Shown here piece by piece: positions 1-64,000 of a DNA stretch of 64,000 bases. Every line of letters starts with the position of its first letter. Within the stretch, counting starts at the first letter, position 1. The DNA is from Qipengyuania soli (GTDB lineage: Bacteria > Pseudomonadota > Alphaproteobacteria > Sphingomonadales > Sphingomonadaceae), in NCBI RefSeq assembly GCF_015529805.1, contig NZ_CP064654.1:1116001-1180000 (forward strand), read 5' to 3'. A program made the translations under genes and the position numbers. The notes beneath the pieces are model-generated. The model did no database searches and had not been told where the DNA came from. It saw nothing but the letters and a program-made list of their open reading frames with translations.

Positions 1-182
1 CCGAGGATCCGGTGATCGCGAACGTCGTTGCGACCAGTGCCCGCCTTGAAGGCGTACGCGGCGACGACTGGATCTTCGGGGTGAGCGCAGTCGGCAAGGA
101 CGGCACGAGCGGACCCGTTGCCAGCGCGGTCCCGGCCGGCCAATACGCGCCTGTCTTATCCAAGAAGGATGACAGCGAGTAA
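1..182 (+). CDS. C-terminal fragment of a secreted protein, possibly an M28 family peptidase
   Basis: The 5' end lies outside the window. Frame 3 is open from the edge to a TAA at 180-182 and gives the last 59 residues. The segment D-D-W-I-F-G-V-S-A-V followed by G-P-V-A-S-A-V-P looks like the closing strands of a fibronectin-III-like beta-sandwich. From memory, such a tail occurs at the C-terminus of secreted M28 aminopeptidases of sphingomonads. No catalytic residue is inside the window, so the family name is inference. The gene ends 12 bases before the RNase R start, so the two may be co-transcribed. Confidence 0.5.
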   Translation, partial: EDPVIANVVATSARLEGVRGDDWIFGVSAVGKDGTSGPVASAVPAGQYAPVLSKKDDSE

Positions 183-194
183 GCGCGTCCCCAT

Positions 195-2513
195 ATGGCG
201 CGCATGACAAAACAGAACAAAAGCCGGCGCCCCGCGAAATTGCAGGCGGGGATGCCGAGCAAGGAACAGATACTCGAATTCCTCCAGAGCTCCGAAACCC
301 CCGCAGGTAAGCGTGAAATCGCCAAGGCCTTCGGCCTCAAGGGGCAGGAGAAGATCGCGCTCAAGAAGCGTCTCAAGGACATGGCCGAAGAAGGCCTGAT
401 CGACGGGAAGCGCACTGCCTATCACCGGATGGGCGGCGTCCCGAAGGTGACCGTATTGAAGGTGGTCGGGATCGAGGATGGCGAGCCGATCGCCGAACCC
501 GAAAACTGGGCACCTGATGCGCCCGGAAAGCCGCCCCGGCTGACCGTCAAGGAAACGAAGAAGATGGCCGCGCTCAAGCGTGGCGACCGTTTCCTTGCCC
601 GCACCGAAGAGGTCGGTAGCGGCTGGATCGCTCATCCGATGAAAAAGCTGCCGGCGCGCACCGAGGGGATGATGGGCGTCGTCGAAATGGACGGTGCGGG
701 CAATCCCTGGCTGGCGCCGGTCGACAAGCGCGTCCGCGATTCCGCGCCCATCGGCGAGCTGGGCGAAGCGAAGGAAGGTGATCTCATCCTCGCCGAAAGG
801 ATGGGCAAATCGGTCCGCTCGAAGGTCAAGGTGGTCGAGGTCATCGGCGATCCGCTGGCGCCCAAGGCCTTCAGCCTGATCGCCATCGCCAAGCACGGCA
901 TCCCGCATACATTCGCGAATGAAGCGCTCGATGAGGCCCGAACAGCGACCGAACTGGCCCTGAACACCGAGACACGCGAGTACCTGCGTGCGGTCCCCAT
1001 CGTTGCCATCGACCCTGCCGATGCCCGCGATCATGACGATGCCATCTGGGCCGAGCCGGACGGGAAGGGCGGCTACAACGCCATCGTCGCGATTGCCGAT
1101 GTGTCCTATTACGTCCGCCCGGGCGGCGCGCTCGATCGCGAGGCAAGGAAGCGCGGCAATTCGGTCTATTTCCCCGACCGCGTCGTGCCGATGCTCCCCG
1201 AGATTCTCAGCGCAGACGTCTGTTCGCTCAAGCAGGACGTGGATCGCGCTGCGATGGTTTGCCATATGCATATCGATGCCGAGGGCAAGGTCAACAGTTG
1301 GCGCTTTACCCGCGCCATCGTGCGGCTCGCTGCGAACATTGCCTACGAGGACGCGCAGGCGGCCATCGATGCTGGCGACGCGCCCGAATACCTCCAGAAC
1401 CTGTGGGGGGCGTGGAAACTGCTGTTCAAGGCACGCGAGGCGCGCGATCCGCTCGACCTTGAGCTGCCCGAGAGGCAGGTGAAGCTCAACGATGCAGGCA
1501 AGATCGAGGAGATCGCCATTCGCGAACGCCTTGATGCGCACCGCGTGGTCGAGGATTTCATGATCGCCGCCAACGTCGCCGCCGCCAAGGCCCTGGAGGC
1601 CAAGACCGCACCCGTGGTCTATCGCATCCACGAACAGCCGAGCCGCGAGAAGCTGATTGCCCTGCGCGATTATCTCGCCACGCAAGGCCGCAAGCTGGCG
1701 ATGGCCCAGGTCGTCACTCCCGGCCTGTTCAACCGCATGCTCAAGGACATTGCCGATCCGTCCGAAAAGGCGCTGATCATGGAGGCAGTACTGCGCAGCC
1801 AGACGCAGGCCTATTACGGCCCCGCGAACGCCGGCCATTTCGGCCTTGCGCTGGGCAGCTATGCCCACTTCACCTCGCCTATCCGCCGCTATTCCGATCT
1901 GCTGGTCCACCGCGCGCTGGTCGATGCCTACAAGCTCGAGCAGCCGAAGCCGAAGGTCGACCTGCCCGAAACCACCGGCCTGTCGGACCGCGACAAGAGT
2001 GCGTTGCACCAGATCACCGATGCGATCAGCCAGACCGAGCGCCGGGCGATGGAGGCGGAACGCGACACCATCGACCGCTATGTCGCGGCATGGCTCTCCG
2101 GCCGCGTGGGCGAAACCTTCGACACGCGCATTACCGGCGTGCAGGGCTTCGGCTTTTTCGCCACGATCGACAAGCTGGGCGGTGACGGGCTGGTCCCGGT
2201 CAGCACGCTGGGCCGCGAGTATTTCAGCTACGACGAAAAAGCGCAGAAGCTGATCGGCGAGCAAAGCGGCACGGAATATGCCGTTGGTGACCGGCTCAAG
2301 TTGAAACTGGCCGAAGCCAATGCGTTGACCGGCGCCCTCAAGTTCGAAGTGCCCCATAGCGACGGTGCCGCGATCGAGAAGCGCGGCCATCGTCCGCCGC
2401 CGCGCAGCAAGCCGCCGCAAAAGGGGAAAGGCGCTCCCCGGCAGAAGCACGAGCAGGGCCAGCGAGGACGACCCAAGAACATCCGCCACCAGGGTCGCGG
2501 CAAGAAGCGCTAG
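195..2513 (+). CDS. rnr: Ribonuclease R (3'-5' exoribonuclease)
   Basis: Processive 3'-5' exoribonuclease of the RNase II/R family that degrades structured RNA in the cytoplasm. The 772-residue product has an N-terminal winged-helix segment (about 23-69), cold-shock OB folds, the RNB catalytic domain with the acidic cluster D273, D279, D281 and D282, an S1 domain (about 640-725) and a Lys/Arg-rich tail typical of RNase R rather than RNase II. An in-frame ATG at 204 is an alternative start; neither has a strong ribosome-binding site. Its TAG stop overlaps the TAG stop of the convergent XRE gene within one CTAG at 2510-2513. Confidence 0.97.
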   Translation: MARMTKQNKSRRPAKLQAGMPSKEQILEFLQSSETPAGKREIAKAFGLKGQEKIALKKRLKDMAEEGLIDGKRTAYHRMGGVPKVTVLKVVGIEDGEPIAEPENWAPDAPGKPPRLTVKETKKMAALKRGDRFLARTEEVGSGWIAHPMKKLPARTEGMMGVVEMDGAGNPWLAPVDKRVRDSAPIGELGEAKEGDLILAERMGKSVRSKVKVVEVIGDPLAPKAFSLIAIAKHGIPHTFANEALDEARTATELALNTETREYLRAVPIVAIDPADARDHDDAIWAEPDGKGGYNAIVAIADVSYYVRPGGALDREARKRGNSVYFPDRVVPMLPEILSADVCSLKQDVDRAAMVCHMHIDAEGKVNSWRFTRAIVRLAANIAYEDAQAAIDAGDAPEYLQNLWGAWKLLFKAREARDPLDLELPERQVKLNDAGKIEEIAIRERLDAHRVVEDFMIAANVAAAKALEAKTAPVVYRIHEQPSREKLIALRDYLATQGRKLAMAQVVTPGLFNRMLKDIADPSEKALIMEAVLRSQTQAYYGPANAGHFGLALGSYAHFTSPIRRYSDLLVHRALVDAYKLEQPKPKVDLPETTGLSDRDKSALHQITDAISQTERRAMEAERDTIDRYVAAWLSGRVGETFDTRITGVQGFGFFATIDKLGGDGLVPVSTLGREYFSYDEKAQKLIGEQSGTEYAVGDRLKLKLAEANALTGALKFEVPHSDGAAIEKRGHRPPPRSKPPQKGKGAPRQKHEQGQRGRPKNIRHQGRGKKR

Positions 2514-3289
2514 GCTTGCAGGCGCTGCAACAATTGCGCTGATTCCCTGTCGGCGGGGTAAAACGCCTCGATCGCGAGTTCGGACAAGGTGACGTCCACG
2601 GGTGTCCCGAAGATCGTCACCGTCGAGACGAATGAGACGCGACCGACGACCGTGTCGATAATTAGTGGCACGGCTATATCGTTGGCTACTCCGGTGTGGT
2701 TGTCATTGGCCTGCCGGTCGTATCCAGACAGCTCTTCGCGCAAGGCGGCCAGGACGGGGTCGGCGCTGGCTTCGACCTGCCGGTCCAGTCGATGCAAGAT
2801 ATGTGCGCGCCATTCATCGTAGTTGACGATCTGGGGGGCGAGACCGTCGGGGTGCAGGGCTATTCGGAGAACGTTGGCAGGTGGCGCTAGCAGGCTCGGG
2901 GCCACCTGTTCCGTCAGGATCGTCACTGCGGCATTGGCGGCGACCATGTTCCAGTGCCGGTCAACCGCGAGAGCGGGGTAGGGCTCGTGTCCGGCCAGCA
3001 CATGATCGACGATGTCCCGCATCGCCGCCAGTTCGTCGCTGTCCAGCGCTCGTTCGCGGTATTCAGGCGCGTAGCCTGCGGCGAGCAGCAATGCATTGCG
3101 AGCGCGATGAGGAACGTCGAGGCTTTCCGCCAGACGCTCGATTACCTCGGGGCTGGGGCGGGAGCGTCCCGTCTCGATAAAGCTTAGGTGCCGCGTCGAT
3201 ATCTCGGTGTCGAGGGCCAGGTCCATCTGGCTCATCCGGCGACGTGCACGCCATTCGCGCAACTGCTGGCCCAACGGTGCAACGTCCAT
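2510..3289 (-). CDS. XRE-type transcriptional regulator with MmyB-like ligand domain
   Basis: A 259-residue DNA-binding protein. Residues about 8-65 form a Cro/C1-type helix-turn-helix (L-R-E-W-R-A-R-R-R-M-S-Q, then S-T-R-H-L-S-F-I-E-T-G-R-S-R-P-S). Residues about 100-245 match the MmyB-like ligand-binding region seen in many actinobacterial and proteobacterial XRE regulators (W-N-M-V-A-A-N near its start). I chose the ATG at 3289 over one 21 bases upstream because AAGGAG sits 6 bases before it. It is divergent from the small membrane protein at 3411, and a 17-bp inverted repeat lies between them, so local control of that gene and of itself is likely. The ligand is unknown. Confidence 0.88.
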   Translation of the reverse strand: MDVAPLGQQLREWRARRRMSQMDLALDTEISTRHLSFIETGRSRPSPEVIERLAESLDVPHRARNALLLAAGYAPEYRERALDSDELAAMRDIVDHVLAGHEPYPALAVDRHWNMVAANAAVTILTEQVAPSLLAPPANVLRIALHPDGLAPQIVNYDEWRAHILHRLDRQVEASADPVLAALREELSGYDRQANDNHTGVANDIAVPLIIDTVVGRVSFVSTVTIFGTPVDVTLSELAIEAFYPADRESAQLLQRLQA

Positions 3290-3337
3290 CGCTTGCTCCT
3301 TCGCCACCACGCCTAGCGTGCGAGGAGAAGCAATTCC

Positions 3338-3354
3338 ATTACCTCACGGGTAAT
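3338..3354. promoter_or_regulatory. Candidate operator: inverted repeat ATTACC-N5-GGTAAT
   Basis: ATTACCTCACGGGTAAT is a perfect inverted repeat of two 6-bp arms around a 5-bp centre, in the 121-bp space between the XRE gene and the divergent membrane-protein gene. Size, symmetry and position fit a dimeric helix-turn-helix operator. Binding by the neighbouring regulator is inference. Confidence 0.5.
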
Positions 3355-3410
3355 CGACTGGCTGCGTCGATCGGGAGAATGTCTAGCCTCCTGAAAGCGG
3401 AGTAACCGAC

Positions 3411-3791
3411 ATGAACCTGCGTAACACCTTGTTGCTGGATGCTGCCAGCGCGGCGACTTTCATCGTGCTTTGCCTTGGCTTGCCGCAAGCCTTGGCAGAC
3501 CTCACCGGATTGCCCCGGTCCATCATCGCCATTGCCGGATGGATCTGTATCCCGTCCGCCGCGCTTTTCCTCTGGCAGGCAGTCGCTCCGACCCGCTCTC
3601 TGGTGGCCTTGATCGTCGCTGGAAATGCAGGATGGGTGATTGCCAGCGTAGGCGTCTGGTTCACGTATTTCGGTCAGCTGACGCCGCTCGGGCATGCGTT
3701 CGTGATCGCGCAGGCAGCAGCCGTTGAATTCTTCACCTTGATGGAGTGGCGCGGCCTCAGGAATCTCGGCCACACACCCCGGACCGCCTAG
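3411..3791 (+). CDS. Small four-helix membrane protein of unknown function
   Basis: A 126-residue hydrophobic protein with about four membrane segments (near residues 8-32, 37-57, 64-86 and 92-113) and a short polar C-terminus. I do not recognise a catalytic motif. The ATG at 3411 follows a GGAG-like ribosome-binding site. It is divergent from the XRE regulator at 2510-3289, which probably controls it through the palindrome at 3338-3354. Regulators of this class are often paired with one adjacent target, but no substrate or role can be read here. Its TAG stop shares a CTAG with the stop of the convergent uspA-like gene. Confidence 0.8.
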   Translation: MNLRNTLLLDAASAATFIVLCLGLPQALADLTGLPRSIIAIAGWICIPSAALFLWQAVAPTRSLVALIVAGNAGWVIASVGVWFTYFGQLTPLGHAFVIAQAAAVEFFTLMEWRGLRNLGHTPRTA

Positions 3792-4240
3792 GCAAGGCGA
3801 TCCAGGTCTTCGCGGCTCAGCCCGCCGGGGATGAGATAGAGCGGGCAGCTGAGGCCGCCCGCATGGCCGGAGAAGTGGTTCACCAGCGGACCCGGCCCGC
3901 CATCGGCGCTCGCCCCCAGCACCAGCGCCGCGATCTCGCCGTGCTCTTCGATGTACTTGCGGATGACGTCTGCAGGGGCACCGGGACGCACGGCGATGAC
4001 TGGCATGCGGCCGCTTTCGGCGAAGATGTTGCCGGCTGCGTTGTTGGCCATGACCTCGGCCCGTTCGCGCGCTTCCTGCTCGATGGTGGCCTGGACCGCG
4101 CCAAAGGCATTGAAGGTCTGCTGCGGCACCAGCGCGAGGATATGCACCGATCCGCCGGTCTTCTGCGCACGCAGCGAGGCGAAGCGAAGCGCCTGTTTCG
4201 CTTCGTCGGTTTCGTCCATCACGACTAGGTAGATACGCAT
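3788..4240 (-). CDS. Universal stress protein (UspA family)
   Basis: A 150-residue cytoplasmic protein starting [11 protein letters not shown], the usual first strand of a UspA fold. It contains A-L-V-L-G-A-S and ends in P-L-Y-L-I-P-G. The nucleotide-binding glycine signature (G-2x-G-9x-G-S/T) is only partly kept ([10 protein letters not shown]), so ATP binding is uncertain. The open frame runs upstream to 4942, but that part is antisense to pdhC. I start at the ATG at 4240, preceded by GGGGAG on the minus strand. It is divergent from pdhC. Confidence 0.87.
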
Positions 4241-4370
4241 ATGTGCTCCCCGGCTCCCTTGGCGCGGGTTACTCGGTAATTCGTATTCTGCGCAAGCACC
4301 TTGCAGCAACGGTTCATTTTGGCCAGAGGTGCCTGCGAACTCTCTCCCCAGCGAGGACGTAACGTCAAAC

Positions 4371-5651
4371 ATGCCCACGCCGATCAAGATGCCCGCCCTT
4401 TCGCCCACCATGGAGGAGGGAACCCTCGCAAAATGGCTGGTAAAACCCGGCGATACCGTGAGCGCCGGCGACATCATGGCCGAAATCGAAACCGACAAGG
4501 CGACGATGGAATTCGAGGCGGTGGACGAAGGCGTGATCGCCTCCATCGCGGTCGAGGCCGGGACCGAAGGCGTGAAGGTCGGCACGGTCATCGCCATGCT
4601 TGCCGAAGAGGGCGAGGATGTCAGCGCGGCTGCGGCGGCCGCACCTGCTGCTGAGGAAGCCAAGCCCGCACCCAAGGCCGAGGCTGCACCGGCTCCGGCT
4701 CCCGCTCCCGCGGCTGCACCGGCAGCTTCCGCGGCACCCAAGGCTTCGGGCGACCGCATCCTTGCCTCGCCTCTCGCCAAGCGCATTGCCGAGCAGAAGG
4801 GCGTGGACCTTGCAGGCGTCAAGGGAACCGGCCCGAACGGTCGAATCGTCAAGGCCGATGTCGAGGGGGCCAGCACCGGCGCAACACCGCCGAAGGCGGA
4901 GACTGCCGCTCCTGCGGCTGCCGCGCCGGTCAAGCCCGCCACGCTCGGCGGCGATCTCGATGCGCCTTACGAAGCGCAGAAGCTCAACAATGTCCGCAAG
5001 GTCATCGCGCGTCGCCTGACCGAAGCGAAGCAGACCATCCCGCACATCTACCTCACCGTGGACGTGCGCTTGGATGCGCTGCTCAAGCTGCGCGGCGAGC
5101 TCAACAAGAGCCTCGAGGCCGATGGCGTGAAGCTCTCGGTCAACGACCTCCTCATCAAGGCGCTCGCCCGCGCTCTCCAGCGTGTGCCCAAGTGCAACGT
5201 CAGCTTCCAGGGCGACGAACTGTTCCAATACAGCCGCGAGGATATCTCGGTCGCGGTCGCCGCGCCTTCGGGCCTGATCACGCCGATCATCCGGGATGCG
5301 GGCCGCAAGGGCCTCGCGCAGATCAGCACCGAGATGAAGGAGCTGGCGGGCAAAGCCAAGGACGGCAAGTTGCAGCCACATGAATTCCAGGGCGGTACCG
5401 CCTCGCTCTCCAACCTCGGCATGTTCGGTACCAAGCAGTTCGACGCGGTGATCAACCCGCCGCAGGCGATGATCCTCGCGGTCGGCGCGGGCGAGCAGCG
5501 TCCGTGGGTGATCGATGGCGCACTGGGCGTCGCCACCGTGATGAGCGCCACCGGCAGCTTCGACCACCGCGCCATCGACGGCGCGGACGGCGCGGCGCTG
5601 ATGCAGGCATTCCAGCAGCTGGTGGAGAACCCGATGGGGCTGGTGGTTTGA
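4371..5651 (+). CDS. pdhC: Dihydrolipoamide acetyltransferase, E2 of pyruvate dehydrogenase
   Basis: Core E2 subunit that moves acetyl groups from E1 to CoA. The 426 residues comprise one lipoyl domain (1-80; lipoyl lysine K43 in E-T-D-K-A-T-M-E-F), an Ala/Pro-rich swinging linker, an E3-binding peripheral domain (about 130-165, [10 protein letters not shown]), a second linker, and the catalytic domain with active-site H399 in F-D-H-R-A-I-D-G. The M-P-A-L-S-P-T-M segment is typical of the pyruvate rather than the 2-oxoglutarate complex. The E1 genes are 43 kb away at 48.2-50.7 kb. Start is the ATG at 4371; an upstream in-frame TTG at 4329 would add 14 unconvincing residues. Confidence 0.96.
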
Positions 5652-5941
5652 GCGACACCCTGGTCAAGCTTTTGGCAGCTGCCTTGGGATTGCTTGGGCT
5701 GGCAATGGCGGCCGGTTTTGTCGCGCTGGCTTTCCTGACGTTCTTATCGCTCTCTGTCCCGAATTATCGCCTTATTGCCGCCACTCTCGCGATTGGTCTG
5801 TATGCCTTGGCCTGCGTCACGACAGCAATTGCGCTGTTCGGCAAACCAAGTCCCTTTTGGCACGCTTCAGGCGGTGTGCTCGGCGCGATAGCCGTCGTAC
5901 TTTACGGGCTTCGACTGTCAGGTTGGGACTTCAAGATTTGA
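5648..5941 (+). CDS. Small membrane protein coupled to pdhC
   Basis: A 97-residue product with three hydrophobic segments (about 4-30, 35-60 and 70-90 of the mature frame), read from a TTG at 5648 that overlaps the pdhC stop as TTGA. The frame is open further upstream, but there it runs antigenically through pdhC in another phase with an Arg-rich composition unlike a real protein. The 4-nt overlap points to translational coupling. I know no family for it; a membrane role is all that can be said. Confidence 0.65.
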
Positions 5942-6312
5942 CCCGCCAACCCCAAATCCGCGTCACCGCCATGCCGACCGACCTCAACCCCTATGGCGGG
6001 GTGTTCGGCGGATGGCTGATGAGCCAGATGGCGCTCGGCGCAGGTTCGCTCGCGAGCCGCGAGGGGAAGGGCAAGGCGGTAGTCGTCTCGGCAACCGATT
6101 TCGCCTTCCCCGGCGCGATGCAGGTGGGCGACGAGCTCTCGGTCTATTGCACAGTCGCTGCGACTGGAAACACCTCGCTCACCATCACCGCTGAAGCCAT
6201 CGCCCGCGAGCGCAATGGCGAGGCCGAGACGAAGGTAGCGCAAGGCACGTTCAAGTTCGTGCTGCTCGACGATAACGACCGGCCCCGGGCCGTCGCGGCG
6301 AACGGGTCGTGA
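5938..6312 (+). CDS. Acyl-CoA thioesterase of the YciA hotdog family
   Basis: A 124-residue hotdog-fold protein. The stretch M-P-T-D-L-N-P-Y-G-G-V-F-G-G-W-L-M-S-Q-M resembles the YciA signature (N-x-x-G-D-x-F-G-G-W-x-M-S-Q-M-D). Position 32, after S-Q-M, is alanine where YciA has the aspartate I recall as catalytic (Asp44 in Haemophilus YciA), so activity may be altered. The start is a TTG at 5938 overlapping the previous stop as TTGA. It lies in the pdhC-lpdA cluster, where a thioesterase could set free CoA levels; that is inference. Confidence 0.82.
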   Translation: MTRQPQIRVTAMPTDLNPYGGVFGGWLMSQMALGAGSLASREGKGKAVVVSATDFAFPGAMQVGDELSVYCTVAATGNTSLTITAEAIARERNGEAETKVAQGTFKFVLLDDNDRPRAVAANGS

Positions 6313-6431
6313 GCGCTGTCCTACATCCCTCCTCTGCGGGTAAAATCAGCGGCATGACCAGCCCCGCAAACCGCTCGAATACCTATTCCTTTTCCCCCTG
6401 CACAGAAGCGCTGCTTTTTAGCTGCAGTACC

Positions 6432-6449
6432 GTGTTCCATGTGTTCCAT
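6432..6449 (+). repeat. Perfect tandem repeat of a 9-mer (GTGTTCCAT x2) upstream of lpdA
   Basis: Two exact head-to-tail copies of GTGTTCCAT end 31 bases before the lpdA start codon. The 167-bp space between the thioesterase gene and lpdA holds no other convincing element. The repeat may be a protein-binding direct repeat or chance. Confidence 0.6.
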
Positions 6450-6479
6450 CCTGTCGGACAAACCGAAGGCTAATCCATC

Positions 6480-7892
6480 ATGTCTGCTTCCTACGACGTT
6501 ATCGTTCTCGGCTCCGGACCCGGCGGCTATGTCGCGGCGATCCGCTGCGCGCAGCTGGGTCTCAAGACTGCCATCGTCGAGCGCGAATTGCTCGGCGGCA
6601 TCTGCCTCAACTGGGGCTGTATTCCGACCAAGGCGCTGCTGCGCTCGGCAGAGATACTCCACTATGCCCAGCATGCGAACGACTATGGCCTGAAGATCGC
6701 GGGCACAATCGAGGCGGACCTCGAGGCAGTGGTGAAGCGCAGCCGCGGCGTTGCGAAGCAACTCAACGCCGGCGTCACCCACCTGATGAAGAAGAACAAG
6801 ATCACGGTTCATATGGGCGAGGGGCAGCTGACCGGTCCGACCAGCCTCACCGTGAAAGGCGAAAAGGGCGAAGAGAAGCTCACCGCCAAGCACCTCATCG
6901 TCGCCACCGGCGCCCGCGCGCGCGACCTGCCGTTTGCTCCCGCCGACGGCAAGCGGGTGTGGACCTATCGCCACGCGATGACCCCGCCGAAAATGCCCAA
7001 GAAGCTTCTGGTGATCGGGTCGGGCGCGATCGGGATCGAGTTCGCCAGCTTCTACAACGACATGGGCTGCGATGTGACCGTGGTCGAAATGCTCGACCGC
7101 ATCGTTCCGGTGGAAGATGTCGACGTGTCCGACTTCCTCGAAGCCTCGCTGACCAAGCAGGGTATCGAGATCATGACCGGCGCCGGGGTCGAGGCGCTGG
7201 TCGTCTCCGACAAGGGCGTGAAGGCCAAGATCAAGGACGGCAAGGGTACCATTACCGAGACCGAGTTCAGCCACGTCATCGTCGCCATCGGCATCGTCCC
7301 GAACACGGAGAACGTGGGTCTCGAAAAGCTGGTCGAGATGGATCGCGGCTTCATCCAGATCGATCCTTACGGCCGCACCAGGTCGAAGGGCCTGTGGGCA
7401 ATCGGCGATTGCACCCCCGGACCCTGGCTTGCGCACAAGGCGAGCCACGAAGGCGTCACCACCGCCGAGGCGATTGCCAAGGAACTCGGCAACAAGGACG
7501 TCCACCCGCACCCGCTCGACCGCGGCAATATCCCGGGCTGCACATACTGCCACCCGCAGATCGCCAGCGTCGGCCTGACCGAGGCGAAGGCCAAGGAAGC
7601 TGGCTACACGCTCAAGGTCGGCAAGTTCCCCTTCGTCGGCAACGGCAAGGCGATCGCGCTGGGCGAGGCGGCTGGCTTCGTGAAGACCGTGTTCGATGCA
7701 AAGACCGGCGAACTGCTCGGCGCGCACATGGTCGGCGCGGAAGTGACCGAGATGATCCAAGGCTTCGTCGTCGGCAAGACGCTGGAGACGACCGAGGCGG
7801 AGCTGATGAACACCGTCTTCCCGCATCCGACCATCAGCGAAAGCATGCACGAGAGCGTGCTTGCGGCCTACGGGCGGGCGCTGCATATCTGA
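6480..7892 (+). CDS. lpdA: Dihydrolipoyl dehydrogenase (E3)
   Basis: FAD enzyme that reoxidises dihydrolipoyl groups of the 2-oxoacid dehydrogenase complexes and makes NADH. The 470 residues show the FAD loop G11-S-G-P-G-G16, the redox disulfide C42/C47 in G-G-I-C-L-N-W-G-C-I-P, an NAD loop G-S-G-A-I-G near residue 180, and the C-terminal H449-P-T-I-S-E454 pair. ATG at 6480. It follows pdhC and two small coupled genes, so this cluster supplies E2 and E3. Confidence 0.97.
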   Translation: MSASYDVIVLGSGPGGYVAAIRCAQLGLKTAIVERELLGGICLNWGCIPTKALLRSAEILHYAQHANDYGLKIAGTIEADLEAVVKRSRGVAKQLNAGVTHLMKKNKITVHMGEGQLTGPTSLTVKGEKGEEKLTAKHLIVATGARARDLPFAPADGKRVWTYRHAMTPPKMPKKLLVIGSGAIGIEFASFYNDMGCDVTVVEMLDRIVPVEDVDVSDFLEASLTKQGIEIMTGAGVEALVVSDKGVKAKIKDGKGTITETEFSHVIVAIGIVPNTENVGLEKLVEMDRGFIQIDPYGRTRSKGLWAIGDCTPGPWLAHKASHEGVTTAEAIAKELGNKDVHPHPLDRGNIPGCTYCHPQIASVGLTEAKAKEAGYTLKVGKFPFVGNGKAIALGEAAGFVKTVFDAKTGELLGAHMVGAEVTEMIQGFVVGKTLETTEAELMNTVFPHPTISESMHESVLAAYGRALHI

Positions 7893-7920
7893 CCTGCGCC
7901 ACAAGTAGGGGGAGAGCGAG

Positions 7921-9780
7921 TTGACCGGTTTCCTGATCCTCGCCTTCCTCATCCTCGTGGCGGGCCTGGTGGCTGTTCCGATCGCCTCGCGCCTCGGATT
8001 GGGGTCGGTGCTCGGCTACCTTCTTGCGGGAATGGCGATTGCCCCGCTGCTCGCCGCGCTCAGGGTCGACGTAGAGGCTCTTCAGGTCTTCGCCGAATTC
8101 GGCGTCGTGATGATGCTGTTCATCGTCGGACTCGAGCTTGAACCCAAACAGCTTTGGGCGATGCGTGGCAAACTTATCGGCACGGGGGGAGGGCAGGTCG
8201 TTCTCACCACTCTCGCGCTCGCAGCCGTTGCGCTCGTCAGCGGCAACCAGTGGCAGACTGCGCTAGCCATCGGCATGATCCTCGCATTGTCGTCCACCGC
8301 GATCATCGTCCAGTCGCTCAACGAGAAGGGCTTGATGAAAAGCGAAGGCGGGGAAGCATCCTTCTCGGTCCTTCTCTTCCAGGACGTCGCGGTCATTCCC
8401 ATTCTCGCAATACTGCCACTGCTCGCACTTCCACAGTTCGGTGTAGTCGCCGCCGCGGGTGAAGCAGGAGCCCACGGCGGAGGCTTCGACCTTACGGCGG
8501 ACATGTCTGCATGGATGGCTGCGCTCGTTCGAGTGGGCGCAGTGGCTGCAGTCGCATTCATCGGGAATTACCTGACCCGGCCGATCTTCCGCTTCATCGC
8601 CAAGGCCAATCTACGCGAGCTCTTCACTGCCGCCGGCCTCGTTTTCGTCATCGGTATAGCACTGCTCATGACGCTGGTCGGCCTCTCACCGGCCCTTGGC
8701 ACATTCATCGCGGGCGTCGTGCTGGCCAACAGCGAATACCGGCACGAGCTCGAAAGCGACGTGGACCCGTTCAAGGGGCTGTTGCTCGGCCTGTTCTTCA
8801 TCACTGTCGGGGCCGGTATCGACTTTGCTCTTGCATTCGAACGGTTCGGGGAAGTCGCCTTCTGGGCGGCAGTCGTCATTCTGGTGAAGATTGCCGTGCT
8901 CCTTTTCGTTGGCAGACTCTCGGGCTTGCGGAGGGAATCGCTGTGGCTGTTCGCTCTGGCGCTGCCCCAGGCTGGCGAGTTCGCCTTCGTCCTGATTTCC
9001 TTCGCTGTCGGCAATGCGATCCTGCCGCAGGACATGGCCGATCTGCTGTTGCTGATCGTGGCCCTGACCATGCTCGTCACGCCATTGCTGTTCATCCTTT
9101 TCGACAAGGTCATCGCCCACGCCTATTGCGGCGCGTCGGACGTGCGGGATACCGACACGATCGAGGTCGAAAACCCTATCATCATTGCCGGGCGCGGTCG
9201 CGTCGGTGGCATAGTCGACCGCATGCTCGATGCGGCAGGGCACCATGCGACCGTCATCGACTACAACAGCCAGCATCTCGAAAATCTGAAGAAGTTCGGC
9301 ATCAAAACCTATTACGGCGATGCGACACGGCCCGACCTGCTTGCAAGCGCGGGGATCGACAGGGCCAGGATACTGGTCGTGGCGCTCGACGAGCGCGAGC
9401 AGATCGACAAGCTTGTCCGTTACGCATGCGACAATTTTCCGGACCTGCATGTGATCGCACGCGCCAAGGACCGGGACCACGTATACCACTTGTGGGCGAT
9501 GGGTTGCCGCGACATCGTTCGCGAGACCTATGACAGCGCGTTGCGCATGGGCCGGTCGGTATACGAGGCGCTGGGTCACGACCGTCAGGCGGCGATCGCC
9601 ATGGTCGATGCTTGGGAAGCGATGGACCGTACTTCGATGCGCGAGATCGCAGATGTCTATCGCCTCGATATTCCCGCGCACGAGAACGAGGCGCTCTTGG
9701 CAAAGATCAGGGAGCTAAAGGCCGAATGGGACCCCAAACTGCGCGACGCGATGGACGAAATTGCCAGCAGGGGACGCTGA
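7921..9780 (+). CDS. Kef/CPA2-type cation:proton antiporter with RCK domain
   Basis: Inner-membrane potassium or sodium/proton antiporter of the CPA2 (KefB/KefC) family. The first 390 or so residues carry about 12 hydrophobic helices with the F-I-V-G-L-E-L segment and L-F-Q-D-V-A-V-I-P typical of these carriers. The C-terminal part is an RCK/TrkA-N domain with dinucleotide loop G424-R-G426-R-V-G429 and a downstream acidic residue in the second strand. Start is a TTG at 7921 behind GGGGGAGAG. The domain suggests gating by NAD(H) or a glutathione adduct, but the Kef ligand residues cannot be confirmed by eye. Confidence 0.92.
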   Translation: MTGFLILAFLILVAGLVAVPIASRLGLGSVLGYLLAGMAIAPLLAALRVDVEALQVFAEFGVVMMLFIVGLELEPKQLWAMRGKLIGTGGGQVVLTTLALAAVALVSGNQWQTALAIGMILALSSTAIIVQSLNEKGLMKSEGGEASFSVLLFQDVAVIPILAILPLLALPQFGVVAAAGEAGAHGGGFDLTADMSAWMAALVRVGAVAAVAFIGNYLTRPIFRFIAKANLRELFTAAGLVFVIGIALLMTLVGLSPALGTFIAGVVLANSEYRHELESDVDPFKGLLLGLFFITVGAGIDFALAFERFGEVAFWAAVVILVKIAVLLFVGRLSGLRRESLWLFALALPQAGEFAFVLISFAVGNAILPQDMADLLLLIVALTMLVTPLLFILFDKVIAHAYCGASDVRDTDTIEVENPIIIAGRGRVGGIVDRMLDAAGHHATVIDYNSQHLENLKKFGIKTYYGDATRPDLLASAGIDRARILVVALDEREQIDKLVRYACDNFPDLHVIARAKDRDHVYHLWAMGCRDIVRETYDSALRMGRSVYEALGHDRQAAIAMVDAWEAMDRTSMREIADVYRLDIPAHENEALLAKIRELKAEWDPKLRDAMDEIASRGR

Positions 9781-9784
9781 CGAG

Positions 9785-10711
9785 ATGACGCAGGGCACCC
9801 ACCTCTACGTACCCGATGCGCGCAACGAGAATGTGCTTATCGATATCAACGGCCAGCATTTCCCCCGCCCAGAGGCAAAGATCAGCGTCTTCGACAGCGG
9901 CTTCATGCTGGGTGACGGGGTCTGGGAAGGTATCCGGCTGCACCATGGGCGGCTTGCTTTCCTCGACCGGCACCTCGATCGACTATGGCGGGGTGCCAAG
10001 GCGATCCACATGGATATCGGCATCACGCGTGAGGAGTTGGAACGACGGCTTTACGCCGTGCTCGATGCGAACGGCATGTCGGAAGACGGCGTTCACATCC
10101 GGCTGATGGTCACGCGCGGCATTCGCTCCACACCCTACCAGGACCCGCGTGTTGTGGTGACACCCGCCACCATCGTCATCATTCCCGAATGGAAGGAACC
10201 CGCGCCCGAGACGGCGACACGAATGCTCAGGCTGGCGACCGTCCATGTGCGTCGCGGATATCCCGACGTGCAGGATCCCATGCTCAATTCGCATTCCAAG
10301 CTGAACTGCATAACCGCCTGTATCCAGGCGGCGCAGGCAGGCGCCGACGAGGGCCTGATGCTCGATCCACATGGGTTCGTGGCAACCTGCAACTCGACCC
10401 ACTTCTTCATCGTGAAGGAGGGTGAAGTCTGGACTTCTAGTGGCGACTATTGCCTCGACGGGATAACCCGCGGGGTAGTTATCGAGATCGCGCGGGCAGC
10501 AGGCATCACGGTGCGTGAGCGCAACTTCTCGCTTACGCATGTCTATGGCGCAGACGAGGCCTTCACCACAGGCACATTTGCCGGCGTTGCTCCTATCGGG
10601 GAAATAGACGGCCGCGTCCTTGGCAAAGACCGTGGACCGATGGTCGAACGCCTCCAGCAACTGTATCTTGCCCGGCTCGCCGAAGATGTGAAAGGCAGGG
10701 CACGTCCGTGA
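9785..10711 (+). CDS. Class IV PLP aminotransferase (BCAT / D-amino acid transaminase / ADC lyase fold)
   Basis: A 308-residue fold-type IV PLP enzyme. K172 in N-S-H-S-K-L-N-C is the expected Schiff-base lysine, and F-D-S-G-F-M-L-G-D-G-V-W-E-G-I-R is the family's N-terminal signature. The C-terminal part has D-E-A-F-T-T-G-T, the cofactor phosphate loop. Substrate cannot be settled by eye: branched-chain, D-amino acid and aromatic enzymes share these motifs. The ATG at 9785 follows the antiporter stop by 4 bases. Its stop overlaps the GTG start of the sulfotransferase-like gene, so the two products are probably made together. Confidence 0.9.
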   Translation: MTQGTHLYVPDARNENVLIDINGQHFPRPEAKISVFDSGFMLGDGVWEGIRLHHGRLAFLDRHLDRLWRGAKAIHMDIGITREELERRLYAVLDANGMSEDGVHIRLMVTRGIRSTPYQDPRVVVTPATIVIIPEWKEPAPETATRMLRLATVHVRRGYPDVQDPMLNSHSKLNCITACIQAAQAGADEGLMLDPHGFVATCNSTHFFIVKEGEVWTSSGDYCLDGITRGVVIEIARAAGITVRERNFSLTHVYGADEAFTTGTFAGVAPIGEIDGRVLGKDRGPMVERLQQLYLARLAEDVKGRARP

Positions 10712-11439
10712 CCCTTCGCATCGCCATGTGGTCGGGACCGCGCAACCTTTCGACAGCGATGATGCGAAGCTTCTCGAACAGGGCCGACACCTTTGTCAGC
10801 GACGAGCCATTCTACGGTGCATATCTCCGGGAAACCGGCGATCCGCAACCGATGGCCGAAGAGGTAATGGCCGACATGGATTGCGACTGGCACAGCGTCG
10901 CGGCGACCTTGCAGGGCCGTGCTCCGGACGGCAGCTCGGTCTGGTATCAGAAGCACATGTCGCACCACATGGAAGGTCCGATCTCGATCGAGGACTTCCC
11001 CGATCATAGGCATGCCTTCCTCATTCGCGATCCTCGTCGGGTTGCGGCGAGCTATGCGAACAAGAGAACCGCCATCCGTCCCGAACATCTGGGCACGGCG
11101 CGCCAACGAGAATATTTCGAACGGATATCCGATCGCCTCGGAGCGCCTCCGCCGGTTATCGACAGTGCGGATATTCTGTCCGATCCGGAAGCTGTTCTCG
11201 CCCGCTTGTGTGAAGCCTTGGGCATTGCCTGGGATCCCGGAATGCTGACTTGGACAAAGGGACCGCACCCGAACGATGGGGTCTGGCAAAGTCACTGGTA
11301 TGACGCGGTAAACACGTCGACTGGCTTCGGTCCGCCACCGGGTGACCTACCGGTGCTCAGCAAAGAATATGCTGCTGTCGCAAACAGCTGCATGAACGAT
11401 TACGAAGCATTGGCCAGGTTCCGGATCGTCGCCCGGTAG
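10708..11439 (+). CDS. Sulfotransferase-like P-loop protein
   Basis: A 243-residue protein. The N-terminal M-W-S-G-P-R-N-L-S-T-A-M-M-R-S-F resembles the 5'-phosphosulfate loop of sulfotransferases, and F-L-I-R-D-P-R-R-V-A-A-S-Y resembles the 3'-phosphate-binding segment (R-D-P-x-x-x-x-x-S). Y-Q-K-H-M lies between them. It starts with a GTG overlapping the aminotransferase stop (GTGA), which implies translational coupling. The pair suggests work on one amino-acid-derived substrate. Acceptor and true activity are unknown, and a kinase-like use of the fold is possible. Confidence 0.8.
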   Translation: MTLRIAMWSGPRNLSTAMMRSFSNRADTFVSDEPFYGAYLRETGDPQPMAEEVMADMDCDWHSVAATLQGRAPDGSSVWYQKHMSHHMEGPISIEDFPDHRHAFLIRDPRRVAASYANKRTAIRPEHLGTARQREYFERISDRLGAPPPVIDSADILSDPEAVLARLCEALGIAWDPGMLTWTKGPHPNDGVWQSHWYDAVNTSTGFGPPPGDLPVLSKEYAAVANSCMNDYEALARFRIVAR

Positions 11440-11524
11440 GCTCGTCGCAGGCTCGAAACCTCCCGTCTCCGAGCCGGCAACCAAATTCCCAGACTGCCGT
11501 TTCCCAGTGCGAGGAGAGTCGCAC

Positions 11525-11698
11525 ATGGAATATGAAATTCTCGATGAGCCGCAGGGCGCTGAACGCCAGGACCTAGGGACCGCAGATGGCGGTCTGGTCG
11601 AAGATCATATCGCACTGCGCAATCAATCCTCGGTCGAGCCCGAAGATTACCCTATTCCAAACCGCCGGAACTCGTCATTGGTCATGTCGCCGGAATAG
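11525..11698 (+). CDS. Small acidic hypothetical protein (57 aa)
   Basis: A 57-residue acidic frame beginning M-E-Y-E-I-L-D-E-P. An ATG at 11525 follows GAGGAG at about 8 bases, a strong ribosome-binding site that is the main support for the gene. No signal peptide, membrane segment or known motif is visible. It sits between the sulfotransferase-like gene and tRNA-Ser on the opposite strand. It could be a real small protein or a chance frame. Confidence 0.4.
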   Translation: MEYEILDEPQGAERQDLGTADGGLVEDHIALRNQSSVEPEDYPIPNRRNSSLVMSPE

Positions 11699-11706
11699 GG
11701 AAGGCG

Positions 11707-11797
11707 TGGCGGACAGGGTGGGATTCGAACCCACGGTGGGCTTGCACCCACGGCGGTTTTCAAGACCGCTGCATTCAACCACTCTGCCACCTGTCCG
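11707..11797 (-). tRNA. tRNA-Ser (anticodon UGA)
   Basis: The minus strand folds into a class II tRNA with encoded CCA: acceptor CGGACAG pairs with CTGTCCG. The anticodon stem encloses CTTGAAA (anticodon TGA, reading UCA). A long variable arm (GTGGG...CCCAC) precedes the T-arm GTGGGTTCGAATCCCAC. The long variable arm and anticodon agree on serine. Confidence 0.97.
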
Positions 11798-11916
11798 CAG
11801 CCCGAAGGCAGCTAGCGAGGCCCGATGAGTTTGTCACGCCCCGCTTCATCGTGAAAAATTTTCTCAAAGGCCCGTGACACTTGCCATTCATCTCGCGTCT
11901 GCGACAATCTGGAATC

Positions 11917-12939
11917 ATGAGATTGAGCCGACTGACCGCCTTCATTGGAATTGCCACCCTTTCGCTATCGACAGGACCAGCAGTTGCACAAAGCGGTTTG
12001 TCTTTCGATGCGTACCTACAGCTCTTGATTGCAAGAGCCAGGGCCGAGGGCGTTTCCGAAGCAACGATCCAGCGAATGACTGCAGGGCTGGAACCAAACT
12101 ATCGGGTAATCGAACTCGACCGATCGCAACCTGGAACTCCGACGCGTAGCGGATTTCCAGCGCTCGCCCCCTACATCGCGACGCATGTCGATGATGCGCG
12201 GATCAGTGGAGGTCGACGGGCCTATGCCAATTACCAAGGCAGAATCCGCGCGATCGAGCAGGCCTATGGCGTTCCGGGCGAGATAATCACCGCCATATGG
12301 GGTCATGAGACCGCCTATGGCGCGGTAAAGGGCGGGTTCGACCTGTCCCAGGCCCTCGCCACCCTCGCGTGGGAAGGGCGCCGCCGCGACCTCTTCGCGA
12401 CCGAGTGGGTCGATCTGATGAAGGTCGCGGACAAGGGTTACTCTCGTAGCGACTTGAAGGGAAGTTGGGCTGGTGCGTTCGGCAATCCGCAGTTCTTGCC
12501 ATCGGTCTATCTCCGCCTGGCCGCTGACGGCGACGGCGATGGCCGTGCAGATATCATGAACAACGGTTCCGATGCATTGGCCTCGATCGCAAACTACTTC
12601 CGCGATGCCGGCTGGCGGCGGGGTGAGCCGTGGGGAGTACGAGCCTATGTGCCATCAGGCTTCGATCCATCGGCTTATCGCACGAAAATCACCGCACCCG
12701 TGTGTGAGCGGGTTCACGAACGACATAGCGTATACAAGACCGTCGCAGAATGGCGTGCCCTGGGTGTGCAACCCCAACGGCCTCTTAGCGACAATGTTCA
12801 GGCTACGATCTTTCAGCCCGACGGGGCCGGCACTCCCGCATGGCTCTTAACCTCGAATTATCGGGTCATCCTCGAATATAACTGCTCGAACTATTATGCG
12901 ATGAGCGTGGGGCTTCTTGCGGATGAGATTGCTCGATAG
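11917..12939 (+). CDS. mltB: Lytic murein transglycosylase, MltB family
   Basis: Periplasmic enzyme that cleaves the MurNAc-GlcNAc bond of peptidoglycan to form 1,6-anhydroMurNAc ends. The 340-residue product has an N-terminal signal peptide ending near A-V-A-Q-S (residue 26) and no lipobox, so it is a soluble MltB-like form. Catalytic E131 lies in I-W-G-H-E-T-A-Y-G, and G-A-F-G-N-P-Q-F-L-P-S is the family's substrate loop. I start at the ATG at 11917 because the upstream extension (M-P-F-I-S) would spoil the signal peptide. It overlaps the RlpA-like gene by 17 bases, heading a cell-wall run. Confidence 0.94.
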   Translation: MRLSRLTAFIGIATLSLSTGPAVAQSGLSFDAYLQLLIARARAEGVSEATIQRMTAGLEPNYRVIELDRSQPGTPTRSGFPALAPYIATHVDDARISGGRRAYANYQGRIRAIEQAYGVPGEIITAIWGHETAYGAVKGGFDLSQALATLAWEGRRRDLFATEWVDLMKVADKGYSRSDLKGSWAGAFGNPQFLPSVYLRLAADGDGDGRADIMNNGSDALASIANYFRDAGWRRGEPWGVRAYVPSGFDPSAYRTKITAPVCERVHERHSVYKTVAEWRALGVQPQRPLSDNVQATIFQPDGAGTPAWLLTSNYRVILEYNCSNYYAMSVGLLADEIAR

Positions 12940-13870
12940 GATTGCAGCGGCAGCCACAGTCTTCGGCGTGGCCATGACCCTCGGAGCTTGCTCCACCCAT
13001 GCTCGAGAGCGAGCCGGTGTGGATGCAGCCCCAACCGTCGTAAACGGGCCATCAGCAGACTATCCGATGATCATCGGTGAGCCATTCGAGATCGAGGGCG
13101 TAAAGTACGTCCCTGCCGACGTGATGAACTATGACCACGTCGGTTATGCCGCGATTGATGGCGAAAGCACGATCGGTGTCACGGCGGCGGACCGGATTTT
13201 GCCTTTGCCGAGCTATGTGGAAGTCACCGCGCTCGACAGCGGGCGTACCATCCTTGTTCGGGTCGAGAGGCGGGGTCCGATGACCAACGAACGCTTGGTC
13301 GCCCTGTCCCCGACTGCGATGGCACAACTGGGCATCGCTGATGGTGCCCCTGTTCGCATGCGCCGGGTCAATCCGCCCGAAGAAATGCGCGCCAAGCTAA
13401 GGGCAGGGCAGGAGGCCAGCCCGCGGATGGACACGCCAGAAGGCCTCCTCGTCGTCCTGCGCAAGAAATTGCCAAAGGCGGGCTCGGTTTCACTCGCAGA
13501 TCCGCGCCAGACGCAGGTGAGCGGGAGCGTACCTGCCGCCGATGCAATCCAATCCATTGATCCGACACCACCAGCAGGGGCTGCCTCTGTCGAAGTAGTG
13601 GCAGAGGTAGATGCGCAAGATGCCGCATCATCGCCCTCGGCTGACGAACTTGGAGGGGAGACGGGCAAGTTCACCGTCCAGCTAGGAGCTTTTTCCGTAC
13701 GCAGTAATGCGGAACGACTAGCTAAGAAGGTTGGTGGATTCCTTGTGGAAGCCGGACGACTGACGATAGTTAGAGCGGGCCACTACGCAACTCGTGGACA
13801 GGCCGCGGACGCGCTCGCCAAGCTGCAAGCACAAGGTTATAGCGACGCCGAGATCAGAACACTCGACTGA
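12923..13870 (+). CDS. RlpA-like lipoprotein with SPOR domain and degenerate catalytic site
   Basis: A 315-residue predicted lipoprotein (lipobox L-G-A-C near residue 24). The middle contains the second half of a double-psi beta-barrel (I-L-P-L-P-S-Y-V-E-V-T), and residues about 243-315 form a SPOR domain that binds denuded glycan at division sites. The RlpA W-Y-G...F-x-G...T-A-N-G-E loop is missing. The conserved histidine before T-L-P-L-P is aspartate (A-A-D-R-I-L-P-L-P), and the conserved N-D-R-G-P is E-R-R-G-P. By my recollection of Pseudomonas RlpA those are the catalytic positions, so it is probably a non-catalytic septal protein. Confidence 0.85.
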   Translation: MRLLDRIAAAATVFGVAMTLGACSTHARERAGVDAAPTVVNGPSADYPMIIGEPFEIEGVKYVPADVMNYDHVGYAAIDGESTIGVTAADRILPLPSYVEVTALDSGRTILVRVERRGPMTNERLVALSPTAMAQLGIADGAPVRMRRVNPPEEMRAKLRAGQEASPRMDTPEGLLVVLRKKLPKAGSVSLADPRQTQVSGSVPAADAIQSIDPTPPAGAASVEVVAEVDAQDAASSPSADELGGETGKFTVQLGAFSVRSNAERLAKKVGGFLVEAGRLTIVRAGHYATRGQAADALAKLQAQGYSDAEIRTLD

Positions 13871-13879
13871 CAAGCCGGC

Positions 13880-15064
13880 ATGGCGACCGGCGCCGGAGCA
13901 GGTTTGCGTACTACATTATTTTCCATCGTCACATTGGCGGCACTATCCGTAGCATCTCCTCTTGGCGCTCGTTCTCCGCGTGAAGCTGCGATACCTTCTC
14001 CTGTCGACGCTCCCATCGCCTACCTCGTCGATGCACGCAGCGGGCAGGTTCTGTATGCTCGGGATGCCGACAGGCGCTTCATGCCTGCTTCCATAACCAA
14101 GGTAATGACCACCTTCCTGGCCTTCGAATGGATGGAGGAAGGCAGGCTCAATCCGCGCCAATCCTTCGTCATGCGGCCCGAAACGTTTCGCAAATGGCAT
14201 CGCGTCGGATCGACGATGTTTCTCTCCGCGAATGTCCCTGTGTCCGTGGACGACCTCCTGCACGGGGTTACGACCGTGTCGGCCAACGACGGGGCGGTGG
14301 TACTGGCCGAAGGGGCGGCCGGAACGGTCGAGGACTGGGTCGCTGCAATGAACGCAAAGGCGCGCGAAATTGGGATGCACGACAGCCACTACGGCACTCC
14401 GAATGGCTGGATGGACGAAGGCAACACCTGGGTTACCGCGCAGGATCTTGCGACATTAGGCAAGGCAATGATTGCGCGCCATCCCTCGAAATACCGCCAT
14501 TTCGTGGGCGCGACGGGGTTCAAGTACAACAACATCGAACAACGCAACCATGACCCGATTTCAGGTGTGGTCCCAGGCGCGGATGGCATCAAGACAGGGT
14601 TCACGAACCAGGCGGGGTACGGATTCCTCGGGTCGGCCGTGCGAAATGGCCAGCGGCTGATCATGGTCGTGGCGGGAAGCCCTACGGGGCGGGCGCGGAA
14701 TAAGGCGTCGCGAGAGTTCATCGAGTGGGGCTTTTCCGCCTTCGAACCTCGTCGCGTTTTTGCGCGCGGACAGATTATCGCCAGTGCCAAGGTTCAGGAT
14801 GGTGGAGCGCCGCTGGTCAATCTGGTTACCGACGGGCCGTTTTATGTCGACGTTCTCAAGGGCACCAATCCAGCTATCTCCTACACTCTGCGCTATGAAG
14901 GGCCGTTACAGGCACCGATCGCCAAAGGTGAGGAGGTGGCGGAAATGGTAGTGACGATTGATGGCATGCCGCAATATCGCGTGCCGCTCAAAGCGCGGGA
15001 AGCAGTGGTCGAAGCCAATCTCCTACAACGCGTGTTTAACGGAATGCGGAGCTGGATCACGTGA
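13880..15064 (+). CDS. dacA: D-alanyl-D-alanine carboxypeptidase (S11, PBP5/6 type)
   Basis: Periplasmic penicillin-binding protein that removes the terminal D-Ala of peptidoglycan pentapeptides. The 394 residues start with a signal peptide (cleavage near G-A-R, about residue 31). All three active-site motifs are present: S71-I-T-K74, S134-A-N136 (the usual middle residue is G) and K238-T-G240. A C-terminal beta-rich domain follows and ends near an amphipathic tail (V-F-N-G-M-R-S-W-I-T) that could anchor it in the membrane. Ten bases after the RlpA-like gene; its stop overlaps the tmk start. Confidence 0.95.
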   Translation: MATGAGAGLRTTLFSIVTLAALSVASPLGARSPREAAIPSPVDAPIAYLVDARSGQVLYARDADRRFMPASITKVMTTFLAFEWMEEGRLNPRQSFVMRPETFRKWHRVGSTMFLSANVPVSVDDLLHGVTTVSANDGAVVLAEGAAGTVEDWVAAMNAKAREIGMHDSHYGTPNGWMDEGNTWVTAQDLATLGKAMIARHPSKYRHFVGATGFKYNNIEQRNHDPISGVVPGADGIKTGFTNQAGYGFLGSAVRNGQRLIMVVAGSPTGRARNKASREFIEWGFSAFEPRRVFARGQIIASAKVQDGGAPLVNLVTDGPFYVDVLKGTNPAISYTLRYEGPLQAPIAKGEEVAEMVVTIDGMPQYRVPLKAREAVVEANLLQRVFNGMRSWIT

Positions 15065-15699
15065 CCCGCGGTCGCTTCATCGCCTTCGAGGGTGGCGAAG
15101 GGATGGGTAAGTCGACCCAGGCCCAACTGCTGGCGGAAGCATTGGCAGCTAGAGGCATCACCGTCGTCCTGACCCGCGAACCGGGCGGAACACCGGGAGC
15201 CGAAGCAATCCGGGAACTCCTGCTCCATCCCCCCGGCGATGGCTGGACGAGGGAGGCCGAAGCCTTGCTTTTTGCAGCGGCGCGCTCCGACCACGTCGCA
15301 CGACGCATCCTTCCCGCCATCGAGGTCGGCCAATGGGTCGTGTGCGATCGTTTTCTCGATTCGAGCCGTGCCTATCAGGGAATTGCCGGCGCATTGGGCG
15401 ATGATCGCGTCCTCGCCCTACACGAGGTCGGCAGCCACGGCATCAAGCCAGATCTGACTCTTGTCTTCGATGCTCCTGCGGCAAGCGTTTCGGCCCGTCT
15501 CGCTGCACGCGATGGCGACGAGACGGACGCTATCGGCGGACGAACCGCTGAATATCACGCGTCCGTCAACGCGGCTTTTCTCGACTTCGCCAGGCAAGAG
15601 CCCGAGCGGTTTCGCGTGATCGACGGAACAGGATCGATCGAACAGGTCCACGAACGCGTCATGTCGGCAATCGACGGATATTTCGAGAGCGGGCAATGA
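15061..15699 (+). CDS. tmk: Thymidylate kinase
   Basis: Phosphorylates dTMP to dTDP with ATP. The 212-residue product has the P-loop E10-G-G-E-G-M-G-K17-S-T, the substrate motif C-D-R-F (the DR(Y/H/F) motif), and a lid region (A-A-R-D-G-D-E-T). Starts with a GTG that overlaps the dacA stop, and its own stop overlaps holB as ATGA. tmk followed by holB is a widespread bacterial order. Confidence 0.96.
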   Translation: MTRGRFIAFEGGEGMGKSTQAQLLAEALAARGITVVLTREPGGTPGAEAIRELLLHPPGDGWTREAEALLFAAARSDHVARRILPAIEVGQWVVCDRFLDSSRAYQGIAGALGDDRVLALHEVGSHGIKPDLTLVFDAPAASVSARLAARDGDETDAIGGRTAEYHASVNAAFLDFARQEPERFRVIDGTGSIEQVHERVMSAIDGYFESGQ

Positions 15700-16646
15700 C
15701 CCTTCTCGGCCATCAGGATGCCTGGCACGAGTGGCGCGAGGCGATGGCCGGCTCGCGCATGCACCACGCGTGGCTCCTCGCTGGGAAGCGTGGTGTCGGC
15801 AAGGCGAGCTTCGCGCAAGCCGCTGCACGCGAACTTGTCGGCGCGGATCCCAACATCGAACATCATCCTGACATCCATGTCCTGACCCAAGGGCCGAAGG
15901 ATGAAAAGGAGGAGCGCAAGCGCGAGGAAGGCAAGCCCTTCGAACTTTCGCGCAGCATCCGCATAGCGCAGGTACGCCAGATGCAGCAGCGCCTCACTAC
16001 CCGCCCCACGGCAGGAAGCAGACGCGCCATCATCATCGATCCGTCGGACGATCTCGAGCGCAATGCCGCGAACGCGCTTCTCAAGAGCCTGGAAGAGCCC
16101 CCGCAAGGGACTTTCTTTCTGCTCGTGGCACATAGTCCTGCACGCCTTCTGCCTACTATCCGGTCGCGTTGTCGGGTACTACGCTTCCCTACGGTGCCCG
16201 ACGCGGAGATCGCATCCCTCCTTTCGCAGCTTGCGCCACATTCCGATCAGTCCACCGTACAGGCAGCAATCGCCGCTGCAGCCGGATCCCCAGGCGCAGC
16301 GTTGGCGTTCGTCGAGATGGAGCTCGGCAAGGTTGCGAGTCTCATGCGCCGTATTGTGGAGCATGGAGATCCCGACTTCTCCCTTCGCGGAGGACTTGCC
16401 GCTGCTATCGGTGCTCGGCCGGACCGCGAGAGGATCCAGGGTGTACTGGATCTCGCACGTTCTACCCTTGCCGAAATGGTCGATGGGAGCGCCGTTGACC
16501 CGCGCCCCGTAATCGATGCTCATGCGGAACTGGTGCGGCTCGCGGGCGAACACCCGACCTACAACTTCGATGCCGGATTGCTCGCGATGGAAATCGGCAC
16601 CTTGCTCGCGAACGCCGCTAAGGCTAGCGAGCGGGCCGATGGCTGA
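15696..16646 (+). CDS. holB: DNA polymerase III delta' subunit
   Basis: Clamp-loader subunit that works with delta, gamma/tau and beta clamp. The 316 residues show a AAA+ fold with a Walker A-like loop G30-K-R-G-V-G-K36, N-A-L-L-K-S-L-E-E-P-P, and the sensor/arginine segment T-I-R-S-R-C. The four-cysteine zinc module of Gram-negative delta' is not evident. ATG overlaps the tmk stop (ATGA), and the end overlaps the metG start by 8 bases. Confidence 0.93.
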   Translation: MTLLGHQDAWHEWREAMAGSRMHHAWLLAGKRGVGKASFAQAAARELVGADPNIEHHPDIHVLTQGPKDEKEERKREEGKPFELSRSIRIAQVRQMQQRLTTRPTAGSRRAIIIDPSDDLERNAANALLKSLEEPPQGTFFLLVAHSPARLLPTIRSRCRVLRFPTVPDAEIASLLSQLAPHSDQSTVQAAIAAAAGSPGAALAFVEMELGKVASLMRRIVEHGDPDFSLRGGLAAAIGARPDRERIQGVLDLARSTLAEMVDGSAVDPRPVIDAHAELVRLAGEHPTYNFDAGLLAMEIGTLLANAAKASERADG

Positions 16647-18207
16647 ACCTTTCTACATTACCACCGCGATCAATTACCCCAACGGACGGCCGCACATCGG
16701 TCATGCCTATGAAGGGATTGCAACCGACGTCGTGGCCCGGCACCAGCGCCAGCGTGGTCGGGACGTGCGCTTTGTCACCGGCACCGATGAGCATGGGCTC
16801 AAGATGGACCAGACGGCCCGCAACCAAGGCCGTGCCACGATCGATCTGGCCGACGAAATGTCAGGACATTTCCGTGACATGGCGAACAGGCTTAACTTGT
16901 CTTATGACGAATTCGTGCGTACCACGGAGGATCGCCACAAGGCGGCCAGCATCGAGCTGTGGAAGCGCATGGAAGCCAATGGCGACCTGTACCTCGACCG
17001 TTACGAAGGTTGGTATTCGGTCCGCGACGAGGCATTTTACGACGAGAGCGAACTTAACGAAGGCGAGGGAGGGGGGAAACTCTCCCCGCAAGGTACTCCC
17101 GTCGAGTGGACGGCTGAAGAGACGTGGTTCTTCAGGCTTTCAGCCTATCAGGACAGACTCCTAGCGCTTTACCGCGACAATCCCGACTTCATCCGGCCGG
17201 AGAGTCGCCGGAACGAAGTGCTGCGCTTCGTCGAGGGCGGGCTGAAGGACCTCAGCGTCTCGCGCACGAGCTTCGATTGGGGCGTACCCGTTCCCGACAG
17301 CGATGGTCACGTGATGTATGTGTGGGTTGACGCGCTGACCACGTACATGACTGGCGTCGGTTTCCCGGACTCCGAAGGCGAGATGTTCCAGCGTTACTGG
17401 CCTGCCGACGTTCACATGATCGGCAAGGACATCACACGCTTTCACACGGTCTATTGGCCTGCCTTCCTGATGAGCGCCGGTCTCGCGTTGCCGAAGCAGG
17501 TGTTCAGCCATGGCTTCCTCCTCGCGCGCGGCGGGGAGAAGATGAGCAAGAGCGCGGGCAACGTCGTCGATCCGATGGAACTCGCCGAACGGTTCGGTGT
17601 GGACCAGCTGCGGTACTTCTTCATTCGCGAGATCGCATTCGGCCAGGACGGCAGTTACTCGGCCGAGGCCATTGTCCAGCGAGCGAACGGCGAATTGGGG
17701 AACGCCTTCGGCAACCTGGCGCAGCGCACACTCGGGTTCATCGCCAAGAACCTCGAGGGACATCTTCCCGCGATCCGTGGTCACGACCGTGCCGATGCGG
17801 AACTGTTCGATATCGTCGACAAGGCCGTCCGCACGGATATCCCTGCGGCATTCGATTCTCTTGCGCTCCATCAGGCGGTTGAGGCTTGGCTGCAGGCCGT
17901 CTTTGCCTGCAACGCCTACATCGACGCACAAGCTCCATGGACCCTGCGGAAGTCAGACCCGGAGCGCATGGAGACGGTCCTGGCGACACTCTACATCTGC
18001 ATTGCGCAGCTTGCCGTCGCGATCGCTCCTGTCATCCCGGCGAGCAGCGCCAAACTGCTCGACCTCATGGGCGTGGGCGATGAACTGCGCACCTACGAGG
18101 GAATAGGCAGCCACTGGTATTCGCCTCTGGCCGAGAGCGACTTCCAGATCGCGGCACCGACCCCGCTGTTCCCCAGGGTCGAACTGGCAGAGGACGAAAC
18201 CGCCTGA
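16639..18207 (+). CDS. metG: Methionyl-tRNA synthetase
   Basis: Class I synthetase charging tRNA-Met. The 522-residue protein has H19-I-G-H22 and K301-M-S-K-S305. The insertion around residues 128-165 lacks the cysteines of the zinc knuckle, and there is no C-terminal EMAP-type tRNA-binding domain, so it is the short form common in alphaproteobacteria. The start is the ATG at 16639, inside the end of holB; the frame is open upstream only because holB lies there. TatD begins one base into the metG stop (TGATG). Confidence 0.97.
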   Translation: MAEPFYITTAINYPNGRPHIGHAYEGIATDVVARHQRQRGRDVRFVTGTDEHGLKMDQTARNQGRATIDLADEMSGHFRDMANRLNLSYDEFVRTTEDRHKAASIELWKRMEANGDLYLDRYEGWYSVRDEAFYDESELNEGEGGGKLSPQGTPVEWTAEETWFFRLSAYQDRLLALYRDNPDFIRPESRRNEVLRFVEGGLKDLSVSRTSFDWGVPVPDSDGHVMYVWVDALTTYMTGVGFPDSEGEMFQRYWPADVHMIGKDITRFHTVYWPAFLMSAGLALPKQVFSHGFLLARGGEKMSKSAGNVVDPMELAERFGVDQLRYFFIREIAFGQDGSYSAEAIVQRANGELGNAFGNLAQRTLGFIAKNLEGHLPAIRGHDRADAELFDIVDKAVRTDIPAAFDSLALHQAVEAWLQAVFACNAYIDAQAPWTLRKSDPERMETVLATLYICIAQLAVAIAPVIPASSAKLLDLMGVGDELRTYEGIGSHWYSPLAESDFQIAAPTPLFPRVELAEDETA

Positions 18208-18983
18208 TGCTCGTCGATAGCCACTGCCATCTCGAATACGATGGCCTGGTCGACGATCAGGCCGGTGTGCTCGATCGGGCACGCGAGGCGGGGGTAGGGG
18301 CCTTCCTCAATATCTCCACCAAGCGTGCGGAGTGGGGCAGGGTGGTAGGGACCGCGCGGGCCACAAATGACGTCTATGCCAGTGTCGGCATCCATCCGCA
18401 TCATGCCGACCAGCATCTCGATCTCGAGCGCGATGAACTGTTCGAGGCAACGTGCGATCCCAAGGTTATCGGCATCGGTGAGACCGGTCTCGACTACTAT
18501 TACGACCATTCCGACCGCGCCGCGCAACAACGCCTGTTCCGTCTGCACATCGACGTCGCGCGCGAGACGCAGCTTCCGGTGATCATCCATACCCGCGACG
18601 CAGAGGACGACACGATCGCCATCTTGAGAGAAGAGATGGGGAAGGGCGCATTCCCGGCGCTCATTCACTGCTTCACGGCGTCAGCCGAATTCGGCAAACG
18701 CGTTCTCGAGCTGGGGCTTTCCATATCGATTTCAGGCATCGTGACCTTCAAGAATGCCCGTGAACTCCAGGAAGTGGCAAAGACTATTCCGCGCGATCGC
18801 TTGCTTGTCGAAACCGACAGTCCCTTCCTCGCCCCTGTGCCGCACCGCGGCAAGAGCTGCGAGCCAGGCTACGTCCGGGACACTGCCGCCTTCATTGCAG
18901 ATCTACGTGGTGAGACACTCGACGAACTGGCCGGATACACGACACGCAATTTCTTTTCGCTATTCAGCAAGGCAGCAGCGTGA
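18207..18983 (+). CDS. TatD-family deoxyribonuclease (YcfH-like)
   Basis: Metal-dependent hydrolase of the amidohydrolase superfamily; family members are 3'-5' exonucleases or D-aminoacyl-tRNA deacylase-like enzymes. The 258-residue product shows D4-S-H6-C-H8 metal ligands, G-I-H-P-H-H, E-T-G-L-D-Y-Y and E-T-D-S-P-F-L, the four family signatures. The ATG shares its first base with the metG stop. metG-tatD-MBL hydrolase is a frequent order in proteobacteria. Confidence 0.94.
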   Translation: MLVDSHCHLEYDGLVDDQAGVLDRAREAGVGAFLNISTKRAEWGRVVGTARATNDVYASVGIHPHHADQHLDLERDELFEATCDPKVIGIGETGLDYYYDHSDRAAQQRLFRLHIDVARETQLPVIIHTRDAEDDTIAILREEMGKGAFPALIHCFTASAEFGKRVLELGLSISISGIVTFKNARELQEVAKTIPRDRLLVETDSPFLAPVPHRGKSCEPGYVRDTAAFIADLRGETLDELAGYTTRNFFSLFSKAAA

Positions 18984-19747
18984 AGTTACTGATGCTCGGC
19001 TCCGGCACGTCGACCGGGGTGCCTCGGGTCGGCAACGACTGGGGTGAATGCGACCCGACAGAACCTCGAAACCGGCGTACGCGTGTTTCGATCATCGTCG
19101 AGAACGATGCAGGCCAACGAATACTCGTCGATACTTCGACCGACTTGCGCGCGCAGTTGCTCGCGAACTCAGTCGATAAGATTGATGCCGTCTTTTGGAC
19201 CCATGATCATGCGGACCATTGTCACGGCATCGATGATCTCAGGGTCATGCGCTATGATCGCAGCAATCCCATTCCCGGATTTGCGAGCGAGGTAACCAGT
19301 GCGCGCTTGCGCCGCAGGTTCGACTACATATTCGAAGGGCAGTTCGGCTATCCCACGATAATAGACCTCAAGTTGCTCGGCCAAATGCACATGGTTGCCG
19401 GATTTTCTTTCGACCATGTCGAAATGCCGCATGGTCCCGTGTCCAACACGGGCTTTCGCTTCGAGGCTGATGGGAAATCAATCGTTTACGCGACGGATTT
19501 CAGCGAGATTACACCTCAAATGGTCCGATGCTTCGAAGGAACAGATATTCTCGTGGTCGACTGCCTGCGGCGAAAGCCGCATCCGACGCATGCGCATTTC
19601 GACATGGCCATTGAACTCGGGCGCAAATGCAAGGCCCGGCAAACCGTCCTGACCCATATGGACAAGAGCATGGATTATCGCAGCCTGTGCGACGAGGTGC
19701 CTAAGGGCGTGACCGTCGGGTACGATGGACTGGAGATCGAGGCGTGA
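18980..19747 (+). CDS. MBL-fold metallohydrolase (PhnP/RNase Z-like)
   Basis: A 255-residue beta-lactamase-fold hydrolase with the metal motif T-H75-D-H77-A-D79-H80-C-H-G and G-S-G-T-S-T-G-V-P near the N-terminus, as in PhnP-type cyclic phosphodiesterases. Further ligands are seen at M-P-H-G, Y-A-T-D-F-S and L-T-H-M-D. It lacks the RNase Z exosite arm. GTG start overlapping the tatD stop. A phosphodiester substrate is likely from the family; the exact one is unknown. Confidence 0.9.
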   Translation: MKLLMLGSGTSTGVPRVGNDWGECDPTEPRNRRTRVSIIVENDAGQRILVDTSTDLRAQLLANSVDKIDAVFWTHDHADHCHGIDDLRVMRYDRSNPIPGFASEVTSARLRRRFDYIFEGQFGYPTIIDLKLLGQMHMVAGFSFDHVEMPHGPVSNTGFRFEADGKSIVYATDFSEITPQMVRCFEGTDILVVDCLRRKPHPTHAHFDMAIELGRKCKARQTVLTHMDKSMDYRSLCDEVPKGVTVGYDGLEIEA

Positions 19748-19911
19748 GCGAACATCAGATCGTATCGCTTGTTTCTCTGGTTGGCGTCCTGATCCTGGTT
19801 TCTTCCGGATTTCGGTCCCACAACGTAACCTGGCGCAAGGGCTTCTTTATGGCAGGAGCGTGGGCCGGAATATTCGCCGCGGTGATCCTTTTCATCTACC
19901 TAGTTCGATAG
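19744..19911 (+). CDS. 55-aa predicted membrane protein coupled to the MBL hydrolase
   Basis: GTG at 19744 overlaps the MBL stop (GTGA) and opens a 55-codon frame ending at TAG 19909-19911. The product has two hydrophobic segments (about 6-21 and 36-53) separated by a basic loop (R-S-H-N-V-T-W-R-K-G), the pattern of a two-span small membrane protein. The tight coupling and clean hydropathy make it likely to be real despite its size. No family recognised. Confidence 0.65.
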   Translation: MSEHQIVSLVSLVGVLILVSSGFRSHNVTWRKGFFMAGAWAGIFAAVILFIYLVR

Positions 19912-19943
19912 CCACCCAAGCTCGCCCTGATCTCAAGCTTAAC

Positions 19944-19957
19944 ATAATATATATTAT
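19944..19957. promoter_or_regulatory. AT-only palindrome ATAATATATATTAT upstream of mazG
   Basis: A perfect 14-bp palindrome made only of A and T, in an otherwise GC-rich stretch 79 bases before the mazG start. It contains TATAAT-like -10 sequences on both strands and could be a promoter core or a regulator site. Which of these is not decidable by eye. Confidence 0.4.
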
Positions 19958-19980
19958 CATCTCAGCCGAATTGGGTCGTG

Positions 19981-20000
19981 GAGGGCTCCCCCAGGCCCTC
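19981..20000 (+). promoter_or_regulatory. Hairpin GAGGGC-N8-GCCCTC in the mazG leader
   Basis: Six-base perfect arms around an 8-base loop, 36 bases before the mazG start and 24 bases after the AT palindrome. No T-run follows, so it is not a classic terminator; it may shape the mazG 5' leader. Confidence 0.35.
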
Positions 20001-20035
20001 TTCCGGCGATCGACGGGACCAGCTACCTCAACGCC

Positions 20036-20800
20036 ATGTCCGACGAAATGAACCGACTGCTCGCAATTATGGCCCAGCTGCGCGATCCAGTGCGCGGTTG
20101 CGAATGGGACACAGCGCAGGATTTCTCCACCATTGCCCCATACACGATCGAGGAAGCTTACGAGGTTTCCGACGCAATCGACCGGAATGACATGGAGGAT
20201 TTGCGCGGCGAACTCGGCGATCTTCTCTTCCAGGTGGTCTTTCACTCCCGGATGGCTGAGGAAGCCGGCCATTTCAGCTTTGCAGACGTAGCCCGCGACA
20301 TCAGCGACAAGATGGAAGCGCGCCACCCGCATATCTTCGGCGCCGAAGGCGGCATCATGGAAGACTCTCGCTGGGAAGATTTGAAAGCAGCAGAGCGCTC
20401 CGCGAATGGCTCGCATGGCGCACTCGATGGCATTGCAGCAGCTTTACCGGCGCTACTGCGCTCAGGTAAGTTGCAGAAACGAGCAGCGCGCGTCGGCTTC
20501 GAATGGCCGGATGTCGAAGGTCCGCTGGCCAAGCTGCGGGAAGAGCTCGAAGAGCTCGAGGCCGCAGAAACCGTCGAAGAGCGGCTCTTGGAAGCTGGTG
20601 ATGTCCTGTTCGTGGCCGTAAACATCGTTCGCCGCTACGGTGTGGAACCAGAGCAAGCACTTCGCGCATCGAATTCGAAATTCGAATATCGATTCAGGAA
20701 GATGGAAGAGCTTTCTCGACTGGACGGTAAGGACTTCGCGTCGCTAGACCTGGATGAGCAGGAAGCCTACTGGCAGCGCGCGAAGCGCGATACCGCCTGA
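20036..20800 (+). CDS. mazG: Nucleoside triphosphate pyrophosphohydrolase
   Basis: House-cleaning enzyme that hydrolyses (d)NTPs to NMP and pyrophosphate. The 254 residues hold two MazG halves; the first has the metal motif E-E-A-Y-E and E-L-G-D-L-L-F-Q-V-V-F-H, the second E-E-L-E-E-L-E and E-A-G-D-V-L-F. The N-terminal L-R-D-P-V-R-G-C-E-W-D is the family signature. Start ATG 20036. Only two bases separate its stop from that of the convergent hflX. Confidence 0.95.
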   Translation: MSDEMNRLLAIMAQLRDPVRGCEWDTAQDFSTIAPYTIEEAYEVSDAIDRNDMEDLRGELGDLLFQVVFHSRMAEEAGHFSFADVARDISDKMEARHPHIFGAEGGIMEDSRWEDLKAAERSANGSHGALDGIAAALPALLRSGKLQKRAARVGFEWPDVEGPLAKLREELEELEAAETVEERLLEAGDVLFVAVNIVRRYGVEPEQALRASNSKFEYRFRKMEELSRLDGKDFASLDLDEQEAYWQRAKRDTA

Positions 20801-20802
20801 AC

Positions 20803-22149
20803 TTACCAGTCGAGGGTTTCGAACTGCCCCAGCTCCTTGGGATTGAGCCGAACGCTGATCTTGCGCGTTGGCCCCTTCTCGGCCGCCTCGGCAGCAACAT
20901 CGTCTACCACGTCGCCATGGGCATAGAGCCAGGCGATCTTGCGCCCGTCACTGGCAGGGATTTCATAGGTCCGGAAAGCTGCCTTGCGGGTGAGCATGTC
21001 ACCCAGCGTCGCCAACAGCTCTTCCACGCCGTCACCGGTTAGCGCTGAAAGCGGGACAACCGATTCATCCGCTGCCGCGAGCGATGCCAGTTCCTCGGCA
21101 TCGTCGGCCTCGAGCTGGTCCCACTTGTTCCAAATCTCGATGATCGGAATGGCGGAAACCTCCCCCTCCCCTTCGATCACCCCGAGATCACGCAGGACAT
21201 CGAGTACCTGGGCTTTCTGCGCGGCAGACGATGCATTGGAGATGTCACGCACGTGGCAAATTATGTCCGCGGCGGTCACCTCCTCGAGGGTCGCCCGGAA
21301 TGCCGCAACCAGCTGGGTCGGCAAATCGGAGATGAAGCCAACGGTGTCGGAGAGGATGGCCTTCTCAACGCCAGGCAGAGTAATGGCCCGCATTGTCGGG
21401 TCCAGCGTGGCGAACAGCAGATCCTCCGCCATGACCCCGGCACCGGTGAGCCGGTTAAACAGGGTCGATTTCCCGGCGTTGGTGTATCCCACCAGGGCAA
21501 TGACCGGCCACGGGGCGCGTTCGCGGCGCTCGCGATGCAGACCGCGAGTCTTGCGAACCTGCTCCAGCTCCTTCCGCAGACGACCCATGCGCTGCCGGAT
21601 CATGCGTCGGTCCGCTTCAATCTGCGTTTCACCCGGACCGCCAAGGAAACCGAAACCGCCGCGCTGGCGCTCGAGGTGAGTCCAGCTGCGGACGAGACGG
21701 CTCTGCTGGTAGTCGAGATGGGCAAGCTCGACCTGCAGGCGACCCTCGGCCGTTGCAGCGCGTTCACCGAAGATTTCGAGGATCAAGCCGGTTCGGTCGA
21801 TTACCTTCCGCGCCAGTTTCTCCTCGAGATTGCGCTGCTGGATCGGGCTGAGAGCGCCATCGACGACAACCAGTTCAGCCTCATTCTGCTCGCATGCAAT
21901 ACGGATGTTTTCGACCTGACCTGCCCCAAACAGCAGGTTCGGCCGCACCTCGCGCACGGGCAGAATGAGGCTTTCGGCGACGATAATACCGATGGCGAGC
22001 GCAAGCCCTTCCGCCTCGGCGAGCCGCGAGGCCGCGTCGAGATCGTAGCGAATGCCCCGGATGTCCGGGCAAATGACGAGGGCTCGCGCGCCGCGCGAGA
22101 CTTCGCCCATCAGGTTGTCGTCGAAACTCAGTTGTCGTCCTCTTCCCAT
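20803..22149 (-). CDS. hflX: GTPase HflX
   Basis: Ribosome-associated GTPase that splits stalled 70S ribosomes. The 448-residue protein has the HflX N-terminal domain, the glycine-rich [13 protein letters not shown], a coiled linker, and a G domain with G1 G221-Y-T-N-A-G-K-S-T229, G3 D-T-V-G-F and G4 N-K-W-D. The ATG at 22149 lies within the end of hfq (22-base overlap); an in-frame ATG 13 codons on is possible. hfq-hflX is a conserved order, here at the end of the ntr operon. Confidence 0.95.
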
Positions 22150-22685
22150 TCCTCGGTCAGGTCGACCGGCGTGGTCGGCTGAATCGTGGAAACGGCATGT
22201 TTGTAAGCCAGCTGCACATACCCGTCGCGCTCAAGCAACATGCAGAAGAGGTCGTAAGCGGCGATCTTGCCCTGCAGCATGACGCCGTTGACGAGGAACA
22301 TGGTCACTTGCGCCTCTGCCTGGCGAACGCGGCTAAGGAATACGTCCTGCAACAAGCGCTGCCGTGCGTTCGAGTTCTGGCTGGCGAATTGCGAGGCATC
22401 GACCGGCTGGCCCGGCATGATCGTGCTGATGGCGTGCTTGTAGACCAGCTGCGACTGACCATCCCGCCGCAGCAGGATCGAGAAATTGTCGAACCAGGTC
22501 ACGATGCCCTGCAGCTTCACGCCCTTGACCAGGAACATGGTCACCGGCGTCTTGTTGCGGCGCAAGAGGTTTAGGAAGGCATCTTGCAGGTTGCCTTGTT
22601 TCTGGCCCCCTGCCCCACCCCCTGCGGTCTTCTCGGCCGCCGGTTTTTCCGGACGCGGACGAGCAGTAAGGGTACGTTCGGACAT
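22128..22685 (-). CDS. hfq: Tandem (two-domain) RNA chaperone Hfq
   Basis: Hfq is normally one Sm-fold domain of about 65 core residues that forms a hexamer. This 185-residue chain holds two: residues 31-92 (L-Q-D-A-F-L-N...Y-K-H-A-I-S-T) and 110-170 (L-Q-D-V-F-L-S...Y-K-H-A-V-S-T), joined by about 18 residues, with an Ala/Gly/Lys-rich N-terminus and an acidic tail. Both copies keep the proximal Q and Y-K-H-A. Copy 1 keeps the rim patch (R-R-N-K) and distal K57; copy 2 has R-Q-A-E and M136 there. Three chains could form an alternating pseudo-hexamer. Start ATG 22685 with GGAGAGA before it. Confidence 0.93.
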
Positions 22686-22691
22686 AGCTGT

Positions 22692-22721
22692 CTCTCCGTT
22701 CTTGGCGGCCGCCTGAACGGA
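22692..22721 (-). promoter_or_regulatory. Nested hairpin covering the hfq ribosome-binding site
   Basis: On the minus strand, TCCGTTC pairs with GAACGGA and encloses the self-complementary GGCGGCCGCC. The right arm ends in GGA, the first half of the GGAGAG ribosome-binding site just before the hfq ATG at 22685. Folding would partly hide the site, so translation of hfq may be controlled here. This is a structure read by eye, not measured. Confidence 0.45.
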
Positions 22722-22848
22722 CCGCAATCTGGGCGCCCACCGCACCCGATTTCGCGCACGTCATTGCGTGCACGCCTATTGTGGCGTTTCGACTCGAATT
22801 TCGCAATGATTGTATCGCTTTCCCGATTGGGAGCAGCGATTTATTCGT

Positions 22849-24234
22849 TCAGTTCTTGCGATCCCCCGGCTTCTTGTCGGCCATACCCAGGAGCTTCAAT
22901 TTACGATGGAGGGCTGAACGCTCCATCCCGATGAAGCTCGCCGTCTTGGAAATATTCCCCGAGAAGCGGCGTATCTGGATGGTCAGGTACTCGCGCTCGA
23001 AGCTCTCGCGAGCTTCGCGCAAAGGCGCTCCCATTAGTGCGGCTACGCCGCCATTTCCGCCCACCTTGCCTCCGAGCACTTCTTCGGGGAGCATCTCCGT
23101 TTCGATGTGCTCGAGCTGTTCTCGTGGCGTCAGGATCACGGTGCGCTCCACCACGTTGCGCAGCTGGCGCACGTTGCCTGGCCAGTCGTAGGCTTGAAGC
23201 GCCGCCAATGCCTCTTCGCTAATCGTCGGGGGACGTAAGCCCTGCTCAGCAGCATAGTGCGCGAAGAATGTATTCGCGAGCGCGGGGATGTCGTCCCTAC
23301 GCTCCGCCAGTGAGGGCACCTCAACCGGCACCACGTTGAGACGATAGAAGAGGTCTTCGCGAAACCGCTTCTCCTCCATTTCCTTCTGAAGATCTCGAGC
23401 GGTCGAACTGACCACCCGGACGTCGACTCCGATCTGGCGTGAGCCGCCGACGCGCACGAAGCTCTGTTCCGTCAAAACGCGCAATATACGCGCCTGAGTG
23501 GAGAGCGGCATGTCGGCAACCTCGTCGAGATAAAGGGTTCCCCCATCCGCCATTTCGAGGAGTCCAGGCCTGACCAGCTTGCCGTCCGCTTCCTCTCCGA
23601 ACAGTTCCTCCTCGAACCGTTCCGGTGTGATCCGGGCCGAATTAACGATCACGAAGGCCTTCTCGGCCCGTGGACTCCAGCTGTGAAGCAGTCGCGCGGC
23701 CACTTCCTTACCCGTTCCGGCGGGACCACTGATGAGGACGCGGCTGCCAGTGTTCGCCACACGCTTCAGCGTAGCGCGCACAGCGTTGATCACGGTCGAA
23801 TTGCCAGTGAACTCGCCGTTCTGAACCATGCCCTCGCGCAAGCGCGTGTTTTCGCGTCGCAGCCTCTCGGTTTCTGTAGCACGGTCGACCAGATGGAGCA
23901 GGCGCTCAGCCTCGAAAGGTTTCTCGAGGAAGTCCACCGCGCCTCGGCTTACCGCACTTACCGCTGTGTCGATGTTACCGTGGCCCGAAAAGACAATGAC
24001 CGGAAGGTCCGGTTCGCGAGCCTTGATGGCGTCGAGCACTTCGAGCCCGTCCATTGGGCTGCCATGCAACCAGACGTCGAGGAGGACGAGGCTCGGCCTG
24101 CGCTCATCGACCGCCGCCAAGGCGCTGGTGCTGTCACCTGCAGTCCTGCATTCGTAGCCTTCGTCGCTCAGAACGCCCGCCACGAGATCGCGGATGTCGC
24201 GTTCGTCGTCGACGATCAGGATGTCTAGCGCCAT
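22849..24234 (-). CDS. ntrX: Response regulator NtrX, without the sigma-54 contact loop
   Basis: Partner of the NtrY kinase in nitrogen and redox control. The 461 residues have a receiver domain (phospho-acceptor D53 in L-L-D-V-W), an AAA+ domain (Walker A G-P-A-G-T-G-K-E; L-Y-L-D-E-V-A-D-M-P), and a Fis-type helix-turn-helix at the end. Between E-E-E-L-F-G and the L-Y-L-D-E strand, the G-A-F-T-G-A loop that touches sigma-54 is absent, and the segment is about five residues shorter than in the NtrC of this window. It probably acts as an ordinary DNA-binding regulator rather than a sigma-54 activator. Confidence 0.93.
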   Translation of the reverse strand: MALDILIVDDERDIRDLVAGVLSDEGYECRTAGDSTSALAAVDERRPSLVLLDVWLHGSPMDGLEVLDAIKAREPDLPVIVFSGHGNIDTAVSAVSRGAVDFLEKPFEAERLLHLVDRATETERLRRENTRLREGMVQNGEFTGNSTVINAVRATLKRVANTGSRVLISGPAGTGKEVAARLLHSWSPRAEKAFVIVNSARITPERFEEELFGEEADGKLVRPGLLEMADGGTLYLDEVADMPLSTQARILRVLTEQSFVRVGGSRQIGVDVRVVSSTARDLQKEMEEKRFREDLFYRLNVVPVEVPSLAERRDDIPALANTFFAHYAAEQGLRPPTISEEALAALQAYDWPGNVRQLRNVVERTVILTPREQLEHIETEMLPEEVLGGKVGGNGGVAALMGAPLREARESFEREYLTIQIRRFSGNISKTASFIGMERSALHRKLKLLGMADKKPGDRKN

Positions 24235-24256
24235 CGGTCCGTACCTTCACTTTGCA

Positions 24257-26470
24257 TCAAGGGTTGCCCTCACCGCGAACGGTGTGCGGGTCGCGGGCGA
24301 AGCGCATGGTCACGCGCGTCCCGCCACTTTCGATTGAGGAGAACGTCATCTCGCCCCCGTGCTCCTCGACAATCTTGTTGACGATCGCGAGGCCGAGTCC
24401 GGTGCCCTTCTCGCGTGTCGTGACATAGGGTTCGAGAATGCGCTCGCGGTCCTGTGGCAGGCCGATGCCGTTGTCCTCGACGGAAACCGTAAACGACTCC
24501 TCGTCCTCGCGAACCCTGACCGCGATCTTGCCGCGGTAGTCCGGCTCCGCATTCACAGATTTCGCTTCGATCGCTTCGAATGCGTTCTTGAGAATGTTTG
24601 TCACCGCCTGTCCGACCTGGTGTCGATCGCACTGGATGCGGATCGGCCCATCGGCATTGGTGTCCAGCGAATAGTTGATGTCGGGGTGCGCGACTTCCTG
24701 GAGGAACAGCGACTGACGGACGAGATCGAGCGCATCCTCGGGTCGGAATACAGGCTTGGGCAAGCGGGCAAAGCTTGAGAATTCGTCGACCATCTTGCGA
24801 AGGTCCCCGACTTGCCGGACAATCGTGCTGGTCAATTCATCGAACAATTCGCCGTCCTGCTCGATCTGCTTGCGATAGCGTCGCTTCAGGCGCTCGGTCG
24901 CCAGCTGGATTGGTGTGAGCGGGTTCTTGATCTCGTGCGCAATGCGGCGAGCAACGTCGGACCAGGCCGCTTGTCGCTGATCGAGCAACTGGCGGGTGAT
25001 ATCCTCGAAAGTGATAACGTAGCCTTCGGACTCTTCTCCGATCTTCACGGCCAGAGTGAGCAGTTCACCCCGGCGCGAGTGACTGATCACACCCTGAGTC
25101 AGGCCAGCCACCACCATCGCCGTAATCTGTGGAGCGAGTTCCGACAGCGTCGTGGGTTGCGGGGTGGCTTCGGCATCGTCCATGAGCATGGCCTGCGCCG
25201 GTGCGTTCATGAGCAATACGTTGAGCTCGCGGTCGATCGAGATCACGCCGGCACTCACGGATTCCAGCACAGCTTCGATGAAACTGCGCCGCTCTTCCAG
25301 TTCGGCATTGGCCGAAACCAACGCATCCGTCTGCTTTTCAAGTTGCGCCGTCATGCGGTTGAAGGCGCGGTTGAGCATGCCGATTTCGTCTGCGCCGGTG
25401 CGTCCCTCGACCCGGAGCGAGAAGTTGCCGGCACCCACCTTCCTCGCCGCGGCAACGAGGTCGGTTAGCGGCTCCACCTGTCGATCTGCAAAGCGCAGCG
25501 CGAACCAGACCGACAACCCGACAAGCGCCAGGCTGACAAAGAACAGCGCAAGGTTGAATCGCAACTGCAGGGCGCGGGCACGTTTGGTAAGCTCGTCATA
25601 TGCATCGGATATCGAGCGCGCGCTTTGCCAGCTGCGGAAGCTTGAGGCCTCCGAACTTCTTGCAGTGTAAAGATATATGCCGGTTTCGCGATCGATCGGC
25701 GCAACCGCCTCGATCCGCTCGGGACTGCCGCGCACGACGACCTGCTCGTTCTTGGACAGAGGCCCCATCGCCGATTGAGCAAAGGGTATCGGGTCACTGC
25801 CCTCCGAAAGACCGTAGACCACCGCGGTTCGCATGGTGCCGTCGGGCAAGGCCTGCAGGATAGCGCTTTCAACCACGTCACGCGGTTCGGCCTGATACTG
25901 GTAGACGAGAGCGAAATTGGGATCTGTAACTTGAACCTTCTGGAGGATGGACCGCATGTCCATAGCCATCGAGATGGTCTCGTTTCCGAGGTCGAGCTGG
26001 TTTTCAGCATAGTAGCTCTCGGCCAACTGGTTCGCATTCTCCATGAGTCCGCGCGAGTTGTCGGAAAACCAGAAATCCACGCCGGATTGAAAGAGAAACG
26101 CGGCGAACCCCGCCACCAGGAGTGTCGGCACTGCGGCAATCATCGAGAAGAAGAAGACCAGGCGCACATGCAGTCGTGCCGTGCTGCCGGCCGCGCGTCG
26201 CAATGCCAGCCTGCGCCCCGCCAGTACGAGCAGTGCCATGGCCGGGATCAGCGTTCCGATCAAAAGCGCCGCCACCTGCCTGCTCGGCAACAATTGCCCG
26301 TTCGGAGGCGCCGTGGTGAAGGCAGCATACGTGCTGGCCACCATGAGCAGGAATGCAACGATGAAGAAGATTTCCACGTAGGCGAAAATGTTCGCTCGGC
26401 GAGAGGCGACGAGGAACTTTCGCCACCATCTCGGAGGGGTCTTTATCGCTGAATTGGCCGGGGTCGCCAT
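24257..26470 (-). CDS. ntrY: Sensor histidine kinase NtrY
   Basis: Membrane kinase that phosphorylates NtrX. About 737 residues: three membrane helices near the N-terminus, a periplasmic region, a fourth helix (F-F-V-S-L-A-L-V-G-L-S-V-W-F), a HAMP linker, a PAS domain, the phospho-acceptor H in [13 protein letters not shown], and an ATPase domain with N, G1 (D-N-G-I-G-L) and G2 (G-T-G-L-G-L) boxes. I prefer the ATG at 26470 (M-A-T-P-A-N) to the one at 26500; neither has a clear ribosome-binding site. 22 bases separate it from ntrX. Confidence 0.94.
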   Translation of the reverse strand: MATPANSAIKTPPRWWRKFLVASRRANIFAYVEIFFIVAFLLMVASTYAAFTTAPPNGQLLPSRQVAALLIGTLIPAMALLVLAGRRLALRRAAGSTARLHVRLVFFFSMIAAVPTLLVAGFAAFLFQSGVDFWFSDNSRGLMENANQLAESYYAENQLDLGNETISMAMDMRSILQKVQVTDPNFALVYQYQAEPRDVVESAILQALPDGTMRTAVVYGLSEGSDPIPFAQSAMGPLSKNEQVVVRGSPERIEAVAPIDRETGIYLYTARSSEASSFRSWQSARSISDAYDELTKRARALQLRFNLALFFVSLALVGLSVWFALRFADRQVEPLTDLVAAARKVGAGNFSLRVEGRTGADEIGMLNRAFNRMTAQLEKQTDALVSANAELEERRSFIEAVLESVSAGVISIDRELNVLLMNAPAQAMLMDDAEATPQPTTLSELAPQITAMVVAGLTQGVISHSRRGELLTLAVKIGEESEGYVITFEDITRQLLDQRQAAWSDVARRIAHEIKNPLTPIQLATERLKRRYRKQIEQDGELFDELTSTIVRQVGDLRKMVDEFSSFARLPKPVFRPEDALDLVRQSLFLQEVAHPDINYSLDTNADGPIRIQCDRHQVGQAVTNILKNAFEAIEAKSVNAEPDYRGKIAVRVREDEESFTVSVEDNGIGLPQDRERILEPYVTTREKGTGLGLAIVNKIVEEHGGEMTFSSIESGGTRVTMRFARDPHTVRGEGNP

Positions 26471-26531
26471 CGTTGCGGCGTTACAACGCTCGTGTTGCAC
26501 TTTTGCAAGGACAAAATCGACAAAATGCCCG

Positions 26532-27944
26532 CTAATGCCGTCTAACGAAGCGTTCCGGGGCTATTTGGAGGTCCGCAAGGCGCTTGCGAAGAGTGTTGCG
26601 ATTGATCCCCAGTAGCTGTGCAGCGCGCAGCTGGTTTCCTTCGGTCTGCTGGAGGGCGTGCTCGAACAGAGGTTTCTCGAATGCGGCCAGCGCTCCGTGA
26701 TATAAATTGCCCGGCGTTGTACCATTTGCAGCGAGCCAACCACGCAATGCAGCCTCGAAACCATCTTCCGCCTCGCCGGAATCTGCATGTCTTTCGGCAG
26801 GCAAGCTATCAATCAATGTAGGCGCATCGATTACCTCGTCACGTGCCATGAGAGCCAGTCGGAACACGACATTGCGCAGCTCGCGAACATTTCCGGGCCA
26901 TTGGCGTGTCGCGAGCTGTGCCACCGCGTCATGGGCGATCTGGCGACGCGGAAGACCCTCCGAAGCCGCCTGGGCAAGGAAGTGCCTTACCAATGCGCCG
27001 ATGTCTTCTGCACGTTCACGCAGCGGCGGGAGGTGGATCGGGACGACGTTGAGCCGATAATACAGGTCTTCACGGAAGGAACCGCTCGCAATCATGGGTC
27101 CAAGGTCACGGTTGGTCGCAGCGATGATCCTTACGTCGACTCCGATTTCCTGTCGTCCCCCGACCCGGCGAATGCGACCTGATTGGAGAGCTCTCAGCAA
27201 TCGCGTTTGAGCTTCGGCGGGCATGTCGCCAATCTCGTCGAGGAACAGAGTACCGCCATTTGCCTGCTCGAACTTGCCGATTTGCTGGCTGACGGCACCG
27301 GTAAAGGCGCCACGCTCGTGCCCGAATAGCTCGCTTTCGAGTAAATCGTGCGGGATGGCTGCCATGTTGACCGCGACGAAGGGTCCGGTCTTGCGGGCCC
27401 CCAATTGGTGGATGGCCTCCGCCACCAGCTCCTTCCCGGTGCCGGACTCACCCGTGACAAGAACCGTAAGGTCATTGCGCAGCACCCTTGTTATCATCCG
27501 GTAGACGCCCTGCATCGCCGGGCTGCGCCCGATTAGCGGGAGTTCGGTGTCGGGCTCGTTTGCATCCCCGGAGGGACGAGGCCGGTTGGCTACAGCCTGT
27601 CTTACCGCCTGGGTCAGGTCATCAAGATCGAAGGGCTTGGGGAAATACTCGAAAGCATGGCTATCACTCGCTCGAACCGCCGTATCCAGCGTGTTTTGAG
27701 CGGAAAGCACAATGACCGGCATGTCGGGCGCCACGTCCCGCACGGCATCGATCGACGCCAACCCGTCGCCGTCGGTAAGGATGACGTCGGTCAGCATGAC
27801 GTCAAATGCGCGTTCGGCCAGAATGGCGTCACGACGCGAAATGCTGTCACAAGCAGTGACGTCGAAACCCTCGTCACGCAGGGCTTCGGTGATAACCGTC
27901 GCGATCCCCCGATCGTCCTCGACGAGAAGTGCCGAATGCGCCAT
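26532..27944 (-). CDS. ntrC: Nitrogen regulator NtrC (sigma-54 activator)
   Basis: Response regulator of the NtrB/NtrC pair that turns on nitrogen-assimilation promoters with sigma-54. The 470 residues contain a receiver (D53 in L-T-D-V-I-L), an AAA+ domain with Walker A G-E-S-G-T-G-K-E and an intact G-A-F-T-G-A loop, L-F-L-D-E-I-G-D-M-P, and a C-terminal Fis-type helix-turn-helix. The contrast with NtrX in the same operon is clear. It starts 9 bases after ntrB. Confidence 0.96.
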   Translation of the reverse strand: MAHSALLVEDDRGIATVITEALRDEGFDVTACDSISRRDAILAERAFDVMLTDVILTDGDGLASIDAVRDVAPDMPVIVLSAQNTLDTAVRASDSHAFEYFPKPFDLDDLTQAVRQAVANRPRPSGDANEPDTELPLIGRSPAMQGVYRMITRVLRNDLTVLVTGESGTGKELVAEAIHQLGARKTGPFVAVNMAAIPHDLLESELFGHERGAFTGAVSQQIGKFEQANGGTLFLDEIGDMPAEAQTRLLRALQSGRIRRVGGRQEIGVDVRIIAATNRDLGPMIASGSFREDLYYRLNVVPIHLPPLRERAEDIGALVRHFLAQAASEGLPRRQIAHDAVAQLATRQWPGNVRELRNVVFRLALMARDEVIDAPTLIDSLPAERHADSGEAEDGFEAALRGWLAANGTTPGNLYHGALAAFEKPLFEHALQQTEGNQLRAAQLLGINRNTLRKRLADLQIAPERFVRRH

Positions 27945-27953
27945 GTTCCTCCC

Positions 27954-29012
27954 CTACCCCGCCACTGGCAGGTTGATCCTGAAATGCGTCACACCCGCAC
28001 GCTCGTCACGTTCGTGCGAAATTCGCCCACCCATGTCTCTCAGGAGCTTGCGCACGAGTGCAAGGCCGAGCCCCTGTCCCTGCGGTTTGCTCGAGACAAA
28101 GGGCTCGAATACGTGATCGCGCAGGCTCGGGTCGATGCCGGGGCCCGAGTCCGTCACGGTAATTTCGATCGGTAGCCTTGTAGCCTTGCCGAAGCGGATG
28201 GCATTGAAAACGAGGCCGCTTACGTAGCGCGTTCGTACGGTTACCTGCGGATTTTCGAGGTCTCGACTAGCATCGCAAGCATTCGCGATCAGGTTGATGA
28301 GGACCTGCTCGAGTGCCCCCTGCTGAGCCGCAACAGGGGGAAGCGAAGGATCGAATTCCTCGACGAGCTCGCAGCCATCATTGCGCCCTGCGCGCACAGT
28401 GGCCATGGCATTGCGCACGGCTTCGTGAAGGTTGCAGGGACCTGTGACCTCTATCGGCTTGGCGCCAAGTTGCTGCATCCGGTCGATCAGCTGGGCAATG
28501 CGATCCACTTCGCTTGAGATCATCTTGGCGAGTGGGCGGTCGCGACCCTCCACCCTGCGCTCCAGCAATTGGCTTGCCCCCCGGATGGCAGCGAGCGGGT
28601 TCTTGATCTCGTGCGCGAGAACCGCTGGTGCGCGAAGTTCGACGCGCTCCTCATCATCCGAATTCTCCGGCTGACCGACATCGGAAAGTGTCACCACACG
28701 CCATCCCGGATGGGAGGGCATGGGCGAACTGGTGAAGTTGACCCGGCGATCGCCGAAAACCGTTCCGATGGTGATCCCGCGCGCGATAATGCGTGATTCA
28801 TTGCTGGCGAGGCCGATCCGCATGCGGTCATCCTCGACACCGATTGCGTCGAACAAATGCATCCCGACCAGGCGGTTGCTGCTGCGGCCAAGCATCTCTT
28901 CGGCGGCGCTATTGGACTCCACAATCCGATCATCACCGTCGAGCAGCAGGACGGCAAAAATCATCCCGGCGATCTGGGCGCTTGCTTCAGGCCCGCCGGA
29001 CAGAGACATCAT
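27954..29012 (-). CDS. ntrB: Nitrogen sensor kinase NtrB
   Basis: Soluble histidine kinase/phosphatase that controls NtrC, normally under PII (GlnB). The 352-residue protein has an N-terminal PAS domain, the phospho-acceptor H in [14 protein letters not shown], and a C-terminal ATPase domain with D-S-G-P-G-I and G-Q-G-L-G-L-A-L-V. No membrane segment. The ATG overlaps the dusB stop, and GTPase-free coupling to ntrC follows 9 bases on. Confidence 0.95.
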
Positions 29013-30028
29013 GCCGCGCGGCGACGCAGGAAGGGATCGTAAAACCGCTCAAGTTCATCAAGAACTACAGCAGCATCGTCGATGAAGTTAACCTTGTTAC
29101 GGAAGTCGGCGGAGCCGTGCATTCCCTTGGTGTACCAACCAAGGTGCTTCCGGGCGATCTTCACACCGACATCCATCCCGTAGTGGTCGAGCATCGCCGT
29201 GTAGTGGTCGCGCACTACTGCATACTGCTCATCGAAGTCGGGGCTCGCAATCATTTCGCCGGTCCGCCACCAGTGCATGACCTGGCCCAGGAGCCAGGGC
29301 CGGCCATAGGCTCCGCGACCGATCATCACGCCGTCTGCACTCGATTGCTCCAAGGCTTTCGCCGCGTCCTCGATCCCACAGATATCACCGTTGACGACGA
29401 CGGGAATGGAAACCGCATCCTTGACCTTGCGCACAAAGGCCCAGTCGGCGCTACCCTTGTACATCTGGTTGCGTGTACGGCCGTGGACGGTGATCATTTT
29501 CACACCGAGATCCTCGGCGATCTTCGCAAGTTCGGGTGCGTTGAGATCCGAATGGTCCCACCCCATCCGCATCTTAACCGTGACCGGCACGTTGACGGCC
29601 TTGACGGTCGACTCCATCAGCCTCGTTGCAAGCGGCACTTCGCGCATCAGGGCAGAACCGGCCAACTGGCCGACGACCTTACGGACCGGGCAACCGAAAT
29701 TGATGTCAATGATGGCCGCCCCGTTGCCTTCCTGCAGCTTGGCAGCCTCCGCCATGCTCGCGGGATCGCAGCCGACGAGCTGCATGGAAACAGGTTCCTC
29801 GATATGGTCCCATGCAGCCTTCTGGATGCTCTGACGCGTCTCGCGGATCGCCGCCTCGCTCGCGATCATCTCGGTAACATTCAGACCCGACCCGTAGCTG
29901 CGGACGAGCCTGCGGAAAGGCAGGTCGGTAACGCCAGTCATCGGCGCCAGGACAACCGGCGTGTCGATAGTCACAGAACCGATGTTGATCGGCTTCGGCG
30001 GGACCGGAGGAAGGGGGAGCGTGCTCAT
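29009..30028 (-). CDS. dusB: tRNA-dihydrouridine synthase DusB (NifR3)
   Basis: FMN enzyme that reduces specific uridines in tRNA D-loops. The 339-residue TIM barrel contains A-P-M-T-G-V-T-D at the N-terminus, the catalytic cysteine in [20 protein letters not shown] and [11 protein letters not shown]. As nifR3 it heads the ntrBC operon in many alphaproteobacteria. Its start codon faces ispDF across 79 bases, which must hold both promoters. Confidence 0.95.
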
Positions 30029-30107
30029 ATCGGAGGGTTGTGCCTAAATATTGGGCAGCCACATAGTGCGTTGCAGCGAAAACGGCAAGCGGCTAGCGCC
30101 GGGCGCT

Positions 30108-31256
30108 ATGCCCATTGCCGCTGCCCTGCCCCCATTCGCCGCCGTGGTCGTCGCCGCAGGCAGGGGACTGCGCGCAGGGCAGCCTCTTCCCAAACAGTTC
30201 GCAAGCTGGCGCGGCAAACCTGTTCTACGCCATTCGGTCGAGACGCTACTGGACGCGGGCGCGCATCCGCTTGTGGTGGTCATCCCCGAAAATGGCGAGG
30301 ACGCAGCACGGGCAGTGCTAGTCGGGCTTGAAGGGATCACCCTGGTCATCGGCGGGGAAACCCGGCAGGATTCGGTTGCCCGTGGACTCGACGCTGTTTC
30401 TGCCGCTGATCGCGTCCTCATCCACGACGCAGCACGTCCGGATTTGCCGCGTGAAGTCATCGAACGGCTGCTTGCCGCACTTGCCAATCACCCGGGAGCA
30501 ATACCGGCCCTTCCCGTAGTCGACAGCCTGGCAGTCGACGCAGGCGGCGTGATGGCCGGCAGCGCGGAGCGCGACACGCTGCGCCGGGTGCAGACCCCCC
30601 AGGCATTCAGGTTCGCGGACATCCTGGCCGCCCATCGTGCATGGAGCGGACCGACGAATGCCGGGGACGATGCCCAGGTCCTGCGCGCCGCGGGTGAGAC
30701 CATTGCCCTCGTCGAAGGACACGAGCGCCTCGCCAAACTGACTTTTGCAGGGGATTTCATGACCGATACACCGGACATTCGCACGGGGATGGGCTTTGAC
30801 GTCCATCGCCTCGTCGCCGGCGAGGAGTTGTGGCTAGGCGGTATCCGGATCGAACACGACAAGGGACTCGCGGGCCATAGCGATGCCGACGTAGCGCTCC
30901 ATGCACTGACCGATGCCATCTTGGGGGCCATCGGCGACGGCGATATCGGAACCCATTTTCCCCCGAGCGACCCGCAGTGGAAAGGTGCAAGCAGCGACAG
31001 GTTCCTCGCCCATGCTGCTGAACTGGCAAGGAAATCCGACTTCAGGATCTCGAATGTCGATCTGACCATCATCTGCGAAGAGCCGAAGATCGGACCTCAC
31101 CGACCCGCAATCCGTGACCGCATCGCCGCCTTGCTTGGCATTGACAGCGACCGCGTATCGGTGAAGGCGACGACCACCGAACGGCTTGGCTTTGCCGGTC
31201 GTGGCGAAGGCATCGCCACGCAGGCGATCGCAACCGTGGTCCGTCAACAAGGGTAG
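30108..31256 (+). CDS. ispDF: Bifunctional IspD/IspF of the MEP isoprenoid pathway
   Basis: A 382-residue fusion. Residues about 1-215 are IspD, the 2-C-methyl-D-erythritol 4-phosphate cytidylyltransferase (V-V-V-A-A-G-R-G-L-R-A-G and K-Q-F, then H-D-A-A-R-P). Residues about 225-382 are IspF, which makes 2-C-methyl-D-erythritol 2,4-cyclodiphosphate (M-G-F-D-V-H-R-L and G-H-S-D-A-D-V metal sites). The fusion is typical of alpha- and epsilonproteobacteria. ATG at 30108; the frame is open 57 bases upstream without a better start. Confidence 0.97.
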   Translation: MPIAAALPPFAAVVVAAGRGLRAGQPLPKQFASWRGKPVLRHSVETLLDAGAHPLVVVIPENGEDAARAVLVGLEGITLVIGGETRQDSVARGLDAVSAADRVLIHDAARPDLPREVIERLLAALANHPGAIPALPVVDSLAVDAGGVMAGSAERDTLRRVQTPQAFRFADILAAHRAWSGPTNAGDDAQVLRAAGETIALVEGHERLAKLTFAGDFMTDTPDIRTGMGFDVHRLVAGEELWLGGIRIEHDKGLAGHSDADVALHALTDAILGAIGDGDIGTHFPPSDPQWKGASSDRFLAHAAELARKSDFRISNVDLTIICEEPKIGPHRPAIRDRIAALLGIDSDRVSVKATTTERLGFAGRGEGIATQAIATVVRQQG

Positions 31257-31260
31257 CGCC

Positions 31261-31764
31261 ATGATCGAAGACAGCCCCTTTCCCAAGGAAATCACCGATC
31301 TCGCCGAGAAGGTGATCAAGGCCAATGTCGCAGCCGGTCGCAAGGTCGCCCTCGCCGAGAGCTGCACCGGCGGGCTCGTCTGCGGAGCGCTTACCGACGT
31401 ACCGGGATCATCGGCAGTACTGGACCGCGGGTTCATCACCTATTCCAACGAAGCGAAGATGGAGTGCCTCGGTGTACCGCTCGACATCATCGAGACCTTC
31501 GGCGCGGTATCGATCGCCTGTGCATGGGCGATGGCAAAAGGGGCGCTCGAAAACTCCGGCGCAGATGTCGCCGTTGCCATCAGCGGCGTGGCCGGACCCG
31601 GTGGCGGAACCGAGTTCAAACCTGTCGGGACTGTAGTGTTTGCCCGCGTGGTGCGCGGCCAGGAAGGCGAGCCCGACGGGGAAATGAAACGCTTCGACCC
31701 GACGACGCGCGGCGATATCCGCCGTCAGGCGACGATCTGCGCGCTCGAGCTGCTGCTGCCGTAA
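31261..31764 (+). CDS. pncC: Nicotinamide-nucleotide amidohydrolase (CinA C-terminal domain)
   Basis: Deamidates NMN to NaMN in pyridine nucleotide recycling. The 167-residue protein is only the CinA C-terminal domain, with A-L-A-E-S-C-T-G-G, A-V-A-I-S-G-V-A-G-P-G-G-G and K-P-V-G-T-V. The start at 31261 follows ispDF by 4 bases with a GGTAGCGCC spacer, so the pair is likely one transcript. It runs 40 bases into the end of the convergent COQ10/RatA gene. Confidence 0.92.
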   Translation: MIEDSPFPKEITDLAEKVIKANVAAGRKVALAESCTGGLVCGALTDVPGSSAVLDRGFITYSNEAKMECLGVPLDIIETFGAVSIACAWAMAKGALENSGADVAVAISGVAGPGGGTEFKPVGTVVFARVVRGQEGEPDGEMKRFDPTTRGDIRRQATICALELLLP

Positions 31765-32183
31765 AGTTCATTGGCGCGCTGCTCGAAAGCGCCCACCATC
31801 TTCCGAAATGCCCGGTCGAAATACTGGCCTGCCAGTGCTTCGAACACTGCGCTACGAAAGGCAAAATCGACGCAGAAATCCACCTCGCATCCACCGGGAG
31901 CGGGCGTGAACGTCCAGTTGTTGTCGAGATCTTTCAGCGGTCCGTCGACGTAGAAAACCTCGATATGCTCCGGACGCCGCTTCTCGACGCGCGAGGTGAA
32001 CTTCTCGCGAATGGCCTTGAAACCGACCAGCATGTCCGCGACCATTTCGGTTTCGGTGTCGGATTTGATGCGTGTCGCGACTACCCACGGCAGGAACTTG
32101 GGATAGCTCGCAACATCTGCGACCAGATCGAACATCTGCTCGCAGGTGTATGGCAGAAAACGCTTTTCCCGGATTCCCGGCAT
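31725..32183 (-). CDS. START-like protein of the COQ10/RatA family
   Basis: A 152-residue lipid-binding-fold protein. F-L-P-Y-T-C-E-Q-M-F-D-L-V-A-D-V-A-S-Y-P-K-F-L-P-W matches the COQ10 / RatA ribosome-association family. Known members carry ubiquinone or affect ribosome assembly; which applies here is not visible. Start ATG at 32183 overlaps the lipA stop (TGATG), so it is translated after lipA. The C-terminal S-S-S-S-S tail overlaps pncC in antisense. Confidence 0.88.
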   Translation of the reverse strand: MPGIREKRFLPYTCEQMFDLVADVASYPKFLPWVVATRIKSDTETEMVADMLVGFKAIREKFTSRVEKRRPEHIEVFYVDGPLKDLDNNWTFTPAPGGCEVDFCVDFAFRSAVFEALAGQYFDRAFRKMVGAFEQRANELYGSSSSSAQIVA

Positions 32184-33124
32184 CAGGCGCCCTGTTTGGC
32201 GAGCTTTGCTTCGCGCGCCGCGCGCATCTGGGCGAAATCGTCGCCGGCGTGATAGCTCGAGCGGGTCAGCGGGCTCGCTGCAACCTGGAGGAAACCCTTT
32301 GCGCGGGCAATCGCGCCATAGGCAGCGAACTGCTTGGGAGTCACGAACTCCTCCACCTTCGCGTGTTTCGGCGTCGGCTGCAGGTACTGGCCCATGGTAA
32401 TAAAATCGATGTCCGCGCTGCGCATGTCATCCATCACCTGGTGGACTTCGAGGCGAGCTTCGCCGAGCCCGAGCATGATACCCGACTTGGTGAAGATCAG
32501 CGGATTATGTGCCTTCACCTCTTCAAGCAGGCGCAGCGAGGCATAGTAGCGCGCACCGGGCCGGATCGTCGGGTAGAGGCGGGGAACGGTCTCGAGATTG
32601 TGGTTGAATACGTCGGGGCCAGCTTCGCAAATCTCTTCGATCGACTGCTTCATACGTCCCTTGAAGTCGGGCGTGAGAATTTCGATCGTGGTATTCGGGG
32701 TCTCGCGGCGAAGTGCGTTGATGACCTTGACGAACTGGCCAGCCCCGCGGTCGGGAAGGTCGTCACGATCGACGCTGGTGATGACGATGTGCTCGAGACC
32801 CATGGCAGCTGCGGCCGCCGCCGTGTGTTCGGGTTCGAGCGGATCGACCGGCATGGGCATGCCCGTCTTGATATTGCAGAACCGGCAGGCGCGGGTGCAG
32901 GTATCGCCAAGGATCATCACCGTGGCATGCTTCTTGGTCCAGCACTCGCCGATGTTCGGGCAGGCCGCTTCCTCGCACACCGTGTGAAGGTTGAGTTCAC
33001 GCATCAGCTTGCGCGTTTCGTTGTAGCCCTGGCTCACAGGTGCCTTCACGCGAATCCAGTCGGGCTTGCGCTGCATGCGCGGACGTTCGCCTTCGGGTGC
33101 GGGTGCGGAGGATAGGTCGTTCAT
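32183..33124 (-). CDS. lipA: Lipoyl synthase
   Basis: Radical-SAM enzyme inserting two sulfurs into octanoyl groups on the lipoyl domains, including K43 of PdhC and PdhB encoded elsewhere in this window. It has the auxiliary-cluster cysteines ([12 protein letters not shown]) and the radical-SAM motif [14 protein letters not shown] near the end supplies the third auxiliary ligand region. I use the ATG at 33124 (M-N-D-L-S-S), giving 313 residues; the ATG at 33136 is also possible. Confidence 0.96.
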
Positions 33125-33222
33125 GTCGCGGCCCATCTAGGCCCCCTGCCCCGCTCGGGCAAGCCGCATAGCTATTCGCGAATCCCTTGCTTCGAACTCT
33201 GAAACATTGCAGCGGGGCCGGA

Positions 33223-33861
33223 ATGAAGAGCTTTGACGAGATGATCGACGGCTATGGCCGTTTCCGTAGCGGTGACTGGAAGCGCCAGCACGATCGATGG
33301 GAAGAGCTCAAGGAAGGCCAATCACCTCAGGTGATGGTGATCGCCTGTTCGGACAGTCGAGTCGATCCGGCCCAGATTTTCGACGTGGACCCAGGCGAGA
33401 TTTTCGTCGTCCGTAACGTGGCGGCTCTCGTTCCGCCTTATGAGACCACGCCGGGTCGGCACGGCGTGTCCGCCGCTCTCGAATTTGCGATCCAGTTCCT
33501 GCGGGTCAAGGAAGTCGTCGTCATGGGTCATGGCATGTGCGGCGGTTGCCAGGCGGCCCTGACGCAGGACCTGCATGGCAACGAGTTGGGCGAAGGCGGC
33601 TTCGTGGCTCACTGGATCGACATGCTGGACGAAGTGCGCGAGCCGATCGCGTCGGAACTGGGCACGAAAGGCAGGACCGCCGAGCGAGCCATGGAGCTTG
33701 CTGCCGTCAAGGTCAGTCTAGCCAACCTGCGGACCTTCCCATGCGTGCAGGAAAAGGAGAAGCGCGGCACTCTCGCGCTGCGCGGTGCCTATTTCGCCAT
33801 CTCCGACGGCATCCTCTACCTCCTCGATGAGCAAACCGGCAAGTTTCGCCCCGCCAAATAA
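33223..33861 (+). CDS. can: Beta-class carbonic anhydrase
   Basis: Interconverts CO2 and bicarbonate. The 212 residues carry the zinc ligands C42 (A-C-S-D-S-R, with the D44/R46 dyad), H103 and C106 (G-H-G-M-C-G-G-C). I start at the ATG at 33223 rather than the upstream TTG. It is divergent from lipA across about 100 bases, which include the 10-bp palindrome ATTCGCGAAT. Confidence 0.95.
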   Translation: MKSFDEMIDGYGRFRSGDWKRQHDRWEELKEGQSPQVMVIACSDSRVDPAQIFDVDPGEIFVVRNVAALVPPYETTPGRHGVSAALEFAIQFLRVKEVVVMGHGMCGGCQAALTQDLHGNELGEGGFVAHWIDMLDEVREPIASELGTKGRTAERAMELAAVKVSLANLRTFPCVQEKEKRGTLALRGAYFAISDGILYLLDEQTGKFRPAK

Positions 33862-33900
33862 GTGCTTGCCCGCCAAGCAGGGCATGGCCATCTGGGCGCC

Positions 33901-34626
33901 ATGGCCGAATTCTCGCAGCGCAACATCGCCCTCCTGATCGACGCGGACAATGCCAGTCCTGCGGGCATCGATCCCGTCCTGACCGTGCTTGCGGAACTGG
34001 GACAGGTGAATATCCGACGGGCCTATGGCAACTGGCGCAAGGCAAGCCTCAAGGGCTGGGTCGACCTGATGCATCGTTACGGCATCGAACCGCAGCAGCA
34101 ATTCGACCTGACCAAGGGCAAGAACGCTACCGACATGAAAATGACCATCGATGCGATGGACATGCTGTTTCGCGGACGGGTCGACGGATTCGGCATCATG
34201 TCTTCCGACAGCGACTTCATGCCGCTGGCCATGCGCATCCGTCAGGATGGCCTGCCCGTCTATGGCTTCGGCGGCGAGAAGACGCCCGAGGCGTTCCGGC
34301 AGGCATGCACGCGGTTCATCGACGTCAACGCGCTGATAAAGGCCGAGAAGGACGAGCGACGCGAGAGCGGCGCCAAGGGCGCAACTGCATCGAACGTGCT
34401 CGACCAGGAACTGCTCGACCTGCTGTTCGACGCCTACAATGCCAGCAAGCGTGACGAAAACGGCTTCGCGAAGCTGTCCGAAGTCGGGCAACGCGCCGGC
34501 AACCGCTCCAGTTTCGACACCCGCAACTACGGTTTTGCGCGGCTCATCGACCTGATCGAGGCCGTGCCCAACTTCAGCATCGAGCGGCGCAACGACGGGC
34601 AGGTCTTCGTCAAGCGCCTGCGCTGA
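33901..34626 (+). CDS. NYN-domain (PIN-like) protein with OST-HTH/LOTUS domain
   Basis: A 241-residue protein of the LabA/DUF88 group. The N-terminal NYN nuclease fold (1-140) keeps the acidic residues L-L-I-D14-A-D16-N, K-N-A-T-D-M-K-M-T-I-D-A-M-D and M-S-S-D-S-D-F. Residues about 165-240 form an OST-HTH (LOTUS) RNA-binding module (L-L-D-L-L-F-D-A-Y and Y-G-F-A-R-L-I-D-L-I). This pairing suggests a structure-specific or G4/RNA-binding nuclease; substrates of bacterial members are mostly unknown. Upstream frame is open, but M-A-E-F-S-Q-R-N-I is the natural start. Confidence 0.9.
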   Translation: MAEFSQRNIALLIDADNASPAGIDPVLTVLAELGQVNIRRAYGNWRKASLKGWVDLMHRYGIEPQQQFDLTKGKNATDMKMTIDAMDMLFRGRVDGFGIMSSDSDFMPLAMRIRQDGLPVYGFGGEKTPEAFRQACTRFIDVNALIKAEKDERRESGAKGATASNVLDQELLDLLFDAYNASKRDENGFAKLSEVGQRAGNRSSFDTRNYGFARLIDLIEAVPNFSIERRNDGQVFVKRLR

Positions 34627-34653
34627 CAGCCTTCCTTCTGCGGCCAAAGGAAA

Positions 34654-34681
34654 GGGCGCGGGTCCTTTCGAACCCGCGCCC
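34654..34681. terminator. Bidirectional terminator hairpin
   Basis: GGGCGCGGGT pairs perfectly with ACCCGCGCCC around an 8-base loop. On the minus strand it is followed by TTTCCTTT, and on the plus strand by TCCTTACTT, so it can end both the NYN gene and the convergent secreted-protein gene. Confidence 0.8.
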
Positions 34682-34707
34682 TCCTTACTTCAACCGAAAA
34701 CGGCTCG

Positions 34708-36000
34708 TTACATCGAACCAGCTTCCTGAGCGGCATAGACCGCCCACAGGCTGGCAATCGCCTGGCGAGCACCCTCGACCTTGTTGAAGGTCGCCTGCGC
34801 TTCGGCGTACTTGCCCTGATCAACCTGGGCGATGCCGAGACGGGTCAGGACGAGCGGGGTGTTGACCCCTGCCTGGCCAAGCGCCTTGGTGTAGAACTCC
34901 TCGGCTTCGGCGCCACGGCCCATGCTGAGAAGCGCATCGCCAGCTGCCATGACCGAGTTCAGGGTCGCGCCGCTGGCACGGGCGCTCTTCATCAGCGAGG
35001 GCATATCCTTCTGGTCCACCGCAACGCGCTCTGCAGCCTGGCGACGAGTGTCGGCGACATAGGCGTCATCCTTGCGCAGCTTGCCCTTGGCGATGCCTTC
35101 GTCGATCACGGTGACGACTTCCGCCGGCAGACGGCGATAATCGGCAGCGTCGAGATACTCGAGATAGGTGCGCCCTTCACGGAGCGACGAGGTGCGACGG
35201 CCAAGGCGCAGGAGATCGAGGATCTCCGGGTTCTGGTAGCCGCCGGTATTCAGCATGATGGCGACCGCGTCACCCCAGCTGGCTTCGCCCGGGAATTCCG
35301 AAACGTAGAGCTTGGCGTACTTCTGAGCTTCGCTCACCAGGCTGTTGTTGTAGGCCATGGCCAGGCCACGCTTGATCCACGCTTCGTTGATCGGCTTGCC
35401 AGCTGCGCGACGCGCATCGACAACACCGGTCAGGTAGGCGAGACCTTCGGCGGTCTTGTTCTCGCCGAAATAGCTTTCCGCGACGAAGATTTCAGGGTCA
35501 TTGTCGGCATAGCCGGCGTCGATTGCAGCCTGGAGGAAGCGGCGAGCGGCCGGATAGTCCTTCTGCTGGTAGGCCAGCTGGCCAGCCTGGAAGTTGTACA
35601 CGCCGACCTGTTCGGGAGCGACCTTGCCGCTGCCGAGCATCAGTTCGAGACCCTGGCGTGCAAGTGCCATGTCGTTGGTCTTCTGGCCGAGGTTCACGAG
35701 CAGGCCGCCAACCGCGTGACGATCGTCCTCGGTTTCGGTGGCAGCAACGACCGCGGGGATTGCAGCCTTGATCGCCGCATAGTCAGGAGCGGCCGAGTTG
35801 AACTGATCGGCTACCGGCTTGTAAGCGGTAATGAAGCCCTTCGAATAATTCGACTTGGCCGGCTTTTCCTTCTTCTCCTTGGCTGCGTAGGCCGGAGTTT
35901 CGAGGGCAACGGCGCTGACACCGAGACCGGCGGTCAGGGCGATGGCAAGGGCGAAAGCGGAGGACGAGCCCGTCTTGCGGACGAGGGACGAGAAAATCAT
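34708..36000 (-). CDS. Secreted TPR-like repeat protein of unknown function
   Basis: A 430-residue protein with a clear signal peptide (hydrophobic core about 14-33, cleavage near A-Y-A-A at 38-40) and a lysine-rich start of the mature part. The rest is alpha-helical and Ala-rich, with TPR-like units such as L-A-Y-Q-Q-K-D-Y-P-A-A-R-R-F-L-Q-A-A-I and L-G-I-A-Q-V-D-Q-G-K-Y-A-E-A-Q-A. It is likely periplasmic and protein-binding. GGGAG precedes the ATG at 36000. I cannot name a partner; it has its own promoter region and terminator and is not in an operon. Confidence 0.85.
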   Translation of the reverse strand: MIFSSLVRKTGSSSAFALAIALTAGLGVSAVALETPAYAAKEKKEKPAKSNYSKGFITAYKPVADQFNSAAPDYAAIKAAIPAVVAATETEDDRHAVGGLLVNLGQKTNDMALARQGLELMLGSGKVAPEQVGVYNFQAGQLAYQQKDYPAARRFLQAAIDAGYADNDPEIFVAESYFGENKTAEGLAYLTGVVDARRAAGKPINEAWIKRGLAMAYNNSLVSEAQKYAKLYVSEFPGEASWGDAVAIMLNTGGYQNPEILDLLRLGRRTSSLREGRTYLEYLDAADYRRLPAEVVTVIDEGIAKGKLRKDDAYVADTRRQAAERVAVDQKDMPSLMKSARASGATLNSVMAAGDALLSMGRGAEAEEFYTKALGQAGVNTPLVLTRLGIAQVDQGKYAEAQATFNKVEGARQAIASLWAVYAAQEAGSM

Positions 36001-36298
36001 AATCTAGGCTCCCAAGAGTGGTTAGGGGTCTGAGCGCGAAGAGGGTAAAATTCAATCCTGCGGCCCATGCCGCGTGTGTGCTCTCATTGCAAATCTTCTA
36101 CGCAAATGCGGCTGAATGCGCATTGAATGCGACCTGTGCCCGCCGTTCAGGGTTTCCACGGGCGCACAGACCACCCATATGTGGAAAAAGCGCTCGATAC
36201 GGCGCTTCGTTCCCCCCGCTCGGTGGCGCTTTGACGCCCTCTCGCCTAAGTTCGGGCACCTCAGAACATAAGCAGTTCACAGTACGGAAAACAGCGTT
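36001..36298. other. 298-bp intergenic region between divergent genes
   Basis: Holds the promoters of the secreted repeat protein (minus) and gyrA (plus). I see a short inverted repeat (AGCGC...GCGCT-like, near 36190-36210) but no convincing -35/-10 pair, RNA gene or small coding frame. Confidence 0.5.
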
Positions 36299-39126
<2,828 letters not shown>

Positions 39127-39130
<4 letters not shown>

Positions 39131-39969
39131 CGATGAAGGTCGAGCCCAGTGGACAGGCGTGCGGGGCACGCGTCACTGGGCTCGACCTTTCTCAGGCTCT
39201 GACGCGCGATCAAGTTAGCCCAATCCGCGCTTTGTGGCTCGAACACAAGGTGCTGGCATTCGCCGGGCAGTCGCTCGACGATGACGATCTCGAGACCTTT
39301 ACAAGGCTGATGGGCGGGTTCGGAGAGGACCCGTTCTTTGCGCCCATCGAGGGCCGCCGCAACATCGCAGCTATCCTGCGCGAAGCGGATGAGACGACCC
39401 CGCTCTTTGCCGAGAACTGGCACAGCGACTGGAGTTTCCTCGAACGTCCACCTGCGGGGACATGCCTGCTGGCGATCGACATTCCGCCGACGGGCGGGGA
39501 CACGCTATTCGCAGACCAGGGCGCGGCATTTGCGGCCCTGCCCGAGGATCGCAAGGACTACCTGCGCTCGTTGACGGCAATTCACAGCGCCAAGCTGGCC
39601 TATGCCCCGGACGGAACTTACGGCGAGAAGGACAAGGGCCGCTCGATGGCCATTCGCCCGGGCGAAAGCGCGCGCGAGACCCGAACCCACCCGCTGGTCC
39701 AGCGTCACCCCGAAACCGGTGAGGAGTGCCTCTACTCCACGCTAGGCTATATCGTCGGGATCGAGGGGATGGACGATGCCGAGGCATTCCCATTCCTCGC
39801 CGAACTTGCCGCATGGCAGTCACGAGAGGAGTTCGTCTATCGCCATCGCTGGGAGCCCGACATGCTGGTCATGTGGGACAACCGGGCTGTCCTGCACAAG
39901 GCGACCGGCGGCTACGAAGGTCACCGGCGCGAACTGCACCGCACCACGATAGCCGCCTTCGCCGCCTAG
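39127..39969 (+). CDS. TauD/TfdA-family Fe(II)/2-oxoglutarate dioxygenase
   Basis: A 280-residue dioxygenase with iron ligands H99 and D101 (N-W-H-S-D-W-S-F) and H257 (N-R-A-V-L-H-K-A-T), and the 2-oxoglutarate arginine R272 in L-H-R-T-T. Family members attack taurine, phenoxyacetates or other small acids; the substrate here is unknown. It is translationally coupled to gyrA through ATGA, which is an unexpected pairing. It ends in a CTAG shared with the convergent YhhN gene. Confidence 0.92.
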
Positions 39970-40631
39970 GGGCGGTTACGGTCACTCCGCAGGGTCTGGA
40001 TGACACCCGTCGCGATGAGGAACTGGCCCGAGTAGTAGATCGGCCAGACGAGCCAATCGGCTACCGGCTTCATTGCGGGTACCCCCATGCGAGCGAAAAT
40101 TAGCCAGTCCGAGATTACGAACAGCACTGCGCCGATCCCGACCCGATAACGCGGAAACCGGCTCGCCCATGCTGTCGCCGCCATGATCCCCAGACCCACC
40201 GAGTAGAGCAGGACAAGAGGCTCGCGGGTAAGAAGCCACGATATGAGCGGGGTCGCGACGAGGAGAGCGACGGCAGCCCCGATCTGGCTCCCGCGATAAG
40301 CCTTGCGTCGATGCTGGAGGTAGAAAACGCTGGCGACGAGGTGCCCTGCCAGGAAGAAGCCAGCACCTACCTCGAAGAACAGGTCGAGCAGGGCATCACC
40401 CAATGCGCCAAGCAGCATGACCAGCGATATCACCTTCGCATCGCGCTCCGGATGACGAACCCATGCATATACGGCAAGGAAACCGACACCGGCCCCCTTG
40501 AGCAGCGCAAGATACAGTTCCGGGACCGGCGTCAGTGGCAGCCAGTCCCTGGTCACGAAATAGAACGCCAACGAAGCTGTCAGGCTCGCCAGCAGCCACG
40601 GACGATGTTCGGCAAGTGCGCGCTTGGGCAT
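39966..40631 (-). CDS. YhhN-family membrane protein (lysoplasmalogenase-like)
   Basis: A 221-residue integral membrane protein with about eight helices and the family motifs G-A-L-G-D-A-L-L-D and V-I-S-D-W-L-I-F, as in TMEM86/YhhN. TMEM86B hydrolyses the vinyl ether bond of lysoplasmalogen; bacterial members are little studied. I chose the ATG at 40631 because GGGGAG lies 6 bases upstream on the minus strand. Convergent with the dioxygenase and divergent from trmFO. Confidence 0.87.
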   Translation of the reverse strand: MPKRALAEHRPWLLASLTASLAFYFVTRDWLPLTPVPELYLALLKGAGVGFLAVYAWVRHPERDAKVISLVMLLGALGDALLDLFFEVGAGFFLAGHLVASVFYLQHRRKAYRGSQIGAAVALLVATPLISWLLTREPLVLLYSVGLGIMAATAWASRFPRYRVGIGAVLFVISDWLIFARMGVPAMKPVADWLVWPIYYSGQFLIATGVIQTLRSDRNRP

Positions 40632-40697
40632 GGAACTCCCCTCTTGGTGAGCGCTAGGGCTTGATGGGCCAACCATGCAAGCCTAACTGCGCCGCCA

Positions 40698-42065
40698 ATG
40701 ACCCACGATATCCACATTATCGGCGGCGGCCTCGCCGGGAGCGAAGCCGCCTGGCAGCTTGCCCAGCGCGGCTTCCGCGTTCGCTTGTCCGAGATGCGCG
40801 GATCGGGCGACATGACGCCTGCCCACCAGACCGACGGGCTGGCCGAGCTGGTTTGTTCGAACAGCTTCCGTTCCGACGACAGCGACAAGAACGCGGTGGG
40901 CCTGCTTCATTACGAGATGCGCCAGCTCGACAGCCTGATCATGCGTGCCGGCGAGATTGCTCGCGTCCCTGCCGGCAGCGCAATGGCTGTGGATCGCGAT
41001 GTCTTCTCCGAGGAAGTCCAGCGATCGCTCGAAAACCACCCCAACGTGGCGGTCGTGCGCGAGCGCATCGATGCCCTCCCCTCCTCCGGTCCCACCATCG
41101 TCGCGACCGGGCCTCTTACCGCTCAGTCGCTCGCCGAGAGCATCGTTGCAGCGACCGGGCAGGACCGCCTCGCCTTTTTCGATGCCATCGCTCCCATCGT
41201 CCATCGCGACAGTATCGACATGTCGAAATGCTGGATCCAGTCCCGCTGGAACAAGCGCACCGAGGCCTCGAACGAGGGCGGCGATTACATCAACTGCCCG
41301 ATGACCCGGGAGCAGTATCTCGCATTCCACCAAGGCCTGATGGATGGCGAGAAGACCGAATTCCGCGAGTGGGAGCAGGACACGCCCTATTTCGACGGGT
41401 GCATGCCGATCGAGGTGATGGCCGCGCGCGGGGTCGAAACCTTGCGCTACGGCCCGATGAAGGGAGTCGGGCTCGACAACCCCTTCGATACGTCGGAAGA
41501 ATTCCCGCAAGGCCGCTGGCCCTATGCCGTCGTGCAGCTGCGGCAGGATAACAAGCTCGGTACGTTATGGAACATGGTCGGCTTCCAGACCAAGCTCAAA
41601 TATGCGGCGCAGGTCGAGCTTTTCCGTACGATCCCCGGCCTTGAGAATGCCGAGTTCGCACGGCTTGGCGGCCTCCACCGCAACACCTTCCTCAACTCGC
41701 CCATGGTGCTCGATCGCCAGCTGCGCCTGCGCAATGCATCGCATATCCGCTTCGCCGGACAGGTCACCGGCTGCGAAGGTTACGTAGAAAGCTCTGCGGT
41801 CGGGCTGATGGCGGGAATGATGGCCGCAGCCGAACTCGCCGGACGCGAGTGGAGTGCCCCGCCCCGCACCACCGCTTTTGGCGCGCTGCTGGCACACATC
41901 ACTGGGGACGCCGAGGCGGAGACCTACCAGCCCATGAACGTCAATTTCGGCCTGTTCCCGCCGCTTCACGAGGTGGGCAAGAAGGTGCGCAAGGAAGCCT
42001 ATACCGGCCGCGCCAAGGCCGACCTCAGGGACTGGATCGCCAGCAGCGCGCTGGTTGACGCCTGA
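40698..42065 (+). CDS. trmFO: Methylenetetrahydrofolate-tRNA-(uracil-5-)-methyltransferase TrmFO
   Basis: Folate- and FAD-dependent enzyme that makes 5-methyluridine 54 in tRNA T-loops. The 455-residue protein starts with the FAD loop [12 protein letters not shown] and has [15 protein letters not shown] and [11 protein letters not shown], typical of TrmFO and not of GidA. It is an alternative to TrmA. Its stop abuts the stop of the convergent EF-hand gene with no spacer. Confidence 0.96.
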
Positions 42066-42536
42066 TTAGCAGGCGCACTTCCGCTTCTTTACGGGCTTCG
42101 GCTTCGTTGTCGCAAACTCGGCCGGCGTTAGCTGGTTGTCCTTGTCGGCGTCGGCGCCCTCGAACTTGTCTACGGTCGCCACTGCCCATTCTTCGAAATC
42201 GAGCAGGTTATTGCCGTCCTTGTCGAGCTTGCGGAAAGCATCGCTGCGCGTCGAGAGCATTTCCACTCGGCTGACCCGCCAGTCGCGATTGCGGTCATAG
42301 CGGAAGAAGCGTTGCTGTTCCCTGGTCAGCTCGCTTGCCTCGGGCGGCTCGGGACCGAGCATGTTACCAGGATCGCTTTCGGGAACTTCGGGGAGCGGTT
42401 CGGTAGCCGGTGCGGCCAACGGCGGCGGTGCGGCTTGTTCGACCTGAGCCCTTCCTTGCCACCAGAACATTCCCAAACCGCCGAGCGCAAGCGTGGCGAA
42501 GCTCCCCAATACGACACCTCTCACGCGCGCCCCCAA
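42066..42536 (-). CDS. EF-hand protein with N-terminal membrane anchor
   Basis: A 156-residue protein. Residues about 8-27 are a signal anchor or signal peptide, followed by a Pro/Ala-rich linker and three EF-hand-like loops: D-R-N-R-D-W-R-V-S-R-V-E, D-K-D-G-N-N-L-L-D-F-E-E and D-A-D-K-D-N-Q-L-T-P-A-E. The second and third look able to bind calcium, the first less so. It ends K-K-R-K-C-A-C. A periplasmic calcium-binding role is likely; no partner is evident. Confidence 0.85.
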   Translation of the reverse strand: MGARVRGVVLGSFATLALGGLGMFWWQGRAQVEQAAPPPLAAPATEPLPEVPESDPGNMLGPEPPEASELTREQQRFFRYDRNRDWRVSRVEMLSTRSDAFRKLDKDGNNLLDFEEWAVATVDKFEGADADKDNQLTPAEFATTKPKPVKKRKCAC

Positions 42537-42557
42537 TTCCCGAATGACTGCAACGTC

Positions 42558-43220
42558 TTAGCGTCCGAACACTATCGAACGCAACGCTGTGAGTGCGGCT
42601 CCCCTGTCGGACAGGAGCGGGCAGCCCCCACGTTTGAGCGACCGGCCGGCAAGCGCCTGAAGGATCGCCAGCCCACGCAGACGGCGAGGAAGGCGACGGC
42701 CCTGCGCCGGCACTGTTCCGGCAATTGCAACGAGAGCGGCGCGATCGCTCGCACCGCTCACCCCTGCGACCAGATCGGCAATCGACCAAAGTCGCGCTGC
42801 GCGGCGGATTTCCGGTTCGAAATCGGCGGAAACCTGCGTGTGCCTGGCGTAGGTTAGCCAAGCCTTCTCACGACCGTCGAGAAGCGGATCAATAGAGGAC
42901 TCGTCGAGGCTCTCCGCCAGAAGGAATGCCTCCCAACCGTCGACCAGGCAGGCAAGTTCGGCAGAGACTGCACCAAAGGCGGTCCCGATGTCATCGACCA
43001 GCGGATTGCCTGTCGGACGTTCAAGGAGGGGAGCGGAAAGTGCATCGCGCCACCAGGCGAGCCGCAACTGGCCGACGATTGCCTCGCTCGCCTGTGCAAC
43101 GGCGCGGCCGAGATTGCGATCGAGCTCGAACATCGCTTTCAGCGCCGCCCGATCGTCGGGCCTGGAGTGGGCGATTGCCAGTTCAAGTTCAGGAGGAAGT
43201 AGGCTCTCGGCAGCGATCAT
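42558..43220 (-). CDS. Reduced squalene/phytoene synthase-like protein
   Basis: A 220-residue protein with the N-terminal family signature F-E-L-D-R-N-L-G...G-Q-L-R-L-A-W-W-R-D-A-L, as in the NDUFAF6/COG1562 branch of squalene/phytoene synthases. It is shorter than the usual 280 or so residues. The two D-x-x-x-D magnesium motifs of active prenyl-coupling enzymes are not seen, so it is probably non-catalytic; NDUFAF6 itself assists complex I assembly. Start ATG 43220 (M-I-A-A-E-S). It sits between the EF-hand gene and the tad cluster. Confidence 0.75.
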   Translation of the reverse strand: MIAAESLLPPELELAIAHSRPDDRAALKAMFELDRNLGRAVAQASEAIVGQLRLAWWRDALSAPLLERPTGNPLVDDIGTAFGAVSAELACLVDGWEAFLLAESLDESSIDPLLDGREKAWLTYARHTQVSADFEPEIRRAARLWSIADLVAGVSGASDRAALVAIAGTVPAQGRRLPRRLRGLAILQALAGRSLKRGGCPLLSDRGAALTALRSIVFGR

Positions 43221-43268
43221 GCCGCGCTTATGGCGCAAGCATGCACACATTCAAGCTCGGGCGAAGGA

Positions 43269-43673
43269 TCACTCCTGGAAGTAGGCGCGGCGAGTCGAGC
43301 GAACCGGCAGCGAGCCAAGATTCACGAACACCAAGTTCACCGGGTAGCTGCCCGTACCCACCAGCTCGACGTACTTGCGACCATCCGTCGATGTTCCCCG
43401 CGTCAGGGTAACTGCGGCTGAACCGAATTTCTTGGCGGTGAGGAGATTGCTCTCGAACTTCGTTGAAAGCTCCGCATCGCTCGGTTGCGGATAGAGGATG
43501 GCTGCGCGAGCCGTCTCGTCGATCGCCGTAGTCATTGAGTTCTTGAAATAGAGGTAGATGCCCATGTTCATGGCGCCGAGCAGCATGACCAGCGCGACCG
43601 GGATCGCGAGGCCGAATTCGACGGCGGCGGCACCCTTCCGGTCGCCAACAAGGTTGCGCAGCAGCCTGCTCAC
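43269..43673 (-). CDS. TadE-like pilus assembly protein (minus-strand triad, third gene)
   Basis: A 134-residue protein with the TadE-like N-terminus: short basic leader, then G-A-A-A-V-E-F-G-L-A-I-P-V-A-L-V-M-L-L, a prepilin-like segment with the +5-type glutamate. A single membrane helix is followed by a periplasmic beta-rich domain. The start is a GTG at 43673 overlapping the previous stop (GTGA); the frame extends upstream only as a shadow. Such minor pseudopilins belong to the Flp/Tad pilus machine. Confidence 0.85.
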   Translation of the reverse strand: MSRLLRNLVGDRKGAAAVEFGLAIPVALVMLLGAMNMGIYLYFKNSMTTAIDETARAAILYPQPSDAELSTKFESNLLTAKKFGSAAVTLTRGTSTDGRKYVELVGTGSYPVNLVFVNLGSLPVRSTRRAYFQE

Positions 43674-44131
43674 TGGGTCTGCACCGTGACGTGGCCGGTG
43701 TAGTCGAACGACTTGACGTAGTTCGCGTACCCCGGGATGTTCAGGATCGGCGTGTAGGTGTCCTTGACCTCGATCTTGACGAACTTGGTCACGACCGCGG
43801 TCGGCTTGTTGCAGATGCCGAGGGTCTGGTTCGCCTTGGATGAGTCGCACTCGATCCATGACGTGACCGTAATCTTGTTGGCCGGAAGCCCCGTCGCGAG
43901 GACCATTTCAGCCTTGATGACCGGATCGAGCGGGACGGATTCCATCTTTGCGAAAACGTAATCCGCGCCGACCTGCGCATATTGCTGCATTTTCATGCGG
44001 TGCATGAAGCCCATGGTCGCATCGACCGAAGCGAGGGCCATCGTCAGCAGGATCGGCGTCGCGAAGGCGAGCTCGAGCGTCGCGTTACCGCGTGTCTCGC
44101 TCGCCAGTCGCTTTGCAATCCTCGAAATCAC
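43670..44131 (-). CDS. TadE-like pilus assembly protein (minus-strand triad, second gene)
   Basis: A 153-residue TadE-like protein with leader R-G-N-A-T-L-E-L-A-F-A-T-P-I-L-L-T-M-A-L-A and one N-terminal helix. The periplasmic part contains two cysteines (E-C-D-S and I-C-N-K) able to form a disulfide. ATG at 44131 overlaps the tadG-like stop by 4 bases, and its own stop overlaps the next gene, so the three genes are translated as a coupled set. Confidence 0.87.
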   Translation of the reverse strand: MISRIAKRLASETRGNATLELAFATPILLTMALASVDATMGFMHRMKMQQYAQVGADYVFAKMESVPLDPVIKAEMVLATGLPANKITVTSWIECDSSKANQTLGICNKPTAVVTKFVKIEVKDTYTPILNIPGYANYVKSFDYTGHVTVQTQ

Positions 44132-45390
44132 TGACGCATCCTCAAGAACTTGTCGCCGGTGAAGGACACCACGCCGCGACCCGACGGGCAGCTGTTCGAC
44201 ACCGAGGTGTTCCCACTAAAGGCGATGTATTGAGAAATGATTTGCAGGCAGTCGGTCGTCATGCCGCTGTTGCCAGTAAAGGTCACGCGGGTGCTCGGTG
44301 CATAAATCGCACCATCGAACTTCGAGTTGGAATCTCCGGTGACAGCGAAGCCGCCGTTGGTTCCGGTGCCGAGCGGCGTACGGCTGTCCTGGTGGATCAG
44401 GATGCCGGCATACGAGCCAGAGGACGGAGCGGTAAGCTGGAGGTTCGAAGTGCCCTGCGCGCTGAAGGTGCCGATCTTCGAACTGTTGAACGGGGAATCG
44501 GTATTGGTGAAGACCAGCGTGACGCCATTCCCGATCACGGTGGCATTACCGCCAACACTCAGGCCCTTTTCGCCGAGGTAGTACGTGCCGGGATTGAGGG
44601 TAAGCTTGGCGTTGGCCTGGATCTGAATTCCCTTGTAGCAACCGGGGCTCAGGGTATTGTTGTTGCCCGAGATCAAAGGCCAGTTGCTGCAGACCTGGTT
44701 AGGGTTGGACACCAGATTGGCGAAAGGATCGGCCGATGCGGCGACGCCGTTATTGATCGCCGTGTCGGACGTGATGCTGTTACCCTGATTGACTGTACCG
44801 ACTGCAGAAAGCGCACCGGCCTTGATGGTGTCCGAAGAAGTCGCATCAAAGTTTGAGTTCGACTGCAGGCCGCAGTTCATGTTGACCGAGGCAGAACCCG
44901 TGATGCTCAGCGCCGAACCGGAGTTCGACAGGGCGATCATGCAGTTCACCACTTCGCTCGACGCCTGGGCGACAGCTTCGACGCTGATGGTCGGAGTGGT
45001 CTTCAGGAACATGCTCGAGAAGGGGAGCTTCTGCTTGGTCGACAGGACGATGCGAACCATGCCCTTCTGACCGGCAAACTTGCCGGTGGTCGGGGGCGTT
45101 TCGATGGCGTTGATCGTGTAGGCGCGCTGGTTGTTGTAGCCGAGGACCTTGCGGACGGCGGTGTCGACCGCTGCTGCATCGCCACCGGCCTTGAGCGAGT
45201 TTGCGCCCGCGATCGCACCGGCATCGGCGGCGCTGCGAAGTTCGCGCTTCCACGTGATCCACTGCGCACCATCGACGGCAAGACCGACGGTCCCCACCAG
45301 CGGCACCATGGAAAGCCCCATGAGGGTCATGACATTGCCCTGCGTGCTTTTGCGAAGGCTGCGCAGGAAGGTCTTGGCACTCTCGAACAT
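44128..45390 (-). CDS. TadG-like Flp pilus-assembly protein without VWA domain (minus-strand triad, first gene)
   Basis: A 420-residue protein. The N-terminus (S-T-Q-G-N-V-M-T-L-M-G-L-S-M-V-P-L-V-G-T-V-G-L-A-V-D split over one helix) matches the TadG N-terminal domain, and R-E-L-R-S-A-A-D-A-G-A-I-A-G-A-N follows. The rest, from about residue 145, is made of short Gly/Asn/Ser/Thr-rich strands (N-P-G-T-Y-Y-L and G-G-N-A-T-V-I-G) that look like a beta-helix. No VWA metal site (D-x-S-x-S) is seen. Start ATG 45390. Confidence 0.88.
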   Translation of the reverse strand: MFESAKTFLRSLRKSTQGNVMTLMGLSMVPLVGTVGLAVDGAQWITWKRELRSAADAGAIAGANSLKAGGDAAAVDTAVRKVLGYNNQRAYTINAIETPPTTGKFAGQKGMVRIVLSTKQKLPFSSMFLKTTPTISVEAVAQASSEVVNCMIALSNSGSALSITGSASVNMNCGLQSNSNFDATSSDTIKAGALSAVGTVNQGNSITSDTAINNGVAASADPFANLVSNPNQVCSNWPLISGNNNTLSPGCYKGIQIQANAKLTLNPGTYYLGEKGLSVGGNATVIGNGVTLVFTNTDSPFNSSKIGTFSAQGTSNLQLTAPSSGSYAGILIHQDSRTPLGTGTNGGFAVTGDSNSKFDGAIYAPSTRVTFTGNSGMTTDCLQIISQYIAFSGNTSVSNSCPSGRGVVSFTGDKFLRMRQ

Positions 45391-45462
45391 CTTTGGTCAT
45401 CCTTTCGACCGGCTCGACCTACTTATGCCACGGACGCCTTGGAAAATGCTGAAAGAGGAAGG

Positions 45463-45477
45463 TTAAATCGGACTGAA
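45463..45477. promoter_or_regulatory. CtrA-like box TTAA-N7-TGAA (weak)
   Basis: Seven of the eight consensus positions of the alphaproteobacterial CtrA site TTAA-N7-TTAA match. It lies 73 bases upstream of the minus-strand tadG-like start. Pilus genes are known CtrA targets in Caulobacter; binding here is inference. Confidence 0.3.
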
Positions 45478-45557
45478 ATTTCCGCCCCCTGATCCGCTCA
45501 AGCCATTGGATTTGCGCCATTCCCGCTCGGTAACGAATGTCTTAATTTCCGGAGCCC

Positions 45558-45570
45558 GGTAATTGGTAAT
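45558..45570 (+). repeat. Direct repeat GGTAAT-T-GGTAAT
   Basis: Two exact GGTAAT words one base apart in the middle of the divergent tad control region, with a related GGTAAC at 45529-45534. The same half-site occurs in the inverted repeat at 3338-3354. Possible regulator site. Confidence 0.4.
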
Positions 45571-45647
45571 CACTGAAATGCGAAAGACGCCAGGCAGCCC
45601 TTCGAGCTAGAGGACCAAGTCTTCCTCAGGGTCTTCCGAGGCAGTCA

Positions 45648-45662
45648 TTAACCTCGATTTTA
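45648..45662. promoter_or_regulatory. CtrA-like box TTAA-N7-TTTA (weak)
   Basis: Seven of eight positions match TTAA-N7-TTAA, 63 bases upstream of the plus-strand tadG-like start. The near-symmetric placement relative to the box at 45463 is notable, but each match alone is weak. Confidence 0.3.
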
Positions 45663-45725
45663 CCCTGTCGAACTAGGCGTTTGCTCCGAAATCCCGGAAC
45701 CGGAACGGGACAACGTGGGGCTATT

Positions 45726-47315
45726 ATGATCGACAATCGCTTGCGCCGCTTGATGCGAGCAGTTCGCGCAGATGTCAGTGGCAATGCCCTGATGCTCACT
45801 GCCATGGGTGCACCTGTCATTTTCGGTGGCGCAGGTCTGGGGGTCGACCTGGCCCAGTACTACATGTTCAAGCGCGAGCTTCAGTACGCAGTCGACCAGG
45901 CAGCGGTCGCCGGGGCATGGGCGCGAGGCAATGGCGACAAGGGCGTCTACTACAAGACGCGCGCGTTGCAGGAATTCAGTGCCAACCTGTCGACCACCTC
46001 AGGCTACTCCCCTACCCTTACCTACGACATCGAGGATTACGGGGACGACAAGCAGAACAGCGTGGTTGTGACTGCGAAGATCACCACGAACTTGCCCTTC
46101 AGCAAGCTTCTGATCGGTTCTGCAACGGACGTCGCGGTCAAGGCGCAAGCCTCGTTCGAAGAGCTCGAGGAATACAACCCATGCCTCTACGCGCTCAACA
46201 CAACGGCCAATTCCGCGCTCTGGTTCAATGGCGATCCGACAGTCGATGCGAAATGCGGCGTCGGAGCACGGTCAACCTCCGCGACCTCGGTTCGCACCAA
46301 TGGGGGTAGCGGCCCGCAGGACATCAATTTCGCGATTTCCGGCGGCAGCATCAGTGACGGTTCCGGAGCGTTCGAGAACGCCGCCGTGGTTGAGAACCTC
46401 GAAGACCTGATCGATCCGTTCGAGGGGATCACGCCGCCTGACAACCCTACGCCGCGGACACTGTCGTGCGGATACTCGACCGGCAAGTGGACGGCGGACG
46501 AAAAGGCCACAAAGGTCGCCACCTACAAGTATTACAAGGGCCAGACCGAGGCCAAGGCCGTCAAGGCCGGTGTCTACACCTACTCTGGCGCCCAGGCCCC
46601 GACGACGTCGATCACGACCACCTTGTCGATGACTTTCACGAGTCAGCCGGTCGACTACACTTCCGACCTCAAGGTCGTCGGTCCCTACAAGAAGACGGGC
46701 AACGGTCCGGACACGATCTGGGAGGAGGAATCCTCCACGACCAAGTACGAATATTCGAACATTGTGCAGGAGACGGCAGCTGCCGGAGCCATGCAGCCCG
46801 GCACCTACACCGACTTCGAGATCAGCTGCGACACTGTGCTGTCGAGCGGCATCTACGTGATCAATGGCGGCAAGTTCAAACTGAATGCCGGCAACAAGCT
46901 TATCGGCAGCGGGGTTCTCTTCGTTCTCAAGGGCGGAGCCGAACTGCAAATCAACGGCGGTGCCGAAGTCAGCCTGTCGCCCATGTCTTCGACCGAAATG
47001 GTCGCCGCTGGGGTCGACTCCGAAACGGCCACCAAGATTGCCGGCATGCTGATATTCGAAGATCCAAGTTCGGCCGGTTCTGCCAAGAGCAAGATCAACG
47101 GCGGCGCGAATTTCGAGCTGAACGGCATTGTCTACATGCCGCGCAGCGACGTGCAGCTGGCTGGCCATATGAGCGCCAGCAGCCAATGCCTCATGCTCAT
47201 GTCGAATACGATCCAGATCAGCGGTACCGCCGACCTGACGACTCTCTGTCCTGTCGGGAAGGAACCCGATGTGGTGGTAGGCGGTGGCGGAACACGCGTG
47301 AGGCTGGTGTCGTGA
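45726..47315 (+). CDS. TadG-like Flp pilus-assembly protein without VWA domain (plus-strand triad, first gene)
   Basis: A 529-residue paralogue of the protein at 44128-45390, with the same N-terminal domain (V-S-G-N-A-L-M-L-T-A-M-G-A-P-V-I-F-G-G-A-G-L-G-V-D) and Y-A-V-D-Q-A-A-V-A-G-A-W. The long passenger is Gly/Thr/Ser-rich and ends in beta-helix-like strands (K-L-I-G-S-G-V-L-F-V-L-K-G-G-A-E-L and C-L-M-L-M-S-N-T-I-Q-I-S-G-T). Both paralogues share I-x-G-x-x-I/Y-x-P near the end. I start at the ATG at 45726; the frame is open 45 bases upstream without a better start. Confidence 0.88.
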   Translation: MIDNRLRRLMRAVRADVSGNALMLTAMGAPVIFGGAGLGVDLAQYYMFKRELQYAVDQAAVAGAWARGNGDKGVYYKTRALQEFSANLSTTSGYSPTLTYDIEDYGDDKQNSVVVTAKITTNLPFSKLLIGSATDVAVKAQASFEELEEYNPCLYALNTTANSALWFNGDPTVDAKCGVGARSTSATSVRTNGGSGPQDINFAISGGSISDGSGAFENAAVVENLEDLIDPFEGITPPDNPTPRTLSCGYSTGKWTADEKATKVATYKYYKGQTEAKAVKAGVYTYSGAQAPTTSITTTLSMTFTSQPVDYTSDLKVVGPYKKTGNGPDTIWEEESSTTKYEYSNIVQETAAAGAMQPGTYTDFEISCDTVLSSGIYVINGGKFKLNAGNKLIGSGVLFVLKGGAELQINGGAEVSLSPMSSTEMVAAGVDSETATKIAGMLIFEDPSSAGSAKSKINGGANFELNGIVYMPRSDVQLAGHMSASSQCLMLMSNTIQISGTADLTTLCPVGKEPDVVVGGGGTRVRLVS

Positions 47316-47764
47316 TCGCCGCCTTCACCCGCCTGTTGCGGAGCGATCGCGGCACTGTGGTCATCGAAACGGCCATTGTCCTGCCGGTTCTGGCCATCCT
47401 GGTCCTCGGCGGCTTCGAGGTCAGCCGCATCGTGGCGCGTAACAGTGAGCTTCAATCGGCTGCCGCGGAAGCTGCGGCCGTGGTGCTGGCCAACCCGCCC
47501 GGAGACGCGGCGGAGAAAGCCAAGATCGAGGCAATCGTGGAAAGCTCCGCAGGCCTGGCGACCAACAAGGTTACTCTTACGACACAGTATCGCTGCAACG
47601 CCAGCACGACGCTGGTGTCGGCGAGCACGGCTTGCGGCACCAACGACGAGATCTCCGAGTATATCGAGATCCGCATGCTCGACAGCTATACGCCGATATG
47701 GACCAGTTTCGGCGTCGGTCGCACGATCCAGTACGACATTACTCGAAGGGTACAGGTGTCGTGA
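47312..47764 (+). CDS. TadE-like pilus assembly protein (plus-strand triad, second gene)
   Basis: A 150-residue protein with D-R-G-T-V-V-I-E-T-A-I-V-L-P-V-L-A-I-L-V-L-G-G split across leader and helix, followed by E-V-S-R-I-V. The periplasmic part has two cysteines (Y-R-C-N and A-C-G-T). The GTG start at 47312 overlaps the tadG-like stop (GTGA). It corresponds in order and size to the 153-residue protein of the minus-strand triad. Confidence 0.87.
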   Translation: MIAAFTRLLRSDRGTVVIETAIVLPVLAILVLGGFEVSRIVARNSELQSAAAEAAAVVLANPPGDAAEKAKIEAIVESSAGLATNKVTLTTQYRCNASTTLVSASTACGTNDEISEYIEIRMLDSYTPIWTSFGVGRTIQYDITRRVQVS

Positions 47765-48195
47765 TGCGCGCTCTGTTTGCTCATCTCCGTCACGATGTCC
47801 GGGGCTCGACCGTGGTGGAGTTCGCCATTCTGGCGCCCGTCATCTTCGGGATGATTTTCGGCGTGATCCAGGTCGGTTCTGCCATGCAGTCTTACAATGC
47901 CATGCGCGGCATTGCATCTGACACGGCCCGGTATGCGGTGATCGAATACCAGAAGAAGAACGAGGTGACCGACGCGGCGCTGGAAACCTATGCCAGGGGC
48001 ATCGCGACCAAGGCACCCTACTTGCTGCAGTCCAGCTTCGCCGCCACGGTCACTCCGGTAGCTGCCTCGCGTGTGGATGGCACATTCGAGAAGACGCTGG
48101 TCGTGACCTATACCCCGCCCAGCTACATGCCGATCATTCCGATCACTCCGCCGCAGCTCAAGTTCACCCGCTCGATCTTCGTCATCGACGAGTAG
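47764..48195 (+). CDS. TadE-like pilus assembly protein (plus-strand triad, third gene)
   Basis: A 143-residue protein with R-G-S-T-V-V-E-F-A-I-L-A-P-V-I-F-G-M-I-F-G-V-I, a typical TadE prepilin-like segment. The ATG shares one base with the previous stop (GTGATG); a GTG one codon earlier could serve instead. Its stop is 18 bases from that of the convergent pdhB. Together the three plus-strand genes mirror the minus-strand triad. Confidence 0.87.
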   Translation: MRALFAHLRHDVRGSTVVEFAILAPVIFGMIFGVIQVGSAMQSYNAMRGIASDTARYAVIEYQKKNEVTDAALETYARGIATKAPYLLQSSFAATVTPVAASRVDGTFEKTLVVTYTPPSYMPIIPITPPQLKFTRSIFVIDE

Positions 48196-48213
48196 GTCGA
48201 GGGGCAGCGGCGA

Positions 48214-49593
48214 TCAGTCGCGGTAGCAGACCTTCTTCGCCGCATTCACGATGCGCGGCGTATCGATTAACGCCAGCTTTTCGAGATTTGCAGCATAGGG
48301 CAGCGGAACGTCCTCGTCGCAGACGCGGGTGACCGGTGCATCGAGGTGGTCGAAACCCTCCTCCATGCAGATCGCAATCACCTCCGAAGCGATTGAGCAG
48401 GTCGGCCAGCCTTCTTCTGCAATGACGAGACGATTGGTCTTGGCCAACGAGGTCAGGATCGCTTCTTTGTCGAGCGGACGGAGTGTGCGAAGGTCGATGA
48501 CCTCGGCGTCGATCCCCTCGCCCGCCAGCTGCTCGGCAGCTTCGAGCGCGAGACCCACGGCAATCGAGTATGCGACGATGGTCACGTCGGAACCTTCGCG
48601 CATGATGCGTGCCTTGCCGATCGGCAGGACGTAGTCGTCGATATCCGGGACATCGAAGCTGCGGCCATAGACGAGCTCGTTCTCAAGGAACACGACGGGG
48701 TCTTCGCAACGGATTGCGGCCTTCATCAGGCCCTTGGCATCGGCCGCATCATAGGGTGCGATCACAATCAAGCCGGGCACGCTGGCATACCAGGGGCCGT
48801 AGTTCTGGCTGTGCTGTGCGCCGACGCGGCTTGCCGCGCCGTTCGGGCCACGGAACACCACCGGACAGCGCATCTGGCCACCGGACATGTAGTTCGTCTT
48901 GGCTGCCGAGTTGATGATGTGGTCGATCGCCTGCATGGCGAAGTTGAAGGTCATGAATTCGACGATCGGACGCAGGCCACCCATGGCGGCACCGGTGCCG
49001 ATGCCGGCAAAGCCGTATTCCGTGATCGGCGTGTCGATGACGCGCTTGGGGCCGAACTCGTCGAGCAGGCCCTGCGTGACCTTGTAGGCACCCTGGTACT
49101 GGGCAACCTCCTCGCCCATCACGAAGACGCGCTCGTCACGGCGCATTTCCTCGGCCATGCCATCGCGAAGTGCTTCGCGCACGGTGACCGAAGTGAAGCT
49201 GGTGCCGTCGGGCACGTCGGGGTCCTTCACGTCGACCTTGCGAGCCGGTTTGGTAATTTCGGCTTCACTCGGCTCCCGGCCCACGTCCTTGCCCTCGCCC
49301 GGGATGTTCGCTGCTGGGGCGGCTTCGGTGGCGGAAGTGACGGCGTCCTCTCCCTCGCCCGAAATCATCGCGATAACGGTGCCGACCTTCACGCCCTCGG
49401 TGCCTTCCGCGACGAGGATCTTGCCGAGCGTGCCTTCATCGACGGCTTCGAATTCCATCGTCGCCTTGTCGGTCTCGATTTCGGCGATGATGTCGCCGAT
49501 CGCGATCTCGTCACCTTCGGACTTGAGCCACTTGGCAAGCGTGCCCTCTTCCATGGTGGGCGACAGCGCGGGCATCTTCAATTCGATAGCCAT
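48214..49593 (-). CDS. pdhB: Pyruvate dehydrogenase E1 beta with N-terminal lipoyl domain
   Basis: Beta subunit of the E1 heterotetramer. Residues 1-80 are a lipoyl domain nearly identical in its core to that of PdhC (lipoyl lysine K43 in E-T-D-K-A-T-M-E-F), an arrangement typical of alphaproteobacteria. The remaining 330 or so residues are the transketolase-like E1 beta ([30 protein letters not shown] at the end). It follows pdhA by 3 bases. The lipoyl arm would let E1 carry its own acceptor. Confidence 0.96.
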
Positions 49594-49596
49594 GGC

Positions 49597-50685
49597 TCAA
49601 TACTCCTCCACCAGAACATCGGTGTAGAGTTCGGCAGCCTCCGGCTCGGGCGAATTTTCGGCGAAGTCCGCCGCTTCGCTGACCACCTTGCGGATGTCCT
49701 TGTCGATCGCCTTCAAATCGTCCTCGCTGCTGCCCTGTTCGATCAGGGTCTTCTTAAGACCCTCGATCGGGTCCTTGTGTTCGCGCACGTCCTGCACTTC
49801 CTCGCGAGTGCGGTACTTGGCCGGGTCGGACATGGAGTGGCCGCGATAGCGGTAGGTCTCGCACTCCATCAGCACCGGGCCATTACCCGCACGGACATGG
49901 GCAAAAGCGATCTCGGCCGCCTGGCGCACTTCGAGCACGTCCATGCCGTTGACCTTCATGCCCGGAATGCGGAACGCGGTCCCGCGGCGATAGAACTCGG
50001 TTTCGGCCGAGCTGCGGGTGACCGCGGTGCCCATGGCGTACTGGTTGTTCTCCACCACGAAGACGATCGGGAGCTTCCACAAGGCCGCCATGTTGAAGGT
50101 CTCGTAGACCTGGCCTTGGTTGGCGGCGCCGTCGCCGAAATAGGCGAGGCACAGGCCGCCGTCGCCGCTGTACTGGTGAGCCAGCGCAAGACCGCCACCC
50201 AGCGCAACCTGCGCGCCCACGATGCCGTGGCCGCCGTAGAACTTATGCTCGGTCGAGAACATGTGCATCGACCCGCCCTTGCCCTTCGAGATGCCGGCTT
50301 CGCGACCGGTCAGCTCTGCCATGATGACCTTGGGATCGATACCGTAGGCGAGCATGTGGCCATGGTCGCGATAGCCGGTAATGACGCTGTCGAGCTTCTC
50401 GGTCAGAGCCGACTGGAGACCAACCGCAACCGCTTCCTGGCCGATGTAGAGATGGCAGAAGCCACCGATGAGGCCGAGGCCGTAAAGCTGCCCTGCCCGT
50501 TCCTCGAAACGACGAATGAGGAGCATCTGCTCGTAGAAGTGGAGCATCTCCTCCTTGCTCGCGCCGTAGCGGCGGTCGCCTTCCAGCATTTCCTGCAGCG
50601 AATGCAGGACGAAGTCCCTGCCTCCAACTGTGTCTTCAGCTGCTGACTTCGCGGCGGTCTTCTTGCTCCGGGGGGCTTTGGCCAA
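49597..50685 (-). CDS. pdhA: Pyruvate dehydrogenase E1 alpha
   Basis: Alpha subunit of E1, binding thiamine diphosphate. The 362 residues include the ThDP motif G-D-G-A-A-N-Q-G-Q-V-Y-E-T-F-N, E-N-N-Q-Y-A-M-G-T, and the phosphorylation-loop-like Y-R-Y-R-G-H-S-M-S-D-P. The start is a TTG at 50685 with AAGGA upstream; the N-terminus is Lys-rich. It heads the pdhA-pdhB pair; E2 and E3 are encoded at 4.4-7.9 kb. Confidence 0.95.
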   Translation of the reverse strand: MAKAPRSKKTAAKSAAEDTVGGRDFVLHSLQEMLEGDRRYGASKEEMLHFYEQMLLIRRFEERAGQLYGLGLIGGFCHLYIGQEAVAVGLQSALTEKLDSVITGYRDHGHMLAYGIDPKVIMAELTGREAGISKGKGGSMHMFSTEHKFYGGHGIVGAQVALGGGLALAHQYSGDGGLCLAYFGDGAANQGQVYETFNMAALWKLPIVFVVENNQYAMGTAVTRSSAETEFYRRGTAFRIPGMKVNGMDVLEVRQAAEIAFAHVRAGNGPVLMECETYRYRGHSMSDPAKYRTREEVQDVREHKDPIEGLKKTLIEQGSSEDDLKAIDKDIRKVVSEAADFAENSPEPEAAELYTDVLVEEY

Positions 50686-50813
50686 GACTTCGGATCCTTG
50701 TTCTTCCGGGGAGGAATATGCACGGGCCTATAGGCACAGGCCGCGCGCCCGCGCAACAACCGGCGAGCAATGCATACGAAAACCCTTACGGAAAGGGCCG
50801 GTTTACAGGTGGG

Positions 50814-51110
50814 TTAGTCTTCGAGCTTGATGACGACTTCGTCCGGGTGGACGACGTTCAACTGGCTGCGGAGCAGCTCACCGACCATGTCGGGATCGGC
50901 GTGATCGCGGTCGAGCAGTTCGACTTTGTTGGCCAGCGCATCACGCTCTTTCTCGAGCGCAGCAAGCTGGGCCTTGCGTTGGTCGAGAACGCGTAGGTTC
51001 TCACTCCAGGCGAGCAGGCCGGAAGGACCCGCGATGGCAATCCCGCCCATGACGAGCAGTGCGGCAAGGGCTCCGTGTTGGGAGACCTTGGCTTTTCGTA
51101 ATGCCATCAT
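50814..51110 (-). CDS. ftsB: Septum formation initiator, FtsB/DivIC family
   Basis: A 98-residue bitopic divisome protein: short cytoplasmic start, a membrane helix (about 14-34), then a coiled coil (L-D-Q-R-K-A-Q-L-A-A-L-E-K-E-R-D-A-L) and a C-terminal segment R-S-Q-L-N-V-V-H-P-D-E-V. FtsB bridges FtsL and FtsQ in the division complex. Neighbouring pdhA is a usual companion in alphaproteobacteria, though eno, often upstream, is absent here. Two adjacent ATG codons at 51110 and 51107 could start it. Confidence 0.85.
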   Translation of the reverse strand: MMALRKAKVSQHGALAALLVMGGIAIAGPSGLLAWSENLRVLDQRKAQLAALEKERDALANKVELLDRDHADPDMVGELLRSQLNVVHPDEVVIKLED

Positions 51111-51206
51111 GGATTTGCCGCGCCGCATTGAGACACAGAATCACAATCCGGAGTCGCGCGCAAGTACCTTCGCGACAGGACGAGAGAATTATCCTCTGCC
51201 GGACTG

Positions 51207-51842
51207 CTAACGACCGGTATCAAGGAAGTCCCGGGCCGAGAAATCCTCCGGCGCGGCGACCTCGACAATCGGGTCGTCGCGGTCGTCGAATTCGGTCCTC
51301 AGCGCTTTGCTCATCACTGCATGCATGTCGTAAAGGCAGGTGATGTAGGTGAGCTCGAGGATCTCGACGTCCGAGAACTCCGTCTTCAGTTCGGCAAACA
51401 GTGCGTCGGGCACCCTGCCCCTGTGGGTCACGAGCCTGTCGGCATATGCAAGAACGAGCCGTTCGCATTTGTCGAACAGCTCGCTGGTCTGCCACGTCGG
51501 CACGGCAGCGATCTTCTCATCGCTTACACCAAGTCCGCGCAAGCTCTTGCAATGCTGGGAGAACACGAATTGGCTGCCGACGGCATAGCCCGCCCAGGTC
51601 TGCCCCAGTTCCCGCAGGACAGGGTCGATCTGGCGAGCGGGATTGCGGTAATAGCCGAAGCCCTGCGCCGCGTGCCGGAGGGTATCGGGCGAATTCGCAA
51701 AGACGGTCCACCAATCCCCCGGCGTGCCCGTGTCGGTGCCGGGATCGGTGACCGGATCGCGTTCGCCGAACAGCAGCTTGTAAAGCGGCAGCGCGACTTC
51801 GGTATCGGCCTCGTCGCGGGGAATTTCGCGCAGGCGGGGCAT
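51207..51842 (-). CDS. Carboxymuconolactone decarboxylase / AhpD-like protein
   Basis: A 211-residue all-helical protein of the CMD family. Two family segments are visible (A-V-G-S-Q-F-V-F-S-Q-H-C-K-S-L-R-G-L-G-V and V-E-I-L-E-L-T-Y). The C-x-x-C redox pair of AhpD is absent, leaving Q-H-C, so peroxidase-type function is unlikely. It overlaps the next gene, a VOC protein, by one base at the shared ATG/TGA, placing it in a small aromatic-metabolism unit near hppD. Confidence 0.82.
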   Translation of the reverse strand: MPRLREIPRDEADTEVALPLYKLLFGERDPVTDPGTDTGTPGDWWTVFANSPDTLRHAAQGFGYYRNPARQIDPVLRELGQTWAGYAVGSQFVFSQHCKSLRGLGVSDEKIAAVPTWQTSELFDKCERLVLAYADRLVTHRGRVPDALFAELKTEFSDVEILELTYITCLYDMHAVMSKALRTEFDDRDDPIVEVAAPEDFSARDFLDTGR

Positions 51843-52363
51843 CAGGCGTCCACCGTCGCAGGCTCGTGGCGTACGTCCTCGGGTGTGAATTCCTTCGTGT
51901 AGGCTGCGAATTCCATCATTATCCCGTTGGGGTCGGTGAAATAGACCGAACGTACGAACACCCCCTCGTGCATCTCCTGCGCAACGCCCATCTGGCTGTC
52001 GTCGTGATTCACGACCGCGTGGGTGTGAGGAATGCCGGCAGCCTCGAGCTTGTCGACGGCGGCCTCAAGCTCGCTCTCCTCCATGTCAAAGGCAATGTGG
52101 TTCATCGATCCAACGGCGGTCTTGGATTCATAGGGAAAGCTCTTGACCGAGGCGATGCCGGGGGCCGCTGGCGGTCCGTCCTTCCACCAGAAGAAGGCGA
52201 CGGCAGCCCCACCCCCGCAGTCGAAGAAGAAGTGCTGGCCACCGTCCGGCAACTGGACGGTCTTGACCAACGGCATGCCCAGCACGCCGGAATAGAATTG
52301 GACCGTTTCCTTCATATCGCGACATACCAGTGCGATATGATTGATGCCCTTCACCTTGAACAT
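51842..52363 (-). CDS. VOC-family protein (glyoxalase/extradiol-dioxygenase fold)
   Basis: A 173-residue single-unit VOC protein with G-I-N-H-I-A-L-V-C-R-D-M near the start, S-M-N-H-I-A-F-D-M in the middle and R-S-V-Y-F-T-D-P-N-G-I-M-M-E-F at the end, giving plausible H, H and E metal ligands. Start ATG 52363 after GAGGAG; an upstream M is less likely. Divergent from hppD with a shared control region. Substrate unknown. Confidence 0.87.
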   Translation of the reverse strand: MFKVKGINHIALVCRDMKETVQFYSGVLGMPLVKTVQLPDGGQHFFFDCGGGAAVAFFWWKDGPPAAPGIASVKSFPYESKTAVGSMNHIAFDMEESELEAAVDKLEAAGIPHTHAVVNHDDSQMGVAQEMHEGVFVRSVYFTDPNGIMMEFAAYTKEFTPEDVRHEPATVDA

Positions 52364-52448
52364 GACCTGCTCTCCTCTGGGCGAGAGGATGCCAAGCAAC
52401 GGCTTGTCGTGCAATCGGAACCGTGCGCGTCATTTGCGGCTGCCTTTC

Positions 52449-52492
52449 TTGACACCAACCGGTTTCAGGTGTAACTAGTTTCCAACGAAACC
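52449..52492 (+). promoter_or_regulatory. Candidate hppD promoter with overlapping inverted repeat
   Basis: TTGACA (52449-52454) stands 17 bases before TAACTA (52472-52477), a good -35 with a poor -10. GGTTTC (52461-52466) and GAAACC (52487-52492) form an inverted repeat overlapping the -10 region, placed where a repressor would act. Confidence 0.4.
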
Positions 52493-52516
52493 AATCCAGC
52501 ATTCCAGAGGGTGACA

Positions 52517-53620
52517 ATGGCTGATCTCTTCGACAATCCCATCGGTCTCGACGGCTTCGAATTCGTCGAATTCTGCGCACCGAAAAAGGGCGTGATCGAA
52601 CCCGTGTTCCAGGCAATGGGCTTCACGCTTGTCGCCAAGCACCGTTCGAAGGATGTCGACCTGTGGCGCCAAGGCCAGATCAACCTCATCATCAACTACG
52701 AACCCAAGAGCGCCGCCTGGTATTTCGCCCGCGAACACGGCCCCTCCGCCTGTGGCATGGGTTTCCGCGTCCGTGACGCACGAAAGGCCTATGCCGAACT
52801 GCTTGAACGCGGTGCGGAGCCCGTCGCGGTCCAGACCGGCCCGATGGAACTGCATATTCCCGCAATCCGCGGTATCGGTGGTGCCATCGTCTACCTGATC
52901 GACCGTTACGAGGACACAGAAGGCAACGGCCTTTCGATCTACGACATCGATTTCGAATACCTGCCTGGTGTCGAGAAGCACCCGGTCGGCGCCGGCTTCA
53001 ACGTGATCGATCACCTGACCCACAACGTCTACAACGGGCGCATGAAGTACTGGGCGGACTATTACGAGACGCTCTTCAACTTCCGCGAAATCCGCTTCTT
53101 CGACATCAAGGGCGAGTATACCGGCCTGACCTCGAAGGCGCTTACCGCCCCCGACGGCAAAATCCGCATTCCCCTCAATGAGGAAGGCGAAGGCGGCAAG
53201 GGCCAGATCGAGGAGTTCCTTCGCGAGTTCAACGGCGAAGGCATCCAGCACATCGCGCTGATCTGCGACGACCTCGTGGGCTGCTGGGACAACCTCAAGA
53301 AACTGGGTGTCCCCTTCATGACAGCCCCGCCGGAAACCTATTACGAGATGCTGCCCGAGCGACTGCCCGAACACGGCGAGCCGGTCGACGAGCTCAAGAT
53401 GCGCGGCATTCTCCTCGACGGCACGACCGAGGGCGGTTCCCCTCGCCTCCTCTTGCAGATCTTCGCTGAGGCGCAGGTCGGTCCGGTGTTCTTCGAATTC
53501 ATCCAGCGCAAGGGTGACGAGGGCTTCGGCGAAGGCAACTTCAAGGCACTGTTCGAGAGCATGGAACGCGACCAGATCAAGCGCGGTGTTTTGAACGTGG
53601 AGAAGGAACCGGCGGAATGA
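52517..53620 (+). CDS. hppD: 4-Hydroxyphenylpyruvate dioxygenase
   Basis: Converts 4-hydroxyphenylpyruvate to homogentisate in tyrosine breakdown. The 367-residue VOC-fold enzyme has the iron ligands H166 (I-D-H-L-T-H-N-V), H245 (I-Q-H-I-A-L) and E327 (F-F-E-F-I-Q-R-K-G). ATG at 52517 follows GAGGG. It shares 4 bases (ATGA) with the next VOC gene and is divergent from another VOC gene, so three VOC proteins cluster here. Homogentisate dioxygenase is not in the window. Confidence 0.97.
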
Positions 53621-54174
53621 GCGCGATCAAGCCATCCGGCATCCACCACGCTGCCTATCGCTGCAAGGACGCGAAAGAGACCGTCGATTGGTACGGCAAG
53701 GTCTTGGGCATGGAATATACCACCGCATTTGCGGAGGATCATGTCCCCTCGACCGGAGCCTACGACCCTTACATGCACGTCTTTCTCGACGCGGGTAACG
53801 GCAACGTCCTCGCCTTTTTCGAGCTGCCCAATCAGCCCGAAATGGGCCGTGACGAGAACACGCCGCAATGGGTCCAGCACCTTGCCTTCCGCGTGGGCTC
53901 GGAAGAGGAATTGCTGGCCGCAAAGGAGCATGTCGAAAGCCTCGGCATCGACGTCCTCGGGCCAACGCACCACGGCATCTTCAAGTCGATCTACTTCTTC
54001 GACCCCAACGGTCACCGTGTCGAACTGGCGACCGACATCGGTACTGACGAGCAGTATGCCGAGCTGAAGCGCGTCGCGCCGCTTATGCTCGACGAATGGA
54101 GCCAGACCAAGAAGGCTCCGCGCCATGCCGACTGGCTGCACGAGATCGCGCGCAAGGAACACGGTGTTGGCTAA
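53617..54174 (+). CDS. VOC-family protein coupled to hppD
   Basis: A 185-residue VOC protein with [19 protein letters not shown] and [11 protein letters not shown], giving H, H and E ligands. Its ATG overlaps the hppD stop, so it is made with HPPD and may act on a tyrosine-derived intermediate. The C-terminal 40 residues are a helical extension (W-L-H-E-I-A-R-K). Function not established by sequence. Confidence 0.87.
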
Positions 54175-54180
54175 CGACTG

Positions 54181-54198
54181 CTAAGGACTAGTCCTTAG
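54181..54198. promoter_or_regulatory. Perfect 18-bp palindrome CTAAGGACTAGTCCTTAG
   Basis: Perfect twofold symmetry over 18 bp, 6 bases after the VOC stop and 57 bases before the mscS start. It could be an operator for mscS or, as a hairpin with a CTAG loop, a weak terminator; only TATT follows it, so an operator seems likelier. Confidence 0.5.
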
Positions 54199-54255
54199 TA
54201 TTCCGGAACCCTTTCGCAGGCATTCCCGTTGCCCTGCAAAGGGAGTTTTGCACGC

Positions 54256-55134
54256 GTGAACTATATCGCCACCCTGCGCGATCAATTGCAGGAGATGGGG
54301 GAAGGCTTCGTCGAAAGCTTGCCCGCACTCGCTATTGCAGTCTTCGTCCTTTTCCTGACCTGGATTACGGCGCGCTTCGCCGTGCGCATCTCTGACATGT
54401 TGGTCGGACGGACCGACATCCGTGCCAGCCTCAAGACGCTTGTCGATACGCTGGTGCGCCTGTCGATCTGGGTTTTCGGCATCTTCGTGGCCGCAGTCGT
54501 AGTCATCCCTGAGCTTACCCCCGCAAGCCTGCTTGCTGGCCTAGGCATAGGTGCGGTGGCGATCGGCTTTGCGTTTCAGGACATTTTCGAGAATTTTCTT
54601 GCCGGCGTACTGATCATGGTGCGGGAGAAAATGCGCATCGGCGACGTGATCGAATGCGAAGGCATTACCGGCAAGGTCGAACACATAAACATGCGCGAAA
54701 CGCACGTCCGCAAGCTCTCGGGCGAGCTGACGATCGTACCGAACTCCATACTTTTCAAGAACCCGGTGAAGATCCTCACCGACGTCGACCAGCGCCGGCA
54801 CGAGATCGTCGTCGGGGTCAGTTACGATACCAATCTCGACCATGCCGCCGACATCATCCGCCGTGCAGTGGAAGGCGTCGATGTGGTGCTTGCAAGCAAG
54901 GGGGTCGACATTTTTGCGCACGAGTTCAACGCGAGCTCGGTAGACTTCCTGGTGCGGTGGTGGGCCGGATCGACACCGCGCTCGGGTTGGGAGAGCAAGG
55001 ACAAGGTCGTCCGCGCTATCAAGTCGGCGCTCGACGAAGCGCACATCGAGATTCCCTTCCCCTACATCACCCACACTTTCAAAGAGACCGTACCGGTCAG
55101 CCAACTGGGTGACATGCGCAAGAAGACCCCTTAG
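54256..55134 (+). CDS. mscS: Small-conductance mechanosensitive channel (MscS family)
   Basis: Inner-membrane channel that opens on hypo-osmotic stretch. The 292-residue protein has three helices; the pore-lining TM3 shows L-G-I-G-A-V-A-I-G-F-A-F-Q-D-I-F-E-N-F-L-A-G-V split across the signature. A cytoplasmic beta domain (E-C-E-G-I-T-G-K-V-E-H-I-N) and the C-terminal alpha/beta part follow. I start at GTG 54256 with GGGAG upstream; the TTG at 54229 is possible. Confidence 0.92.
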   Translation: MNYIATLRDQLQEMGEGFVESLPALAIAVFVLFLTWITARFAVRISDMLVGRTDIRASLKTLVDTLVRLSIWVFGIFVAAVVVIPELTPASLLAGLGIGAVAIGFAFQDIFENFLAGVLIMVREKMRIGDVIECEGITGKVEHINMRETHVRKLSGELTIVPNSILFKNPVKILTDVDQRRHEIVVGVSYDTNLDHAADIIRRAVEGVDVVLASKGVDIFAHEFNASSVDFLVRWWAGSTPRSGWESKDKVVRAIKSALDEAHIEIPFPYITHTFKETVPVSQLGDMRKKTP

Positions 55135-55179
55135 GGTTTCTTTTCGAGACTGGGTTGTCCGGTTGAGGGAGAAACGCCG

Positions 55180-56094
55180 ATGGACATCCTTCGCACACCC
55201 GCCGATCGTTTCGCCGACCTGCCCGATTATCCCTTTGCCGAGCACTGGTTCGAGGTCGACCTTGGCCACGGACTGACCGCACGCCAGCACTATGTGGACG
55301 AGGGACCTAAGGAAGCGCCGCCCGTGTTGCTCCTCCATGGCGAGCCGAGCTGGTCGTTTCTCTACCGCAAGATGATCCCGATCCTGGTCGATGCCGGTTT
55401 TCGTGTGCTCGCCCCCGACCTCATCGGCTTCGGCAAGAGCGACAAACCGGACGACATTTCATTCTACACCTATGCCCGCCATGTCGAATGGCTGAAACAA
55501 TGGCGCAACGCCGTCGAGCCTCGCCCCGCCGCGCTATTCTGCCAGGATTGGGGCAGCCTGCTAGGCCTGCGCATGGTGGGACAGGAGCCGGATCGCTTCA
55601 CCTGCGTGGTTGCGAGCAACGCTGCCCTCCCCACCGGCGGCAAGGTCTCCGACGGGTTCACGGCATGGCGCGAATTTGCGCGCAGTTCTCCCGAGTTCGC
55701 AATCGGCGGAATCCTCCAGAGGGCGACACAGACCGAGCTGAGCGACGCAGAGGTTGCGGCATATGATGCCCCCTTCCCCGATGAGCCAAGCAAGGCCGGA
55801 GCGCGAGCCTTTCCGCAGCTCGTGCCGGTCGAGGACGGGATGGACGGAATTGCCGACAATCTGGAGGCGTGGAAAGGGCTCGAGGCATTCAGCGGTCCCT
55901 TCCTGACCCTGTTCGGCGAGGATGATCCGGTCCTGGGAGCGGGTGGCCCCATGCTGAGCAAGCGCATCAAGGGTGCCGAGGGTCAGCCGCACGCAATGCT
56001 GACCCGGTGCGGGCATTTCAGCCAGGAGGACCGGCCCGTCGAACTTGCCCAAGGGATCATCGACATGGCCCGCAAGGCCGGCCATCTCGCTTGA
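55180..56094 (+). CDS. dhmA: Haloalkane dehalogenase, subfamily I
   Basis: An alpha/beta hydrolase that replaces a halogen on an alkane by hydroxyl. The 304 residues keep the full active site: oxyanion motif H-G-E-P-S-W-S-F-L-Y, nucleophile D123 with halide-binding W124 (C-Q-D-W-G-S), the second halide tryptophan W163 (D-G-F-T-A-W, equal to W175 of Xanthobacter DhlA), acid D249 (G-E-D-D-P-V-L-G) and H279 (C-G-H-F). The cap contains Y-D-A-P-F-P-D as in DhlA. GGGAG lies upstream of the ATG. Coupled to an MFS transporter. Confidence 0.93.
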   Translation: MDILRTPADRFADLPDYPFAEHWFEVDLGHGLTARQHYVDEGPKEAPPVLLLHGEPSWSFLYRKMIPILVDAGFRVLAPDLIGFGKSDKPDDISFYTYARHVEWLKQWRNAVEPRPAALFCQDWGSLLGLRMVGQEPDRFTCVVASNAALPTGGKVSDGFTAWREFARSSPEFAIGGILQRATQTELSDAEVAAYDAPFPDEPSKAGARAFPQLVPVEDGMDGIADNLEAWKGLEAFSGPFLTLFGEDDPVLGAGGPMLSKRIKGAEGQPHAMLTRCGHFSQEDRPVELAQGIIDMARKAGHLA

Positions 56095-57269
56095 ACGAAG
56101 CCTCCCACCTCACCAAACGGCAGGAAATCGCCCTGGCAATTGCCTCGGGCGCGGTGGTGGCCAATGCCTATTACATTCACCCGATCATCGGCGAGGTCGC
56201 CGATCATTTCGGAGTGAGCCATGCGCGTATCGGTCTGGTGCCGGCGCTCAACCAGATCGCCCTTGCCCTCGGCATTTTCCTGCTTCTGCCGCTGGGCGAT
56301 CGCTTGTCCAATCGCCGCCTCGCGACAATCTGCGTGACCGGGCAGACGCTGTCGATGGTCGCGATGACGCTGGCGCAGGACTTTGCGCTGTTCGTCGCCG
56401 GATCGACGCTGCTCGGATTCTTCACGATCACCCCTTACCTGCTGCCCGCCTATGCCTCGAAGCGAGTAGCGCCCGAAAGGCTCGGCCACGTCACAGCGCT
56501 GATCGCTTCAGGGGCTGTTCTCGGCATCTTGCTTGCACGGGTCGGGGCTGGCGTCCTCGCAGAGCACTTCGGCTGGCATACAGTCTATTGGATTGCGACG
56601 GGTCTGATGGTGGCCGTCACGCTGATGCTTCCTCGCATCATGGAGGCCCGCGAGGCGGGAGCAGTCGCGCACGGGAGCTACCCGGCGCTGCTGAAGTCGG
56701 TCTTTCCCATAGTGCGAACGCACACCGAAGTTCTCTTGTCTGGCGCGATCCAGTCGCTCAATTTCGGGCAGTTCGTCGCCATGTGGCTCGGGCTGTCGCT
56801 TTACCTGACTTCGCCGGAGATGGGGTACGGCACCGACACGGTAGGATATCTCGCGGGTATCGCGGCGGTTAGCGTCTTCTCGACCCCACGCCTCGGCCGC
56901 TGGGCGGATCGTGTCGGACCACGCAAGGCGCGCTCCATGTTCGCGCTGCTGCAGCTTTGCGGGATCTGCCTACTCTGGCCCCTCGGCGGTTCGATTATCA
57001 CTCTCCTCCTGCCGTTATTCGTCACCAATCTCGTTGGCCCCGGCATAGACGTGACCAGTCGGATGACCTTCCTCTCGCTCCAACCGGAAGTTCGAACCAG
57101 GCTCACCACTGCCTACGTTGTGTTGATGTTTTCGGGTGCAGGCCTCGCCAGTTTCGCGGGCACGGCAACATACGATCGCTTTGGCTGGACCGGCACGTGC
57201 CTACTGCTGGTGGGAATGTCCCTGCTGCTCAGCGCCTTGGCCAGCTATGCAAGGCGGCTGGGCAGATAG
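56091..57269 (+). CDS. MFS transporter coupled to the dehalogenase
   Basis: A 392-residue carrier with about 12 membrane helices, of the drug/metabolite MFS type (D-R-L-S-N-R-R in the 2-3 loop, G-R-W-A-D-R-V-G-P-R-K-A-R in the 8-9 loop). Start is a TTG at 56091 overlapping the dehalogenase stop (TTGA); the upstream frame is an Arg/Pro-rich shadow of the dehalogenase. The coupling suggests uptake or export of a substrate or product of that enzyme, which is inference. Confidence 0.87.
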   Translation: MNEASHLTKRQEIALAIASGAVVANAYYIHPIIGEVADHFGVSHARIGLVPALNQIALALGIFLLLPLGDRLSNRRLATICVTGQTLSMVAMTLAQDFALFVAGSTLLGFFTITPYLLPAYASKRVAPERLGHVTALIASGAVLGILLARVGAGVLAEHFGWHTVYWIATGLMVAVTLMLPRIMEAREAGAVAHGSYPALLKSVFPIVRTHTEVLLSGAIQSLNFGQFVAMWLGLSLYLTSPEMGYGTDTVGYLAGIAAVSVFSTPRLGRWADRVGPRKARSMFALLQLCGICLLWPLGGSIITLLLPLFVTNLVGPGIDVTSRMTFLSLQPEVRTRLTTAYVVLMFSGAGLASFAGTATYDRFGWTGTCLLLVGMSLLLSALASYARRLGR

Positions 57270-57279
57270 ACCAAGGAAA

Positions 57280-57356
57280 TGGTGCGCCCGACAGGATTCG
57301 AACCTGTGGCCCCCAGATTAGGAATCTGGTGCTCTATCCTGCTGAGCTACGGGCGC
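57280..57356 (-). tRNA. tRNA-Arg (anticodon CCU)
   Basis: Minus-strand class I tRNA of 77 bases with encoded CCA. Acceptor GCGCCCG pairs with CGGGCGC; the D-arm has TAGCTCAGCAGGATAGAG; the anticodon stem CCAGA/TCTGG encloses TTCCTAA (anticodon CCT); the T-arm is ACAGGTTCGAATCCTGT. Reads AGG arginine codons. Confidence 0.97.
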
Positions 57357-57393
57357 CCCCGGCCCCCTATAGCGGCTGGGAAAGCAGAAACAA

Positions 57394-57846
57394 TCAGTTG
57401 AGTTCTTCGGGCGGTGCGACCGGGAACAGCAAAGGGGCGACGGCAATGCCTTCCGCCAGCATCTCCTCGGCCTCTTCCTTCGAAGCCTGGCCGTGGATCG
57501 GCGCTTCGTCTGCTTCTCCGTAGTGCATTGACCGCGCCTTTTCGGCGAAGTCCGCGCCAACCCAGGTGGATTTTTCGAGAGCTTTCGCCTGCGCCTCGGC
57601 CAGGGCCTTCAGCGCCTGCTTCACCTCGGCCGGCATTTCCCCGCGTACCATCTGCGTCGATTGCTCGGCCCGCGTATTCCCCTTGGCGGGAACCGCAGGA
57701 GCCATGGGCGCCTTGTCGACCTGTGACGAACCGCATGCCGGGCAAGTGACCAGCCCCCGCCCCTGCTGGGAACTGTAATCACCGGACGAGCCGAACCAGC
57801 CCTCGAAACGATGGCCTTCGCTGCAGCAGAGGTCGAATACGATCAT
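57394..57846 (-). CDS. DUF1178 family protein
   Basis: A 150-residue protein starting M-I-V-F-D-L-C-C-S-E-G-H-R-F-E-G-W-F with C-P-A-C-G-S further on; the cysteines could hold a zinc ion (Cys7/Cys8 and the C-x-x-C). The C-terminal half is helical and charged. The family is widespread in alphaproteobacteria and uncharacterised. It lies 8 bases after the nitrilase-like gene and is probably its co-transcribed partner. Confidence 0.9.
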   Translation of the reverse strand: MIVFDLCCSEGHRFEGWFGSSGDYSSQQGRGLVTCPACGSSQVDKAPMAPAVPAKGNTRAEQSTQMVRGEMPAEVKQALKALAEAQAKALEKSTWVGADFAEKARSMHYGEADEAPIHGQASKEEAEEMLAEGIAVAPLLFPVAPPEELN

Positions 57847-57854
57847 CGTGGCGC

Positions 57855-58673
57855 CTATTTGGCGATCTCACGCCGGTTGGCAAGGCTGGGAACCTGAGTG
57901 CGCACCTCGGCGATCCGGCCGAGGTCGATCTCCGCAAAGCCAATTCCCGAGTGCTCGCCCCCCATGTCGAGAAGTACGTCGCCCCAAGGATCCACCACCA
58001 GGCTGTGGCCAAACGTTTGCCGCCCATCCTCGTGTTCGCCGACCTGCGCTGCCGCAACGACGAAGGCGCTGGCTTCGATTGCCCGCGCCCGCTGCATGAC
58101 ATGCCAGTGCGCCTTCCCCGTGGGCACGGTGAAGGCGGCAGGGATGGCAATGACATCGCACAGGCGGTTGCCGAGTGCCTCGAACAGGGCAGGAAAGCGC
58201 AGGTCATAGCAGATGGTCAGGCCCAGGCGTCCAACCGGCGTATCCTCGACCACGACCACCTGGTCGCCAGGCTTGTAGGCGTTCGATTCCCGCCAGCTCT
58301 CGCCCGTGGCCAGGTCGACATCGAACATGTGCATCTTGTCGTAACGGGCCACTACCTCGCCTTGCCCGTTCACTACGAAAGCCCTGTTTGCCCAGCGCCC
58401 GTCCTCGGCAATCACCGCCAATGATCCGATAGACACCCAAATCCCCGTCGCCGCCGCTGCCTCGCGCACTGCCGCGAGGCTGGGGTTCTGGTTTTCGGGC
58501 ACGATGGACGAGGCGCCTCGCGCGCGATTGCGATCCAGCAGTCCCGACATTTCGGGGGTGAATAGCATCGATGCACCCTCCCCTGCTGCCTGCCGGACCG
58601 CCTCGCCCAGATCACGTGCATTCGCCACGGGATCGATGCCCGTGTTCATCTGGAAGAGCGCTATCCGCGTCAC
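57855..58673 (-). CDS. Carbon-nitrogen hydrolase (nitrilase superfamily, Nit-like amidase)
   Basis: A 272-residue amidase with the E-K-C triad: E41 in L-F-T-P-E-M-S-G, K in Y-D-K-M-H-M-F-D, and C in L-T-I-C-Y-D-L-R-F-P. The last two segments match the Nit1/omega-amidase branch, where members deamidate glutathione or omega-amides; a deaminated-glutathione amidase role is plausible next to the glutaredoxin gene, which abuts it directly. Confidence 0.92.
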   Translation of the reverse strand: MTRIALFQMNTGIDPVANARDLGEAVRQAAGEGASMLFTPEMSGLLDRNRARGASSIVPENQNPSLAAVREAAAATGIWVSIGSLAVIAEDGRWANRAFVVNGQGEVVARYDKMHMFDVDLATGESWRESNAYKPGDQVVVVEDTPVGRLGLTICYDLRFPALFEALGNRLCDVIAIPAAFTVPTGKAHWHVMQRARAIEASAFVVAAAQVGEHEDGRQTFGHSLVVDPWGDVLLDMGGEHSGIGFAEIDLGRIAEVRTQVPSLANRREIAK

Positions 58674-58937
58674 TCAGGCTTCCAGCATCGCATCCAGCTT
58701 GCCCTCTCGCTCGAGGGCATGGAGGTCATCCGACCCGCCGACGTGGATATCGCCTATGAAAATCTGCGGGACGGTCATCGCACCCGGTGCGCGTTCCAGC
58801 ATTTCGGAACGCTTGGGACCGCCCATGGTGATGTCATGCTCGGTGTAATCTACCCCCTTCTGGTCGAGCAGCCGCTTGGCGCGGAAGCAATAACCACAGC
58901 CGAACTTGGTGTAGATGACGACAGGGGGATGACTCAT
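58674..58937 (-). CDS. grxC: Glutaredoxin 3
   Basis: An 87-residue thiol-disulfide oxidoreductase with the redox site C14-G-Y-C17, T-V-P-Q-I-F-I and G-G-S-D-D-L, the glutathione-binding residues. Reduced by glutathione. ATG at 58937, GAGGTCATGC precedes it. First gene of the grxC-nitrilase-DUF1178 transcript, an order seen in many alphaproteobacteria. Confidence 0.95.
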   Translation of the reverse strand: MSHPPVVIYTKFGCGYCFRAKRLLDQKGVDYTEHDITMGGPKRSEMLERAPGAMTVPQIFIGDIHVGGSDDLHALEREGKLDAMLEA

Positions 58938-58982
58938 GCATGACCTCGCAGTTTGTCTCTGAGCTAGTGCGCCACTTCACGT

Positions 58983-59010
58983 CTTGAAAGACATTTCGCC
59001 TCGCCTATCT
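58983..59010 (+). promoter_or_regulatory. Sigma-32 (RpoH)-like promoter of the small heat-shock gene
   Basis: CTTGAAA (58983-58989), a 14-base spacer, then CCTATCT (59004-59010), close to the alphaproteobacterial RpoH pattern CTTGAA...C-Y-T-A-T-n-T. It lies 88 bases before the Hsp20 start, as expected for heat induction. Confidence 0.6.
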
Positions 59011-59097
59011 CGAAGGTGCCGTTGCAGGCTGCAGCGGCGACGGGGTGCCAAAACGGGCCCCGCCATGATGAATCGCTCAAAGAGAGGATTTGTTTCG

Positions 59098-59568
59098 ATG
59101 AACCGTATGGACTTTACCCCCTATCGTCGTTCCACCGTCGGCTTCGACCGCCTGTTCGACCTGATGGAGCGCCAGGCGCGCAACGCCGGTGGCGACAACT
59201 ACCCCCCCTTCAACATCGAGCGTCGCGGTGACGACGAATATCGCATCACTCTTGCGGTGGCCGGTTTCCGTCCTGCCGACCTCGACATCACCGCCCAGCA
59301 GAACCTGCTTACGATCCAGGGCAAGAAGCGCGATGAAACCGCCGAAGGCGAGATGCTGCACATCGGCATCGCCAACCGCGGCTTCGAACGACGCTTCGAA
59401 CTGGCCGACTATGTACGCGTCGATAATGCCGACCTCGCCGACGGTCTTCTGATCATCGATCTGGTGCGCGAAGTGCCGGAAGCGATGAAGCCGAAGAAGG
59501 TCATGATCGGCGCGCAGAAGACGCTCGAGGTGGTGAAGGACGAGGACGACGGCTCCAAGGCCGCCTGA
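59098..59568 (+). CDS. Small heat-shock protein (Hsp20 / IbpA type)
   Basis: ATP-independent holdase chaperone. The 156 residues contain an alpha-crystallin domain (about 35-125: Y-P-P-F-N-I-E, Y-R-I-T-L-A-V-A-G-F, L-T-I-Q-G-K-K) and the N-terminal Y-R-R-S-T-V-G-F-D-R-L-F-D of the IbpA class. The C-terminal I-x-I/V oligomer motif is weak. ATG at 59098 follows AGAGAGGA; earlier in-frame starts lie inside the promoter region. A strong hairpin ends the transcript. Confidence 0.94.
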   Translation: MNRMDFTPYRRSTVGFDRLFDLMERQARNAGGDNYPPFNIERRGDDEYRITLAVAGFRPADLDITAQQNLLTIQGKKRDETAEGEMLHIGIANRGFERRFELADYVRVDNADLADGLLIIDLVREVPEAMKPKKVMIGAQKTLEVVKDEDDGSKAA

Positions 59569-59603
59569 GCCTCAGTCTCCGACCAAGATCGTTGGAATCA
59601 ATA

Positions 59604-59629
59604 GGGGGCGGAACCGAGGTTCCGCCCCC
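59604..59629. terminator. Strong GC hairpin after hsp20
   Basis: GGGGGCGGAACC faces GGTTCCGCCCCC with only GA between, a 12-bp perfect inverted repeat 35 bases after the hsp20 stop. No T-run follows on the plus strand, so it may act as an RNA 3' stabiliser or factor-aided terminator. Confidence 0.6.
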
Positions 59630-59731
59630 GCGACGCATAACGCCGCCAAGCCCCAAAATCGGCCGTCCGGGTCGCAGAAGACAACCGGCTTCGAGGCAAG
59701 CCCACCGCTCTTTGGCGTTGCTAATGTCTCG

Positions 59732-59769
59732 AAAGCCCACGCAAATTTGCGTCAGCAATGCCGGGCTTT
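59732..59769. terminator. Nested palindrome with terminator-like end
   Basis: ACGCAAATTTGCGT (59739-59752), a perfect 14-bp palindrome, is enclosed by AAAGCCC (59732-59738) and GGGCTTT (59763-59769). On the plus strand the right arm runs into TTTT. It may end a short transcript from this region, or serve pyrG on the other strand. Confidence 0.45.
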
Positions 59770-59900
59770 TGCCCCAGATATGTCAAAAGATAAACCCGCA
59801 AACCGGCGGAAAACTGCCGTTTGTCGCATGGTTACAAGTGTTTTCAGACTGACCCCAACCAAATCAGTGACTTGGGAGAGGAGTTACTTCCAAAAAGTTT

Positions 59901-61535
59901 CTAAACGAGACGCGCCTGTTCCAACGCAGCCCTGACGAATCCAGCGAAAAGCGGGTGGGGATCGAAGGGTTTGGATTTCAATTCCGGATGGAATTGCACC
60001 CCCACGAACCATGGGTGGTCAGGACGCTCGACGATCTCCGGAAGAAGCCCGTCGGGAGACATGCCCGAGAAGATAAGGCCCTGCTTTTCCAGCGGAGCCA
60101 TGTAGGCACCGTTGACCTCGTAGCGGTGACGGTGGCGCTCCGAAATCGTGGTGGCTCCCCCATAGATGGTGGAAACGTGGCTGTTGGCAGTAAGCTTCGC
60201 TTCGTAAGCGCCCAGGCGCATTGTCCCGCCAAGGTCCCCGCCGGCTTCCCGGGTCTGGAGCCCCTCCTGCGTCATCCATTCGGTAATGATGCCAACCACC
60301 GGCTCGCTCGTTTCGCCGAACTCGGTGGAGCTTGCCTTATCGAAGCCGGCCGCACGAGCCCCTTCGATGCAGGCCATCTGCATTCCGAGACAGATCCCGA
60401 AGAACGGAACATTGCGCTCACGCGCAAAGCGCACCGCAGCGATCTTGCCCTCGCTTCCGCGTTCACCGAATCCGCCTGGCACGAGGATCGCGTGCATCGG
60501 TTCGAGCTGGGCGGCGATGTCGCTGTCTCCCTGCTCGAAGATTTCCGCATCGATCCAGTTGATGTTGACCTTCACCCGGTTGGCCATGCCGCCATGGACG
60601 AGCGCCTCGTTGAGCGACTTGTAGGCGTCCTGAAGGCCGACATACTTGCCGACCACGCCGATGGTGACCTCGCCCTCGGGGTTCTGATGGCGATCGACGA
60701 CGTCGTACCAGCGCGACAGGTCGGGTTCGGGCGCGTCGGTGATGCCGAACCCACGCAGCACTTCGCTGTCGAGACCTTCCGCGTGGTATTGCAGCGGGAC
60801 CGAGTAGATAGAAGGCGCGTCGAGGGCCGGGATTACCGCTTCCTTGCGGACGTTGCAGAAGTTGGCGATCTTCTGGCGCTCGCCGTCCGGTATCGGATGC
60901 TCGGCGCGGCACAGCAGCACGTCGGGCTTGATGCCCAGGCTGGCCAGCTCACGGACCGAGTGCTGGGTCGGCTTGGTCTTCAACTCGCCCGCAGCCTTGA
61001 TGTAGGGGACCAGCGTCACATGGACGCTCAGCGACTGCAGTGGCTCTAGCTCGTTCCTCAGCTGGCGAATCGCCTCCATGAAAGGAAGGCTTTCGATGTC
61101 ACCGACCGTACCGCCGATCTCGCAAAGGATGAAATCGTGGTCGCCCTGGTCGGCGAGCGCGAATTCCTTGATCGCATCGGTGACGTGCGGGACCACCTGC
61201 ACCGTCGCGCCGAGGTAATCGCCGCGGCGTTCCTTGGCGATGATCTGCTGGTAGATCCGGCCCGAAGTGACGTTGTCGCCCTGGTGCGCAGAAACGCCCG
61301 TGAAACGCTCGTAATGGCCGAGGTCGAGGTCGGTCTCCGCTCCGTCGTCGGTCACATAGACCTCGCCGTGCTGATAGGGACTCATCGTCCCGGGATCCAC
61401 GTTAAGGTAGGGATCGAACTTACGAATGCGGACCTTGTAGCCGCGCGCCTGGAGGAGGGCAGCAAGCGATGCTGCCATCAGACCTTTGCCAAGCGAGGAG
61501 ACCACGCCGCCGGTGATGAAAATATACCGCGCCAT
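59901..61535 (-). CDS. pyrG: CTP synthase
   Basis: Makes CTP from UTP, ATP and glutamine. The 544 residues have the amidoligase domain ([11 protein letters not shown] near the start; [11 protein letters not shown]) and a class I glutaminase with nucleophile C in F-G-I-C-L-G-M-Q and the H/E pair in G-V-Q-F-H-P-E. ATG at 61535. secG and tpiA lie upstream on the same strand, a common alphaproteobacterial order. Confidence 0.97.
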
Positions 61536-61590
61536 GGGAGTCGGGCCTTAAGCTGAGGATTGGAGTCGGGGCAAGCGCAAAGCCATGCGA

Positions 61591-61614
61591 ATTGCGCCGC
61601 ATTTGCGGCGCAAT
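61591..61614. terminator. Perfect hairpin between secG and pyrG
   Basis: ATTGCGCCGC pairs with GCGGCGCAAT around a 4-base loop (ATTT), 25 bases after the secG stop and 56 bases before pyrG on the minus strand. There is no long T-run, so partial termination or leader control of pyrG are both possible. Confidence 0.6.
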
Positions 61615-61638
61615 CCACAATTCGCGCTGCGGTTGTGG

Positions 61639-62022
61639 TTATTCGGCTACGTCGGCCAGCGGATCGGCGGCCGGAGCAGTCTCTGCTGCCGCAGGAGCGG
61701 TCGCCGGCTGCTCGCCGGTGGTTGCCGCGCCGAGCGGATCGACCGGCTGCGATGGTGCAACCGCTCGATCAAGAGTCGATTCGAGGCTGTTGTTGCCCGA
61801 GTTCTTCACTGCGACTGCAGCAAGGGCGATCGACAGAACAACGAAGAGAATGGCCAGCCAGCGGGTCGAGCGGGTAAGGAAATCCGCCGCGCCGCGCGCG
61901 CTCAGCATGCCCGATGGGCTACCGCCGATGCCAAGGCCGCCGCCTTCCGAGCGCTGCATCAGGATAACACCGACAAGAGCGGCTGCGACGATCGCCTGGA
62001 GGACGGTGAGAAACAGAAACAT
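61639..62022 (-). CDS. secG: Preprotein translocase subunit SecG
   Basis: Small subunit of the SecYEG channel. The 127-residue protein has two helices (about 2-20 and 52-72) and the SecG loop M-Q-R-S-E-G-G-G-L-G-I-G-G. The C-terminal 50 residues are an Ala/Pro-rich extension common in sphingomonads. It lies between tpiA and pyrG, as in many proteobacteria. Confidence 0.94.
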   Translation of the reverse strand: MFLFLTVLQAIVAAALVGVILMQRSEGGGLGIGGSPSGMLSARGAADFLTRSTRWLAILFVVLSIALAAVAVKNSGNNSLESTLDRAVAPSQPVDPLGAATTGEQPATAPAAAETAPAADPLADVAE

Positions 62023-62112
62023 CGAAAGGGGTACTCTTCAAGAATTCGGATCAGTCGCGCATCTAGGCGCGCACGAGCGAAACGACAAGGCCGTGCGGCC
62101 CTGCCGCCCCGA

Positions 62113-62874
62113 TCAGGCCTCTTCGGCTTCGGAAGCGCCGACGACGATGCCGAGGAAGCTCTCGGCGCTGAGGCTAGCGCCGCCAACGAGTGCCCCGCCG
62201 ACTTCCGGCGTCGAAAGAATTTCGCGCGCATTCTCGGGCTTCACCGAACCGCCGTAGAGGATGCGGACCTGTGCGGAGACATCCTCGCCATAGGTATTGT
62301 CGAGAAGCGCACGGATGGCTCGGTGCATCGCCTCGATGTCCTGTGCAGTGGCGGTGCGTCCTGTGCCGATCGCCCAGATCGGTTCGTAGGCGATGGTCAG
62401 GCGCTCCGCCGGGTCACCGAACGCCGGCAACGCAGACTTGAGCTGGCGCAGAACGAAGTCCTCCGCATCTCCGGCATCTCGGGTTTCCAGCGTTTCGCCG
62501 CAGCAAAGGATGACCCGAAGACCCGCTTCCAGGGCTGATTCGATCTTGGCGTTGATGAGCTTGTTAGTCTCGCCGTGGTCCTGGCGACGCTCACTGTGTC
62601 CGAGAATTACGAACTTCGCTCCCGCGTCAGCCAGCATGGATGCGGCGATGTCGCCGGTGTGCGCACCTTCTGCTCCGGGATGGCAGTCCTGCGCGCCGAT
62701 GCCGATCTGCTCAGCTTCGCGGTGGACCGCATGAATCAGCGTGTAGGGAGGAGCCAGAGCGACCTCGACCTTCATGTAGCGCTGTGCAGCGCGGTCAATG
62801 GCGCGCGCTTCCGACAGCATGGCGCGCGTGCCGTTCATTTTCCAATTGCCAACGATGTAGGGCCGTTCGGCCAT
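62113..62874 (-). CDS. tpiA: Triosephosphate isomerase
   Basis: Interconverts dihydroxyacetone phosphate and glyceraldehyde 3-phosphate. The 253-residue barrel has K in N-W-K-M-N-G, H in L-G-H-S-E-R-R and the catalytic E in A-Y-E-P-I-W-A-I-G-T-G, plus the phosphate loop Y-G-G-S-V. Start ATG 62874. First gene of tpiA-secG-pyrG; divergent from the ppiD-like gene. Confidence 0.97.
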   Translation of the reverse strand: MAERPYIVGNWKMNGTRAMLSEARAIDRAAQRYMKVEVALAPPYTLIHAVHREAEQIGIGAQDCHPGAEGAHTGDIAASMLADAGAKFVILGHSERRQDHGETNKLINAKIESALEAGLRVILCCGETLETRDAGDAEDFVLRQLKSALPAFGDPAERLTIAYEPIWAIGTGRTATAQDIEAMHRAIRALLDNTYGEDVSAQVRILYGGSVKPENAREILSTPEVGGALVGGASLSAESFLGIVVGASEAEEA

Positions 62875-63077
62875 TGCGAATTCCTGCGATGAATGGATGT
62901 TTGCGGTCCGCTATAGGGGCCAAGGTGTAGGCTTCGCTAGACAAGCTTTGTTTGCGCGTCAAAACCCTTTCGCACCTGTTGCGGGGAGGTCGCAGGGCGG
63001 ATAAAGCGCCCACTCGACGAAGGGCCGCTCGCACATGGGAAGCCCGCCAATCAAGCTTACGGGATCGCCCGCAGACC

Positions 63078-64000
63078 ATGCTCCAGTTCTTCCGCAACAT
63101 GTTCAAGACCAAGCTGGGCCTCGCGCTCGCATTGGTTTTCCTTGGCCTCATCGCATTGGCCTTTGCCAGTGCCGACGTGTCCAGCACCGGGACCTTCGGT
63201 GGTGTGGCTGGCGGCGACCGGGTGGCGGTTGTCGGGGACCAGAAGATCGGCACCAGTGATCTAATCCGCGCTGCGAACAATGGTCTCGACCGGGTGCGCC
63301 AGGATCGCCCGACGATCACGATGCAGACCTTCGTCGCCGAGAAAGGTCTCGAACAGGTCCTGGATGCGCTCATCGACCGGTTTTCGCTCAAAGGCTTTGC
63401 CGAGAAATACGGAATCAGGGCCGGCGCGAACCTGGTGAACAGCGAAATCCGGACGATTCCGGCGTTCCGCGGTCCCGACGGAAATTTCAGCGAGACTGCC
63501 TATCGCCAGGTTCTCGCACAACAGCGCATTACAGACGCGCAGGCGCGTGACGACCTTGGTACTTCGCTTCTCTCGCAACAAGTGTTCATGCCGGCATCGT
63601 TCGGCGCGACGGTCCCGCAAAAGCTGGCCTATCGCTATGCCCAGCTATTCAAGGAGCGCCGCCAAGGGACGATCGCCCTGCTTCCTTCGGCTGCTTATGC
63701 GCCGAAGGGTCCCGTATCGGACAGCACGCTCAAAGCATTCTATGATTCGAACCGAGCGCTCTTCGTGCGCCCAGAGCGGCGCGTTATCCGTTTCGCCACT
63801 TTCGATGCCGCTGCGCTTGGAGATCGGGTCAATCCCACCGACGCGGAAATTGCGGCCCGCTACGAGCGCGACAAGGCGCAGTACGCTGCCAGCGAAACAC
63901 GCAATTTCACCCAGATCATCGTTCCGACAGAAGCAGCGGCAAAGTCGATCCGCCAGCGTGTTGAAGGGGGCGCATCGCTTGAAGCGGTAGCGCGTGAGGC
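63078..64000 (+). CDS. ppiD: PpiD-like periplasmic folding factor (SurA_N/parvulin), 3' end missing
   Basis: The frame opens at the ATG at 63078 and runs off the window, giving 307 residues. One N-terminal membrane helix (K-L-G-L-A-L-A-L-V-F-L-G-L-I-A-L-A-F) anchors it in the inner membrane. A SurA_N-like chaperone domain follows (V-A-V-V-G-D-Q-K-I-G-T-S-D-L-I, I-D-R-F-S-L-K-G-F-A), and N-F-T-Q-I-I-V-P begins the parvulin region. PpiD helps newly exported proteins at the Sec channel. The remaining domains lie outside the window. Confidence 0.9.
   Translation, partial: MLQFFRNMFKTKLGLALALVFLGLIALAFASADVSSTGTFGGVAGGDRVAVVGDQKIGTSDLIRAANNGLDRVRQDRPTITMQTFVAEKGLEQVLDALIDRFSLKGFAEKYGIRAGANLVNSEIRTIPAFRGPDGNFSETAYRQVLAQQRITDAQARDDLGTSLLSQQVFMPASFGATVPQKLAYRYAQLFKERRQGTIALLPSAAYAPKGPVSDSTLKAFYDSNRALFVRPERRVIRFATFDAAALGDRVNPTDAEIAARYERDKAQYAASETRNFTQIIVPTEAAAKSIRQRVEGGASLEAVARE

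Follow-up and report, generated by a model that had tools for sequence, protein, structure and literature searches.

Hfq proteins with two Sm-like domains in one chain were reported in 2010 by Yang et al. (PMC2877685), who described a double Hfq in Zymomonas mobilis (ZMO0347) and in six other species of the Sphingomonadales; here and below, the cited papers are represented by extracts. The available text of that report raises the question of a ring made of three chains and shows, with a Z. mobilis mutant, that the double Hfq is needed for inhibitor tolerance. That text does not compare the two halves in their RNA-contact residues, and the available part of a study of hfq overexpression in Zymomonas (PMC9797736) yielded no passage on the two domains. 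A description of a difference between the halves was not found in the open-licence literature, supplementary files being outside the search. By sequence, no solved double Hfq was found, since the 35 PDB sequences that match each do so in one stretch; the VIA list holds single-core Hfq chains only and is neutral on whether a two-core fold is known.

The Hfq of Caulobacter crescentus (6gwk) differs in having one core per chain, and with it six identical rims and six tails; it is a hexamer whose RNA binding is restrained by the acidic tail, docked on R18 and K19 of the rim, and pairing activity follows how many arginines the rim has (PMC6561178, in extract). N28 and K31 are present in every one of its subunits. 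In E. coli, a rim mutation of Hfq blocks MgrR-mRNA pairing (PMC6239178, in extract). The proximal site is formed by Q8, F42, K56 and H57, and the distal site includes Y25 (PMC5379935, in extract); one account, as far as its extract goes, calls Y25 and K31 proximal, at odds with the other papers (PMC11770335). Eukaryotic Sm/Lsm hetero-rings also combine unlike Sm subunits with divided roles (PMC2877685, in extract), an analogy only: they are built from seven subunits encoded by separate genes, whereas here two subunit types are contained in each chain.

The window analysed here, a stretch of 64,000 nucleotides from Qipengyuania soli, encodes a protein with two Sm-like domains in one chain, like ZMO0347 as described in PMC2877685 (in extract). 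The locus is arranged as follows:

22128..22685, minus strand: hfq, a 185-residue chain with two Hfq cores (PF17209, NF010691)
22590..22685, minus strand: N-terminal extension, residues 1-32, basic, with a TLxARP-type motif (motif pattern, pLDDT)
22401..22589, minus strand: first Hfq core, residues 33-95, with K54 (E. coli position 28), K57 (31), N67 (41) and rim R42, R43, K45 plus R73, R74
22353..22400, minus strand: linker, residues 96-111
22164..22352, minus strand: second Hfq core, residues 112-174, with N133 (E. coli position 28), M136 (31), L146 (41) and rim R121, Q122, E124 plus E152, R153
22131..22163, minus strand: acidic C-terminal tail, residues 175-185 (11 letters)
20803..22149, minus strand: hflX, downstream neighbour (listed frame)
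22849..24234, minus strand: ntrX-like response regulator, upstream neighbour (tree marker together with hflX)

The frame runs from the ATG at 22685 to the end of the stop at 22128 on the minus strand and has no internal stop. PF17209, with a curated cut-off of 27 bits, matches it twice, with 105.6 bits (E 2.8e-30) at 22401-22589 and 84.2 bits (E 1.4e-23) at 22164-22352, and these E-values exclude chance as the source of the double core; the whole protein scores 185.6 bits against the same model, again in two stretches. The two matches confirm the two complete cores that the original prediction had read in the sequence, and the residues it cited are correctly numbered (Q34/Q113, R42-R43-N44-K45 against R121-Q122-A123-E124, K57 against M136, and YKHA in both halves). 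The protein also fits NF010691 (PRK14091), the NCBIfam model of the double Hfq, entitled 'RNA chaperone Hfq' and 176 positions long, with 304.6 bits (cut-off 270) over residues 24-184; this is a name model only and holds nothing on asymmetry. NF047718, for a cyanobacterial-type Hfq-related protein, stays below its cut-off (38.9 bits against 52), and the related Pfam model PF21979 passes (39.6 bits, cut-off 27, residues 43-89), far under the PF17209 score. In the host genome, a single contig of 2.91 Mb listed as 100% complete, PF17209 matches at this locus only.

A frameshift or stop between the halves, one of the findings by which the original prediction would have been refuted, was not found: both halves lie in one open frame on all 80 named contigs fetched, which, with a genome in one contig, excludes a frameshift or assembly artefact. 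The closest named relative fetched, from Qipengyuania proteolytica, has 91% identity. The neighbours are hflX-like (downstream) and ntrX-like (upstream). HflX relatives adjoin hfq in every tabulated locus, double or single, and almost every Sphingomonadaceae locus also has an NtrX relative. The listed hflX frame begins within the end of hfq, an overlap of 22 bases at 22128-22149; a later hflX start is possible.

Outside the cores, the N-terminal extension carries the TLxARP-type motif pattern in 87 of 124 doubles, the rest being without it, and has a mean net charge of +2.9; it is possibly a further RNA contact, and its residues 1-30 are modelled at low confidence (pLDDT about 48-62). The linker measures 14-16 residues between the two matches in 110 of 126 doubles and has a net charge of zero or above in 117 of 124, and the tail is acidic, at a net charge of -3 or below, in 121/126 doubles and 38/39 singles.

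The double Hfq, which the original prediction mentioned as a case noted in Novosphingobium, proved to be the normal state of the family. An Hfq match is present in 396 of the 397 genomes of the order, and in the profile-search table two matches were counted in 321 of the 336 Sphingomonadaceae genomes and one in the other 15; the presence of both matches in one frame was confirmed for the fetched loci (126 distinct doubles plus genus g12). The 15 single-match genomes make up nine genera (g7, g13, g18, g28, g39, g44, g47, g55 and g56), none of which has any double. In the 61 genomes of other families there is one match in 59, none in one, and two on separate contigs in one (G001, where one of the two is a short piece). 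Beyond the order, no tandem Hfq outside the Sphingomonadaceae appeared among the matches listed in the class and phylum searches, which distant tandems could escape. Both halves were aligned in only 6 of 387 genomes of the class, all Sphingomonadaceae, among the matches listed; four class rows from elsewhere (G447, G667, G400 and G665) reach residues 125-153 only via read-through of a stop. In the phylum, the NF010691 cut-off was passed by 3 of 120 genomes, again all Sphingomonadaceae.

Several unusual sequences accompany this distribution. A double Hfq of sphingomonad type lies on a contig titled Actinobacteria bacterium 21-64-8 (L099), probably a mislabelled or contaminated metagenome bin. 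Four metagenome proteins of 241-248 residues (P0004, P0010, P0013 and P0017) contain three cores, seen as three PF17209 stretches by scan in two of them and recognised by alignment in the remaining two. Their middle core changes between second-half and first-half sequence at varying points, a pattern that unequal crossing-over or chimeric assembly would give. Another protein of 245 residues, P0011, resembles them in length, and none of the 397 genomes of the order has three Hfq matches.

The history of the fusion was traced with a tree of HflX and NtrX from 68 genomes, 50 with a double and 18 with a single Hfq, the latter comprising ten of the 15 single-domain Sphingomonadaceae genomes and eight from other families. 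A branch with SH-aLRT support of 100 (quick search, no bootstrap) sets all 50 doubles apart from the singles, so that one change is needed and repeated or convergent fusions are rejected. A tree of the cores themselves, whose 72 columns are too poor to add much, places the second halves in one group at 100 and requires two changes for the first halves. By the tree of HflX and NtrX, the fused gene duplication is shown to have a single origin, in the ancestor of most Sphingomonadaceae; the simplest account is one fusion event, with no loss seen within the 68-genome sample. Descent of the single forms from doubles that lost one half is unsupported, since all 39 single cores carry N28 and K31 and the first halves carry K28.

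The halves were compared, in E. coli numbering, across 124 different doubles and 39 different single-domain relatives. The doubles are the relatives nearest to the window and so lean towards Erythrobacter-like genera; L142 and L172, both of genus g12, were left out of them and that genus was counted apart, and most of the single cores come from the best-scoring 30 of the order-wide search. Across the 248 halves, 21 positions are invariant, including Q8, F25, G29, Q33, Q52, Y55, K56, H57 and T61. The proximal pocket (Q8, F42, K56 and H57) is present in both halves of the window protein, F42 being kept in 247 of the 248 halves and the other three residues in all of them. Against this background a small set of positions separates the halves. 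Position 28 is N in all 39 singles, K in all 124 first halves and N in all 124 second halves, and position 31 is K in all singles, K in all first halves and M in all second halves. Position 63 is M in the singles and in 122 of 124 first halves, and Q in all 124 second halves. Position 41 is N in the singles and in all 124 first halves, and L in 119 of 124 second halves (N67 against L146 in the window), and position 38 is W in singles and first halves and A in 109 of 124 second halves. Positions 28 and 31 lie, we presume, on the A-rich (distal) face.

The rim shows the same division. Positions 16, 17 and 19 are all basic in 39/39 singles and 124/124 first halves; in the second halves the number of basic residues there is 0 in 40, 1 in 77, 2 in 5 and 3 in 2, that is, at most one in 117 of 124. 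Over the rim set, net charge averages +4.9 in singles, +4.8 in first halves and -0.3 in second halves. Because 21 positions are invariant while the differences at 28, 31, 41 and 63 are fixed, the sequences indicate that the base pockets are common to both halves and the charged contacts are divided between them, and that the asymmetry is real and old. The original prediction of a proximal face kept in both halves thus stands for Q8, K56 and H57 and fails at position 41, and its K/M difference on the distal face is conserved throughout, not a peculiarity of this genome. The first half, which it took for the full one, does keep the rim and K31, but has itself exchanged N28 for K.

We think it somewhat probable that the double protein serves as the normal Hfq of the cell, as a ring of three chains with alternating halves among which the contacts are divided. 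Since the genome has one Hfq, the double must do Hfq's job. With three chains, the six cores would form one closed ring, first and second halves taking turns around it. The pockets for bases at the proximal (U) and distal (A) sites would be intact in every core; the first halves would contribute a full basic rim, K31 and the extra K28, and the second halves L41, M31 and N28, together with a rim that is neutral or acidic in the window's clade. Such a ring would have three strong rim sites instead of six, and one of the three acidic tails could dock on each. Binding of sRNA 3' ends and of A-rich mRNA should persist, and the three rims of the first halves would drive pairing. That a ring with three full rims should pair RNAs via its first halves follows by analogy, because the rim mutation in E. 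coli blocks pairing and pairing activity varies with the rim arginines.

The single-chain model suggests that the two cores are confidently placed relative to each other, because its pTM is 0.77 despite 45 of the 185 residues below pLDDT 70. This apparently fixed packing speaks against a very improbable arrangement without alternation, in which six chains would assemble two stacked rings, one of first halves and one of second halves. A linker of 14-16 residues could in principle reach that far, and crystals of Aquifex Hfq show stacked Hfq rings (PMC5379935, in extract), but the cost and crowding of such an assembly would also lower its likelihood. A candidate client for the alternating ring is at hand: the host genome encodes a suhB sRNA (RF00519, 54.6 bits, cut-off 41; outside the window), and in Sphingopyxis granuli TFA, whose Hfq is presumed to be double, the sRNA SuhB represses thnR in an Hfq-dependent manner (PMC6563040, in extract). 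A second, weaker RF00519 match in the host genome (32.4 bits) is below the cut-off.

To offset the weighting of the 124 doubles, the counts were repeated in 48 genomes of 46 genera. The changes at positions 28, 31 and 63 recur in all 48, and the second rim falls into two tiers: by sequence it is acidic or neutral in the window's clade and partly basic in a sister group. In the 34 genomes of the clade the second-half rim has at most one basic residue, 28 have D or E at position 17, and E stands beside K47 in all 34; in the 12 genomes of the sister group, 0, 1, 2 and 3 basic residues are found in 2, 4, 4 and 2 genomes, and E beside 47 in none. A pair (L138 and L140) has a mixed rim state. The second half was originally called stripped, and it does have fewer basic residues, but in the window's clade the charge is reversed. 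Nor is the loss universal, which counts against the alternating ring with divided contacts: the second rim retains three basic residues in 2 of the 48 genomes and two in 5. The original prediction had named an intact rim in the second half of close relatives as refuting it; the 2 genomes go part of the way, though they are not close relatives. Genus g12, which evolves fast, departs further. Both halves lie in one frame in all 29 of its genomes (about 2.1-3.0 Mb; L177-L205), K28 is kept in 29/29 first halves and N28 in 28/29 second halves, and M31 in 21/29 (R in 2); its second half has R at 17 in 21/29, and position 41 is no longer N/L. Five of its first halves have Q in place of H57, and eight of its second halves have F in place of Y55.

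That 34 genomes of one clade show a reversed charge, as opposed to a mere loss of charge, is what would be expected if the acidic second-half rims were docking sites for a protein partner, e.g. a nuclease, on a ring with three RNA edges and three protein edges. We regard this as improbable, as the sister group with its partly basic second rim would then be without the partner.

The two halves have also kept their identities over time. Within one protein they share a mean of 59% identity (range 50-70%, 47 proteins), and between genera the first halves are 86% and the second halves 75% identical, so that gene conversion between the halves is rejected (59% within a protein against 86% for first halves across genera). 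Decay of the second half is likewise rejected by its dN/dS of 0.028, against 0.029 for the first (14 close relatives; 54 and 59 of the 91 pairs gave usable values, with dS close to saturation), values that show strong and equal purifying selection on both halves at the sequence level. These data bear on a rather unlikely reading with the same three-chain ring, in which the asymmetry as such is without function, three rims and three K31 being enough and the second copy having drifted, kept only for its structure. The greater variation of the second halves, the variable rim letters with a degree of loss that differs by clade, and the erosion of both halves in g12 would all suit drift. It would not be expected to fix M31 and Q63 in every second half of the 124 and N28K in every first half, nor to leave the dN/dS of the halves equal, and a rim that is specifically acidic in the window's clade is unfavoured by drift alone.

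A further elaboration of the alternating ring strikes us as attractive and, on balance, unlikely. Three chains would bring three tails and three fully basic rims, a pairing offered with reserve because the charges do not co-vary as predicted: matching of tail and rim within the family is unsupported, the charge of the second rim being unrelated to that of the linker (rho -0.14, p 0.13) and related to that of the tail with the wrong sign (rho +0.35, p 6e-5), both uncorrected for descent. The protein would then be a naturally three-fold Hfq, in which the fusion made the first tail a neutral or basic linker, left three tails, and the unguarded second-half rims were switched off or reversed in charge; this would give a self-gated matchmaker in which three RNA-pairing edges are open and three closed for good, with K/M and K/N alternating on the A-rich face.

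Both the fusion and the idea of a three-chain ring are already on record (PMC2877685, in extract; NF010691). The fixed division of the charged contacts, the single origin and the two tiers of the second rim were not found in the open-licence literature and seem to be new. In a six-fold Hfq, the number of rims or faces that an RNA needs is hard to test, since each mutation hits all six subunits. If the three-chain model holds, the ring of this family would allow half of the subunits to be changed at a time, with first-half and second-half sites altered separately. The family also offers a dated evolutionary series, from a single Hfq to a double with a partly basic second rim and on to a double whose second rim is acidic.
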